Shown: positions 1-64,000 of the stretch, piece by piece
How positions within the stretch are numbered: position 1 is the stretch's first letter
Layout of the letters: every line of letters begins with the position of its first letter
Source: Hesseltinella vesiculosa
Lineage: Eukaryota > Mucoromycota > Mucoromycetes > Mucorales > Cunninghamellaceae
Direction: 5' to 3'
Assembly: GCA_002104935.1 (NCBI GenBank)
Contig: MCGT01000018.1
Location: 421,701-485,700, forward strand
Length of the DNA stretch: 64,000 nucleotides
Program-made: the position numbers and the translations under genes
The notes under the pieces: model-generated
Seen by the model: the letters and a program-made list of their open reading frames with translations, nothing else
What the model was told of the DNA's origin: nothing
Database searches by the model: none

Positions 1-119
1 ACTTGTTGACCACCTTGCGCTGCGGTGTTGTGAAGAATGGTATGCAGGTGATGTCTGAAGAGCAAGCCACTGCCCATGAATACGACGCTTCGTTGGAATT
101 CAACCGCAAGAAGGACTAA
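1..119 (+). CDS. 3' end of an unidentified protein-coding gene (partial)
   Basis: An open frame enters the window at base 3 and runs 38 codons to a TAA at 117-119. The tail is hydrophilic and ends FNRKKD. The start and main body lie outside the window. Codon choice, rich in C-ending codons such as AAC and TAC, resembles the highly expressed genes further on. I do not recognise the family from this short C-terminus. An accidental ORF cannot be excluded, but the stop is followed by a T-rich 3' region as in the other genes here. Confidence 0.5.
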   Translation, partial: LLTTLRCGVVKNGMQVMSEEQATAHEYDASLEFNRKKD

Positions 120-1107
120 GTCCGTTTGCCAAGAAAAACTCGCCCTCTCCCTCATCCTTTTTCATTTTTCCCTTGCATAAATATTATTGTATCATACCAT
201 GAATAAAACATTCTCTTATTTTTATTACTTGCAACCAGTGAGGGCTTCTTTTTTTTTTTTTTTTTCTTACACCTGGTGCCTGGCTGCATGACCCTCATGG
301 GGCTGGCTGCGTCGGCAGCAGCATGAGCGAATGAACAGCTGGCACGGCATGACGAAAAAGTGCACGGTGGCTCAGCACTGCGGAATTTTCATACACCGCC
401 CCGTTCATCCACTGTCAATGTGGAAGCAGAAAAACGATTGGAGACGTCGCATGATTTTTTTTAATGACAGGAACCTGAAACTAAACAACACGGTCATCTT
501 TATTCACGGATTGTTTAGCCTTGATAATGAATGGGCGCTTTTTATTCGGCAGCGCTCGATGCCAATGGCCAGCCGGCATTTCAAATCCCGAAGACGCCGT
601 TTTTTTTTGAGTCCTGCGTCTGGCCGACCTACTCTACCTGCTCCTGCATCTCCTTTAGGTGTCAAACTCTGTTGATGACGAGCAGAATGCACTGTCAACG
701 TGGTGATGATACTGGAATAACCAGGTCGATCGGGGACGGTTGCCCAGCCAGCCATTGATCGTTTTCATTTTGGCGACTCTTTTTTTCATTTAAAATGAAA
801 AAAAAAATGTCTGTGGCATTTGAAAAAGGCGGTGCGGCATCGGACCAGAGACCGCACCACGCTATTCAAATTCCGTAGGCAAGGGATACGAAAAAGGATA
901 AAGCATTTTTCCCTGTCATTTTTTACGGTTTAATGCGCCGATGCCTCTCTTGTCCTTCTCTTCACGTGTGCGCGCTTTGAAAAGCCGGGCCGCGAAATCA
1001 GACGATGTTTGCCCTGCGCCCCAGTTTTGCCTCCTCGTCTATTTATAAGTTTTCCCTGGCACTGAGTGGTATATTTATTTAACAGGTAGGAAAAAAAAAA
1101 ACGTCGA
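120..1107. other. Intergenic region, no gene recognised
   Basis: This stretch separates the first partial gene from the minus-strand gene that ends at 1108. It contains a T-run near 249-265 and short overlapping open frames on both strands that show no recognisable motif. I see no RNA gene. Confidence 0.5.
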
Positions 1108-1830
1108 TCACGACCTGTTTCGGGTGAAGGTGTGCTGGGGTTCAAAAAACAAAATAGGAAGGTTGATGGTCGTGACAAGGATGATGGTGTTTGACTTGAG
1201 GTGCTGGGGCATCTTATCAAAAAGAGACTTGACGGTGGCGGCATCTCGAGAGGTTTGCGTCCAGACGTGGAGGATTTGACGGTCAAAGGAGCAGTTGGTG
1301 ACCGATTGACTGGACTTGTTGATGCCGCTGAGTTTCTTCAGCAGCAGCCGGCGGGCGTTGGTTTTGGTCAGGGCTTGGCGGTAGTTCATGGCGCGGGTGA
1401 CGGAAACGCCAACAAGAGAGTTTCCAATCTGGCAAGCGTAATCAGTGATGGGTGAACGAGAGGAGGCGTATTTCAATTCCAATTCGGTGAACAGCAGCTT
1501 GGCTCCAAACAAACGAGCTAGCATTTCCATGGACATGGCTTCGGAGATGAGACTGGATCCACCGGCATTGGGATCAGTGTAGACTTTGACGGCACAGGGG
1601 GAGCGGATCATGGTGTGAAGGTAAGCATTCGAGGGGACGTGGATATTGCACGAGGCTAGGCCGCATGCGGTAGGGTTACTGGCGAGCGCCATCATCATAT
1701 CATACATGACGACGCGGGAAAAATAAAATTCAAGGCCACTTGTCTTGGCACACACAAAGTGTTCCTGGACAGGAGTTGCGCGCCCAATCAATTTGGCGGC
1801 ACTCGTATGGCACACCTGACAGGACAGCAT
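1108..1830 (-). CDS. Conserved protein of unknown function, AAC-rich-clone-like family
   Basis: From the ATG at 1828-1830 the uninterrupted frame encodes 240 residues; an upstream spliced exon is possible. The N-terminus has a zinc-ligand-like pattern (CQVC, then HFVC about 19 residues later). The central block, with the segments GGSSLISEAMSMEML, ITDYACQIGN and VSVTRAMNY, followed by LLLKKLSGI and a C-terminal strand-like IILVTTI, resembles from memory an uncharacterised eukaryotic family that includes Dictyostelium AAC-rich mRNA clone proteins. The order of acidic residues, TDY and a following beta-strand suggests a restriction-endonuclease-like fold, but the usual (D/E)xK lysine position reads VTR. 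Function is unknown and the nuclease idea is inference only. Confidence 0.6.
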   Translation of the reverse strand: MLSCQVCHTSAAKLIGRATPVQEHFVCAKTSGLEFYFSRVVMYDMMMALASNPTACGLASCNIHVPSNAYLHTMIRSPCAVKVYTDPNAGGSSLISEAMSMEMLARLFGAKLLFTELELKYASSRSPITDYACQIGNSLVGVSVTRAMNYRQALTKTNARRLLLKKLSGINKSSQSVTNCSFDRQILHVWTQTSRDAATVKSLFDKMPQHLKSNTIILVTTINLPILFFEPQHTFTRNRS

Positions 1831-3216
1831 CGTAGAAACATTGGGAAGGAACACCACCACCACACATGATGATAGTGATGTCTTGAGAGAAACAGGTATG
1901 GGACGCTGTTGATTTACTTAAAAGAGTCATTGGGGTTTACAAAAAAAAATAGAAGGGATATTTGTGTTATGATGACATACGAAATAAAAAAAAAACCAGC
2001 ATTCCTTCACGTTTTATAACTTCAATAAAAAATGTCACTGCCGCAGTTGCTCAACATATGTCTGCGGCAGGCCCTTGTATCACTCATCAAGACGGTCAAG
2101 CAAAAAGGAAGTTTCGACGGAGGCAAAGGTCACATGTGTCAGGGAAAAAGAAAGCCACACAAAGCACCCGATTTTTTCTCTCTTTTCAGCAAACACCTAA
2201 AAGGAAAGGAGAACACGCTCAAAAAGCATCTGTTTTTTTTTTTGCTGATGAGGCTTTTTTTTGAGATTTCCTCAAAACCACGTTTTTTTTTTTCCCTTCG
2301 GATGAATGACACAAATAGTTACACGGAAACTAGCTCATGGATCATTCTACTTTCAAGAGCTTATTCACCCCACACTTTTCAGTTTCACATTTGCCCATTT
2401 TTATCCTAAAATCATGATGGGTCCAACGCTGAACATGGTAATTTTTTTTTATGATGAATGGGCGTTTTTTTTTTCGTAGGTTCTGGGTATTGACCAGATC
2501 ATCTGTGTCACCTTGTACAGTGTTCTCTGAGTTCTCTCTTGAACTTTGATCTCTTGGCTTTTGTCGAAAAAAAATTGTATTCTCGACTTTGTTTTTATTT
2601 TACAAGTAAACAAAACAATGCCAAAACTAGAACCAACGAACCAACAGCCAAGTAGTGATAGTCATCTTATTATTGGTTAGGAATACCGCTTTTTTTGTAG
2701 ATCACTGGAAGAATCATGCAGATTCAGCAGCCGATCTTTATGAACCTAAAACGTCCCCCCCCAACTCTTTTTATGTTGTCTCCTTGAAATTTTTATTCCT
2801 CCTTTCAGGAAAAAGAAAAGTATCGCTGAGGATGTTCGTTGTGCCAAGGATCCATTCTTTGAGAGAGAGAGAGAGGCGAAACAAAAGAGGATAAAAGATC
2901 GACACTGTTCCCAATCATCGTTTCTCGATTTAAAAAAAACGTGCCCCGTCGAGGGATCTTTTTCATTTTTTGGATGCTTGTCAAAAAAACATGCACATAC
3001 ATAAATTTGGCTATGCTTTTGGCAGCTTATCCGAAACAATATATTAATTAAGTATAGCTCATGCCTACTCTGGAACAATGAAGCTTTTTTTTTTTTTTTT
3101 TTTTTTGGGGGGGGGGGGAGACTGATAAAAGCAGCTGTGCTTGTTGGCCATTTTCTTGTTTTTCTTCCCTTGGTTGGATTATTTATTATTATTTTCTCTT
3201 CTCTATATCTCACACG
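1831..3216. other. Intergenic region with T-runs, no gene recognised
   Basis: This is the shared upstream region of the minus-strand gene ending at 1108 and the plus-strand homeobox gene starting at 3217. Several T-runs of 8-10 nt and one T22/G12 tract (3085-3118) occur. The short open frames (for example 2032-2409) are broken by homopolymers and look non-coding. Confidence 0.5.
3085..3118. repeat. T22-G12 homopolymer tract
   Basis: Twenty-two T residues (3085-3106) are followed directly by twelve G residues (3107-3118), about 100 bases upstream of the homeobox gene start. It is the most extreme homopolymer junction in the window and is prone to sequencing or assembly error. Confidence 0.9.
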
Positions 3217-4056
3217 ATGATGGACAGATTTAGCCAACATCAAGTAAGTGTTAAAAAAAATCGTCGAGGATGTCCTTCGTTTTGACCCCTTGCTCTCCAG
3301 CTTCGACTTTTTCGGCCTCTGGTGATTTTTCACAACGACCAGCTGTCAGCGACGCCCTTGCATTACCAAGATATTGAATTCCATAAACAACGAGTCAATA
3401 TGATGCTACAGATGAACAGTGAAATATGGACAAAGCTCTTTGAAATGACGCATGGGTGGCAGGAGGACAAAGTGGTGTTGCCTCCCATCTGCCCTCCCGA
3501 TCGGACGCCATCGATTCTTGTGTCCCCGACAACATCTGTCTCGACCTCATCTACCGTCTCCAGCAGCTCAACCTCGACTCTTCCTCAACCTATCTACTCA
3601 CAAACACCTATCCTCGCTACGCCTGTCAGCTGTAGTTTTCCCAGATCGTCCCTGACACCTCCTTCTCCTACTCCGCCGCCTCCTACACCCCCAACCATAG
3701 ACACCACCATCACAACAAACATACCCGACGACCATGATATGCTCTTATCAGTCGACTCACCAACTTATATGGATTGCCTCGACGAGCTTGACAAGCGTCG
3801 TCGTGGCAACCTTCCGAAACCTGTCACATCCATCCTTAAGAAATGGCTTTTAGAGCATTGTCGTAATCCATACCCTACCGAAGATGAAAAGCTCTTGCTC
3901 AAAGACCAAACCCAGCTCACCCTGAATCAAATCAGTAACTGGTTCATCAATGCTCGCCGTCGCACCCTTCCCATCATCTTGGCCAGATTAAATCATCACT
4001 ACCCTGGTATCAAAGCCCGACGACGACGCAGAAGAAGACGTCAAGGTAGAGCCTGA
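3217..4056 (+). CDS. TALE-class homeobox transcription factor
   Basis: Two exons, 3217-3243 and 3301-4056, joined in phase 0 across an intron with a GTAAGT donor and CTCCAG acceptor, encode 260 residues. The N-terminal half is Ser/Thr/Pro-rich and looks disordered. A homeodomain lies near residues 170-230: the recognition helix WFINARRR carries the invariant W, F, N and R, and the loop insertion (NPYPTEDEK) marks the three-residue-extended TALE/KN class. The tail is a run of arginines, probably a nuclear localisation signal. Such proteins bind DNA and regulate development or mating in fungi; the target genes here are unknown. The T22-G12 tract lies just upstream. Confidence 0.88.
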
Positions 4057-4499
4057 AAAAAATAAAATAAAATGAAATCGTCGCTCATTCCTTTTTTTTT
4101 TTTTTCCCAGACATTTCCTCGGCCCCAAATTACTGACGCTGTCCTATTTGTATCATTTTGTATTTACTCTCTCCTCTCTTTTTATGCTGTCCTGTTTTTT
4201 ATTGTAACACCCTAGTCAAACATTGTGATTTCCCTTTCCTTCATTTGTATGACGGTTTCACCCTATTGTTGTATGAATACTCGAAGTGTTGTATGTGTAT
4301 AAATAAAGAATGCCTCCATGACCACTGTATGGCTATCTTCATTCAGGGCCATCTGCATTTGGTCGTTGTCTCGATGGATGGCGCCAAACTCTAATCGATT
4401 CATCAGAAGAGGCTGATCTCAGACAATTTCTTTTTTTGTAAAAAGGCGATGAGGCCATTTTTTTCATTTTCGTTTATTCATCATGCCATGCAAGAGCAG
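4057..4499. other. Convergent 3' regions of homeobox gene and WBP11
   Basis: No gene is seen. The stretch holds the 3' untranslated regions of two convergent genes. A polyadenylation-type AATAAA lies at 4302-4307 on the plus strand. Confidence 0.5.
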
Positions 4500-6003
4500 T
4501 TATTCCACATCAGGGGCAAGGTTGATATTGTCGGCCCGCGCTCCTTTGGGTAGGGATTCCATTTGTTTGGCCTTGGCTTGTTTGCGTCTTAGAGCGGCAG
4601 GGACAAAGGTCACGAGCTCCTTTTGAAGATCACGAAGTTGAGGTTCAGCCGAGATGGTGGCAGTGGTGGAAGCTTCCTTGGATATCGTGGGCTGGACAAA
4701 AGGTGGTGGTTGGGTGGCAATGGGGGGTTGATACTGATAAGAAGGTCGGACAGGAGGTCGTGGCCAAGGCTGATGCATAGCATGATAATCTATTGAAAAA
4801 AAGTGAGATTGGGTCCAAAAAAAAAAAAGCGGGCTTTCGTTGCTGTATATTACGTGTTGGGGGAGGGCGAAAAGGTGGCATTCTTGGTGGAGGTGGAGGT
4901 CGATGCATGGGTACCGATTGGGGAGGTGGTACAGGCATAGATGGAAGCTGATCTTTGAATGGCTGATGTGGAGGGGGGCCAGGAGGTAATGGGATGTCGA
5001 TGTCTTCATCCGAATCAACGGGAGCTTCTGGCAAAGGTATATCGTCATTGTCATCTTGACTGTGATGTGCCTGGTCCGAGTCTCTGGGGGGAGCTTCCGA
5101 GCTTTGTGTCTCCTCAACATCCATGCCCTCGATCATATTCATGTCCTGGTCACTTTCCCAACTTGAATCCGATTCGCTGTCGTCGCCGCTCAATTCGTCA
5201 CTGTCACCGTGCTCGCCGTTGTCTCCTGACCTTTCACTGGCGTCTAAAAATAAATAAAGAAGTTTCCAAGGTAAACAAATAACATCAAATGAGATCCTTC
5301 ATCAACACACACCACCACGTGCAAAGGGGTGTTTCATCCTTACCTTTTTTCTTGGCTGGTACAAACTTGCCCGACTTTGGGTCAAACACCAGCTTGCGAG
5401 ATTCCTCGGCTTCTTGTTGTTTCTGCAGTCTCGCCTCCAACGCTTCCTGGACTCTTTATAAAAACATCAGGCGAGGTTTTTGGTTTGTCGTGCATCCCTC
5501 TTACTTTGACATTGGCTGGGTAGTTTCCTATGAAAAAAAAAATAAAAATAAAAAAAATGAGGTCTGGTGCCACAGGTTCTTGGACAGGCCATTTTACCTT
5601 TTTTGCCTTTTCAATACGAGCTAGATCATCCTTGAGTTTTTTCAATCTGGCATTCGCAGTTGGATCGAGAGCGCCATGTCGTTCTAATGATGGTGAGCCA
5701 CTTTTATCTAATGCGTTTGCTGGCTTACCTTGCGCTTGCAATCGGTTTATTTCACTGACAAGAGGAGAGGTATCCTTTTTTGCAAGAGAAGCTTCCCGCG
5801 CAGCCTTGCGTATCTCTTTATTCTAGGGTGAAGTCTGTGAATGGATGCCATTTATAGTTGACAATTTACCTTTTTCAGTTCACGTTTGCGTTGTGCTTTG
5901 CCTAGATTAAAGTCAACCGTCAGACATCTGAACATTAAACGAGTCATTCCCAAGACTTACGTGCAGCATCAGCTGGATTGACACTGCGCTTTGACTTTGC
6001 CAT
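4500..6003 (-). CDS. WBP11: WW-domain-binding protein 11 (WBP11)-like splicing factor
   Basis: Seven coding exons fit in frame: 5961-6003, 5870-5901, 5598-5822, 5505-5527, 5344-5453, 4854-5243 and 4500-4789, giving 370 residues. The N-terminus (SVNPADAARKAQRKRELKK) matches the Wbp11 domain, which begins with an NPTDQARKEARKRELKK-type sequence in animals. A coiled, charged middle follows, then a KLVFDPKSGKFVPAKKK segment, an acidic serine-rich stretch and proline-rich PLPPGPPP motifs that bind WW domains. The C-terminal LVTFVPAALRRKQ block is also typical. The family works in the spliceosome with PQBP1-like partners. A 45-nt GTAAG..TAG segment within 5598-5822 could be a further in-frame intron, which would give 355 residues. 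The gene shares a 151-bp head-to-head intergenic region with NXT1. Confidence 0.85.
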
Positions 6004-6154
6004 GGGGAAGCTGTTGCGTGTACTGAAAAATAAAGTGGAAAGAGGCAGGAAGCCACTTTTTTTTTTTTTTTTTTGTTTCCATCAAAAACGCCGCCGACCG
6101 CAGAAAAACAACTCGTTTTTTCTTTCAGTTTAAAAAAACGAAATCAATTATACC
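6004..6154. promoter_or_regulatory. Bidirectional promoter region, WBP11 / NXT1
   Basis: Only 151 bp separate the start codons of WBP11 (-) and NXT1 (+). Both act in mRNA biogenesis, so one bidirectional promoter is likely. A T-run of about 17 nt sits in the middle. No clear TATA box is visible. Confidence 0.5.
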
Positions 6155-6833
6155 ATGAACCCCACCAGCATTGCCGAGAAAAGCACAGAGCAGTTTGTTC
6201 AATTCTATTATCCAAACTATGACAAACAACGAAGCGTATGTCATACGATCATCCATTCATGGATATCATTGGTCATCCAACTGATCTTTTTTTTTTTTTT
6301 TCGATTCAGTCGCTAGGGAGCTTATACAGAGATGGATCGGCCATCTTATGGAATGGTAACAGCTTTTCTACAAACCAAGCGATGGAGCCATTGCGCAAAT
6401 GGATCATAAGCTGACACTGACTTTTAGGAAACGCCTTTTCGGGTGTTCAGCAATACTCTGAATTCCTGGGCCGCCTGCCAGCCTCTCAACATGACATTGA
6501 TGTTTATGATTGTCAGCCACTCTCAGGTAACTAAAAAAGGAACTGGCCGAAAATTCCCCCTCTCAACACGTTCCTCGGTCCATCTCGGTTTTTGCGTAGC
6601 CATGGCCAATGCGCAGGGAGCCACTGGCATTTTGATCAACGTCACCGGCACAGTCAAGTATGGCGACCATCCAGCAAAGAAGAATTTCTCACAAGCATTC
6701 ATCCTCGCACCCGACGAAGTCCAGGCCGGCAACTATTACGTCCAAAGTGAAAATTTTAGGTAAGGCAATCAAATTCAGCTGACGGGGCTTTGGTTTTTCT
6801 CCACTGAACTGACACCTTTGCAGATTTGTGTAG
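6155..6833 (+). CDS. NXT1: NTF2-related export cofactor NXT1/p15
   Basis: Five exons (6155-6235, 6310-6355, 6428-6526, 6600-6759, 6824-6833) join in frame to 131 residues, close to the usual 140 of p15. The chain shows the NTF2-like fold landmarks: FVQFYYPNYDKQR at the first helix, LYRDGSAILWNGN, YDCQPL in the middle strand, and the ending FSQAFILAP..ENFRFV that parallels FNQNFIL..SDCFRFQD of animal NXT1. The partner is the mRNA export receptor NXF1/Mex67-type protein at nuclear pores. The last exon codes only for the final residue pieces and stop. It is divergently paired with WBP11. Confidence 0.85.
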
Positions 6834-7635
6834 TTTTTTTTTTCTGCGTCAATCAGATGACGAGGCGCAATAAATGATTTACCCATAAAAGCATGGTTTA
6901 TAGGATGAAAGGGGTCAATGAGGGGCAATGTTTCATTTGTTTGGAAGATCTTTTTACTTCAAAGAGGCTACGCAAAAAAAAAAAAAAAAGGGGAGCTCGC
7001 CAGCCTTGTTCAAAACAAACAGTTCAATGGATTTCCATTTTACTCGATCCCATTTCATTCCGTTCATTTTTTTGCTTTCCCAAATGGATGTTTGCCGTTT
7101 TCTTCCATGACATTTATATATATTTTTTAATGTAGCTGTCGATCACATGTAGGAACGACTGTGAGCCAACCAAGTGGTCCATGTGTCCAGTTTTTCCTCC
7201 TTTTCTTTCAGCGTCGTACCATCGGTTTCTGGAATGACAAAGGTTTGGCTTGGAAGAAAAAAAAAGTTCCAGCCAATCATCACTCAGGGTCCAACCACGT
7301 TGCTTGCATTGATGTCCAAAATAAACTTTACAAAGATGTGCGGACTTGAAAACACAAAGAGTGAGAGCACGTCTGTCAATCTGGATCATTGATAGGCTTA
7401 TTTGACTTGGAACATGACCTTTCTGGGCCAGTGAAAAGCACCCTTCATCAGTCTAAACCAATTAAATCTTAGTTAACGACCCCACTTGGCCTCACCATAC
7501 ACTTTTCTTTTTTTTTGCAACGTGAGGCCCAAATAAAAAAATCAATATAAACCCTCCCGGTTTTCTTCGTTCTTTTTTTTTTTCTTCTTTTTTTTTTCCC
7601 CTCTACTCTTTTTTTTTCTCTTCATCTTAACTGCC
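6834..7635. other. Upstream region of the phosphate transporter
   Basis: No gene is supported. Short frames here are broken by A- and T-runs. A CACGTT hexamer at 7296-7301 resembles weak Pho4-type E-boxes of yeast phosphate genes, but one hexamer is poor evidence. A pyrimidine-rich leader (7560-7630) precedes the start codon. Confidence 0.4.
7546..7551 (+). promoter_or_regulatory. TATA box of the phosphate transporter gene
   Basis: TATAAA lies 84-90 bases before the start codon at 7636, followed by a long CT-rich stretch typical of strongly expressed fungal promoters. Confidence 0.6.
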
Positions 7636-9370
7636 ATGTCTGCTTCCTCTAGTCAAGAACATGAGCGCTTTGCTACTGCTGAAGCCAAGCTTCACAGCCT
7701 TGAAACTCTTGAAAAGGGCAACGAAGCTGGTAGCCAATGGAACTGGTTCACCATCCGTACCATTTTGACCGCTGGTGCTGGTTTCTTCACTGACTCTTAT
7801 GATGTCTTCATTATTAACTTGGTGACTCCTATGCTTGGCTATGTTTACTATGCTGAACACAACAACAAGATGCCCTCCAATATTGAAGGTGTCATCAAGG
7901 GCATGTCCAGGTAACTAACTACACCCCCCAAAAAAAAAGAATCCAGCGTATCTCACCTCGTTTCTTGTTTAGCGTGGGTACCTTTATTGGTCAATTGTTG
8001 TTTGGTTTTATGGGTGATATTTTTGGTCGCAAGATCTATGGTTTTGAATTGATGATTATCATTATTGGTACTATCAACTGTGCTACTAGCTCCAGTGCTA
8101 TTCGCGGTGTCAGCGCCATTGGCTTTTTGGGTCTTTGGCGTTTAATTCTTGGTATTGGTATTGGTGGTGATTATCCCATGTCTGCCACTATCACTTCTGA
8201 ATGGTCTACTACTGGTCGTCGAGGTAAGACCAATGCAAAAAAAAAAAAAATAGACGCTCATCCTTTCCCCCTGTAGGTATGATGATGGCCCTCATCTTCT
8301 CCATGCAAGGTATCGGTAACTTGGCTGCTGCCATCGTTACCCTCATCCTCCTCGCCATTTTCAAGAACGCCATCAACGACGATGTCATGAACCTGGATTA
8401 TGTCTGGCGTCTCTGTATCGGTCTCGGCGCTGTCCCTGCCGTTGCCACTGTCTACTTGCGCTTCACCATGCCCGAATCTCCTCGCTACTCCCTCCATGTT
8501 GAACATGATGTTGAAGCCGCCGCTGCCGCCAAGGGTCAACAAACCTCCGATGAACTCATCAAGCAATATACCCATGTCGAAAAAGAAAAACGCAACCACT
8601 GGGCCGAATTCCGTGAATACTTTGGTCAATGGAAACATTTCAAGGTCCTCTTCGGTACCGCCATGTCTTGGTTCCTTCTCGACGTCGCCTTCTATGGTCT
8701 CGGTCTCAACAACACCTACATCTTGCAAGCCATCGGCTACGCCGCCAAGCCCACCGCCTTCGAAACCCTTTGGGCTAACGCTGTCGGCCAAATCATCATC
8801 ACCTGTCTTGGCTCTGTTCCCGGTTACTACCTCACCGTCGCCTTTGTCGAAAAGATGGGCCGTCGCAAGATCCAGCTCATGGGCTTCACCATGACCACCA
8901 TCCTCTTCGCCATCCTCGCCGGCGCTTACAACCCCCTCAAGGACAATGCCATGCCCGCCTTCATCACCATCTTCACTCTCGCTCAACTCTTCATGAACTT
9001 TGGCGCCAACGCCACCACCTTCATCATCCCCGGTGAAGTCTTCCCTACCAAGGTGCGCGCCTCTGCCCACGGTATCTCTGCTGCTTCCGGCAAGGCTGGT
9101 GCCATTTTGGCCTCCTTTGCTTTCAACGTCGTTGTCGAAATCGGCGACACTACTCCTGGCCAACACGCCTTCTTGCCTGAAACTCTTGGCATTTTCGCTG
9201 GTGTCATGTTCTTGGGTCTCATTGTCACCTACTTCTTTGTGCCCGAATCAAAGGGCATGGATCTCGAAGAATTCGAAGAAGAATACCAAGCCAACAAGGC
9301 CATTGCTCAACAGCAAGCCTTGGAAACCCAAAGCATCACCGAAAGCATCCCCATGCAAAAGACTCAATAG
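7636..9370 (+). CDS. PHO84: Phosphate:H+ symporter, Pho84-type major facilitator
   Basis: Exons 7636-7910, 7973-8223 and 8277-9370 join in frame to 539 residues, a normal length for the phosphate:proton symporter family. The N-terminal cytosolic stretch leads into WNWFTIRTILTAGAGFFTDSYD (TM1 with the family's conserved FFTDxYD). Other marks are GQLLFGFMGDIFGRK between TM2 and TM3, the family signature GIGIGGDYPMSATI in TM4, and a long charged central loop near residues 285-320. The late segment GAYNPL..FGANATTFIIPGEVFPTKVRA is also typical. The protein imports inorganic phosphate at the plasma membrane. Exon 3 has strongly biased, C-ending codons, suggesting high expression. Transcription is probably induced by phosphate starvation, which is inference from the family. 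Confidence 0.93.
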
Positions 9371-9560
9371 ACTCTTCCCTTAAGTTGTACATAGCTAATA
9401 AATTAATAATGTTTATTTTTATTATGGACTGTCGAAATTTGATGTTTCCCAAGTGATTTTTTTTTTCGCGAGCCTGCCTCACCAGAATCTCCTGGACTCC
9501 GCACTGAGACCGTCCACTTAAAAAAAATCACGTCCTCGCCCTTCTTTGCCACTACATTGT

Positions 9561-9664
9561 TTTTTTTAGAACACTGATAAATTAGCAGCGCACGCACCCA
9601 TTAGCCTTTGGTTTTTGTAGAACACTGATGAAATTAGCAACGCACCCAGCCATCAGCCTCTGAA
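9561..9664. repeat. Two-copy diverged tandem repeat, about 51 bp unit
   Basis: The words TAGAACACTGAT(A/G)AAATTAGCA and CGCACCCA..AGCCT recur in the same order at 9561-9610 and 9612-9664, with scattered substitutions and small indels. This is an old tandem duplication in non-coding DNA. Confidence 0.75.
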
Positions 9665-10749
9665 GTTGCTAATTGAATCTGCTTGCAAAATTTCCCAAAA
9701 AAAAACGCGGACAAGAAAATATTCAATATCCGAAGCCCTTGCATTTCTAGGACACCTTGTTTTTTTACTTTGTGGCAAGTCAAGTTTTGTCCTGTATCTT
9801 GTTTCTTCAAGTTTCCATCCATGATTTTATTATTTTTCAAAATGATAAATGATGAGGAAGGGATTTTCATTGGGTCATTTTGCTGCCATTGTTTCGAATC
9901 CTGGGTCTGGATCCATTGCTGGGCTCTTTTTTTTTTTTTTTGGCAGTCTCAAAAATCTGGTCGAATAGCATGCATGCCAAGCAAACCGCCAATGCCACAT
10001 GACTGGTGCCTCGGGTGATCGTCGATTGTTATTTGAACGCCACATGTCGTCAGAGTTTTTTTTAATCTGACTTCCACCGCCGGCACTCTTACTGCCAGCC
10101 CTCCGCAGCCATGTCAGCCCCCATAGCCTACCTACAACCTTGAGAGCGGCCTTATCCACTGGCATAGTTGAAGAAATATGACCAAATGGTAGAAGCAGAG
10201 TAACATAGACACTGCATAGGCGGTTTGGTTTGCTCATCTCAACCATGACCAGACGCTGATCCAACGTGATTTCTTTGGTTGAGGAGCGATGCATGCATTG
10301 GCAGCAGCTGAGCCCCCCTCAGCCAAATTAAGACCTCGCTATTTTGGCGTGGCCCAGAAAGGAACAAACAACTCGTCTAGCTGAGAAGAGCTCCCCAATG
10401 CTTTTTGCATAAATAACGAAAAACCGGCCAACAATTCATCTCCACGCAGCTCTCCCAGCAAAAAATTCAGTTTTATTTAACCACTGCCTTAGACGAGCCA
10501 GCTTCGTTAAGCAGCGTCACTCATGGAAAAATCCGCGTTTTGCTCATGCTGGCTGTTTTTCTTCATTAGGATGCATCCGTGCTAAGCAAACGACATGGAT
10601 ACCAATCGTTATAAAGCTCACAATTGTGCAAAAATGATAAAATATCAACGCTAGTCTAATTTACGGCGTCGGTAAAAAGAAAATCTCACAAGCTCTTTCC
10701 ATTGGATGTGGCCCTTGAGAGAATCCCCGGTCACAAAGATGACACAGCG

Positions 10750-10953
10750 CCAGTTATTTAGAGCTGGGCAACCTTGATGGATCGGCCTAATCATGAATTC
10801 GTGCTTTCTCTCAAAATGTCACATCGATCGAATGACTCAAAAGGGGTGTGCAGCGTTTGCTTTTTTTTCTCAAAACGATCAAAGAAGATTGGTTGTACAA
10901 TTCAACTTCCGCACAATGCATTCGATTCCTAGTCGGCGCACGGAAGGCAATTG
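10750..10953 (+). repeat. Dispersed repeat family, copy 1 (direct)
   Basis: This segment shares ordered words with the copies at 11051-11400 and 11521-11790: a TCTCAAAATGTCACATCGATCGAAT-type block, ACTCAAAAGGGGTGTGCAGC, GTTTGC followed by a T-run, CTTCCGCACA and a TTCGATTCC end. Divergence is substantial, so the family is old. No open reading frame is shared, suggesting a non-autonomous element or solo terminal repeat. Confidence 0.65.
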
Positions 10954-11050
10954 ACTGTCAACCTTCTTTACTCTTCTCTCTAGCGTCTGAGAGAGTCGTC
11001 ACTTTAATCATGATCAACCGTCATCATGTTGTGCGTGTTTACAAAAAACT

Positions 11051-11400
11051 GGGGCAAGTTTATTTAGAGCAATTTTGCCCTGTGGGTTTTGGTCCGATCG
11101 TCTGGGGGGTCCCCTGGCGAAAATGGCCGATTTTTCATATTTTTTAGCGGAGGAATCGGAGGTGTCAAACCCAAACTGAGCAAAAGTTGGCTGGGTAACC
11201 TTTACCAATCAGCCTGGGGTTTTCAGTACCATCACTATTCATGAACTTGCACATTCACCCAAAATTTCATATCGATCTAATCACTCAAAAGTGGCGTGCA
11301 GCGTTCGTTACAAAACGAAGAAAAAATTGGATGGCCTTATTCAGCCTCCGCACAGCATCCTTCGATTGGGCAAGTGCGCGCGCGCGCAGGGCAATTCCAA
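11051..11400 (+). repeat. Dispersed repeat family, copy 2 (direct)
   Basis: The copy begins near GGGGCAAGTTTATTTAGAGC. It includes TTTTAGCGGAGGAATCGGAG, ACTGAGCAAAAGTTGGCTGG, CATGAACTTGCACATTC and GTGCAGCGTTCG, and ends around CCTCCGCACAGCATCC and TTCGATTGGG. The same blocks appear in inverted order at 11521-11790, so copies 2 and 3 form a large imperfect inverted repeat with a spacer of about 120 bp. Confidence 0.7.
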
Positions 11401-11520
11401 GCCAATGCAAAGGTGCAATATGGCCAATCTTCTCCGAAGCAATCCAAGGATCCTGAATCCCGAGTGTTGAGGAAATACTGTCAGCACCCTGTTCATGCTG
11501 TACTTACGATGACCTGCGTA

Positions 11521-11790
11521 CCGTGACATGCCAGGGATCGAACGGTGCTGTGCGGAGTTGGAATATGACCATCAATTTTTTTAAAAAAAAGCAAACGCTG
11601 CACACCCCTTTTGACGGATGTGATATGGGTGGAATTTTGAGAGAATGCTCACATTCATGAGCACTGATGCTTCCGAAAAAATCAAGTGGTCGCCCAGCTA
11701 GCTTTTGCTCAGTTTCGTTTTGCCGCCTCCGATTCCTCCGCTAAAATTTATGAAGCAAAATTGCACTAACTAAACTCGCCCAAAATTTTG
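11521..11790 (-). repeat. Dispersed repeat family, copy 3 (inverted)
   Basis: Read on the minus strand it repeats the block order of copy 2: GCGAGTTTAGTTAGTGCAAT, TTTTAGCGGAGGAATCGGAG, ACTGAGCAAAAGCTAGCTGG, AAGGGGTGTGCAGCGTTTGC, CTCCGCACAGCACC and GTTCGATCCC. It lacks about 70 bases present in copy 2 between the first two blocks. Confidence 0.7.
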
Positions 11791-12660
11791 CAGTTCTGGA
11801 CATTGCCAAGCACTGTGTAACCATTGTGCCCAGGAATCTGCCTTCCCGTTCGAAAAATCACCCGTGCGGAATGAGCTGGCTGTCGCCGCCCAATAGGAAC
11901 TGCGGTGCTGATCATACTCAGCAAATGATTGGCCAGGAAGTCTGCCCTGTTATGCGCTGTCACTCGCCGAAAAACGGCACCATGGTCTCCCGTTTTGTTT
12001 GGATGCGGTGGGCTGTGCTATGTTCTAGAAAAAAGCCGTCACTGCTGCCCGCCTGGAGCTTTCCTGTCTGCTTAGATTTAATACCAACAGGAAGTAGAGG
12101 CGGCCGTTTCGAATAGAGATTCATTTAGAAAAGGCTGGTTTAGCGCAGACCCCAAGGAAAGGGCACGAAGTGGAACGTAAGGAAAGTCACCGGCACCAGC
12201 TTTCTGCGCAACTGAGGACCATGGTCGCAGTGAAAACATTGCCAGGCGTGAAAAAAATGAGTGTCGCTGTCCGGTGGGTTTACATGTGATTAGGCTACAG
12301 ATGATGGTCGATGGGCAGGGGTTGTTTCATTGGCAACGAAGGCGGATGATCGTTGGTAATGATGGGTTAGGTGATGCTTTAAAGGTGCTGCCTCTCCAAG
12401 CAAAGGGACGGTGGTCTGTAGGAAGTCGCAAGGGACGCTTCACATCTCTGAGAGGTAAATTTTGCTGAGCCACAAGCAAGGACGATCATATTAAAAAAAG
12501 TGGGCATGTGGAAAAGGCGAGGGGAAACTCAACTACGACTTCTAATAACATTACCTCGTCATCTTAGCACTCTTTAAGGGAACAGACTTGTTGGAACAAG
12601 AAAAAAGGTGTTTGCTAAAGGAGAGTCTGCAACGTTCTTTGTACGACCTGGCATAGCACT

Positions 12661-12813
12661 TCAATAATTTGGGGGTGGTGGCGGGTGGCCAATAGGAAGC
12701 AACATAGGAGAGACGTCTTTCCATTGCCGAAAACCATCCGGCTTTTCCTTAGGACAATAGCTGACCTGGATACCCTGCATCAAAGGTAGAAAAAATAAAA
12801 AAAATAAAAAAAA

Positions 12814-12890
<77 letters not shown>

Positions 12891-13070
12891 CAAAAACGAA
12901 TGTCAAGAGTCAATAAAAAAAAGAGAGAAAGCGTGGCAAAAACGAGGACTTTTTTGATTTGGCAGGTGCCTCGTCGTCCAAAAAAGGCAACCCAGACTTT
13001 CAGCACCCCCCTCGTCATCTTTTGCATCACTGTCGGTTGCATCCCATGAATCAAACACCGCTTTGGGAGT
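12661..13070 (-). CDS. Possible 3' exons of a small unrecognised gene
   Basis: A minus-strand frame after a GATGCAG acceptor near 12778 encodes 37 residues ending HPPPPPNY and a TGA-type stop at 12661. Upstream, another open block after a CCTTAG acceptor near 13091 reads an acidic segment (DSWDATDSDAKDDEGG). The GA microsatellite would lie in the intron between them. No start codon or good donor could be assigned, so this may be a chance arrangement or a decayed gene. Confidence 0.22.
12818..12887. repeat. (AG)35 microsatellite
   Basis: About 70 bases of uninterrupted AG dinucleotides, preceded by an A-rich AAAAT-type run. This is the longest dinucleotide repeat in the window. Confidence 0.95.
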
Positions 13071-13318
13071 AGGAGGCAAGAGAGGCTAAGGTTGGTCCCT
13101 GTCAAGATGATTGCAATGGATGTGCATTTTGCGTTTGATGAAAATGTAATGGAGAGAGGTAGGGATACATTGGGAAGGGCTCGGCCCTATTTACTTTATG
13201 AATTGGGATTCACTCGGTGTTTTTTATATGACGATTCTTGGAAGCGAAAAATGGGGGGAGAAAAAGAGGGGGTACAAACAAAAAAAAAAAAAAACAAGGA
13301 TATCAATTAGAAGAGGGA

Positions 13319-14334
13319 TTAAACAGCAATAGGGTCTCGGTCAGTCCAGGGACAGTCTCTATCATCATCATGGTTGGATGGATCGTTGTCGTCACGAGCC
13401 AGCGCGCGAGCGGCTCGCATGCTGCTGTGCCGCCGTTTTCGCAGAGAAGTCTTGGAAGGGTAGTGGCAGTGCCGCAAGGGACTGGATGGCATGGGGAATA
13501 AGTCCAAAATGGCTTTCCAAGATTTGACGCGGGCAACGTTTTCCGGAAGCGAGCCCGAGGGAGATTGTTGATAGAGTTGTCGAGAGGTGGCAGTCAAGGT
13601 AGGGCGACCGTTGCGTGGCCGCTTCTTGGGTACCATGTGATTGTAGGCATATTCGCCGTCGTGGTCATACAGGAGCAAGGTCATGTCCAAGGAGCTGCAG
13701 TCCATACAGTGTTCCAAAGCGTCGTCGATCAAATAGTCTGCCCCGATTTCTTGACACATGATAGACACTGGTTTGGGCACAAAGTCAAGTTGATCTGCCA
13801 CTGAAAGCCCTTGATTACAATAATAAATAGCATCGAATATGCCTATATAAGAAAGGTAGATCATGAGCTCCTTTCAATGTTTTTGCTCCACCTCTTCCCC
13901 TATATCTATTTTTTTCTGCTAAAAACAACAGACAAGGTTTTTTAGAGAGAGAGGTGTGAGGGATATTTACCTGGAAAGTGTCGGTCGATAAACCGTTGGG
14001 TGGTCACAGAAGTGAATTGGGGACGACAAGTGATAATGACAAGCTTCCATTTGCGTTTCTTCAGAGTTTGTAAAACTTCCAATGCACCCCAAGTAGCTTG
14101 GCCATTGTCGATGGGTTGAATATGGCAAAAGTGCTTAGAGTCATAAAAGTCTCGTAGTTTGGCACAACCTTCAGATTTGGTGTGAAAGGCTTTGGATAGG
14201 TCTCTTGATTTAAGAGAGGCGAGCGTCCATTGCGTATCGTAAAGTTCATTGTGCCAACCCAAAAAAGCGTCCAACGTGCGCGCAAGTATTTGGTCGATTT
14301 CAACAGCAATGACTTTGTTCTTTGATCGTTTCAT
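13319..14334 (-). CDS. HAD-superfamily 5'(3')-deoxyribonucleotidase-like protein, nucleophile replaced
   Basis: Exons 13971-14334 and 13319-13842 join in phase 1 to 295 residues. The first 195 or so follow the NT5C-type HAD domain: VIAVEIDQIL at the catalytic loop, WHNELYDTQW, ALEVLQTLKKRKWKLVIITC (motif II strand with a threonine), HFPGIFDAI, and the late motif QEIGADYLIDDALEH with its two aspartates. The tail is basic and low in complexity. Family members dephosphorylate nucleotides through a first-motif DxD aspartate. Here the first of that pair is Glu12 (E-I-D), so phosphoenzyme formation may be lost or slowed. The nearest start is the ATG at 14332-14334. Confidence 0.72.
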
Positions 14335-15019
14335 TACAGTATAACGCACAGCGGATTGATATTAAAAAAGAAAATAGGAAAGAGAGGTGGGAACAAGGAA
14401 AAAAGAGGGGGTTGGCCTTTTTGGAAAACTTTTTTTAAAACTCCACAATGAACGCTGTGGAATTGAGATTTTCTGTCTTTTTTTTTTCGCTTGAGCACTC
14501 CCTCTCTTTTAATTAGCTTGATTGATTTGCTTGATAGGAACCGTCTTTCATTGCTACAGTATTCAGAACTTGAAATGAATGCGCCCTTGTCAACTTTTGA
14601 CCACAGGGCAAAGGCATAAAAAGCGACGGGACTTTCGGCTCCAGTCAATCCCAAGACCAGCCAGATCCATGACTGCAAATCCCAACTCAGGTCACACAAA
14701 AAAACTCAGTAAAAAGCTTCACGCTTTTTCCTGCGTTTGCCGAAGTGTGACACCGCCCACGCCCCACCAACGACCTGTTTGGCTCTTTTTCATTTGTGGG
14801 GCAAAATTAAAAGAAAGCCCTGCTTCCCAATTTAAAAAACAATGTCGTTCCATTATTTCTTTCTACCAGAGCACCATCTGCCCTACTGGCAACCGTCATA
14901 AGAGGAATACTTGAATAAGTCAAAGCTGTAATAAAGAATCCAGTGTTGATGAGCCAGCCAGAGAAGGCTACCTAGGACGTGATTGGTTCATTTTGCACAG
15001 AGCACCTATTCATTAAAAG

Positions 15020-15640
15020 TCACTCACCGACATGGTGATAAAAAGAGCATAACAGAGTGATAAAAAGAGCATAACAGAGTGAACGAGAGTATTGTCGTTC
15101 TTGTCAAGAACTTGAATTGGTAGGGTTAAACAAGCCCTTGTACAATATTGCCATGTTGTGGTCAAGCAGAATGATAATGTTGGAAAACGACTGTCTATTT
15201 TGACAAGTGTTGTAATTCTGACTGCTAACTTAAATCGATGGCTCGGCAGTCTTTGGCTGGTCAAGGTCGCTTGCATAGGAGGGGATATTGGTAGCTTCCT
15301 CAGAGGATGTGGTGGGGAAATTTTGATTTGTTACACTATGAAGTCATCCCTGGGCGTCAGCAGATGCAAGACCAGCGGAGGCAGACGACACATCATAACC
15401 TTGCTCCTTACAATGGCAACGAAATCTCGCTAAAAGTAAATAAAAAGATGTGTATTAGTTCAGATGCGTGAGTAATGGGAATAGTTAATTCACTTACTTG
15501 TTTAGCCACTTTGGAGTATAGCTCATTCCAGAGAATCGGACTGCGCTTGTTGATGGGAGGGCTATAAGTGAACAAATGCAGCCAATACCTAATGTTCGAG
15601 ACAAATGCCATGCAGAGATTCACCAGATGAAGTTGTGGTT
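15020..15640 (-). pseudogene. Possible degenerate coding remnant
   Basis: On the minus strand a block with INKRSPILWNELYSKVAKQ runs to a good GTAAGT donor. A TTTTAG acceptor follows about 70 bases later, and the frame continues RDFVAIVRSKVMM before stopping. Further down, another frame reads LLDHNMAILYKGLFNPTNS. The pieces read like protein but sit in different frames with stops between them. The family is not identified; it may be a decayed transposon gene. Confidence 0.3.
15035..15078. repeat. Perfect 22-bp tandem duplication
   Basis: The 22-mer GTGATAAAAAGAGCATAACAGA (its first bases overlapping the next unit's frame) occurs twice without a gap at 15035-15056 and 15057-15078. The identity suggests a recent slippage or duplication event. 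Confidence 0.85.
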
Positions 15641-16380
15641 ACTGCGGACCAACTGGGCATGTTTGATTTGTTCAAATTAAAAATCAATACGCCCTTGAAT
15701 CCCTGTCGAATGCACTTGGACTGAGTCTTTGGAGACCAATGTTGAAGAGATGTTAAAAAAGAAGAAGCGAAAAAAATTGCGGAGCGGGCTTTTTATTTGC
15801 TGACCGCTTAGTTGAACCTTGGCTGGTGGTCAAGCTAGAATTTTAAAAACATCGACTTTTTGATCTAGGAGAGCTAATGACGCTTTGCTTGAAAACAACA
15901 ATAGAAGATATATTTTGTAGGTGACAGCCCGATTTTCAGAAGGATTAAATAACAATTGCAAGGTTTCACCCTTGACGACGGGTGAAAGGCACAGTTCCCG
16001 ATTAGGAAGAAAAAAATTCTTTATGGCATTTTCATTGCTAAAAGTTGCAAGCTTTTTTTCACAATCGGCTGACTGTAATCATGTTTAAGCCCTGTGCAAT
16101 CAGTAAAAATTCAAGTTATAACTTTATCAAGCTATAAGTTTAAATGATATTGACTGTCCATAATGTCGACACCAGTCTACAGGCAAGCTTGGACTGCATC
16201 CTTGCGTTTGGCACGGTGTCCTTGCGGCTGAATAGCAATGAGATATGGCTTGCAAGTGAGGTTTTTCATATACGTTCTCACAGATCAATGGAAGTAGATT
16301 GTTGTTAGATGACAAAGACAATAAGCAGTAGATTACATGCCCATGGGAAAAGACAAGGCTCAGAATAAAAATAAAAAAAA

Positions 16381-16645
16381 ACCAACTGCGCGGAGGCTTA
16401 ATATGCGCTCTGTTCACTTCGTAAAAAAAAAGAAAAAAGAAGCAAACGCTACATATCACTTTTGGGAGATCAGATCAATGTACAATTGTGCAAAAGTGCC
16501 CAAATCATGGAATGATGATGTTCGTGAAAAATTCACGTCGAATGATGAAGATCGCTCAGTCAGCTCTTGATCACTTTCGTTTTGACATCTCCGATCCACC
16601 AGCTTAAAACAAATGAAAAAATCGGGGGGGGGGTCCCCAAGCGAT
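16381..16645 (-). repeat. Dispersed repeat family, copy 4 (inverted)
   Basis: On the minus strand this shares the block order of copies 1-3: a GGGGACCCC-flanked start, TTTTAAGCTGGTGGATCGGA, GATGTCAAAACGAAAGTGAT, GTAGCGTTTGCTTC before a T-run, and GCCTCCGCGCAG at the end. It lies 4.6 kb from the other three copies. Confidence 0.55.
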
Positions 16646-17407
16646 CTTCTGAACAATCACCGCAGTTCGCTTTCTACCCACGCGTATTTTACGTCTGTCC
16701 ATTGATATTGAGAGCGCTTTGCGGAATATGCTTACTTTTTCAGATTGGCAAAGAGAAAAAGAGAGCATGAATAGGAAAAAATATATACGCCTTTGCTGAC
16801 TCTTACCTTGCTCCACCTTCAGGTTTTCAGTTTGGTCATTTAAGATTTTGATTGGCCAGAATTTTGCCTGTGAATTGGAGATCTTCTGCCTGCTAAAATT
16901 TTTATCCTGCGCGCCAATCATTCGCTGACAATGCTGTGTACTTTAATTTGATTGGTGGATAATGGAAATGACAGATTCATCAAAAAAAAAAAAAGCGTGT
17001 TTGAAACACATCAACCACTAGATAAATAACAGGGGGGGGGGCATCTTTTTGTAAAAAAGTAAACAGAAATAAAAGTAGCAGGCAACCAAGTGTATAGACA
17101 TCAAAATCAACTGGGTAAAAGAAAGAGAGAGCAAAGAGATCAGCAACAATGAGTCCAGTTTGAAAGTCGTGGAGATGGGCCAATCAAATAAAGCGAAAAT
17201 TGTGTGCTTTCGTACAAAACGTTCGCCACCTGGGTTTTTACGCTCTTTTTTTACTGTTTTTGCTCACTTTTCTCGTCTTCTTTTCACTTCTGTTTTTGTA
17301 TTTTTCTTTTTTTTTGACATCTTCCTCAATACATAAACCTTTACCTTTTTGATAATTTCTCCCCTCCCTTTCTATTTCTCTTGCATTCTTTCGAGGAGAC
17401 TATCAAA

Positions 17408-20400
17408 ATGTCAACCCAGTACTTGAACGGTGAACAAGCTTGTGCGTTGGCCGCTCAACATTACAGCGATCGCCTGGTCTATTCGCCTGCCACTGCTTCT
17501 TGGATTCACCAGCCTGTGGCCAATGCCTGGGGTCAAGCTGTGCAAAACCAATCCACTCAATCCCAGCCTGTGTCTCTGCTGCCCAACAAGAACCGTCAGC
17601 TGTCGTCAGCATTGGTCTCGTCAACCTCATTGCTGGCTGCCATTCCCTACTTGTACAAGTTGGCCAGAGACGATCAAGGTGCAGGTAGTGTGGTGCATGT
17701 GTCTGCTGGGAATGACAAGGATGTGTTTGCGGACTTCTCCGACGTCATGGCCGTGCGTCATAGCGGCCTGGTCTTGTTGACCTCCTCGTCTGTGCAAGAA
17801 GCCTATGATCTGGCTCTAGTGGCCCATGTCGCTGCCGTCCGCACCTCCAAGCCCTTTTTGCACTTCTTTGACAGCTCCCGTGTCGCCCAAGAATACACCT
17901 CCATTACCACGCTGGCTGACGATGTGTTGACCCAGCTCCTGTCTGCCGAAGACGTGGCTGCCTTCAAGTCGGTCGAACAAGACGACACCAAGCCTGCCTT
18001 GACCGCCTACCTCAAATACCAGCAGCAAAATGCCAACGCTGTCGACGTCACTGCCGTTGTGCAACAAGTCATGGATCAATTTGCTCAACTCACCGGCCGC
18101 CAATACTCCACGGCTGCTTACACTGGCCACAAGGACGCCGACAAGGTCGTGGTCGCCATGGGTGCGGGTGCCAACGTCGTGTCACATGTCATCCAAGCCT
18201 TGCCCGACGCAAAGGTCGGTTTACTCAAGATCCACTTGTACCGCCCTCTCGAAGACCTGGTCGCGCTGGTGCCTGCCTCTGCCAAGCAATTGGTCGTGCT
18301 GGAACCCTCCCAAGACCAGACGTCCACCTACAACCCCCTGTTTTTGGATGTGTCTGCCGGCTTTTTGGAAAAGGAGCAAGTCGATCTCGTCAGCGGTCTG
18401 TATGGCGTGACTGGCGCGGATGTGTCGCCTGCCTCGATCCATGGCCTCCTCTCCTCCATCACGCTGGATCGCCGCTTTGAAGTCGCTGCCGTCAAGCCTG
18501 TGGCCGTCGACGTGGTGCCTGCTCATGCTCAACAATTGGTCGTTGCCGGTGCCTCGGACCAAATCCATGGCTTTGCCCAGTCCTTTGCCTCGCAGCAAGT
18601 CTATACCACCCATGTCCATGGCCAACCCGTCACCCACATTCGCGTGTCGTCTCAGCCCACCACCTTTGTGCCATCCTTGGTCGCTGATGCCCAAACTGTC
18701 GTTCTCTTGACCAACTCCCCCGCTGCCTCATTTGACGCCCTCCAACGCTTGAGCCAGGGTGGCAAGGTTGTCATCACTTCTGAATCGGCCCTATCCAACG
18801 GTGTGAAACGTGCCATTGCCGATAAAAAAGGTAAATGATGCGCTGCTGTCTTTCATCAGGTGAGTGACTCATCATTTTCTTTGATCCTGTAGCCACTGTT
18901 GTCGAATACCAAGCCAAGGCAACCTTCTTGGAACAAGAACAAGTCATTGTCGTGCCCGTGTCCGAATGGGCCAATCTGTCCATTGAGGACGTGCCACAAG
19001 AGCAGCCTGCGCCTGCTGTACAGCAAGACGCCCCTCGCTTGGAAACCCCCTACCTCGGCTTACTGAACCAAGTGTTTGGCGACCGACTCGACATTGTCAA
19101 TGCTGTCAACAGCTCCTCCGTCTGGAGCCCCAGTGCCACCAACCCTGAACGCGCCTCCCCTGAATACGGCTACGGCAAGGTCTTGCACAAGATCCAACAA
19201 CGCGGTCGCTTCATTGACCAAGTCGAAGCCTTGATCAAGAACGGCCTGCCTGCCGACGACCAAAAGCTTCTGTCTCAATGGCTGCTTCTGGCCAAGTCTC
19301 CCTCGGCCACCGTCAAGCAAATCAACGATGCTGCCAATGCTGTCCTGGCCAAACCCGAACTGGTCAAACTGCTGCCTGGCCACCACGACCTCCTCTTTGT
19401 CAAGTCCAACTGGCTGCTCGGCTCCGACAGCTGGGCTGTCGATCTCGGCCAATCCGGTGTCCACCATGTCATTACCGGTGGCGATAACATCAACATGCTC
19501 GTCATCGACACCCAAGTCTACTCCAGCGAAGAAGAGCGTGAGTTGCGCAAGAAAGACATTGGTCTGTATGCCATGAACTTTGGCAATGTCTACGTGGCCT
19601 CGGTTGCCATCTATGCCTCTTACACCGGTGTGCTCCACGCCCTCATGGAAGCCGATGCCTACCCTGGTCCTTCCATCGTCCTGGCCTACTTGCCCGCTGT
19701 CGACAACAAGATCGACAGCATCGCATCTCTCAAGGAAACCAAGATCAGTGTCGATAACGGTGCCTGGCCCCTCTACCGCTGGAACCCTGCTCTCGAAGCC
19801 CAAGGCAAGGAACCCTTCTCGCTCGACTCCCAGCGTGTCAAGCGTGAACTCGAAGCTTTCTTGAAACGCGAAAACCACTTTACTCAAATTGTCGCCCAAC
19901 ATCCTGATCTGGATCGACTGTTGGTCAGCTCCTTGGAAACTGTAAGTCGGCGTTTTTTTTTTTTTTTTTTTCTCGTCTGCGCCCGTTCTCTTTTATTGAC
20001 CGATGTTCCCCCCCCCTTAGGATTTCCAAAAACGCCACGCTGAATTGAAGCGCAAGGCTCGCGATGATTATGAAAAGCTGTTGTCGGGTCTGGGCGGCGC
20101 CAATGGTCCTCCCTTGTTGGTGCTGTTTGGCTCAGACAATGGTAATGCCGAAGGTGTGGCCAAGAAGATCGCTACCCGTGCCACATCCCGCGGCCTCCAA
20201 GTCAAGCTGATGGCCATGGACGATTATGAAGACATTCAAGAGCTCGGCAACGAAGCCAACCTCGTGCTTGTGGTGTCGACGGCTGGTCAAGGTGAACTAC
20301 CCTCCAATGGCCGTGAATTCTGGAAGGCTCTGAACGGCTTCAACCCCGGTGACATCCAATTGTCCGAGCTCAACTTTGCCGTCTTTGGCATGGGCGACAG

Positions 20401-22294
20401 CCATTACTGGCCCCGTGAAGAAGACGCCATGTTCTACAACCGTCCTGGCAAGCTGATCGATGCCAAGCTGAGTGTCCTGGGCGCCAACCGCTTGGTCGAG
20501 TTGGGCCTGGGTGATGATCAAGATGCCGATGGTTTTGAAACCGCCTTGTCTGCCTGGGAACCCGACATGTGGAAGAGCCTGGGTGTCAAGGATGTTGGTG
20601 GCGAGGAGGAACCCAAGCTGACCGACGATCAAATGAAGATCGACTCCAACTACTTGCGAGGCACCATTGCTCAAGACCTGCTGGACGAATCGACTGGTGC
20701 GATCTCGGAAATCAACGGCAAGTTGCTCAAATTCCATGGCTCTTATGGCCAAGATGACCGTGATATCCGTGAAGAACGCAAGAAGCAAGGCCTCGAAAAG
20801 GCTTTCAGTTTCATGATCCGTGTGCGCATGCCTGGTGGTGTCTCGACCCCTGAGCAATGGCTGGTGATGGATGAGCTTGCCGATCAGTATGCCAACGGCG
20901 CTATCAAGCTGACCACCCGCCAAGCCTTCCAATTGCATGGTATCCTCAAGAAGAACCTGCGCTCCACCATCCGCGGCATCAACCACTCGCTCCTCAGCAC
21001 CCTGGCTGCTTGTGGCGATGTCAACCGTAACATCATGGTCACCCCCGTCACCGAGATCCCCGAGGTTCACGCCCAAGTCCAAGAGTTCTCTGATAAGATG
21101 ATGCTGCACCTGGCTCCTCAGACCACTGCCTACCACGAAATCTGGTTGGCCGATGATCTGGTGGCTGGCCATGCAGTCCAAGACCACGAACCCATCTATG
21201 GCCCTACGTATCTGCCTCGCAAGTTCAAGATCGTCGTGGCCGTGCCTCCTAACAACGATGTCGATATCTATGCTCACGATCTGGGCTTCATTGCCATTGT
21301 CGAAGGCAAGCAAGTGGTCGGTTACAATGTCACTGTCGGTGGTGGTATGGGTATGACCCACGGCAACAAGAAGACCTACCCTCGTCCCGCCTCCATGCTC
21401 GGCTATGTGCCCGCTGACCTCGCCATCAAGGTATCCGAGGCCGTCATGACCACCCAGCGCGACTATGGCTGCCGCACCAACCGCAAGCATGCTCGCTTCA
21501 AGTACACCATCGACGACCATGGCCTCGACTTTATCAAGGGCGAAATCGAAAAGCGCAGTGGCTACACCTTTGCCCCTGCCCGTGCCTTTGAATTCAAGGA
21601 CAATGCCGATCGCTATGGCTGGACCAAGGGTGTGGATGACAAGTGGCACTTTTGTATGTTCATCGAAAACGGCAAGGTCAAGGACTTCCCCGACTTCCCT
21701 GTGCGCACCGGTCTGCGCGAGCTGGCCAAGTGGCACAAGGGCGAGTTCCGCCTGTCACCCAACCAGCATCTCGTCATCGCCAACGTGCCTGAAGCCGACC
21801 TCGAAAAGACCAAGCTGCACCTCGCCAAGTACAAGATGGACAACCTGGCCTTCTCTGGTCTGCGCCTGAACGCCATGGCCTGTGTGGCTCTGCCAACCTG
21901 TGGTCTTGCCATGGCCGAATCTGAGCGTTACTTGCCTACCTTGGTCGGCCACCTGGAACAAGCCATTGAAGAAGCCGGTCTGCGTGACGATGCCATCACC
22001 ATCCGTATGACTGGCTGTCCCAACGGCTGTGCCCGTCCTTACCTGGCCGAACTGGCCTTTGTTGGCAAAGCCCCTGGTGCCTACAATGTCTACCTCGGCG
22101 GTGGTCATCAAGGTGAACGTCTCAACAAGCTCTTCAAGGAATCTCTGCGTGAAGATGAAATCCTGGCTACCATCAAGCCCATCATCAAGCAATATGCGCT
22201 CGAACGCCAGCAAGGCGAGCCTTTTGGTGACTGGGTCATCCGTGCCGGTTATGTCAAGAAGACCATCACTGGCCTGGACTTCCATGATCTTTAA
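17408..22294 (+). CDS. MET5: Sulfite reductase (NADPH) beta subunit, hemoprotein
   Basis: Exons 17408-18830, 18893-19941 and 20021-22294 join in frame to 1581 residues, similar in scale to yeast Met5 (about 1440). Domains in order: a pyruvate-ferredoxin-oxidoreductase-like N-terminal half; a flavodoxin-like domain starting near residue 855 (LLVLFGSDNGNAEG); then two ferredoxin-like sulfite reductase repeats and the siroheme/4Fe-4S domain. The cluster ligands are visible as Cys1445-x5-Cys1451 (CVALPTC) and Cys1490-x3-Cys1494 (GCPNGC). The enzyme reduces sulfite to sulfide in cysteine and methionine synthesis, in the cytosol, with electrons from the alpha flavoprotein (Met10), which is not in this window. 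The start ATG at 17408 has an A-rich context after a long CT-rich leader. Codon use is strongly biased, suggesting high expression. Confidence 0.93.
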
Positions 22295-22619
22295 ACCCCT
22301 CCCATTTTTTTTCCTTCCCGCTTTGCATTTTTTTTTATATTCATCCTACCCATTTGTATACTATATTATGTTTTTTTAGAGTCTTTAGCTTTTTGATTTC
22401 AAAATAAAAAAAAATCATAAAGTCACCACGCCACCCCTCCACAGCCGAGTAAAAAAAAAAAAAAAAAAAACCGCCATTGTTTGGGATCAAGCTCAATTTG
22501 GAAATGTAACACAACCTGTTTTTTTTAATGTAAACTTTTTCCAGCTGCTTTTTTGACACTCTTTCAACTTTTTCTTTCTTTTTTAAATAGCTTGTTTGGC
22601 GATTTTTTTTTAATATACG
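22295..22619. other. Short intergenic region
   Basis: The 3' region of the sulfite reductase gene and the 5' region of the next gene, rich in A- and T-runs, including a 19-nt A-run near 22451. No gene is seen. Confidence 0.5.
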
Positions 22620-23657
22620 ATGAACCATTCATACGATACTCTGATGACGGCCTTGGATCAGCTCAAAACTGCGCTAGCACACAAAGAGGTGATTTTCTTT
22701 TTAGTACGCCTCACCCACCACTGCAGATTTTTTAATCCAGTTTTGATTTCATTCGGGCAGTCGGAAAATCAGGATTTGAAGCTCAAGGTGTTGGAGTGGA
22801 AGAAACGGGCAATGCGTCAGGAAGCACAATTTACTATCGAGTTGGACCAGTGGCGAGAACGAGAACTGCAGCTGCTAGCTGAGCATCAAGCCCATGTCGA
22901 GGCCCTGACCAAAGCCCACGTCGACAAGATGGACTCGCTCTCTGAAAACATCATTTGCCTACAAAACGTCTATGAAGCCCAGCTCGCAACCAATAATCAC
23001 GAGGTACCCCATCACCTGGTTTTTGCTAAAAAAAAAAAAAAAAGTGGGCTGATCTCATGATGTATTGGATGGCGATCCTGTTCTTTTTTTTTTTTTTTTT
23101 TTTTTTGGGTTCCAGGTCCCTTCTCCTGGTCCAAGCATACCAACTGTTGCCAATCAGAAAAGTCAGAAAGCCACCCAGCTTATTGGGTCCATGAATGTAA
23201 GATGGATTGCTCGGCAGAAAAAAAAAGCCCGCTCAAGCCTTTTTCTTCTTCTGAGAAGGGGATGCTGAGAGACATGACGTCCAAATTAGAGGGGTGCCTC
23301 CAGCAGCAGCACGAAAACAGATATTCTTATCATAGCGAAGTCTCATCCACTCCACCGTTGATGTCACCCGAACCTGTTCTGTACGATGACGACGACGATC
23401 GAGGTATGGATTCAGATGATCTGGTCAGTGACGAAGAGCCTGCCGTCAACGATGACGAACGTCCACCCCGAAAAGCAGCCCTTTACGACCAGGTGCCCGT
23501 CGCCTATTCCACACCTGTGCTTAACATCGACGTTTCACCCGTCCCACGGCTAAAATCCAAACGCACCATGGAGCACTTGAACAAGGTGATCCCCACGTTT
23601 TTAAAGAAAAAAGAGCAGTGGAAGATCTCACATCGGCGGTCCACGTTGTTGAAATAA
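22620..23657 (+). CDS. Coiled-coil protein of unknown function
   Basis: Four exons give an in-frame 264-residue product: 22620-22688, 22761-23003, 23116-23196 and 23256-23657. The last acceptor (TTCTGAG) is the best fit; an alternative at 23238 also keeps the frame. Residues about 1-105 are heptad-rich and charged (NQDLKLKVLEWKKRA, then QWRERELQLLAEHQ), predicting a long coiled coil. The middle is acidic (DDDDDRGMDSDD) and the last 35 residues are basic (FLKKKEQWKISHRRS). A coiled coil, acidic linker and basic tail recall kinetochore or cytoskeletal adaptor proteins, but I recognise no family. Confidence 0.62.
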
Positions 23658-23885
23658 ACAAAGCTGCATGTCATCAAAAATGAAACCCTTCATCTCATTT
23701 GACATTGTTCTTCGCAGCAATGGTGTCTTTTTTTTTTTTTTTGGTTATGCCATATGGATCAAAGGCGGAATGAAAAAAGAGGCGTTTATTTACAACTTTC
23801 TAAAAGTACAAAAGGGAGTGGCAAAAAAAAGCAAACGAGAAGAGAGGGGAGTGAAAACAGAAGGTAGGGGGGGATATAGGGGCCG

Positions 23886-24560
23886 TCAGCGTATTAAAGG
23901 AGAGGGGGCATGGTGATGGTGATGGTTGGGCTGAGGCGGTTTGGGTACTGAGTGGGAGGAATGATGCAAGTGATGGATGAAATGATACGGGTGGTGTTGG
24001 TATGGATGAGGGTGGTGGTGGCTGGGCTGGACGGCATGGGCACGGCCGAGGTAGTGGGGTGAGCGCACATCGTCGTCATGGTCGTCGTCCGTGTGATGAA
24101 AAGATGACGTTGACGATGACAGGCCAGGGGAAGCGATGTCCATGGATTGAGGGCACGTCTGTTCCAAAGAGGGGTTTTTTATGGAGGAGCAGGTTGAATC
24201 GACAAGATCGATGTGTTGTTGGCGACGGCGTTGTTTCCTTCGGGGGGCCCAGGATTGCTTTTGCTGGTCAGAGCGTTGCTGGAACTCGGCTTCGTAGTCA
24301 GCGGTGGGGTCGATCTGGTCCGGTTCTTCGCACAAGTAACCCAGGTCTTCAAAAAAGACCCGGATTTCTTGTACGATATGATTGTCCTTGTCGCAGTGAG
24401 CCTCTTCCGGCACTAGAGGGATAAACTGGAACAGGTTTTCCTGCACTTCGCAGTCGTCGATCCATTCGACCATGTCATGATCGGCACAATCATCGGGCTC
24501 AGGGTCAACCGATGTCAGCGATAAAATTTCAAAGCCAGGAATGTGCTGGAGCGTTTCCAT
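23886..24560 (-). CDS. Acidic, C-terminally histidine-rich protein of unknown function
   Basis: From the ATG at 24558-24560 the frame encodes 224 residues without introns. The first 80 residues are acidic with hydrophobic motifs (HIPGFEILSLTSVDPEPDD, then a DHDMVEWIDDCEVQENLFQ-type block) and could form a small fold or transactivation region. A basic patch (APRRKQRRRQQ) near residue 125 may be a nuclear localisation signal. The last 60 residues are His/Pro-rich. A TTACAG acceptor-like site lies just upstream of the start, so a 5' leader intron or an upstream exon is possible. No family is recognised. Confidence 0.5.
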   Translation of the reverse strand: METLQHIPGFEILSLTSVDPEPDDCADHDMVEWIDDCEVQENLFQFIPLVPEEAHCDKDNHIVQEIRVFFEDLGYLCEEPDQIDPTADYEAEFQQRSDQQKQSWAPRRKQRRRQQHIDLVDSTCSSIKNPSLEQTCPQSMDIASPGLSSSTSSFHHTDDDHDDDVRSPHYLGRAHAVQPSHHHPHPYQHHPYHFIHHLHHSSHSVPKPPQPNHHHHHAPSPLIR

Positions 24561-25159
24561 TTTATAAAGAGAGCAAGCTGTAATATAAGAAAAAAAAAGA
24601 AGGGTATATGCAAACAAAGAAAAGGAAGGAAATGAAAGAAAAATATAAAAAGTGCTGATCTCAATTTTGACCTCCTAAAATAAAAAAGTAGGTCCAGAGT
24701 GGCACGGGTGGAAATGGAACCTTGATCCAAACCAGCCAATGACAACCCTGGAAACATGATAACATGTAAGATAGCGAGACTCCGAAAAAAGGTATTTTTT
24801 TCTCCTTGATGCACGCTTTTCATTGGCCCTCAAGCCATGGCTCACCCAGCTCTCAACCAACAGTCCGCCAATCGTCAGCAGAGGCTCTTTTGCTACTATC
24901 CACCCTCGGTCCTTTCCTCCCCAAAAAAACAAGCGCTACCATTAAAAAACCCCAGCATCGCCAACAAAAAAATAAAATAAAATCAACAGGGGAGGAATGT
25001 TCTCTAAAAAGGCCAACGGACGGGAAATTACGGGTTTTATTGGGGGACAAAAAGGTATCTTTTGGAAAAAAAAAAAAAAACAATGCAAACAAAAAATCAC
25101 ACACGCATAATTTGGCTGGACAAAAAAAGAAATTTTTGGGTCCAATGCTCATGTCCCAA
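24561..25159. other. Intergenic region, no gene recognised
   Basis: Lies between the start of the acidic/His-rich gene and the stop of the phosphatase gene. It is AT- and homopolymer-rich, and the minus-strand frame that crosses it is the read-through tail of the phosphatase's fifth exon. Confidence 0.5.
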
Positions 25160-26380
25160 TCAGGCCTTGGGCAGAGAGGCGCAAAGAATGGATCGCACCT
25201 TTTCCTGGGCTTTCGTATCAAAACCAATCGATTCCAAATATTCTGGGATGGAGCCATATTGCTTTTTGAGGTAATTGAATAAATCCCGCATGTTCTAATA
25301 AGGAACGGACAAAAAAGTGAGCGAAATCCCTCAAGAGCGTTTTTTCTTCCTACCTGAGGAGGAGTATGCATGAATTCATCAGATAAGCCCGAGCGCTGGA
25401 TGTCTTTGGCCAAGGCATCATGAACAGGTGCCAAACCTGCTTCGGATTTGGCATAGTCTAGGACGATTTGTTCTTCCGGCACGCCACAGATGGCTAGAAC
25501 CAGGGCCACCACCATGCCTGTGCGGTCCTTGCCATGGGAGCAGTGAACGTGGATGGGGAAGTGGGTTTCGTCGGTGAATAAGGTCAAGGCCCGTTTGATT
25601 TCTTCACTGCTATACTTTAGCGAGGCTTTGTACAGCTGCACCACGCCACCGGGGCTCACCACATACTTGCCCACCACATAGGCGGCCCATTGGAATTGAA
25701 ACATAAGCGCAAGGAGCAAGATCCATCTGGGCGTCCGAAATATTAATAGTGAGTTTGGCAGTGCCATTTTTTGGGTTCCCCTTACAGTTTCAAGAGCAAT
25801 GAGCTTCTGCCAAAGATGTAATTCTTTTTGAAATTCCAGCTGGCGAAGCTGATCTTGACCTTGCGTCGCATCCACGACTTTTCATTGACGAGTTCCTCCT
25901 GTGAGAGGAAAATTTAGTCCAAAGATGCCACTGTGCTCTTTCCCTGCCCTGCCTGGTTTGTTTACGCAGCTTACTTTTTCTGGCCAACTTGGAAACACCG
26001 CATCGATGGGAAAACTACCCTTGGATTCCTGGCTAGAATAAGCGAGGTTACAATCGAGTGTCAGTGTGGCGCGGGCGAAGGTCCGTTTACCTGGTGCGCA
26101 GATCCAGAATGGTGCGGGTGTGATAAGCATTGACAAATACAGAAACATCTTCGTTGGACATGTTGTCCATGGTTGCTGATCGTGTCAACATGTCGGGCTT
26201 GATATACCTACATGATGCATCCATGCATCAAGGTGGAGGCAAAGCAAAAAAAAAAAAATCAGTATTCGATCCAGGGCGCTTGTTGACGTGACTTGGACTT
26301 TACAGTTTTTGTTCTGGAGATAAGCCAATGGAGACAGCGACATCTCGAAAGTTTGCGGGAGTGATTTTGCTTGATACCAT
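25160..26380 (-). CDS. Tyrosine/lipid phosphatase, HCxxGKDRTG type
   Basis: Six exons (26304-26380, 26091-26207, 25975-26032, 25786-25898, 25354-25726, 25160-25294) join in frame to 290 residues. The N-terminus has NFRDV, followed by a segment with HTRTILDLRT, both typical of the Y_phosphatase3 (MptpB-like) family. The active site is VHCSHGKDRTG, with the nucleophilic cysteine, P-loop arginine and the extra lysine-aspartate found in phosphoinositide- or dual-specificity members. The C-terminus (NYLKKQYGSIPEYLESIGF) is also characteristic. The substrate is unknown; phosphotyrosine or phosphoinositides are likely. A hydrophobic stretch around residues 122-145 is probably the domain core rather than a membrane segment. 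Confidence 0.85.
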
Positions 26381-26780
26381 ATTGCAATGACAAGAAAGAA
26401 AGAATGAAGAGAAAAAAAAGCCTAAACAAGAGGGTTGGTCCCTTTTTTATCCAGATGGCCGTCGAGCCGTGATTGGCTGAGAATCAGAGTGAACAAAAAA
26501 GAAAAGCCGAGGTGGCAAAAAAAAGTGCCACTTGACAACATGCAACCAGTGCCGCACCGCTTTCATCATAAAAAAGGTCATTCTCTTTGGAAGGTGGCCA
26601 AGCCTCCCCCTCATTGGCACAAAGCTTAAGAAATGTCTTTTTTTGTGATTCATTCTGTACAACCCAAAACCCGGCACTAGAACCCTTGTCAAAGGGGGAG
26701 TTGAGAACTCGATGACGTCCCGCTCCAAAAAAAACAGAGGTCTGTACAAGTAAATTTATTAAGGGAAGGGGTAAGAAAGT
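26381..26780. other. Intergenic region, no gene recognised
   Basis: The promoter region of the phosphatase gene and 3' region of the globin gene. No motif is recognised. Confidence 0.45.
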
Positions 26781-27497
26781 CTAGTTGTGCTTGTGGACAT
26801 AGCCAAAATAGATGGCGGCGGCACCGACGGCGGCACCCAGGACAGAGGGTAACATGGCATTGGAGTAGAGTATGTTGGCGAAGCAGCAGCTACTCTTCTT
26901 CTTTTCACAGATCTGGTTGTTGGGAGCGGCATAGTATTTGGCAAAGTAGTCGTTTTGGATCCACAACAGCTTGTTGAAAGCAGACAGGGCAGCAGCTTCG
27001 GTGGCGCGATCAAGCTCAAGCGACAGGATGCCGCCGACGAGGGTGGTTTCGACAAAACCCAACAAAGCGTTGACATGGATGTAGTCGACATTGATCTTGG
27101 ATTTCTTGTCGGCAGTATTTGTGTGGATCTTGGCGACCCAGTCGAGATAGCGCAGCATGCGTTCGTCATAGGGACCGTTCAGCAGCTTGTTCAAGTACTT
27201 GGACAAGAAGTCTTTTCTGAACTTGATTTGAGGATGATCCAGGTCCAGGTCTTCCAGCGAAGCAGCCACAGCACCGTCGAAACCTTCATTCTTGGGCAAG
27301 AAGAACTTCTTGGTCACGTCAAAAGAGAACAGCTTGGTATAGACAGCATCGACCACCACAGGCACCAAGGGACGGATCTTGTCAGCCACAGCTTCAATGG
27401 CCTTGATATCATCTTCGCCAAAGTCCATGAACTTGGACACATAGCCAAATCGGTAGGTGCTATCTTCATACAGCTTCTTGGTGTCGATGTGTTCCAT
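26781..27497 (-). CDS. Protoglobin-domain protein with C-terminal membrane anchor
   Basis: A single exon encodes 238 residues from the ATG at 27495-27497. Residues 15-200 follow the protoglobin pattern: FMDFGEDDIKAIEAVADKI at helix A, a VDAVYTKLFSFD helix B/C, GPYDERMLRYLDWVAKIHTN around helices E/F with His125 as probable proximal heme ligand, and INVDYIHVNALLGFVETTL at helix G. A cysteine pair (SSCC) follows. The last 26 residues contain a single hydrophobic helix (SVLGAAVGAAAIYFGYV) ending in KHN, which suggests tail anchoring with the globin in the cytosol. Heme-based gas binding or sensing is inferred from the family. The ligand and membrane are unknown. Confidence 0.78.
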   Translation of the reverse strand: MEHIDTKKLYEDSTYRFGYVSKFMDFGEDDIKAIEAVADKIRPLVPVVVDAVYTKLFSFDVTKKFFLPKNEGFDGAVAASLEDLDLDHPQIKFRKDFLSKYLNKLLNGPYDERMLRYLDWVAKIHTNTADKKSKINVDYIHVNALLGFVETTLVGGILSLELDRATEAAALSAFNKLLWIQNDYFAKYYAAPNNQICEKKKSSCCFANILYSNAMLPSVLGAAVGAAAIYFGYVHKHN

Positions 27498-27894
27498 TTT
27501 TTTACTTTTTTTTTTTTCTAAAGGAGAAAGTGAGGAAATGACAGGAAAAAAAAATTGCGGCTTATTTATAGTGAGACAGAACTTCCTTTTTGGGAATAAC
27601 AAACAAACCCTGTGGAGTTGAAAAAATGGGGTGATCTTACTTGTCCCGATGGAGTCTGGCTGGCTGGATTAATCATCATTTTCATTGTCCCTCGATCCAA
27701 AAAATTTTCGTTTATCCGGTTCATTTTCGATCAATGATTTTTTTTAATAATTTTCTATAATGTTACAAACAAAAGAAATATGTATAAAGTGAAAGCGACG
27801 TTAGAAATAGATAATAAGCACAGAAATAAAAAAGAAGAAAAAAAGAAAACCCAACGAGCAGGGACAGAATAAAAAAGAAAGGGCAGGAAAAAAA
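27498..27894. other. Globin promoter and flippase 3' region
   Basis: No gene is seen. It contains the globin TATA box and A-rich sequence downstream of the flippase stop codon. Confidence 0.45.
27565..27570 (-). promoter_or_regulatory. TATA box of the globin gene
   Basis: The minus strand reads TATAAATAAG 68-73 bases before the start codon at 27497, followed by a purine/pyrimidine leader. Confidence 0.6.
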
Positions 27895-30800
27895 TCATCC
27901 CACAGGCTTGTTGATGGTTGTATCGTACAATTTGGTGATCTTGGTTTGGTCGGTTTCAGTTTGGGAAAAGGCATAACCCCGGTTTCGTTTCAATCGCTGG
28001 ATACGTCGCACCTTGTTCACAGCCTGTCTAAATTTGTCCATACGAGGTCGGTAGTCAGGCAGGTTGTATTTTTGGATTTCTTGGACGAAATGGTAGGGAA
28101 TAGGCCGGTACATTCGTTTAAGGCTAAGGAAGTAAGTTAGCAACGGTCTCACAAAAAGATGGCCAGGCAGGCTTACTATTTCCAAATAAAGTCTCTGAGA
28201 TTGCAAACAAAAGGAACCAAGATGACGAAGAGCCAAAAGTTGAGATTGCCCCACAGCATAGGCACCATGCCCTGGTATTCTGGGAACGTATCTCGGGAGA
28301 TGGCATGTGCGATATATTCGACCACCGGCAGATAGATGAACCAGACCAACATGGACCCAATGATAGCAATGGCTGTGTACTTTGTCCAAATGCTAGAAGA
28401 AAAAAGAAAAAAAAAAGGTTCCACCAATGAGATACCGCACTCAGAGGATCATTTTTTTGACCTTACTCGGTAATCAGGGCCGCCTTCCATAAGATGCAGG
28501 CCAGCACAGCTGTAAAAACAACAGAGCCAACCCACCATTGCCCGCCAGCCACACCATTGGGGAAGACACCGTCAATATAAAAGGCGCCAAGACCGAGGAA
28601 GAACAGCAGCTATGAAAAAGAACCGGGTGGTGAGCAAACGAAAGGAACCCTGGTTCCCGGTTTTTGTCGGCGCTTTTTTTTTTTTTTTTTTTACCAGGGA
28701 GTGATACACGGCATTGGCCATCCAACCCCAGAAACGTTTTTGATTAAAGAATTCGTTGGATTGGCCAAGCATATACATTTGAGGATATTTGTCCAGCATG
28801 CGTGCAGATACCAATTGATCAAAGATACCCATGGCCAATGGAGGCAGGAAGGTGAAGATCACGTTGAAACAAGACATTGTCCAGGATTCATACAGCGTTG
28901 AGCCCGAGAACCCGTTGTAAAAGGCATACTAAGGAAGACGATGAGTCACGGATGCCTGTAGGACGGCAAGAATTTACCCAGAATTGCGTCAGATAGAGGG
29001 CAACGTTTTTGTAAAAGTAGAAAAAGATCATCTTGGACAGGCGTTGGTAGGCCCAGGAACCATGGACCAGCAGCAATTTCTTGAGGAAGCGGAACTGGGA
29101 GATGGCGAAATCGGCACTACGAGCGGCTTGCAGACCTTCCACACCGCTGATACCCACACCCACATGGGCAGCTTGGATCATGGAGACATCGTTGGCACCG
29201 TCACCAATCGCCAGCATGATGGATTTGTCGTATTTCTTCACTACTTTGACCACCAAGGCTTTTTGAAGAGGGGACACACGGCAGCAAATCACCGCCTTGC
29301 AAAGCACAGCCAGGTCATAAAAGATCTTTTCTACTTCCTTTTCCAAAGCGAACGTCAAGGCTCGACCGTCAATCACCAATGCCAGGGGCTAAAAAAGAAA
29401 AGGATGACATCGGTGGGCTGAGTTAACCAGGCAATTTTTTTTTTTTTTTACCTCCATTTCTTCGCCTCTGTTCATGACGTCGGTGATGTCTTTGTACTTC
29501 TTTTCCAAAAAGGTCTTTGTTTCCCAGTGGCTGTCTTCATTGCAGATGATGAGCGACATGTCTTCGTTGAGGAGCTTGCAGGAGTAGCCAATATTGATGG
29601 CGGTTTCCTGGCGATCGCCGGTCAGCACCCAGACCTTGATGCCAGCTTCTTGCATCGTATGGATCGTGTCAGGCACTCCATCTTGCAGACGATCTTCAAT
29701 GGCTGTGGCGCCCAGCAAGAACAGGTCCTTTTCGATCATTTCAGCCGCACGGTCCAGTTCGTCGGAGCGGTTGACCAATGTGGTGGCAGCCTTGTCATAG
29801 ATCTGAGACCAGCGGGCGTATTCATCTTCGGGGATCTCACGCATAGCAATACACAGCGTGCGCAGCCCTTCCGATGCAAAGTCTTCCAGATGGATCAGTG
29901 TGCGCTCAACATAGGGGTTGTTTTCAGCCAGGCGTTCGAGAATAACGGTGTCGGCACCTTTACAGTACAACTTGATTTTGCCATCGGGGCCCCGCACCAC
30001 GGCTGACATACGTTTACGTGTCGAGTTAAATTCACAAATGTTGAGCACCTGGAATTCCGCATCACGACCAAGCACACTGGACGTGATCGAGTTGGGTCTG
30101 CGGGTCTACGAAAGAAGACGTGTGAGAACAGGGTGGTTGGGTAGAGACAAAGCTTACATGGAAGACGTATTTCAAATCACTGGCGCCTTTGACAAGAGCG
30201 CCTTCGTCGGGCGAGGATGCTTGGTAGACGATGTCGCCGCCATCTTCGGGTTGTTCGGGAATGACGGTGTGGCAGGTGGAAAGCAAAGTCAGGAATTCGT
30301 TGATGACATTGGCCGTGGCATGGGATTTAAGATGGTCGTCCAGCTGTGTAAACGTGTACTGGAGTGAAGGGTCGTCGTCGTCGCCACGAGCTTGTTTGTC
30401 CGAGTCCACCTTGTCCGCATACGATAAGCCAGCAATAGAGCATTGCCGGAACTGCATTTCATTACAAGTCAGAGTACCAGTTTTGTCAGAGAAGATGTAT
30501 TTGACCTAAAACGAGGGGTAAGGATGTCAGCAAAACACTTGGCTATTTTTCCGACGCATTTACTTGGCCAAGTTCTTCGATCAAGCTACTGCTTCTAGCC
30601 ACAGCAGGGGTGTCGGTGGGAGCATAGTACATGTCCAGATCCGATTCAATCAAGTACGACAAGATAAATTTCACAATTTCCATGGTCACCATCAAACTAA
30701 ACAAATACGTAAAAAAAAAGAAGGGTGTCATCACCTGTTTTCATAACGGCGAAAGGTTACCTGATGGGAATAAAGCTGTTGAACAGAATCAAAAAGGTCA

Positions 30801-32682
30801 GGATATCATAGCCAAATTCTTGAGCTTTGCTTTGTTCATTGATGGGTAGATAGGCCAATTGCTCACCGCGGGTTGCCTAGAGAATGAAAAAAAAGGGTAA
30901 AGATGGCGGTAAAAAAAAAAAAAAAGAGGTATTCATGACTCACGGTAAACACGGTTCCACCAATGGCGCCAGCAATGCTCATCAGCACCAAAATGGTAAA
31001 CAAATAAATGATGTTGCGGTTGGTAATATGGGTAACATTGGACACTTTGGAAGGTTTCTTGCTAAGAAAGGGGTGAGAAAGGCGTTGGTGAGAGGAGAAA
31101 GCGATTTTACCTGGAATTCAACATCAGTTTGGTTTCATGACCGGTGAAGACGACAATGCCATAGATCCAATCGGTATTGCGCAGCTGGGCACCACGAAGC
31201 AAAATTTGGGTGGGATCCAGAGGGAAATCGCGAGTTTTGCCCATGTCATCGTTCATGGACAACACCCCATCGTAGTTGTACAGACGGTTGTTGGGCTGTT
31301 CAGATTTGATGATACCGCCAAGTTGACTGGCTTCCATGGGATTCAACACCTTGGCTGTTTGGGGCAGTGCTTGTTTGATTTTCAAGTTGACTTCACTAGA
31401 AAGCAGGCACGAAAAAGGGGTGAGTCACGTGGTTTGGTCAGGGCGGCATCTTACCCGTCGAGGTTACTTGTTTCAATATAGCAAAGGCCTTCGGGTTCAG
31501 AGCTGCTGAGGAGGATCAGATCGGCTGGGAAGTTTTCGCCACCGCGGATCCGAAGAATGTCGCCCACCTTGACATCACGCCAGGGTTTTTCGACAAATTG
31601 AGAGCCTCGCAGAACATTTGTTTTTTTCGCATTGACTTCGGCATCGGACCGGTGGACGCCCTAGGGTTCGGAAACAAAGATGAGTCTAGCACGAGAAAGA
31701 GAGAGACCCTCTTTTTTTTTTTTGCTTACCAGATCTTCCATGAATTCCTTGATCGCAGTAATAAATAACACGATACACAGCGGAACCAAGGTGGTCCATC
31801 GAGATGTTGGTGACACGTCCGGGATTTGCTAGAAAGACGGGTCAGCGCAGGTTGCTCAACTTTTTGATTTTTCATATTACCTGGATACCAGAGACGAACA
31901 AGAAAAAGACATTGGCATACTTTGAGAATTCTTCATATAAAAACCTGGGCAGGAAGGTGATAACGGTGTATTTGGCAGTGAAGACTTTGTTGTTGAGGAA
32001 TCGCTGTTGGTCATTGAGATCGTTGTTGTTGACATGGATAATGCGTTCACCTCCAGCGCCGGCATTGCCTGATGCAGATGGGGTCATACCAAAGGCGCTT
32101 TGCAAGGCTTCCTTGGCTGATCCAAAGAACGATCGACGACGGCGTTTGGGTCGCTGGCCCCGGGCAGTGATGTAGGATTGATCAGGGGGACTGGATGGTG
32201 AGGCAGAATGACCAGCAATGGCCCCTTGATGGTTCAGGAGCTGCAAGTCATCTTCATCATCAAACCCGGTGCTTTCATCATAAAGAGATGGCCCTGCGAA
32301 AAAACCAAAAAAAGGGTGAGTAAAAAAAAAAATTAGGAGCATTCCGCTGTGTGTTGCAAGATGAGGATGATTTACCATCGGTTGCAAATGTGTCTGTTCG
32401 TTTCATCGCTTGACTTTGTTGGAGGTGGGCAGGAGCGGCGGCTGGGAGCTGTGGATTGGACTGAGGAGGATAGGTCGAGGAGGGAGCAGGAGGATGATGG
32501 CCAAAGCCTTGCTGCAGATCAATCAAGTCGCCGTCATAGTCAGATGTGGAATACTGTTGCTGAGGGTGATGTGCAGAACGGTCTTGCTGTTGTGAATTAG
32601 GCTGATGGTAAGGACGTTCGTCTTGCCAAGGCTCAGACGAAAACTCTTGGTAATCGTCGAATGGATTGTTGTGAGACGCCAC
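27895..32682 (-). CDS. DRS2: P4-type phospholipid flippase, Drs2-like
   Basis: Fifteen exons join in frame to 1303 residues (first exon 32376-32682, then 31881-32293, 31730-31828, 31455-31660, 31111-31395, 30944-31061, 30761-30876, 30564-30696, 30158-30505, 29452-30105, 28978-29388, 28695-28928, 28467-28609, 28177-28392, 27895-28123). The order of parts is typical: a disordered Gln/Pro-rich N-terminus, the [16 protein letters not shown] entry, the actuator loop LDGE, the M4 PISL motif (513-516), the phosphorylation site DKTGTLT (Asp566), [11 protein letters not shown] in the nucleotide domain, [18 protein letters not shown], and ten hydrophobic spans. It moves aminophospholipids to the cytosolic leaflet of Golgi/endosomal membranes with a Cdc50-type partner. 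The actuator motif reads DGEV at 341-344 instead of DGET. Confidence 0.93.
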
Positions 32683-33101
32683 TTTGAGTTATTCAACAAA
32701 GGGAAAATGAATTAAAACAGAGGAATATTATATATACTATAATATATACGACCAGCAAACGCTATAAAATACAAAGGACAGGTGGGCCAGGAAAAAAGGG
32801 TGAAAGGAAAGAGGAAAAAAGGGTCCCATTTTTCATTAGAGGCGGTTGCTTTTGCACTGTTTTTCCACCTCGTTCCATTTTTGAATTGCATTCGAATTCC
32901 GCCTTTTTTTTTTTTTTTTGAAGCGTCTCTTTTTTTTTCTTCACTTTTTATTCTTCTCTACAAGGTTGAACACCTAACGGATTCGGTAGGCTCCTTTTCT
33001 TTCCATCGCTTTGTTCTAACATACTCATAATGACTTTCTTTCATAATAAAGGTGTCCCATTTACGTATTCACAGTCAGTAGCAGAACAACTTTTATTTTT
33101 A
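32683..33101. other. Divergent promoter region, flippase / FabG-like reductase
   Basis: Two divergent genes share this AT-rich stretch. A TATATACTATAATATATA stretch near 32730-32748 could serve either gene. The bases from 33030 may be coding if the reductase starts at the upstream ATG. Confidence 0.4.
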
Positions 33102-34081
<980 letters not shown>

Positions 34082-34156
34082 AGTTTCACAGGAACTGTCT
34101 ATTATCTAGTTGGCCGCTCCTCTTTGATTCGATGTATATAAAACGCACACCTTTAT

Positions 34157-35075
34157 TCACAAATTGGAGCTGGGTGCTGAATCTAAATCCGTGTAGGGAA
34201 GCATACGATCCCACCACTTGCGCACGGCATCGCTTCGGGGTATGGCATCCAAAAGCACAGGGCCAAACAATTCAGGGCGAAGGGCCTTTAGGAAGATAAA
34301 GGCTCCAGCCACAGTGGCATCCGCAAACGTGGCTGAACAGCACATGGAAAAAAAAAAAAAACGGGTCAGACATGCAACATGGGGGGTGCCTCTCAGACTT
34401 ACGACGATCGCCGGCCAAAAAGGGATACTTTCGTAGGGTCATGTTGATAAAGCGCATGATGTGTTTGATTTCCTTGATGATACTGTCCTCATCCTTGGTG
34501 AAGTCTTCCAGCTTACGCTTGTAGATTTCTTCACGACCCTTGCGGAACCAGTCCTGGAGCTCTTTTGGTGTGCATTTGTTGTGAACTTTGAGAACGACGA
34601 GGCTGTGGATGTTCATCATCAGGTCGTTGAAGACAAATCGGTTAAAGAAGAAGAACAGGGGCTCATGGTCACCAATCAACTTGGGCGCTTCTGGGAAGGC
34701 TTCATCCAGATAACGGGCAATTTCCCACGATTCTTGAACAACCTTGTCGCCATGAGCCTTGTCCACAATCACAGGCACCGTGGGGGCAACCCCGTTTTGA
34801 CTTATTGATAAATGAGTTACTGCTGCACAATACCGCCATGGCACTTACGTGAGTTCGGGAATGACAGTCTGGACATCAAAAAAGGTGAGCCAGCGTGTTT
34901 CAAAAGGAATTTTCTAGCAGCGAAAAAAAAGTAATGGGGTCAAACTCAAATGTCACAAGAGGTGGGAAGCATGTACCTTGATATTCAAACACACTCGAGT
35001 TCTGGCAGTGTTGGGGCTCCAGATTTCGTTGGGGGTGTCTAGTTCTAGATCGTAAAAGACAATGGGAGGAGACAT
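34157..35075 (-). CDS. Glutathione S-transferase, fungal FuA/etherase-like
   Basis: Exons 34977-35075, 34849-34913, 34403-34800 and 34157-34332 join in frame to 245 residues. The N-terminus (VFYDLELD, then WSPNTARTRVCLNIKKIPFE) matches fungal GSTs in which a WSPNT motif stands at the glutathione-activating position. The thioredoxin-like half continues with VAPTVPVIVD and SWEIARYLDEAFPE (cis-Pro and glutathione gamma-Glu-binding Glu-Ser region). The helical C-terminal domain ends with a GDRPTFADATVAG N-capping-type box. The likely role is conjugating or cleaving small aromatic or ether substrates. The donor-acceptor pair at the third intron leaves a one-base phase that was checked. Confidence 0.82.
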
Positions 35076-35342
35076 GACACGTTGATGACGGGAGAGAAGA
35101 ATGAAAAAAAAAAAAGCGCTTTCTCATTTTTTTTCACACCGCCAAACCTTGCCTTCGGCAATTGCTGAGTCATCCGCTGTCCTTCAGTAGCCTCCTCGTT
35201 CCTCGGGAACTTTCTCAAGAGATTTGAATCAAATGAGAAGGGGGATAGGCTTTATTTACATTGGAAAAAAAAAGAATAAAGGGAGAAAGGTGGGGGGGGG
35301 AATCATGAGAGGGGAAAAGAGACAGTTCAAACGCTGAGGAGT

Positions 35343-38274
35343 TCAAAAGACACTGTCGACCCCATCAAAGATTTCCGAGGTGGGGGTGGGAGGGGAACGT
35401 AGAAAAGTCTTGGTGAAGGAAGCTTTACGGAGGTGTTGTTGTTTTCGTGAGCGGCGTTTGGGTTTGGCTGAGGCCGGAGGAGGGGAGGCACGGTGGCCAG
35501 GTATCGATGGCTGACGCAAGGGGAAGGAAGCGTGGATCTTTCGGTTGGGCCATTCTTGTCCAAATACTCGTACATGTCGTTCACACCGAGGGCAGCGTTG
35601 GGGATTCCAGTCAGTAAAAGCAGCACTGGGGCTCCAAGTCCAGGTGGCCAGTTCATTGGCGACCTGTACATCTGCAGCTGCCGAGGTATCAGTGACCTGG
35701 TCATCCTTCAACGGTCGTTCACAAATGGTGCATCGAAGGGCGTCGTCTAAAGTGGCCTCCAAGACCCGTTTGTACTGTGGATGTGAAGAGGCACGTGTGG
35801 TAGGGGATGCTTTGGGGGGCTGGTCCTCGAGTGAGTCAGACGTGCTGGAGGAGAGGGGGTCGGTCAGGTCGTCAGGGGACGCAGGCGCTGGCTTTTCCTC
35901 ATCGTCTTCCGAGCTACACACGGACGACAGATCCGATACATCATCCAAAAAATCGTCGTCATTGGACGACTGGGCGGCTTTGGCCTTGGCAGCGGCCTTG
36001 TGTTTTTGTGAAGGCTTGTGGTTATGACCAGAGGGTTCTCTTTTGATGGCGAGAGGGGGGTGCGACAGAGAGCGGTCTAGTAAAGGGGACAGGCCGACGG
36101 CCGAGTCGGGATGGTCCAGGCTAAAGGTGGTGCGATCGACATCGGTTTTGATGGCAGCCGTAAAATGAGGTGGGTGATTGGGTGGGTGGACGGGCTGGAC
36201 AACGACGGTGAGGGCTGCAGGAGCATCTTGAGGTTCTTGTTTTGCGTTGAAATGGAGGTATTCGGCATCCAGGACGGCATCACAGAGCAAATCCAACGGA
36301 CTGTGGGAGATAGAGGACGAGCGGGAGGATGCAGAGTCTGGCTGTTGCTTGGTATCATTGTCATCGTTGCATAGAAAGTGAATGCTCATGACCTGGCGGC
36401 GTTCCTCTTCTTCTTGGAGGTGAGGTGGTGGCGAGGAATCCTGTTTTGTGGCAGGTGGTGGAGCAGAAGAGGAGAGGCGAGGTTGAAAAGATTTGGCCAG
36501 TGGTGATCCTGTCATTTTTGCCGGCATATCGCCTCCTTCATCCGTCTCATTCATGGGTGATCCGATCAATTGTTCCAAATCGATCTGGCCAACGCATGGC
36601 ATCGACGACCGTTTGCGATGTCGTTTTAATTCCGCAGCACCTTTTTTTAAGAGACAGTCAGAATCCTTGCATCGTCGTTTTTCATTCATCGTTTTCTCAC
36701 CTGCTGAGTGTTTTCGTTTTCTTGCATTCGATTGTACTGGTGGACTAAGAGCCGGATCTTGTGGCGTAAAAAAGCCTTGCTGGTTCCTGGCATTCCGAAA
36801 AAAAGAAAAAGAAATGAGCGACAGTCTTGACCAAGCTCATTGACATACTCTTCACAGGTGCCACATCGACAGTCACAGTTGTTTTCACCAAAGTAATGTC
36901 TTCCATAAAATGCCGTCAATTCGTCACCACATTTGATGTTCTTCAGGGCTTGGAATGATACGGAGTTGGGTCCCACAGCAACAAACTACAAATAAAATTG
37001 AGCCCCTCATCTGCATGCACATCATCACCTATCATTTCCCTCTTTCCCCCCTCGCTTGCAGCTTTCTTATTTTTCCATTTTTTTTCTCACTCACCTTGGC
37101 ATTCGGATCACAGTCATGCTAAATTAAAAAAAAAAAAAAGTCAGTTGACGGATGATAGGTTCAGACTTCCTTACGTTGACAAATCGAGCAGGGCCAAGAA
37201 ACAGGCAATTCGACTGGCGGGTAGAAGACCATAGCACGCTGATATCATGATTCCCTTTTTGCAAGTCCTTCTCTTGTCCTGGGGCCAAGTGGGCAATGGC
37301 ACCAGTGCAAAACGGAAGCGGATCACCAGCCGAGCAGTCCTTGGTCACAATCACACAAGCTTCTACCCGTCGGCCAGCTCCTCCATAGCGTCTTGTATCG
37401 GCGATTTCAAAACCAGCACTTGGAAGGTACCTGGGTTGAGTGTCATCAATGGCGGTGAGATCAATGCCTGTCTCTTCCTTTTTTGATCACTTACAAGTTC
37501 AGGTATCGTTTCATATGCTGCAGGAATTCTTGTTGGTGCCTTGATGGCTTGCTTGATAGAAAATGCCTAAAGTAATCCATCCTAAAATAAGACAAATAAA
37601 TAAAAACGGTGAGAATGCACCGAACAAAAACAATATTTTTTTTGTCGATCGTCCTTTCTGTTCTCTGCCTATTTTACGACCCCACCTCTCTCTCTCATCC
37701 CTGCTGTCCCTATCTCTCTGTCACCAAACGACGGACGCATCGGTCCAGTCCAACAGCTCTCATAACAAATGGTCAAAAAAAAAAAAATAAAAGAGTTCCG
37801 CCTTGTGACACACTTCAATCGAAGGTTACACTTTGTCATCCTGTTGTCCGCTATTAAAAAATAAAAGGTTGGTAATGGTCCTATTCTGGAGTAAGTGTTG
37901 CTTACCTTTGCACTTCAATAAACCTTGAAGCCATGGGATCATCCAAGGGCTATCACTCCGGCCGTATCTCTCACTCCCTCTCTCCATCGCTTATCTTTCC
38001 ATTCTTTTCTTTCCAGCCAAGGTCCTCGCCAGAATAATATAAAAAAAACGCCATCGATGGTTTCCCACACTTACTTCAAGAGTTCCTTCACAGCAGTTTC
38101 AGTCTTGCCAGTCGTCAAGACTTGATCTTGAATGACTTTTAACACCTTGTCCGATCGAATTCTTGGCCGCCGATGATCTCCATTGAGCTTCGCTGTGTCG
38201 AACCACAAAAACTGAGAATCCAAAAAGATGTCACTGAGTAAATCGTCAAACTTGGAGAGTAAACAAAAGTCCAT
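35343..38274 (-). CDS. SET9: Histone H4-K20 methyltransferase, SET9/SUV4-20 family
   Basis: Nine exons (38075-38274, 37906-37949, 37832-37850, 37495-37581, 37175-37430, 37095-37118, 36849-36985, 36701-36786, 35343-36640) keep the frame and give 716 residues. The family landmarks appear in order: LSKFDDLLSDIFLDSQFLW at the N-terminus, HMKRYLNLYLPSAGFEI, DISVLWSSTRQSNCLFLGPA, ARFVNHDCDPNAKF (SET NHxC), ELTAFYGRHYFGENN, and a post-SET zinc site CDCRCGTCEENQQGFF. It methylates H4 lysine 20 in chromatin. The long C-terminal half is disordered and acidic/serine-rich, with an extra zinc-like cluster (CTIC ... CPRCERH) near its end. Exons of 19 and 24 nt are inferred; the 19-nt exon with its GTGTAA donor is the weakest call. 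Confidence 0.85.
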
Positions 38275-40200
38275 AAAAATATAACAATACTGAAAAGTAC
38301 CCTTGATTCGTATTAAAAGATAAAAAAAAAATAAAGAGGAAGAAAGGCAGGCAAAAAAAGGGAAAATGAGGAATCACAGGAAAAAAAAAAAAAGATCACA
38401 TAAATGGGGGGGATAATATGTCCAGGCTGGAGAGTGAGGGGGAATATAACGTCTGTTGTGATCCAACTATTCAATGAAGAAGAGCCATGAACGAAAAAGA
38501 GAGATGGGAAAAAAAAGAAAAAAAAAAAGAGAAAGAAAAGGCTCTCACACGCACATGGTTTTTTTATTTTCGGTTTTTTTTTTTTACCAGCCCAGCCTCG
38601 CATGTGATTCGTGCAATTTTGTTCAGCGGCGCCATTGACCCAAATCTTGCAAGAAAAAGGGAAAATTGGACCAAACCTTGGTTCAATGTCAACAACTACC
38701 TACGTTTTGATTGGTCCAAACGTTAGCAAGCACACGCTGAGGTTCCACATTTTCCAATTTGTTGTTGAAATCATTGCTTTTCACAGCCAATAGGAGTTTG
38801 AAAAATGAAAGTGATTCCTCCCCTTTTTCCAGTCAGGGCAAGCCAAGTCTCTTTTTCCACCCCGCCCTTTTCTCCCTCACTCTCTGCACCTACCCACTCA
38901 AGCTTTTACCCACACCGTATACCCAATGAAGAAACATGATCACTGCGAAAAGAAGTAATAAAAAATATAAAAAAGCCTCAGGGATGAGACAAAAACACTC
39001 CATATGTAAGGGGTAAGCCTTGCTTTTTGTTTTGTTTTGACATTTGGCCAAATCCGGTAAACCCCACTCGATCAAGTTCGTTTTTTATTTTCATACTGTG
39101 TGCCTCGATCAAAAGAGATCCGCCCACTCCTATAAATACAACGTCTTTTCGCCGTGTTTGCCACATCATCATAAACAACGGCCTCGGTCATTGACCTTCC
39201 GTTTTTTTTCTGCCTTTGCACCCGAAGCCGATCCGAAACACGTACTGCATTGAAAACCTAAAGAAATCTGGGAAGGTCAAAACAAAGTTGGATGACATAA
39301 AACTTGGTTCAGTTTCTTTTCACCTTTGCTTTTTTTTCCCTGTGATCATACTTTGTGAATCTTTGACCCACATGGGTAAGTTCTAACATGAAAACGCTAG
39401 GTCGTGTCGAACTGACTCGATTTGGTTCTCTCGGCTGCATCGCCTTCAGGGGGGCTAAAATTGTGCACTGTGCAACCATCCATTAAATGAATGGTCTCGT
39501 TTTGACTGCTCCTCGTGCACCAAAAATATTTGTTTGATAACGACATTCTCGGTGGTTGGCAGTATACTTGGACACTCTGGCGTTTTCCGCAAAAAAATAA
39601 AGTGAATGGGGCATTTTCCAAAGGGTACCTACGGAGTTTCAAAGCTGTGTCTCTTTGCTGAATCAGGACAAGAGTAGGTTTCCATCGTTTGGTTACAGTA
39701 ATAAAATGAGTGTACTCTACTATATAGCACATGAAAATTATAAAAAAAAGAGATGTCAAGCACCATTTTATACCGGCCTCGAAAAACCGCTCGAAAGGAT
39801 GCAGCAGTACCTGATTAGCATTTCAACCGTCAGAAAAGAAAAAGATTGGCTTTTTTATCCTAATTTGTCATCACTCTTTTCTTTCATATCAGAACAGCCT
39901 GCATGTGGTATCATGACCACACCTCATCAAGCATATCATGACTTCACAAAGGGTAAAAACTCATCTACCACTCTAAACTTGGAGACGTTGGGGGCAATCG
40001 GCCTACTCAGCAGTCGCATGGTACACTCTTGGGCACAAGCGATGTCAAAATAGAACTTGGAAATTTACAGTATGGTGTCACCTAGCTCCACTGTCCTGAA
40101 ACATGGGGTTTAAGGTGTAGGGTTTATAGCCTGGCAAAGTGCCAGTCTGAAAAAAAAAGAGCACAGGTTCCTGAGTGATTGCGTCCTCTTTTTTTTATTG

Positions 40201-40878
40201 CTAAACTTGATTTTGCTCCAAAGGTTGGCTGCTCTGGGATGGCAGCTGGTTTGGCAAAGCAGATCCATACTTTTCTTGAAATGACAGGAGGACGGATCTG
40301 GCTTCGTTCAGCTTTTCTCCACTCGCCGATTGCTTGTGTGATGGTTTATATCCTCCATCAGATAGCTGAGACTTTCCGAAACGTTACCAAATGACGTAAC
40401 TTGACCTACAAAGACATCTCTGGCCAATTGGTATAGTTGCTGCATGGTTGGGTCTTGACTCAGAGGATCACCAGCAAGCGGCCGATGGTTCCTGGATAAA
40501 AAGCTGACAGGGCCCCAAGCAGCGGCAAAGGGAGTCTGAAGGCGGTTGCTGGCAGATTCAGCGTCGAGGGTATAGCAAGTATCGGCGCAAATCTCTTTCG
40601 GTGTTCGTGCATAAAGGGATGGCGTAAGGATGGCTTGCAGTGTGAAGAGATGTCGTACGTAATGTTGGAGGTAGCGATGATGAGGACGACAGGGATGGCA
40701 TTCAGCTCAGCGTAGATTTGTTGGCAAAAGAAAAGGAGGCAACGTGAAGCATGAACTCCGTGTCGACCCTATTCTGAACTTCCAACAGAACAGGAGGCAG
40801 GCTGCTATCCATGGGCTTGTAGATCACGTCTGCAATATTTCGCGTTCCTGTTTGCATTGGCCATGGTTGGAAGGATCC
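40201..40878 (-). pseudogene. Frameshifted remnant of an EVQ-motif (possible PD-(D/E)XK-like) gene
   Basis: On the minus strand, after an AACAG acceptor near 40878, three coding-like blocks follow in different frames. The first has SSLPPVLLEVQNRVDTEFML and the second CQQIYAELNAIPVVLIIATS with LRHPFMHEHR. A long block has DPTMQQLYQLARDVF and SESLSYLMEDI, then a shifted frame with EKLNEARSVLLSFQEKYG ending at a stop at 40201-40203. The PVLLEVQ strand recalls abundant Mucorales proteins with a PVLIEVQ motif that I associate with a nuclease-like fold. At least three frame changes show decay. Confidence 0.4.
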
Positions 40879-41494
40879 TGTTTTTTTTTAAAAAAAAAAA
40901 AAAAATAGAACCAAAATGAATAAAGGAGACAGCAAACACTGTACACTCCAAGGTCTCTTACGAAACAGGACTTCCGTAATAAGATTAACAATTGAAGGCT
41001 CTTGCAATAAACGCCTCTACATGAGACCGTTGCCCGGTAAGCGATTCACTGGTAATTCGAAGATGGAAAGGTCTGTCGTTTGTTCCGCCATGAGTGAAAA
41101 GAAAGATGGTCAAACATTTTTATTCAAGACTAAATATTCAGCCATTTTTTTCTACAATTGAAAGATTCATTCGACATGAAAATACAGATGGAAACAACAA
41201 CTTTCCTCTAACTGAACCCCATCCACGCTTGAGTCAACCTCTGCAGCAGCACCACTTGTTCATTTTTCTGAATGCGAAAGTAAGCGGGCCTTGATCGAGT
41301 TTGAAGACCGGAAGTGCTGGCATCGTACTTGCATCCCTGTCGAAACAAGGCTACCGATCAGCGTACTGAGATGCTGTTACTCTTATTTTTTTTCATGAAC
41401 CCTGTCATTGCGCATTGACTTTAACTCCAAAACTCTCTCGCTCTTGTCGAAATCAATCAAGACAAGTATGTGCCAGAAGTCCCTCATTCAGTAA

Positions 41495-41740
41495 TCAAAC
41501 AGCCGTGTCAACGGTAAAGAAGTCAAGGTTTTACCAGTCAAACGTTTAAACGGGTCTATCGTCAATTATCCTCAACAAACAATTACCTTCCCCCCATCGC
41601 CAGCAGCGTCTTCATCTTCTATGCAAATACCCATGCCTGTAGCATCCTCCCCTGTACCAGCGTCAGCACCAATACCAACATCACCTCCTGTACCCATACC
41701 AGCACAAACACCTGTGTCAGGACCTGCATCATCAATGTAA
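41495..41740 (+). pseudogene. Pro/Ser/Ala-rich coding fragment
   Basis: An 81-codon open frame after a TAA reads VKVLPVKRLNG and then low-complexity Pro/Ser/Ala sequence (VPASAPIPTSPPVPIPAQTP) to a TAA at 41738-41740. There is no good start codon. Imperfect GTACC(A/C) repeats underlie it. It may be the end of a decayed transposon gene. Confidence 0.25.
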
Positions 41741-42386
41741 TCTGTGCAGGTACGAGCGCCTCATACATCTTCGTCATCTCCTGAACGAACTCCCTTAATG
41801 ACTCGCTCTGTAGCTCTGGACCCTGTGCAAGTGAAGTTTAACTCATGGTCCAACGAAATTTACGTGACCTTGATTGCATGATTGAATCTTACGAAAAAAA
41901 AATAAATCGAGGAATTACGAAAAAAAAAAAAACGTAAAACTTTGAGCGAACTGATGTTCGAACGATTTTTCTCATGCTCACACTGTATGAATAGCTGCAT
42001 TTACTACTTTTTCTTTTGTGTGTTTCCATTCTTCTTTTCTTCACTCCTTTTTTTCCATTTTTGCTGAAAGTACGAGCCAATCAAAATGACGGCAAGTGTA
42101 GCCCTTGAAAAAAGAAGTCGTGCTTTCACGATTGCAAAAGAAACGCCAGTTGAAGGAGAGCTGGCAGTGTAAAAACGACCTGCGGACGGGCTCCTCGTAG
42201 GAAAAGAAAAATGGGCTTCAATTCAACACATTGGTTTCAAAGTAATGCAAACTCCAGCGCAAGTATTCAGCATATTTTTGTTTTTTTTTTAAACGCATCC
42301 GATCGATTTCAATTTCGCGTTCAACTGCCTCAAGGCTCCTTTTCAACAAGATGCTGCTTGATGTTGGCACGGGGGACGGAGATACT

Positions 42387-42516
42387 GTGGGTGGGGTGGT
42401 TGAGGCAACAGGGTTTCCATCGGTGGGTGGGATGGTTGAGGCAGCAGGGTTTCCATCGGTGGGTGGGATGGGCGAGGTATCAGAGTTGCCATCGGTGGGT
42501 GGGGTAGGTGAGGCAG
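42387..42516. repeat. 36-bp minisatellite, 3.6 copies
   Basis: Units begin at 42387, 42423, 42459 and 42495 (partial) with an exact 36-base period. Each starts GTGGGTGGG(A/G)T and ends TTTCCATCG or TTGCCATCG. In one plus-strand frame they encode a 12-residue repeat of the GFPSVGGMVEAA type, but no start or supporting gene was found. Confidence 0.9.
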
Positions 42517-43306
42517 TGCAAGAACAAAGGCTTGATTGCGTTCGAGGGATTGGTATATTTACAAGAGAACGATCCTAAAATAAATAAACAAGAGATCCCA
42601 TAAAAGATATTGCACAGTGGTCATGGTAACTTACAAAAAGTATGGGGGCTTGATTCTTCCGTTGTACTGGGCGTACAATCACAAAAGGTAAAAGTTGGCA
42701 AATGGAGTTTTTGCCTTCTCCGTAAAGAAAGTAAAAGTTTGCAGCATAAATGTTCGAATGAAAGTGCAAGTGGGCAAATCTATTCCAAAGGTTATCAATT
42801 TAGCCGTTCTCTTTTCCTTGCTATGAATATCCGGCTTCTTCCTCAGGGATCGATTCTTTCACTGCTTTTTCCTCGATTGCCCTGTAAAGTGCAAGACGTC
42901 TGCTGAAAAAACGCGATTCCTTGCGATCTCTGCGCCATGCCGTTCCATAGGACTGTTCCAAGGACCTGCCGGAAGGACCTCCAGAGATACCAGATGCATC
43001 ATAACGTCTGATTGGCCTGTTCTGATCAACCAAATCATTGATTGAGACTCAGATGAGACGACTTCCAGTTTCAAGGTATTTTGTCAGTATTTTTGAGACC
43101 CGTCTCAGGCTTCAGATACTGAAAGCATTGCACGTGACTCTCTCTCCGCATTTGAATACTTTTCTTACTGCTATTGGGAAAGAAACTTTATTTCTTTTTT
43201 TTTTTTTTTACAATATCAACAGGTTGAGGTGATGTACAGCCAAGAGGAATGGTAATGCTACAGGTTTGGAGATGGGGATGGAAGAGCTATATTTTTGTCC
43301 AGCAAT

Positions 43307-44142
43307 TCAAGCTTTCTGGCCATTCAGTTCAGCCCAGGCTTTCACAGCGCCGGTAACATAGTTTTGCACCTTGCACTTTTTCTGGGTTACGGTCACATGA
43401 CCAGGCACCTTGTTGTCGAGAGCTTGATACGCCGAGAATTGCAAGGTAAAGAAGTCGAGTTGACAGCTGCCGAAGCTCCAGCCTTGATCATCCACACGGA
43501 CACAGCCGTTGTGGACTTTACCATCGGGAAGCTTGAGACCGTCGAGTTCTTTCACGTATAGAGTTGTTCCGCGTTTGAGGTCATTGGAGGCAACACTGAC
43601 CCATGGCACCAAGGAGTTGTCATTTGATCCAACGCCGTAGGGGCTATTTTTGCGGTCGACCACTTGAAACTGATTCTTGCTGTTGCCTAAATTGACCATG
43701 ATTCCATTCTGAAGGAGTCCAGTTCCTTCCATTTGAAATTTCTTAAATTGAAAAAAATAAAAAAAAAAACGCTCATGAGATCTCTTTGTGACACTTTTTT
43801 TATTTCTCACCTCATAGGTGTATTTCGACACCTTGGCAATCGTCTTGCCATTGTCAGATTTGAGTTGTTGCGTCTTTGGGCCATTCAGTGACACCACTTG
43901 GCCATTGTTCAACATGTCCTTGTCACCTTGTTTAGGGATCCAGTAACTAATCATCGAATGAAAAAAAAAAAAAGGCAGCGTCAGCAGCAGCGCTATTTCA
44001 ATTTTTTCACGGCTGCATTGGCTTACAAGGTGAGAATGGCGTGTTTGTAGCAACCCTTCATTCCACGGGGTTCAATGGGAGCAGCATTCGAAGCAATGAT
44101 CAACAGTGTGGTTATGAAAAGAGTCAGAGAATACAATTGCAT
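43307..44142 (-). CDS. Secreted double-psi beta-barrel (3D/barwin-like) protein
   Basis: Exons 44027-44142, 43811-43946 and 43307-43741 join in frame to 228 residues. A signal peptide covers about residues 1-21 (hydrophobic SLTLFITTLLIIASNAA), followed by PIEPRG, possibly a pro-segment. The last 110 residues carry SNDNSLVPWVSVASNDLKRG, TTLYVKELDGLKLPDG, then HNGCVRVDDQGWSFGSCQLD. This is the order seen in 3D (Asp-Asp-Asp) and barwin/expansin-type double-psi barrels, where the aspartates bind a polysaccharide or metal. Two cysteines flank the GWSFG segment. A cell-wall or polysaccharide role is inferred; the enzyme activity is unknown. Confidence 0.72.
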
Positions 44143-46767
44143 GTTGCTAGGGTTGTTTTGTACAGAATGACGTGAGGTGAGAACCGTGTTGCTGGATAGA
44201 AAAAAGAGCCGGCTTTTTTGAGGGCGATCTGAGAAAGGGAAATATGGAATTTATACACAGGAATGGGAATGGGTAAGCAATGAAACGGTCAACGTTTTTT
44301 TTTTATGATGCTTGTGTGTTGAGTTCGAGGTGTTGAAAAGCAAGCGAAGGAGCGACTTGAGGGAGTCCTTTTATATTCTGTCGAACGAAATTGGCCAATG
44401 ACCCTGGATTTCCATTCTTGGTAAATCTGTAATTAAATCGAGCAGTAAAACTACACAGCAAAAGTTCATCCCCTTTTTTTAAAACAGCCTCCACGCTTAT
44501 TTTTAAAGTTGTGTAACTTGCTTTTTTGAAATGTCATTCATTAAGCTGTTGATGGTTGTTTCAGCCGTTGGCTCACTGCCTTTTGTTCTGGTGAGCTGTA
44601 AAGTAGTCCAATGAGATGTCAGGTTTAATTAGCAGTGAGCTGCGTGACATGGTCGCACCGCCACATTCCTTGAAGGAGTTCAATTGAAAAAAAAAATTGG
44701 CCAAGCGAGCGCATTGACAACATGTTAGCAAGCTTTTTTAAAGATCCTCAGTCTAATAAATGAAGTCAGCCTAGCCTCCTCATCCTTCTCCAATTTTTTT
44801 TTTATTCAGGATTGACATGGGTGAATGTCAACAAAGGGACCCAGAGCCGGAGACCGCCGTGGCTAAGCATTGTGTGTATTTGTTCTTGACTTTCTTTTTT
44901 TTTTTTTCAGGGCAGTGGAAATCATGGCAGGTCAGTTTAAGATTCACAAGTTTGTTTCCGCTCTGTGTTGCTCCACATGACTCTCTTGGTTGATTTCTTT
45001 GTTCAATTAACACGCATTACGCCTTTTTTTTTATATAACAGGGAGATAGGATGATCGCTTCATTTTTCCTTCTGCTTTTGGTCAAGAGCCTTGACACTGA
45101 AGGGCGTTCCAAGAAATTAGGATTGATGTATTAAAAAGGATGGTCTTGTTGAGCTAGTTGATTTGCCTTGAGAGCGGGCGGCGAAATTTGGCATCGTGTA
45201 CCACTTTCCAAATCCAGCCAGGCACAGAAAGCGCGTGAGCTTGAAAATGAACAGCATAGGCCCGAGCACTGACCTCATTTTAGCATTTACGAAACATGTC
45301 CCATTTTTACGCTCGGTTAGATTATGGCGGTGGGGTAGGAGCTGCCTCCAATCTTGGTTGAGCCTGCGCGAATTTCGTACAGAAGTTTCCTCACACGTTC
45401 AAGTTTGGCTGCCAAACTAGACGATGGTTTGTTGCCACTATCCCAGGATTTTTACAGCTGCCGTGAAGGATGAGTTCTGAAAAAATAAAGACCTGGGTCC
45501 CATTAGTGCCACGCGGCGCCATTGCGTGGAATGCTCCGCCCGTGAGGATTGCTTCCTTATTGATCCGACCTTCATTAGCATTGCACCGTTTTTTTCTTAA
45601 TTTGTGACCTGACTTTTTTTTTTTTTTTTCCCAAAAGGCTCTTCTAGTTGGGTCCCATCCAATGATGAAAGCAGTTGGTTCGGCATTCATCGGCTAATGG
45701 CCATTGGCTATTAAAGTTTAGCGTGGCGTTCATATCTGGTAACAATAGAAACTTTGGAAATCTAAAAAGGCTAAACAAGGGCAAAATTACAGTACTGTAA
45801 AGTAGAGAAAGCGACGATATCAGAAATTCCAGAACGCCATGATAGTTAGCATCAACATCAACATTACATCAACCATGCCTCCATGTCATACACAAATAAA
45901 CCCCTGATTTGGTGGCCAGGCTGACCGTTGCTCCACGATTCATCCCAGACTCACCGGGTCCCACCACGGGCTATCAGCTATGACATCACCACATCAATTA
46001 CATGGCGGTATGATGTTGTTGCTTCAGATCTAGGGCAGGCGTTTTCAGTTTTTTTATTTTTTTCCAAAATTTCATTTTTTCCGCAACCCTCAGGGCCAGA
46101 CATCATAAGCTGTATCTCTACCTGATCACTTGAAAAACCTTGTAAAAATCCTAGTGCAAGAAGGGTTGTGACAATTGCCGTTATAAACTCTTCGGGGAGG
46201 TGCTGAGGGGCATGAGGTAGTGTGGTTTTTTTTTTTTTGATTTTTGATTTTTTCTTCGTCACTACCATTTGGGCGGCTCACTGGCGAAAATGTAGGTCCG
46301 CTTTAACCAGCACAGCCAGCGTCTTGGCTCGCTGTTAACACATTCACCTAGTTGCTACGTGACGAAAGCTACTTCCTCTCTTCCACACGGACCATATCAC
46401 TAGCGTGTGCGGTGAATAGCACAGACCTCGCTGATAATATGATGTCGAAACGGCGCTCCAATATTATACAACTGTGGAAAACTCTGCTCTTGCTTGAGGA
46501 AAACAGAATGTTCAGCGAAAAAAAAAAAAAAAAAAGGGCGCCAATGAAAAGAGGCAAAAAGGGCTTGGAGCCGACGTCGGAACTGGCAAAAAAGGCATGT
46601 TTCTCCGATCGAGAAGAGCATTGATTTTTCTCACTCTTTTTCAAGGTAATGCATGGGTGTCGAGCATCCTTTTTTCTTTGTTTTGTTTCGCTGTCAAACG
46701 AACTTAACAATTAAATATTTTTTTCTCCCGTTGCTGGTTTTTTCATTTTATTTTATTTTTTGACTCG
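44143..46767. other. Intergenic region upstream of glutamate synthase
   Basis: About 2.6 kb in which I see no gene. Short open frames on both strands are broken by homopolymers. The last 200 bases are T-rich and probably include the GLT1 promoter. Confidence 0.45.
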
Positions 46768-49700
46768 ATGAAAAAGAAGAATACCAGCTCAGCATGGTCC
46801 GACGCATTCCCAGAAGCTCAAGGGCTTTATGACCCTTCCTATGAAAAAGATTCATGTGGGGTTGGGTTCATGGTGGACATCAAAGGCAGAGCATCGCACA
46901 AGATTCTGAGCGATGCTAATCATATTGTAGGGAAAAAGACCATTCAAAGGAAAGCTTCATTTTTTTTTTTTTACTTTGTAGTTATGCAACATGACGCATC
47001 GAGGTGCCAGTGGCGCAGATGTACGCGATGGTGACGGGGCAGGTGTGATGACAGCCATCCCGGACAAGTTTTTCCGTATCGAAGTCAAAAGAGAGCTCAG
47101 CTTGGATTTACCACCATTGGGACAATATGCTGTAGGCAACGTGTATATGAAACGTGATTGCATCAAAGAGTGTCAAGACATGTTTGACCATATGGCTAGT
47201 TTATTGGGCTTGAATGTGCTTGGATGGCGCACAGTACCTTGTGATAGCTCTATTCTCGGACCATCTTCTAAATCAAGGGAGCCCGCCATAGTTCAACCAT
47301 TTGTGGTCATGGCCATTGACAAAGGCACAGCCGATCTGAAGAATTTCCAGCGTGCACTGTACCTCTTGCGCAAAATAGCTACGAAAACACTTGTGCCGAT
47401 GAAAAAATGGTTTTATATCTGCTCCCTGTCCAACAATAACATCATCTACAAGGGGCAATTGACCACCAGGCAGGTCTATGCATATTATCATGACCTGGTC
47501 AACGTGCATTACGAAACTCATTTTGCCTTGGTCCATTCGCGGTTCTCCACAAACACTTTCCCTTCATGGGACCGTGCACAGCCTATGCGCCTGTAAGTCC
47601 GCTCTTTTTTTTTATTTTTGTTCGATTTTTTCGTAACCTTCCTTTTCTCTTTTTTTTTTGCTTGGATAATCAACCGTTTGACTTAGATGTGCTCATAATG
47701 GTAAGTGTAGATTATAATGAAGAAAAGGGATAGGTTGGCAAACCCATTGAGTATTTATTTATTTATTTATTTATTTTTTGTTGTCGCGATCGCTTTTTAA
47801 CTCACGTTCACTTTTTGTAATGGCCGATAGGTGAAATCAACACCCTTCGTGGAAACAAAAACTGGATGCGATCTCGAGAAGGTGTAATGGCATCAGACAC
47901 TTTTGGCGACCATCTGGAGAAGATCTACCCCATCATTGAAGAAGGCGGTAGCGATTCAGCTGCATTTGATAATGTGCTGGAGCTGCTGGTGGTGAATGGA
48001 GCCCTCACATTGCCTGAAGCTGTCATGGTGATGATCCCTGAAGCCTGGCAAGCAAACGAACTGATGGATCCCGATAAGAAAGCCTTCTATCAATGGGCCT
48101 CTCATGTTGAAGAGCCGTTCGACGGCCCAGCCTTGTTTACGTTTTCCGATGGCCGATACGTTGGTGCCAACCTGGACCGCAATGGCCTGCGTCCGTGCCG
48201 CTATTATATAACTAGTACCGACTTGATGATCTGTGCCTCTGAAGTTGGTACAGTGCCTGTGGACCCTGAAATCATTGTTAGCAAAGGCCGTCTCCATCCA
48301 GGCAAGATGCTACTTGTGGACACCCACGAGGGTCGACTTGTGGACGACTCAGAGCTCAAGCAATCGGTTGCACAGAAACACCCGTACAAGGAATGGATCA
48401 AGCGCAGCATTTGCTTAAACACCCTCTTGAACCAATTACACATCGACCCCAATCACATGGTGGTAGACAACGCATCTATCCCCTTGGAGCAAGATACTCG
48501 GTTGATCGCCAATAACTACTCTCTCGTAAGTGATTCGCCCTTCAAGGCAATAGGCAACATGCCCAGCAAAAAAAAAAAAATGCAGATTTCTCACCCACCA
48601 GTGTCATATGTAGGAGCAACTGAACTTGCTTATGTTGCCAATGATAAGCGATGGCAAGGAAACGCTTGGATCCATGGGAAACGACGCAGTGCTGGCCTGC
48701 ATGGACGAGCAACCCCGGTTGATCTACGATTACTTTAAACAGCTGTTTGCACAAGTCACCAACCCGCCCATTGACCCCATCCGAGAGCAAATCGTCATGT
48801 CGTTGTCCTGCTGTGTAGGTCCTTTTGCCAATCTATTGACTGTCGGCCCTGAACAATGTGACCGCCTGGTCTTGGACTCGCCCATGCTCACCAAGCCTCA
48901 GATGCATGCCATACGATCCATGAACAAGGTCCATTCAACCTGGAACGCTGTCACCATCGACATCACGTTCGACCGAAAACTGGGCATCGATGGCTATTTG
49001 CCATGCCTCGATCGGGTCTGCCAAGAAGCCAGTGTGGCCATTGAAGTCGGTGCCAAAGTCATCATTCTCTCAGACAGTGCATTTGGTCAAACGGCAGGTG
49101 GCCGAGTCTCACTGTCGGCGTTGATTGCTGTAGGCGGGGTGCACCACTACCTTGTACGCAACAAGCTTCGTGGCCGTGTAGCCCTGATGATCGAAACCAA
49201 TGAAGCTCGTGAAGTCCATCATTTTTGCCTCCTGCTGGGATACGGTGCGGATGCGATCTGCCCTGTGCTTGCACTGGACATCATTGGCAAACTGCTGCAA
49301 AAAGGCGCTGTACGCAACAAAGACCTACCTTATGAACAGCTGGTGTTCAACTATTTCAAGGCTGTCGATAATGGCATTCTCAAGGTCATGTCCAAGATGG
49401 GGATCTCGACTTTGGCTTCGTACAAGGGCGCACAAATTTTTGAGGCTGTAGGTCTTGACGCCACTGTCATTTCCCGCTGTTTTGCTGGCACCTCGTCTCG
49501 TATCAAAGGTGCCACATTTGATCTCGTTGCTCGGGACGCATTGACGCTGTATGATCGGTCTTTGCTTGGTCAGCAGGTAACAGAAGAAGAAGGTGGGTAG
49601 GCAAGAAGAACTGACAAGTTTTTTTTTTTTTTCTTGGTACAGGGTCACAACGCCGTCCAGCCTATGACGATGCCAGAAACAGGTGAATATCATTGGCGAA

Positions 49701-52700
49701 GTGGTGGCCAGAATCACATTTGCGAACCGTCAGGTATGGGTCATCTGCAAGATGCAGTGCGGCAGAAAAACAAGACGTCCTATGATGAATATGCTAAGAA
49801 TGCACACGACGCCGTTGCACGATGCACCTTGCGCGGGCTTTTGGACTTTGACACCAGCAAATGCCGGCCCATCCCTGTGGAACAAGTTGAGCCCTGGACG
49901 GCCATTGTGAAGCGCTTCGTCACCGGCGCCATGTCCTATGGGTCGATTTCCTTGGAAGCGCACGCCTCCATAGCTGTGGCAATGAACAGCATCGGTGGCA
50001 AGAGCAAGTATGTCTCAGCGAAAAAAATAATCCATCGCTCATATCTTTCTTGATGAAATTGTAGTACTGGCGAAGGTGGTGAAAAACCAGAACGTTCGAT
50101 CCCGCGAGAAAACGGTGACAATTTGCGCTCAGCCATCAAACAGGTTGCCTCTGGTCGATTTGGCGTCACTGCATACTACCTAGCCGATGCCGATGAATTG
50201 CAAATCAAGATGGCCCAAGGTGCCAAGCCAGGTGAAGGTGGCGAACTAGCCGGAGGAAAAGTATCGGAAGAGATCGCGTCGACGCGCAAAACAACCCCAG
50301 GCATTGGCTTGATCTCACCGCCACCCCATCATGACATCTACTCAATCGAAGATCTCAAGCAGCTGATTTATGACCTCAAATGTGCCAATCCTCGTGCCCG
50401 CGTCTCTGTCAAACTGGTGTCCGAGGTCGGCGTGGGCATTGTTGCTGCAGGTGTTGCCAAAGCAAAGGCCGATCACATCCTTATCTCTGGTCATGACGGT
50501 GGCACAGGTGCTTCTCGCTGGACAGGTATAAAGTATGCCGGCTTGCCATGGGAATTGGGTCTTGCAGAAACCCATCAAACCCTCGTTCTCAACGATCTCC
50601 GTGGCCGTGTCATCTTGCAGACCGATGGCCAACTCAAAACCGGCCGCGATGTTGCGATTGCCTGTCTTTTGGGTGCTGAAGAATGGGGCTTTGCCACAAC
50701 ACCCTTGATTGCCTTGGGCTGTATCATGATGCGCAAATGCCACTTGGTAAAAAAAAAAAAACCTGCCAGCTGGAACCTCTCTTTTTTCTCCCTCTATCAT
50801 AGAACACTTGCCCTGTTGGCATTGCTACGCAAGACCCTGTGCTGCGTGCAAAATTCGAAGGCAAACCCGAGCATGTCGTAAATTTCTTTTTTTACCTGGC
50901 TGAAGAATTGCGACAGATCATGGCATCACTGGGCTGTCGTACAATCCATGAGATGGTAGGCCATGCTGAATATCTCAAGGTCAAGGAGTCGAACCTGTCG
51001 ATCAAAACAGCAAACCTGGACTTGTCGCCGATTCTGACCCCCGCCCACCAACTCCGTCCTGGCGTCGACACTGTCCAACGACACAAGCAGCAACACAATC
51101 TCCACATACGTCTCGACAACTATCTTAAGGACGAGGCTGAAGGCGTGCTTCTTGGGGAACAATCGCATGTGGCTATCCGTGCCAACATCGTCAATACCGA
51201 CCGTGCCACTGGCACCACATTGTCGTACCATATTTCGAAACGCTTTGGAGAAAAAGGCCTCGCAAATGACAGCATCCAAGTCCAGTTCACTGGTTCGGCT
51301 GGTCAGTCCTTTGGTGCATTTCTGGCACCCGGTATTACCTTTTCGTTGGAAGGTGACGCGAATGATTATGTGGGCAAAGGCCTGTCAGGTGGGCGGCTGA
51401 TCATCTACCCTCCCAAAGCCTGCACGTTCCCTTCAGATAACAATATTATTGTCGGCAACGTATGTCTCTATGGTGCTACTTCTGGTGAAGCCTACTTTTG
51501 TGGTGTGGCTGCCGAACGCTTCTGTGTGCGCAACTCTGGCGCCATTGCTGTTTGTGAAGGTGCAGGTGATCATGCATGCGAGTATATGTAAGTTGTTGGG
51601 TCCCAAAGAAATATACAAGGATAGTGACGACTCTTTTTTTTTTTGTGTGTGTGTTTGTTTAGGACGGGTGGCCGTGTTGTTATTTTGGGTGACACGGGAA
51701 GAAATCTTGCTGCTGGGATGTCGGGGGGCATTGCCTATGTGCTTGATCGCAAGAACCAGCTGCCTGAAAAGGTCAATATGGAAATGGTCGAGCTCGAATC
51801 GTTAGCGGATGCTGAGGAAATCCAGCAGGTGAAACAGTGGATCGAGGCCCACGTGAACTACACTGGCTCCAAGGTAGGAGCTGAGGTTCTGCAACACTTT
51901 GATAAATATGTGGGTCTGTTTGTCAAAATCATGCCTATCGAGTACCGGCATCTCTTGGAAACGCAGCGCGCAACTGCCCAGGCTCCTGCCAAACAAACTG
52001 CTCCTGCCAAGAAGCCATGCACCCACATCGAAGACGTCGAAGACAGCCTTTTGAGTGAACAAGAAATCCAAGCCCGCCGCGCCCGTCTCGACAAGCTCCG
52101 TGGTTTCATGAAATACAAGCGCAAGACCGACCCATATCGACCTGCAGCCTCGCGCGTGAATGACTGGAAGGAGCTGAACAAACGCTTGTCTCGTCCCGAG
52201 CTGCATGTCCAAGCTGCACGTTGCATGGACTGCGGTGTGCCAATGTGCCAATCAGATTCTGGATGCCCCATAGGTGAAGCTTTGTTTGTTAGGCAGCAAC
52301 GCATGGGCTGATGACTTTTTTTATTTTTTACTTTTAGGCAACATCATTCCCAAGTGGAACGAATTGGTGTACAAGGACGATTGGAAAGATGCTCTCGACC
52401 GATTACTGATGACCAACAACTTTCCTGAATTCACCGGCCGAGGTATGTTCCCGTCACCGACTAGGAAAAGAAAGAAAAAACGTGCAATGCCGAAGTTTTT
52501 TTTCTCACCCCCTCTTTTTTTTGTTTCGTTTGGGTCCAGTGTGCCCAGCCCCTTGTGAAAACAGTTGTGTGTTAGGGATCAATGAACCTCCTGTCAGTAT
52601 CAAGAGCATTGAAGCCGCTATCATCGATCATGCCTACGAACAGGGTTGGATGGAACCCAAACCACCAGCCGTTCGATCGGGCAAACGTATTGCTGTCATC

Positions 52701-54028
52701 GGGTCTGGGCCTGCAGGTCTTTCGGTAGCTGATCAACTGAACAAAGCTGGTCACTCTATTACTGTGTACGACCGCAACGATCGCATGGGTGGGCTTTTGA
52801 TGTACGGCATCCCCAATATGAAGCTTGACAAGAACTTGGTCCAACGCCGTCTAGATCTCATGGCTGCAGAGGGCATTACTTTTGTACCCAATGCTCACGT
52901 TGGTGTCAATGTCGATGCGCGCGAACTTCAAAAGACAAATGATGTCGTGGTTGTTGCTACAGGTGCGACATGGCCCCGTGATTTAGTGATCCCGGGTCGC
53001 TCGGAAGCCAAGTCGGGGGTTCATTTTGCCATGGAATTCTTACAAGCCAACACAAAGTCTCTGTTAGACAGCAACCTGCAGGACGGTCATTATCTTTCTG
53101 CCAAGGGAAAGGATGTCATTGTCATCGGTAAGTTTAGTGAAAAAAAAAGGCGGGTCATTCTAAAGATATCTCACCGTACTTTCCTTCTTCCTTAACAGGC
53201 GGGGGTGACACGGGTAAAAAAAACCAGTTCATAAGAAGAATAGGAGGTGTGTAACCCGCTTTTTTTTTTTTTTTTTTATCAATAGGCAATGATTGCATCG
53301 GGACCTCGCTTCGTCACGGGTGCAAATCAGTGGTGAATTTTGAATTACTACCTCAGCCTCCTGTCGATAGAGCTCCTGATAACCCCTGGCCACAGTTCGC
53401 TAGAGTTTACAAAGTGGACTATGGTCATGCAGAAGTCCAGGCTCACTTTGGAAAAGATCCCCGGGAATACTGTGTGCTGTCAAAGTCCTTTGAAGTCAAT
53501 GACCAAGGCCAAGTGACTGGCATCAACACTGTTCGAGTAGAATGGACCAAGGTCGATGGCAAATGGAACATGCAGGAGCTCCAAGACTCTGAGCAATTCT
53601 TCAAGGCTGATCTAGTGCTGCTGTCCATGGGTTTCCTCGGCCCTGAAAACGAGGTTATCAAGCAGCTTGAGCTCACGCAAGATCCCCGCACAAATATTCT
53701 CACCACCAAGAAATCAAACTTTGCTACTCATGTTCCCGGCGTGTTTGCTGCTGGAGATTGTCGCCGGGGTCAATCTCTCGTGGTTCACGGCATCAATGCA
53801 AGTTGCAACAAAGAAAAAAAAAAAAAAATTCAGCGGCAGCCGCTCATTTTTTATTTTTTTTTTTAGGAGGGTCGTCAGTGTGCTCTTGAAGTCGATACAT
53901 ACTTGGCTGACGTGTATTTGAAATCAGCTACTGATTCACAGCAGGAAGACTATGTCTCGGCCTTACCAGTCACGGGTGGCATTTTGAAGCGACGTGTGAA
54001 AAAAATCATTGTGGAAGCCAAGGCGTAA
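46768..54028 (+). CDS. GLT1: Glutamate synthase (NADH), GOGAT
   Basis: Fourteen exons join in frame to 2088 residues (yeast Glt1 about 2145): 46768-46926, 46982-47592, 47687-47700, 47831-48525, 48614-49576, 49643-50007, 50065-50746, 50803-51587, 51663-52273, 52338-52442, 52540-53127, 53199-53213, 53286-53797, 53867-54028. The N-terminal class II amidotransferase has its nucleophile in KDSCGVGFM (Cys30) after a short propeptide, with [14 protein letters not shown]. Next come the central and FMN domains ([17 protein letters not shown]), the 3Fe-4S cysteines in CHLNTCPVG, the alpha-helical domain, then the small-subunit-like part with [16 protein letters not shown] and two dinucleotide folds ([17 protein letters not shown]). 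It makes two glutamates from glutamine and 2-oxoglutarate using NADH. Exons of 14 and 15 nt and one GC-AG intron are present. Confidence 0.93.
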
Positions 54029-54334
54029 AATGAAAGGATCAATAAACTTTTTTGTTCTCGATACGGCTGATCCACAAATAAAGAACATGAGCGTGCACAA
54101 GCCAAGTCAAGATGTGTAACCTTTGCTCCTTTTCGAAGGTTCCTCAAAAGCTGTTCAACATGAAAAAGCCAACTTTACTCTCTTGCACAGATCATGGGTT
54201 CTCGCTATGTTGTCATGGGAAAAACGAGGTGGGATGTCTTTTTTATCTCTGGGATTTGCCCTTGCAAAAAAAAAGGGGGGGGGTTGGAGGAGGTATCGTT
54301 TTTTTTTATGTAAAAGGAGGTATCGAGAGGGGGT

Positions 54335-54352
54335 GGGGTTAGGGTTAGGGTA
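54335..54352 (+). repeat. Short interstitial telomere-like repeat
   Basis: GGGGTTAGGGTTAGGG contains two TTAGGG units, lying immediately next to the stop codon of the response-regulator gene. It is too short to be a telomere. Confidence 0.6.
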
Positions 54353-54829
54353 TCAATGAAGAATATGAAAGAGGTGTGATTTGAGTAGATGAGGAAGAAC
54401 AGGCTTGGCTAAACAAGCATCCATACCGACATCTTTGTATAATTGCCTTGCTTCGAGCGAGTCTTTGGTTGTGACAGCAATGATGGGGATGGCTTGATTG
54501 CAGGCGAGGATAAGACTGGACATGGTACGGATCTGTATGGTGGTCTCCACCCCATTGAGGATAGGCATGTCAATATCCATAAAGATGACATCGTAGGCGT
54601 TTTTTTCCAAGTACTCCAGAGCCTGGCATCCGTTCGAGGCGCAGTCCATGGTGGTGATATAGGAGGTTGTTAACGTGCCTAGCATCCTTTTTAATAATTC
54701 GAGGTTGATGGGGTTATCATCGACAAGCAAAAACCGTTTTAACCTTGGGAAATGGGTCGACGATGAAGACGGTGGAGGTGAAGGTGGAATCATTTGAAAC
54801 GACAGCGAATTGGGTTGATCGAACATCAT
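54353..54829 (-). CDS. Single-domain response regulator (receiver)
   Basis: From the ATG at 54827-54829 (a second lies at 54824-54826) one exon encodes 158 residues. A short Pro/Ser-rich N-terminus precedes a receiver domain. The acidic pair is in FLLVDDNPINLELLKRML, the phosphoacceptor aspartate in VIFMDIDMPILNG, the switch threonine in IIAVTTK and the invariant lysine in CLAKP. No output domain follows. In fungal phosphorelays such proteins act downstream of hybrid histidine kinases through a phosphotransfer protein; this one resembles the receiver of Rim15/Srr1-type proteins, but the assignment is not firm. Its 3' end touches two TTAGGG units. Confidence 0.85.
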   Translation of the reverse strand: MMFDQPNSLSFQMIPPSPPPSSSSTHFPRLKRFLLVDDNPINLELLKRMLGTLTTSYITTMDCASNGCQALEYLEKNAYDVIFMDIDMPILNGVETTIQIRTMSSLILACNQAIPIIAVTTKDSLEARQLYKDVGMDACLAKPVLPHLLKSHLFHILH

Positions 54830-55283
54830 GACATGGTGGGGTTTTTCTTTTAATATGAGATATAGCAAATGACAAAGTTAAGCAAAGAAAGAAGAAAAAA
54901 AAAAAAGAACCGCCATCCCCACTTTTTTTATGCATATTTCTGCATGCTCCTATTTTTTTCTCTCTTGTCGCACATACCAAGTCGCAAGAGTAACCATGTG
55001 TCTGTGCTAACATGGGCCTATTGTGTCAGCTGGTAAGGAATAGAAAAAAAAAAAGCCTCCCTTCTTTTCTTCCTTGCAGGTGATTACCCAAGCGTAAAAA
55101 AACACCCCCACCCCTAACAGGATAAATTTTGTCCGGGGCGACGTGTGTCCGCAGGGGCAAATGATGATTAAGCCTGGGATGCGTCATTTGCCCAACCCAG
55201 CTGCGCTGACACTTTTTTTTTTCTGGTGCTTTCCAATTTTCCTCCCTCTTTACTTCTTGTACTTTACCTTTTCATACTACGCA
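54830..55283. other. Divergent promoter region, response regulator / UFD1-like
   Basis: No gene is seen in the 454 bp between the two divergent start codons. It contains A- and T-runs and no clear TATA box. Confidence 0.45.
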
Positions 55284-57514
55284 ATGTCTCTTAGTTGGGG
55301 TGGTGCATTTCTTATAGACACTGACGAATCACTAGATCAAGGTGACAAGATCATATTACCTTCAACTGCTCTGCAACAACTGCTGGCCAAAGCTCCTGGA
55401 GGCGAGCTTCCGTCACCTCTGACGTTTTGTTTGCGACATCCTCATCGATCCGATATCATGATCCATGGTGGGGTCAAGGAATTCTCTGGATTGGACAACA
55501 GAATCTCTCTACCTCTTTGGATGATGGATGCGCTTGGATTGAAGCAGGATGAGCGAGTGGTAATTGCTTACAAGCAGCTGCCCAAAGGCACATGGGCCCG
55601 GCTACGATCGCTTACACCCAACGACGCTCCCCGCATCCAAAACTACCGTGCCACATTGGAAGCTCATCTTCGTCAACACTACAACACATTAACTGCAGGA
55701 CAAACACTCACATGTCGCTATGGCGCCATGGTACGTTCGTATTTTTTTTTTTTTTGTTATTGGTTCAAGCCCAGGCTGACAGATTCTTCCCCCTAGGAAT
55801 ACCCCTTTCTCGTAGTGGACCTCCAACCTGCACCAGCCGTTTGCGTCACAGATACCGATTTAGAGGTCGACCTGGAAGACATCATGGTGGACCAGGCACA
55901 AACTGGCTCCTCATCGCACGCTTCTTCTGGCCAAGCTTCATCAATGATACCCATCTCACTGAATTCTACAAAGCAATCCACTGTCGAAAAGGACACCTAC
56001 CGATATTTCGAACTTACTGGGCTTTCTCCAGGCATCACCAAGCTTTCAATGTCAGTGACTGTGTCGACAGGTGACCTAGGTACGGCGATCCCCTTTCCAT
56101 TCACTTCCACGCCCTGCAATCTCTCCCTGCTCAGCTCGTTTTTTATTTTTAGACGTAGTCATCGGTTATGGCAGATTACCTACTTTGGAGCAAAATGACC
56201 TGCTAGATATATCGTCGGATAAGGACCGCCAGTTGCAGGTAGACCTGACAACATTGGACGAAACAAAGCGCAGTCTGACGATCGGCATTCATGGCTTTGT
56301 CGACAGCAATTACACTTTGACCATTGATGTAGAAAACAAAGGATCGGCTGAAGTCTCTAGCAACAACACTCCGGCACCTGAGGATACAGTGAACAAGCAG
56401 CAATGCCAGAATTGTCACGCGTATGTCCCTGTGGCCTCATTGGCGTTGCACGAAACATTTTGTTCACGCAACAACATTCTCTGTCCTTGGGGGTGTGAAA
56501 AGGTCTTCCAGCGCAACATGATCGATCAACATTGGCATTGTGATCAATGCACGGTCACGGGGGATTCTTTGCCATCCAAGGGCAAGCACATGGCCTATGC
56601 TCATACAGATCGCTCTTGTGAAGCCTGCGGCGAACTGTTACCGTCGGTCATTGCCCTTGCTGCCCATCATCGCACCTCTTGTCCTCAGCGCTTGATCACC
56701 TGCCGCTACTGCCACGTAAGTTTTACATTCTATTTTTGTAATAGCCCAATGAAACCGAGGACTCACCCATATTTTTTTTTTTAAAAAACTAGAACCTAGT
56801 GGCACAGGGAGCGCTGGCCACAGATCCAAGAGATCGTATCTTGGGGCTTTCGGAACATGAAAGCTACTGTGGATCTCGGACCATCCAATGTCAAAAATGT
56901 AGCAAGTCCATCCCCATCAAGGATGTGCCTGTGCATGCCAAGATCCATGAAGTTCACCGACAACAGCAACGCCTACCGCCTCTCTGTAGCAATACCCTGT
57001 GCGTGCGTCCTCGGGCAAACAATCGCCTCGGCCTCTGTCAATACTGCTTTGGCCCTTTCTGGGTGACAGAAGACGACCCTCAAAACGTTAAACTTCTCCA
57101 GCGTGTTGCTCGCAAGCTACATTCGCAGTTGACGAATGGCTGTGGTCATGGATGGTGCCAGAACAAGGTAATAAAAAAAAAAGAAGCACAGCAGATACGT
57201 GATTAGATGAATGACCCTTTTTTTTAATGTAGACCTGTGCCACAGGCTCAGGCACGCCGCAAGAGGCTACGGCTGCTGCTACAACGTTGCTTCCTATAAT
57301 CAAAAAACTGCGTGTCCAGTTAGCCATGCCTAAACCAAAACCCGAGCTTTATTTCTGTGTGGATGAAAAGACAAGTCGCCTCCGATTTTTAGCAGACACG
57401 CTGAAAAACGATGCTCCCTACGGCGTGGACTGGTGCATCAAAGCATTGGAGACAGAGCAAGAAGATTTAGACAGAGCCCGTCGTTGGCTGGATACTAATG
57501 CACCTACATTATAA
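55284..57514 (+). CDS. UFD1-domain protein with TRAF-type zinc fingers and C-terminal helical domain
   Basis: Exons 55284-55730, 55797-56079, 56153-56715, 56793-57167 and 57233-57514 join in frame to 649 residues (exon 2 could end at 56070, three codons shorter). Residues 1-170 form a UFD1-type double-psi barrel (GDKIILPSTALQQLL, then LPLWMMDALGL and YPFLVVDLQP). A middle beta-rich part follows. From about residue 310 come repeated Cys/His pairs (CQNCHAYVP, HETFC, CPWGCEKVF, CEACGELLP, CRYCH, CQKCSKSIP) like TRAF/TRAFD1 zinc fingers. The C-terminal 90 residues are helical and include DAPYGVDWCIKALE. UFD1 domains bind ubiquitin and Cdc48/p97, so a ubiquitin-dependent quality-control role is likely. 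It is not the Ufd1 of the Npl4 complex, which lacks the fingers. Confidence 0.82.
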
Positions 57515-58640
57515 TCCAAAAATAAAATAATAAGTATAATAAATATCAGGAGCCATGCTCGCATCTCGCGATTGCAGCCAATCCAGCGCCATGTTTCCGA
57601 CTGAGTTTCCAATTGCATAGCAATCTCATTTTCTAATGTTCTTTTTCATCAACGCCAATATCGAGCTAACCTTGGCATTTGCTTCTTCTTTTCTTTCTTT
57701 CCCATTGTCTAGTATACATATCCAACTGCCATAGAATATTTGGTGCGCGTCGGTGAAAATTTCACGTCGATTGAGCAATCTCCGGTCATCCAGCTAACAA
57801 AATGTGAAAAACGAGAAAATGCGAAAAAGGCAAGCCAAAATGAATCTCCGCCGCGCGGTTTGAAAAATAGAGTACCGAGGTTCTGTACACGTCATGGTCT
57901 TGGTGGATGGCTTGATGGTAACCTTTTGACTTAAAGCAAGAGTGGTTCTCACCAAGTGTTGACTGGGAGTGGGTTTGTGAAAAGAACCAGCCATTTACGT
58001 ATTCATATCAATGAGTTACATGTTCGTACATTGCGGGCAGCATTCTGGATGCGGTGCGATACCGTGTGGCAGTTTTCGCAAGTTTACACGGCATGCAACT
58101 TTTGACCTTGGCTGACGTGTGGAAAGGTCGCAGATGTGATAGTGGTTGTAATGGTGAATTTGGCGGTGCCCGTTATCAATTTGAGTGGAGGTCGTTGTCT
58201 TGCAGAAAAAAGTATCATGCGCCTACTTTTTTTTTGTGCAACGCCCATAATCCTATACTGGTACTGTCAGCTCAAAAATCTGGGCAGTCTTCCCTCCTGC
58301 TTTGCGAGTTGGACGAGTTGGACAAGAGCACAGGTCAGGCGTGGCTGCTCCCTTGGTAGCAGTGTGGTTGCTGGAACCAGCCGCCTACACCTCACATTGA
58401 AACGGTAAAAGTAGCCAAGTCATTTCGCTCAGCTTGTCATAAATGTGAGTTCGTCTAGGAGACTAGTCCTTCAATGCTTAACTGTTTCGACGAATCGCAG
58501 AAATAAAGAAAAAAGGCTTGAAAAGGCTTGTTAGCCAATCCTTGCGGCACGCTGTGCGATGTGGTGTCTGCGGCGGACAAAAAATTGGCATCTTTTTTTT
58601 TTTTTTTTTCTTTCTACAAGCTTGTCACTTCCTGGCTATT
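57515..58640. other. Intergenic region with a repeat fragment
   Basis: No gene is supported. A fragment of the dispersed repeat family lies at 57745-57800. A 17-nt T-run near 58592-58608, followed by CTACAAG, may be the end of a 5' leader intron of the next gene. Confidence 0.45.
57745..57800 (-). repeat. Fragment of the dispersed repeat family (possible copy 5)
   Basis: The plus strand reads GTGAAAATTTCACGTCGATT..GGTCATCCAGCT, matching GTGAAAAATTCACGTCGAAT..AGTCAGCTC of copy 4 in order and orientation. Homology fades outside these 56 bases. Confidence 0.4.
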
Positions 58641-60275
58641 ATGGCAAAGGCAAATGCAAAAAATGCCGAGAGGCAAGTATCCAAGTACTTTTTCCAACGG
58701 TTTCGAGATCGCCGTGATGACACGCCTGAGCGCTTTTTGGGGCAAGTTCGTTCGCCTGAAGCTGTAAAAGACATGCCATCGCAGGAAGCAAGTGACGTAG
58801 ATATGGTCTCGCAAGAAACAATCCACAAAAGCAAACTTGGAGAAGAAGGTGAAGGATTAGGCCCTTTGTTCCATGGGTGGATGAACGATCTCACAATAAA
58901 ACGTGAACGAGCACGTGGCTCACTGGACACCAACGCTGTGGACGATGATTTGAATTTTTTTCTGGACACCTACACGGGCGGGACGAATCAAAAGGACACA
59001 ATGCACCGGTTTGGCAATCCCAGGTTGGCTGTGGCGCTGGAATTAGACAACCAACCAAAGTTGATGAACAGAAACGCCAGTCAACGTGCTTTGCACTTGA
59101 AACGTGAAAAACTCAAGAGAGATGCCCGAGCGGATCTCATCGCCATGATTGATGAATGCCTGCCTCACCGCCGACTTTCCTCCTCACCGTCAAGGGATCT
59201 AATCGCTGAGCCGTCATCAACAGCAATCTTGCATGGACAAACTCTCTGCGACATCCTTCCGGGGTCTTCCAAGAAACGACTTGCGGCAGAATTGGACGAG
59301 CAACCGGCAAAACGACGGTTCACTGAGCCCACGGCGGATGTCAATGCCAAGCCTGCCAAAGCGATTCAAAAATTGGTTCCTCGTCATACTAACGCACGCC
59401 GTTCCAAAGCACCCTGTACAAAACCAGTGACTTCTACCCCATCACCATCCAATGACAAACTGGTTAGGTCCTCCGTCTCTCCTGTACTCGTTCGCTCCTC
59501 GTACTTTGCTCGAATCGAAAAGCCTGCCCCTGTCATAGCTACCTATGTCAAGGATCCAGTGCTGGCCAGAGCAATATCGCACAAGAAGCCTGTTCCTGAC
59601 AAAAAAACTTCCCTCGCCATGAAAACTGTACGAGCCAAAGCATTCGACACCGGTGCTGCTGGCCCTTCCAAACCATTTCAATTTAAAATCGATGCTCCCT
59701 CCAAACGTGTCCCAGCAAAGAAGCATGCCCCAGCGTCGGTCATGATCGCCAATACCAGTAACAAAGAAACATCTGGCACCAAGAAGCCTGTACCAGCTAA
59801 AAGTGACCAGCTCAGGAAACCAGCTCCAGTCAGAACTATCCCCAAAGTTGGCCCCACCAAGGGAAGGCATTCCAAAACTGGTCTGATCAAAAAACCCCTG
59901 CCTCCCAAGAAGACTACACCTGGTGTCAAAAAACCTGTTCCAGCCATAGTTACATCTACCAAGAAGGAGCTCTCAGCCATGCATGCCATCTCCAACGCCG
60001 GCCCTTTTACAGCTGATCATGGCAAGAAGTCTGCGCCTGCTAAGAAACTCGATCGGGCCAAAACTCCGCCTACCGAGACACCAGTTCTTGCCAAACCTGC
60101 CACCAGTATCAGCAAGCAAGTAGGAAGGGCCGTGACACGAGCAATGGCTCGAGCTCAGGTAGTACCAGATGACGAACCAGTACCAGCCATCGAGAAACCA
60201 ATTCAGCGACCTCCAAAACGAAAATATGCACTCCAGCAAAAGGATCCAAACGCTGTACACTTTATCCAAAAATGA
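58641..60275 (+). CDS. Lys/Pro/Ala-rich basic protein of unknown function
   Basis: From the ATG at 58641 a single exon encodes 544 residues. Residues 1-60 are charged and helical (RQVSKYFFQRFRDRRDDTPERF). The next 150 contain short conserved-looking segments (GPLFHGWMNDLTIKRERARG, DDDLNFFLDTY). From about residue 230 the chain is built of degenerate KKPVPAK-type units, as in histone H1 tails or microtubule-binding regions, and ends DPNAVHFIQK. The composition suggests a nuclear or chromatin/spindle-associated basic protein. I recognise no family. A longer frame upstream (from 58518) is broken by a T-run and is probably leader or intron. Confidence 0.6.
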   Translation: MAKANAKNAERQVSKYFFQRFRDRRDDTPERFLGQVRSPEAVKDMPSQEASDVDMVSQETIHKSKLGEEGEGLGPLFHGWMNDLTIKRERARGSLDTNAVDDDLNFFLDTYTGGTNQKDTMHRFGNPRLAVALELDNQPKLMNRNASQRALHLKREKLKRDARADLIAMIDECLPHRRLSSSPSRDLIAEPSSTAILHGQTLCDILPGSSKKRLAAELDEQPAKRRFTEPTADVNAKPAKAIQKLVPRHTNARRSKAPCTKPVTSTPSPSNDKLVRSSVSPVLVRSSYFARIEKPAPVIATYVKDPVLARAISHKKPVPDKKTSLAMKTVRAKAFDTGAAGPSKPFQFKIDAPSKRVPAKKHAPASVMIANTSNKETSGTKKPVPAKSDQLRKPAPVRTIPKVGPTKGRHSKTGLIKKPLPPKKTTPGVKKPVPAIVTSTKKELSAMHAISNAGPFTADHGKKSAPAKKLDRAKTPPTETPVLAKPATSISKQVGRAVTRAMARAQVVPDDEPVPAIEKPIQRPPKRKYALQQKDPNAVHFIQK

Positions 60276-60778
60276 ATGTCGGAATACCAAAATAACGAAG
60301 TCGTGAAATAACAAAATCAAAAAAAAGTCGCATTGTCGTGCATCAATTGTGGTGATGAGCACCAAGAGAGAAAAAAAACCGAAGAGTGGAGCTATAATAT
60401 TTAAGGCATAAGTGTCAGCCTGAAGCAACTAAACCTTATACTTGAGATGGACGTGGTACTCACGAAGGCGAAAGGGAGCATGCAGTATCAACCAAAAGAA
60501 ACACCGCTAAGAATAAATAAAAATCGAACGGTGAGTGACGAAAGTGATGCTTGGCTATTCCACGAGAGTGAAGCTTACAATACAAGAGGGAAAGGCAGAG
60601 CCGTGTACAAAGGGAAGGAAATGTTAGTTCATACTCTTCGATATGGTTTGAAAATTTACCCTAAATAAAAAGGTAAGGAATCTGCCTTGTCTTTTCTCAT
60701 CTTTCTTACCAAGGACAGACAAAGACGCCTTTGTCGTCTACATTTGAAAGGTGTAAAATTGAAATCTTCGGGATTTCA
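60276..60778. other. Gene-free stretch just downstream of the Fanzor stop codon
   Basis: About 500 bases lie between the basic-protein gene and the Fanzor stop. A 73-codon plus-strand frame (60447-60668) has no recognisable motif. In the TnpB/Fanzor superfamily the guide RNA is usually encoded at or just beyond the 3' end of the nuclease gene on the same strand, so this is where such an RNA would be sought. Confidence 0.4.
60718..60735 (-). other. Perfect 7-bp hairpin downstream of Fanzor
   Basis: GACAAAG-ACGC-CTTTGTC forms a seven-pair stem with a four-base loop, 44 bases after the Fanzor stop on the minus strand. It could be part of a guide-RNA scaffold or 3' end signal. A looser pair, GGTAAG at 60672-60677 and CTTACC at 60705-60710, lies beside it. 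Confidence 0.35.
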
Positions 60779-63700
60779 TCAATGGTTCATTGACTTGGTG
60801 AAAACTTCGGGACGAGGTTGCTTCTCTTGTTCCAAATATCCCAGGTGCAGAATGTTTTTGGCTGCCGACTTGTCCCGGTTCCAATGGCGTTGGCAAATGT
60901 AGCATGTCTTTACAGACCAGAGGGAAACCGCGGAATCGGTCAAAGGGTCAAGAACTCGCGCAAGCGACAGAGATTGCGTGTGGCAGGCACAGCATACCTA
61001 AAACCAAGACACTTGTTATGAGCAGCTATTCTTCCCGCCACCCCAGTTCTGTCTTACTTGACTTGTAAAGCTTTCATTGACCACGCAGACAAGCAGCCGT
61101 CCTTCCAACTCGGCTTGCTTGAGTTTTGGCATAATTGACATGCGCGTTTTTTTCCCCTTCAGTGTGAAGCCGAACACACCAGAGCCCATCATGACCAGGG
61201 GTATTCTTGAAAAGGGTATTTTTTTACTGAATAAAAAAATAAAGATTGACGTCAATCTCCGTTATCCCCCCCCCTCTCTCTTTTTTACCATTCATACTTA
61301 CAGTACGTCATGTTCTTTATATTTTTTGCCACCAAACGCAAAGATGTTCACCATCTCATCCAGGACTTTTTGCTTAGAGACATAGGCCAAAAAGCGCGCA
61401 TTGGTAAAGGATGAGCCATAAAATTGGTAAAGCACAGGCAGGGTCTCGCACAGCGACTGGCAATACGATGTCCATCTGGTCGATGACACCGTTTTTTTCG
61501 TTGGCAGGCTGTTGAGTGCAATGTTCATCCCAGACTCGGTGGTTGACAGCTGGCGGTGGTATCGACGTTTTTTATACCCGGATTTGGCGTAAAATTCGTT
61601 GTTTGTGAATCGAAGGCAATTTTTTTCGGAATCCACTGCTGTGAAGGGCACCGTGTGCCCTGGGTCAACACCATAGGACCAAAATTCCACCATGTCGTTG
61701 TCATCCAAGTCACTCATGACGAGATCAGGCAGGCGCTCTCGGCTTTTCCGTTCGCACAGGAATTCCAGGGTATGGCCATCGGTTCGTACAAGGTTCCTGA
61801 ATGCTATTTTGTTCCCTTCAGGGGGCACATCCACATCATACGACCCCAGAGATTCTCGGCTAGGGAAACAAAAAGATTACCACGATGCCCGCTTTTTTTT
61901 TTCTATTCACCTGCCCAAGCTTACCACTGCTCCAGTCGGACCTTTTTGAAATCCAACGAAGTCCAAAATACCAGGAACTTCTTCTTGATCTTTTGATAGT
62001 CAGAAAGAACCGGCTGTCTGGGTCGTCCTCGTCTGGATGGTTCGTCGTTAGGGCCGTCCATTGCCACAGGATTGCCGACGAACAAATAATCTTCGTATCG
62101 AGGTTGTGCACCTGCTTGGTCGAAAATCCGGGCCAGACACTGGGCATCCAGAGTCACAAACTTGCGCGTGAATCGAAGAGCAGGCAGCAGGGTATACATT
62201 TTTGTGACATGCATTGTTGAAGCTGTTGTCGTTCTGAAGCATACTGACGTGTCGATCATATACCGTCCATTCAGGAATTGGCGTGACAACGAGAGTTGTT
62301 CACGGGTTCTTGTTACCAATGTTGTCATTCCACTGCGAAGATAATCGCCAAGCTTTGGGCCAAATCTGACAGGCATCGTCGGATGGTTGACCATTTTGAA
62401 AAACGCACGGACAAGGCGGTTTTGCTGCCGGCGGCCCAGATCATTGAATTGGTCCAAACGCGTAAGCAGCTCCCAGCAGCTCTTGTTGTCAGCATAGTCG
62501 ACGATTGTTTCTTCGCTCACTACACCAGTGGCTGCATTATTGTAGGCTTCCATTTCAGCTATTTTTATTTTTTGGAGGAGGAAGAGATGAGTCCTATTTC
62601 CTTTGACACAATTGAGCCTCTTTTTACGCCCTTACCAAGGAATCCATACACGACGGGCAAGTATAAGTTAAACTTGGCTGTTAGATTTTCCAAATTCACA
62701 GGCGTCGGCCCTAGGGTCACATTGGAAATCACTGACGCCACAGCATCTTGCCAGGAAGCATGTGCATACGTAGGAGTTGCTGGTTCGCTGTCAGTCCCGC
62801 AGAGAGTGTCGTAGGCAAATGACACCAATTTCTTCAACGATTTTTTAGTTGGCTTTTCCTGTTAAGAGGCAAAGAGGGAGAGTTGTTTAGTTCCTGTCTT
62901 CTTTTCCCTCGCAACTTACATTGGCTGGAATCAAAGATCGGAATTTGAACGCCAAGAAGGTTCGGCAGCGAGGTTCAAATGATTCAGCCAGGCCATTCTT
63001 GACCGCTGTGGCTAGGGTCTTGGCCATATGAGCGTACGTTTGGGAATAGCCAGGTAACGGTTGAACTGTTGGGAGATCCGCGGTTTCGAATGATTGGACA
63101 TATGCGTGAAAAATGGATTCTGTGTCTTGGGGGAGGTTCGGATTTTGATTTGTGATGTGACCACCAAGCAGCAACTGCATAACGCCATAAATGTAATCTT
63201 GCGAGCCAAAATGGAGAGGGATTGGCTCAGAACCTTCCAACAGTGTCAGAGCATGATGTTGGGTAAAAAGCATGGCTTTGATCGACAGATCCCGCACATG
63301 GTCGACAACGACGTTCACTTCTTGCATCACATTTGCTTTGGCACGCATTCGCTGCCGTCTGGAATGGCCATAGCATCGCAGGGCATGCTTCAGAGAACAG
63401 CGACGGACAAAAGGGGTGTGGTTTGGACCAATGATGTTGCCCAGAACATCGTCCACATTGGTTTTATGGGCGTGGCAGAGGTGGCTGGCAGCATTTCCGT
63501 GGTGCTCGCACGCGTCATTGCTTCCGTCCGGGAGAATGCAGTGTGAGCATCGGGGAACGTTGGGATTGGCCCGGGCGGCGTCCAATTGCCGTTAGCCTGC
63601 TCTTCTCCCTTGTCTGTTCTGCTGTCTCACAACTGCTTGGGTTGGTGCCCCATAATGTCCTAGCAGCCAAAAAAAAAAAAAACCAGTCAGATATTTCGTT

Positions 63701-63953
63701 TGACCAATGCTTGTCATGTCAACTTACTGTTGAATGGGCAGAGCCGGGAACGACCATCCACATGATCTGTCCTTCCGCATCTGGCACAGGGTGTTCTGCC
63801 TGAATGTATTGAAACAAAGCATTCTGTTAGCTGTCCCTTATTCTGGAGCAAGATCTCACCTTGTCGCTCTTGTTCTTCCTCTCTTTCAATTTTGCGCCGT
63901 TTTAGACCCTCCAAATAGGCTCTTTGTTGTAGAATGGTTTGGGGACATTGCAT
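60779..63953 (-). CDS. Fanzor (eukaryotic TnpB-like RNA-guided nuclease), with one in-frame TAA
   Basis: Eight exons keep one frame over 896 codons: 63860-63953, 63728-63799, 62920-63659, 62636-62858, 61925-62558, 61302-61859, 61058-61205, 60779-60997. The N-terminus has a zinc-knuckle (CARCGRTDH..CPFN) and a Cys/His-rich block (CSHC..CEHHG..HLCHAH). The C-terminal RuvC nuclease shows WSYGVDPG (Asp653), VVNESFTSQ (Glu818) and WNRDKSAAKNI (Asp865). A zinc ribbon has VCCACH and CYICQ, the arrangement of IS605 OrfB/TnpB proteins. The strand IPLVMMGSGVFG lacks the usual TnpB glutamate, so Glu818 is the candidate, as reported for Fanzors. A TAA at 63592-63594 (codon 78) interrupts the frame; the next in-frame ATG (63346-63348) would leave 736 residues with the whole nuclease part. 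The 5' flank and any terminal repeats fall outside the window. Confidence 0.85.
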
Positions 63954-64000
63954 AACTACAAGAATAAGGTGAACAAAGTCGAAAGGTAAATGCGTGAAGG

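Follow-up and report, generated by a model that had tools for sequence, protein, structure and literature searches.

In eukaryotes, Fanzors are what TnpB and Cas12 are in prokaryotes. Among the described systems that bear on the present locus, the Spu-1 element of Spizellomyces punctatus encodes SpuFz1, for which the sections of PMC10432273 that deal with this element give CATA as the TAM and describe a CA that is conserved outside the left repeat; in our own reading, this conserved CA would be part of the CATA TAM. According to the same sections, the Spu-1 RNA spans 75 nt that include the right repeat, and it reaches 14–15 nt into the flank. A solved structure exists for a second Fanzor1, PpFz1, which comes from the fungus Parasitella parasitica (in the part of PMC11423790 that describes the protein), and the passages of Yoon et al. 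(PMC10711439) on the active site place the repositioned RuvC II glutamate of Fanzor1 proteins six residues ahead of the zinc ribbon. Fanzor1 of Rhizopus, Phycomyces and Mucor was listed as early as 2013, and in the relevant entries of that survey one element from each of the three is MuDR (9-bp duplications), not Mariner (PMC3627910).

The Fanzor1 gene of the window

The 64-kb window, by which we mean the whole stretch of DNA of the soil fungus Hesseltinella vesiculosa (Mucorales) that was analyzed, is the end of contig C10, and its last letter coincides with the contig end (the assembly comprises 27.05 Mb in 85 contigs). It carries, on the minus strand, a Fanzor gene of eight exons that runs from an ATG at 63953 to a TGA at 60779, an arrangement that the preliminary description had obtained by splicing the gene by hand. 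Our gene model fits 63953–60779 exactly, with GT..AG at all seven introns. Exon 1 (63860–63953) holds the start codon, exon 2 (63728–63799) specifies an N-terminal CxxC...H...C motif resembling a zinc knuckle, and exons 3 (62920–63659), 4 (62636–62858) and 5 (61925–62558) precede the catalytic part, which is encoded by exons 6–8. In exon 6 (61302–61859), the RuvC I motif GVDPG (61658–61672) contains D653, which aligns with D383 of SpuFz1, and in exon 7 (61058–61226) the motif VVNESFTSQ (61058–61084) contains the catalytic E825, aligned with E541. Exon 8 (60779–60997, with the stop codon at 60779–60781) specifies the zinc ribbon and RuvC III and corresponds to PF07282. The C4 ribbon, CCAC ... 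CYIC (60893–60994, also PF07282), has its cysteines at C832/C835 and C862/C865 of the joined protein, and RuvC III, NRDKSAAKNI (60851–60880), supplies the catalytic D872, aligned with D606 of SpuFz1.

The order GVDPG, VVNESFTSQ, CCAC, CYIC, NRDKSAAKNI is the Fanzor order, as had been recognized at the outset. The numbering of the first catalytic residue, D653, was also correct, but the other two, previously given as Glu818 and Asp865, are in fact E825 and D872. Both had been counted 7 short, which fits an exon-7 acceptor set 21 nt too far downstream; the longer exon-7 join (KKIPFSRIPLV) is present in the database model P0001 (see below).

Judged from its sequence, the gene is a Fanzor1 with the RuvC triad D653/E825/D872 and a C4 zinc ribbon, and its earlier identification as a Fanzor with these features is correct, being borne out by PF07282, by profile matches to SpuFz1 and PpFz1, and by the D/E/D and C4 columns, which align with those of characterized Fanzors. 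With the spliced protein of the intact copy L009 as query, Pfam PF07282 was matched above the cut-off (E = 9.2e-7). A single-sequence search without a profile reached SpuFz1 at E = 0.77 only. A profile of five database relatives (A2) matched it at E = 1e-5, and a larger profile (A5), consisting of the same five relatives, the window's own exons and those from five further Fanzor loci in the genome, matched SpuFz1 at E = 1.3e-19, PpFz1 at 7e-12 and mimivirus L79 at 1.5e-6. The DPG motif of the RuvC aspartate is present (GVDPG, D653), E825 lies six residues before the zinc ribbon and is followed by C832, which is the Fanzor-type position of the glutamate, and the third acidic residue, D872, follows the C4 ribbon (x-RD). 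The RuvC-exon query gave 104 six-frame matches in the genome, which argues against a chance resemblance. In Foldseek, the best four PDB matches of the second of two proxy structure models were SpuFz1 entries (E 1.3e-6 to 1.1e-5), both models being of low confidence (pLDDT 38 and 51) and made from a 54%-identical relative, not from the window protein. Viral relatives were sought as well, and none of 24 pattern matches in viral contigs was confirmed.

That the gene might be a bacterial TnpB, brought in through contamination or recent transfer, is next to inconceivable. There are weak matches to NCBIfam TnpB, below the cut-off; against this origin stand the seven GT-AG introns, the dozen or so copies with terminal inverted repeat (TIR) ends, the DPG motif together with the glutamate at its Fanzor position, and the five database relatives, all of them Mucorales proteins (Mucor being a genus of this order). 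Contamination was ruled out by the introns, the copies and these relatives. An IS607 or IS200-605 TnpB element was also rejected, given the eight exons and given that visual inspection of the sequence on either side of the gene (0.56 kb and 0.52 kb) showed no sign of TnpA.

Element structure, copies and related families

The Fanzor gene belongs to a larger feature, a mobile element that, as delimited by comparison of its copies, extends from window position 60256 to about 0.5 kb past the contig end. The window holds the gene-3' (right) 3.75 kb (60256–64000, minus strand) of this 4.24-kb Fanzor1 element, and 12 other copies match it at 98.7–99.4% identity. In 10 of the 12, the match stops at 60251–60256 and the sequence outside is unrelated, while the other two are cut by contig ends; whole copies are 4.24–4.28 kb long. 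With the RuvC-exon query (140 residues), thirteen stretches of the genome are matched over at least 111 residues with no less than 95% identity. From these we estimate about a dozen physical near-identical copies, since several stretches represent only half a copy, cut at a contig end, and the right flank of L015 is also that of L029. One gene-less 'ghost' copy, L030, was found.

The ends of the element are TIRs, mostly with TA, and Helitron or IS607 ends are unsupported. The right TIR (60258–60281, minus strand) reads inwards TA-CACTTTATCCAAAAATGAATGTCG. Over the 26 bp of this imperfect repeat, the right and left ends of the same element are identical at 19 positions; 15 of the 22 positions after TACA agree, a level that is reached by 1.5e-4 of random TACA-anchored window pairs. 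The TA at 60256–60257 is a probable target-site duplication, and GTG then TA is found at the right ends read, with the exception of copy FC of family B (described below), which has GTT then TA. Among copies with both ends read, TA is present on both sides in 4/6 of family A, the family of the window element, and in 2/3 of family B; the four are L013, L014, L021 and L029, and L009 and L011 are without TA on the left. The joined flanks of nine copies were also searched for an empty site (40 of 93 first-look candidates were scored), and none of the 85 matches was an empty site; the longest junction overlap, 27 bases, is at a copy's own right flank, where the element end resembles the left flank. 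On the plus strand, the insertion overlaps the 3' end of a neighbouring ORF of 544 aa (58641–60275; no Pfam family above the cut-off), as the last codons and stop of this ORF lie inside the element's right repeat.

The element leaves only about 0.56 kb upstream of the Fanzor gene and 0.52 kb downstream of it, in which no other gene was seen; no transposase of its own was found there by eye, the space being too small for one. Nor was a transposase gene found whose ends are exactly those of the Fanzor element. A six-frame search of the genome for DDE_3 gave at least 164 matches. One DDE_3 protein, of 439 aa, lies inside an element whose end is identical to the Fanzor right end at 19 of 26 positions; compared with the Tc1-type DDE-transposase element L036, the Fanzor right repeat scores 19/26 (null 1.5e-4). 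A TIR pattern matched the genome 223 times, against 91 for the reversed control. At 4 of 12 family-A left ends (L021, L029, L041 and L042), the Fanzor element directly adjoins the end of a Tc1-type element, and such abutment is seen at none of 11 family-A right ends. From the DDE_3 matches, the similar ends and the abutting elements, mobilization in trans by a Tc1/mariner transposase appears likely.

Regarding the state of the gene, the preliminary description had found no stop or frameshift in the catalytic part and had proposed that the core could be active. Exons 6–8 are indeed free of both, but the gene as a whole is not open: an in-frame TAA at codon 78, in exon 3 (63592–63594, minus strand), lies upstream of the catalytic part and is unique to the window copy among 11 copies readable at this codon. 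Exon 1 has a 1-nt insertion relative to L009, which is compensated by an upstream ATG. With its in-frame stop, the window copy is probably dead as assembled; an assembly error at the stop is possible, since the window ends exactly where contig C10 ends. Activity would thus be denied to the window copy in its assembled form, yet among the eight genome copies that can be read through every exon, four have no damage at all (L009, L013, L014 and L015). Decay is seen in others: L011 has an open frame with the exon-5 acceptor lost, L010 and L021, both fully readable, have one frameshift each, and in L029 (on C23; the copy behind P0001) exons 6 and 7 contain small indels. Pairwise comparison of five copies gave pN/pS values of 0.23–0.71, with none of the 10 pairs reaching 1, suggesting that the function of the protein was maintained while the copies amplified.

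We lean, with some reserve, towards regarding the window copy as a dead relic in which the stop removes the protein and nothing functional is left at the locus. The stop found in this copy alone fits such a relic, as does the decay by frameshift in L010 and L021 and by splice-site loss in L011. Other features speak against it: but for the exon-3 stop and the insertion offset by the upstream ATG, the window copy has an intact frame and intact splice sites throughout, its sequence may be unreliable at the contig end, and a protein-less copy could still make guide RNA, by analogy with what the passages of PMC10432273 on S. punctatus ghosts suggest.

Related Fanzor genes are found elsewhere in the genome, where a zinc-ribbon search gave 89 matches at E ≤ 0.01. 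Family B is 60% identical and has ends of the same type; its element is 8.2 kb long and carries two tandem Fanzor genes. The upstream gene has its own GIDPG, NEFWTSQ, C4 and DRD motifs and, judged by its reading frame, is disrupted in two or more of the three copies examined: FA has an in-frame stop ahead of NEFWTSQ, in FC the frame is shifted there, and FB is open around this motif. By zinc-ribbon and RuvC-exon searches, both family-B genes lie side by side at five loci (two on C12 and one each on C15, C41 and C59). At least one further Fanzor family (L043/L044) lies in a different type of element. Two H. vesiculosa database proteins, P0001 (DM01DRAFT_1370827) and P0002 (DM01DRAFT_1408636), represent one related family each and are recorded as 'hypothetical' or 'Cas12f1-like TNB domain' proteins, not as Fanzors; further homologue searches returned these two only. 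P0001 is a further copy of the window family (91% by the database model), with annotated exons that skip part of the RuvC region, and P0002 belongs to the 54% family. A search of the open-access literature, of incomplete coverage, turned up no paper in which the words 'two Fanzor' occur, and we know of no description of a two-Fanzor element.

Flanking motif and candidate guide RNA

Of 16 left (gene-5') ends from families A and B, 8 have TTTA just outside, compared with 0 of 18 right ends, where the motif was sought reading inwards (Fisher p = 7e-4). The left ends comprise 12 of family A and 4 of family B (L009, L011, L013, L014, L016, L019, L021, L029, L031, L032, L041, L042, FA, FB, FC and L040), and the right ends 11 and 7, respectively, with L015 and L029 counted as one right end (common right flank at contig ends); the count leaves out the ghost L030 (CTTT) and L023. 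The contrast is weaker with 20 TIR ends that belong to other elements in the genome, hand-picked among the matches listed (about 100 of 223), where TTTA was seen in 2 (p = 0.011 against the Fanzor left ends). Among left ends with TA, 8/13 have TTTA, against 12.5% of NNTA in the window background (p = 4e-5), the TTTA rule having been formed on most of its supporting data; three left ends that were read later gave one TTTA and two TGTA. From this pattern, we predict, with moderate strength, that the TAM of this Fanzor is 5'-TTTA.

There is an appreciable chance, if less than an even one, that TTTA at the left ends is not a TAM and reflects either the sites at which the transposase prefers to insert or the T-rich tracts adjacent to splice acceptors. 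Long pyrimidine tracts do occur at several left flanks (L013, L016, L032 and FA), and the two TTTA among the 20 other TIR ends point the same way, whereas a symmetric preference predicts an equal frequency of TAAA on the right, where it was seen at 0 of 18 ends.

Between the gene and the right repeat is a conserved non-coding block (60330–60450, minus strand), which is a candidate omega-RNA scaffold. In 40-bp bins, it is 84–97% identical in the gene-less L030 and the remnant L039, and 72–85% identical in the remnant L038. The predicted fold of the 331-nt 3' region was no better than that of shuffled sequences (z = -0.15), and six sub-regions gave z between -1.80 and 1.28. RNAalifold found a compensatory change in 0 of 18 pairs, with an unfavourable covariation term, and an Rfam scan gave no match over threshold.

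These negative searches for a guide RNA on the element (fold, covariation and Rfam) would suit a Fanzor that is mere cargo of a Tc1/mariner derivative and has no part in keeping or spreading the element, and a DDE transposase would fully account for the ends and the TA. We nevertheless regard mere cargo as improbable: pN/pS is below 1 in 10 of 10 pairs, the one-sided TTTA bias is unexpected from a symmetric transposase, and the non-coding block is kept in a copy that has no gene.

Proposed mode of action and comparison with known systems

In our assessment, the locus is very probably best explained as one copy of a non-autonomous TIR transposon of Tc1/mariner-like type, 4.24 kb long, that has multiplied recently and whose sole recognizable gene is an eight-exon Fanzor1, a predicted RNA-guided DNA endonuclease. 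We propose that it works as follows. Going by the ends, a Tc1/mariner DDE transposase would move them in trans, and intact copies would produce a Fanzor1 protein with an active RuvC site, as its residues indicate. By homology with SpuFz1, omega-RNA and guide would be provided by a short RNA that starts in the non-coding sequence 3' of the gene, crosses the right repeat and ends in the flank. The complex may then cut the empty site, that is, the flank sequence after the TAM (probably 5'-TTTA), and repair from the element-holding copy would keep the element in place. The window copy, with its premature stop, is probably no source of working protein, while its 3' non-coding end could still supply guide RNA.

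A further joint reading is offered tentatively, as a possibility that we would not call likely. Here, the occurrence of TTTA only opposite the guide end would reflect RNA-guided retention, with the Fanzor co-deciding which insertions persist; the 8.2-kb element, in which two divergent Fanzor1 genes have a single pair of ends in common, might be a two-nuclease element, and gene-less copies would retain the end that yields the guide RNA while relying on protein supplied in trans. The combination of intact near-identical copies, a ghost, candidate DDE helpers and a TAM prediction makes the role of the Fanzor for its element testable in a filamentous fungus.

Compared with SpuFz1, a single ORF of roughly 640 aa, the window Fanzor is 900 aa long and is encoded in eight exons. 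The D/E/D residues of the two align, and the D-to-E spacing is 172 residues in the window Fanzor and 158 in SpuFz1 (published D383 and E541). As far as the sections of PMC10432273 on Spu-1 describe it, that element resembles the window element in that its inverted repeats enclose Fanzor1 as the only gene, with no transposase found within them, and in that it occurs in many copies and also as gene-less ghosts. The repeats are 26 bp long in the window element and 30 in Spu-1, and the pattern outside the left end is comparable, with TTTA in the window family and CATA in Spu-1. Unlike for Spu-1, no more than a single ghost was found in H. vesiculosa.

PpFz1 comes from a related fungus and falls in the same profile family (E = 7e-12), with distant sequence similarity only; going by the 172 residues between D653 and E825, the window Fanzor probably lacks the FRI insert described for PpFz1 in the corresponding part of PMC11423790. 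The entry for PUl-4, a Mariner-type element (Bao and Jurka 2013, PMC3627910), describes the same arrangement as in the window element, with Fanzor1 only, Mariner-like TIRs and TA duplications, in a different host.

The proposal that this could be an unreported Mucoromycota Fanzor holds in a weak sense. An open-access literature search, incomplete and without supplements, found no paper that pairs Fanzor with Hesseltinella; against novelty, one protein from each of two related families of this genome is in the databases, Mucorales Fanzor1 was listed in the 2013 survey entries, and PpFz1 has been solved, by its published description. The kind of system is already known, both as Fanzor1 in Mariner-type elements and as Fanzor1 in Mucorales, and as a nuclease the protein is one more large Fanzor1 and no new class. 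What is new in comparison is the Fanzor member itself, its set of copies, the predicted TAM and the related element with two Fanzor genes.

Fanzor families in the genome

The Hesseltinella vesiculosa genome carries a heavy burden of Fanzor genes belonging to several families, with 89 matches to the zinc-ribbon family PF07282 and 104 to the RuvC exon found across its 27 Mb. At least one family (loci L043/L044) is housed in an element without Tc1-type ends. In family B, the sister family of the window element, two divergent Fanzor1 genes lie in tandem inside an 8.2-kb element with Tc1/mariner-like ends (C12:458755-466975, loci L033 and L024). Further loci of this element are C12:1090396-1098613 and others on C15, C41 and C59, as well as C13, the last identified by alignment. 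The upstream Fanzor1 gene has an in-frame stop in copy FA and a shifted frame in copy FC.

Insertion sites and neighboring repeats

In the left (gene-5') flanks of four copies (L021, L029, L041 and L042), the Fanzor element abuts, without a gap, the terminal TA of a Tc1-type element with a DDE transposase. Such abutment is seen at 4 of 12 left ends of the window element's family, compared with 0 of 11 right ends.

At their left flanks, L011 and the family B copy FA are inserted at the edges of tandem repeat arrays (80-bp and roughly 335-bp, respectively). In the window, the right repeat of the Fanzor element overlaps the 3' end of a 544-aa low-complexity ORF (58641-60275). Elsewhere, locus L037 (C1:934822-937917) is a tandem array of ~775-bp Tc1-type units; it contains DDE_3 fragments, and adjacent units share the intervening TA. 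Identical inverted end pairs, TACAGTTATTTCAAAAAATAAAAGTCG, similar to the Fanzor TIR, bound ~2.9-kb stretches at C6:563338-566242 and C26:55599-58506.

Contig ends and gene-model reliability

Copies of the window element lie in or beside the contig ends of C1, C4, C10, C11, C29, C34, C45, C46, C54 and C72; the assembly therefore breaks at these elements, which makes the number of copies uncertain. For copy L029, the database gene model (P0001) omits part of the RuvC exon, and exons 6 and 7 of the copy itself contain small indels, so that P0001 is unreliable as a Fanzor sequence.

A gene-less copy

L030 (C1:188048-188626, 579 bp) is a gene-less copy of the window element, retaining both element ends and a ~330-bp part of the 3' non-coding region at 79-85% identity. 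In this state, it resembles the ghost elements of Spizellomyces punctatus, which are gene-less copies of the SpuFz1-bearing Spu-1 elements.
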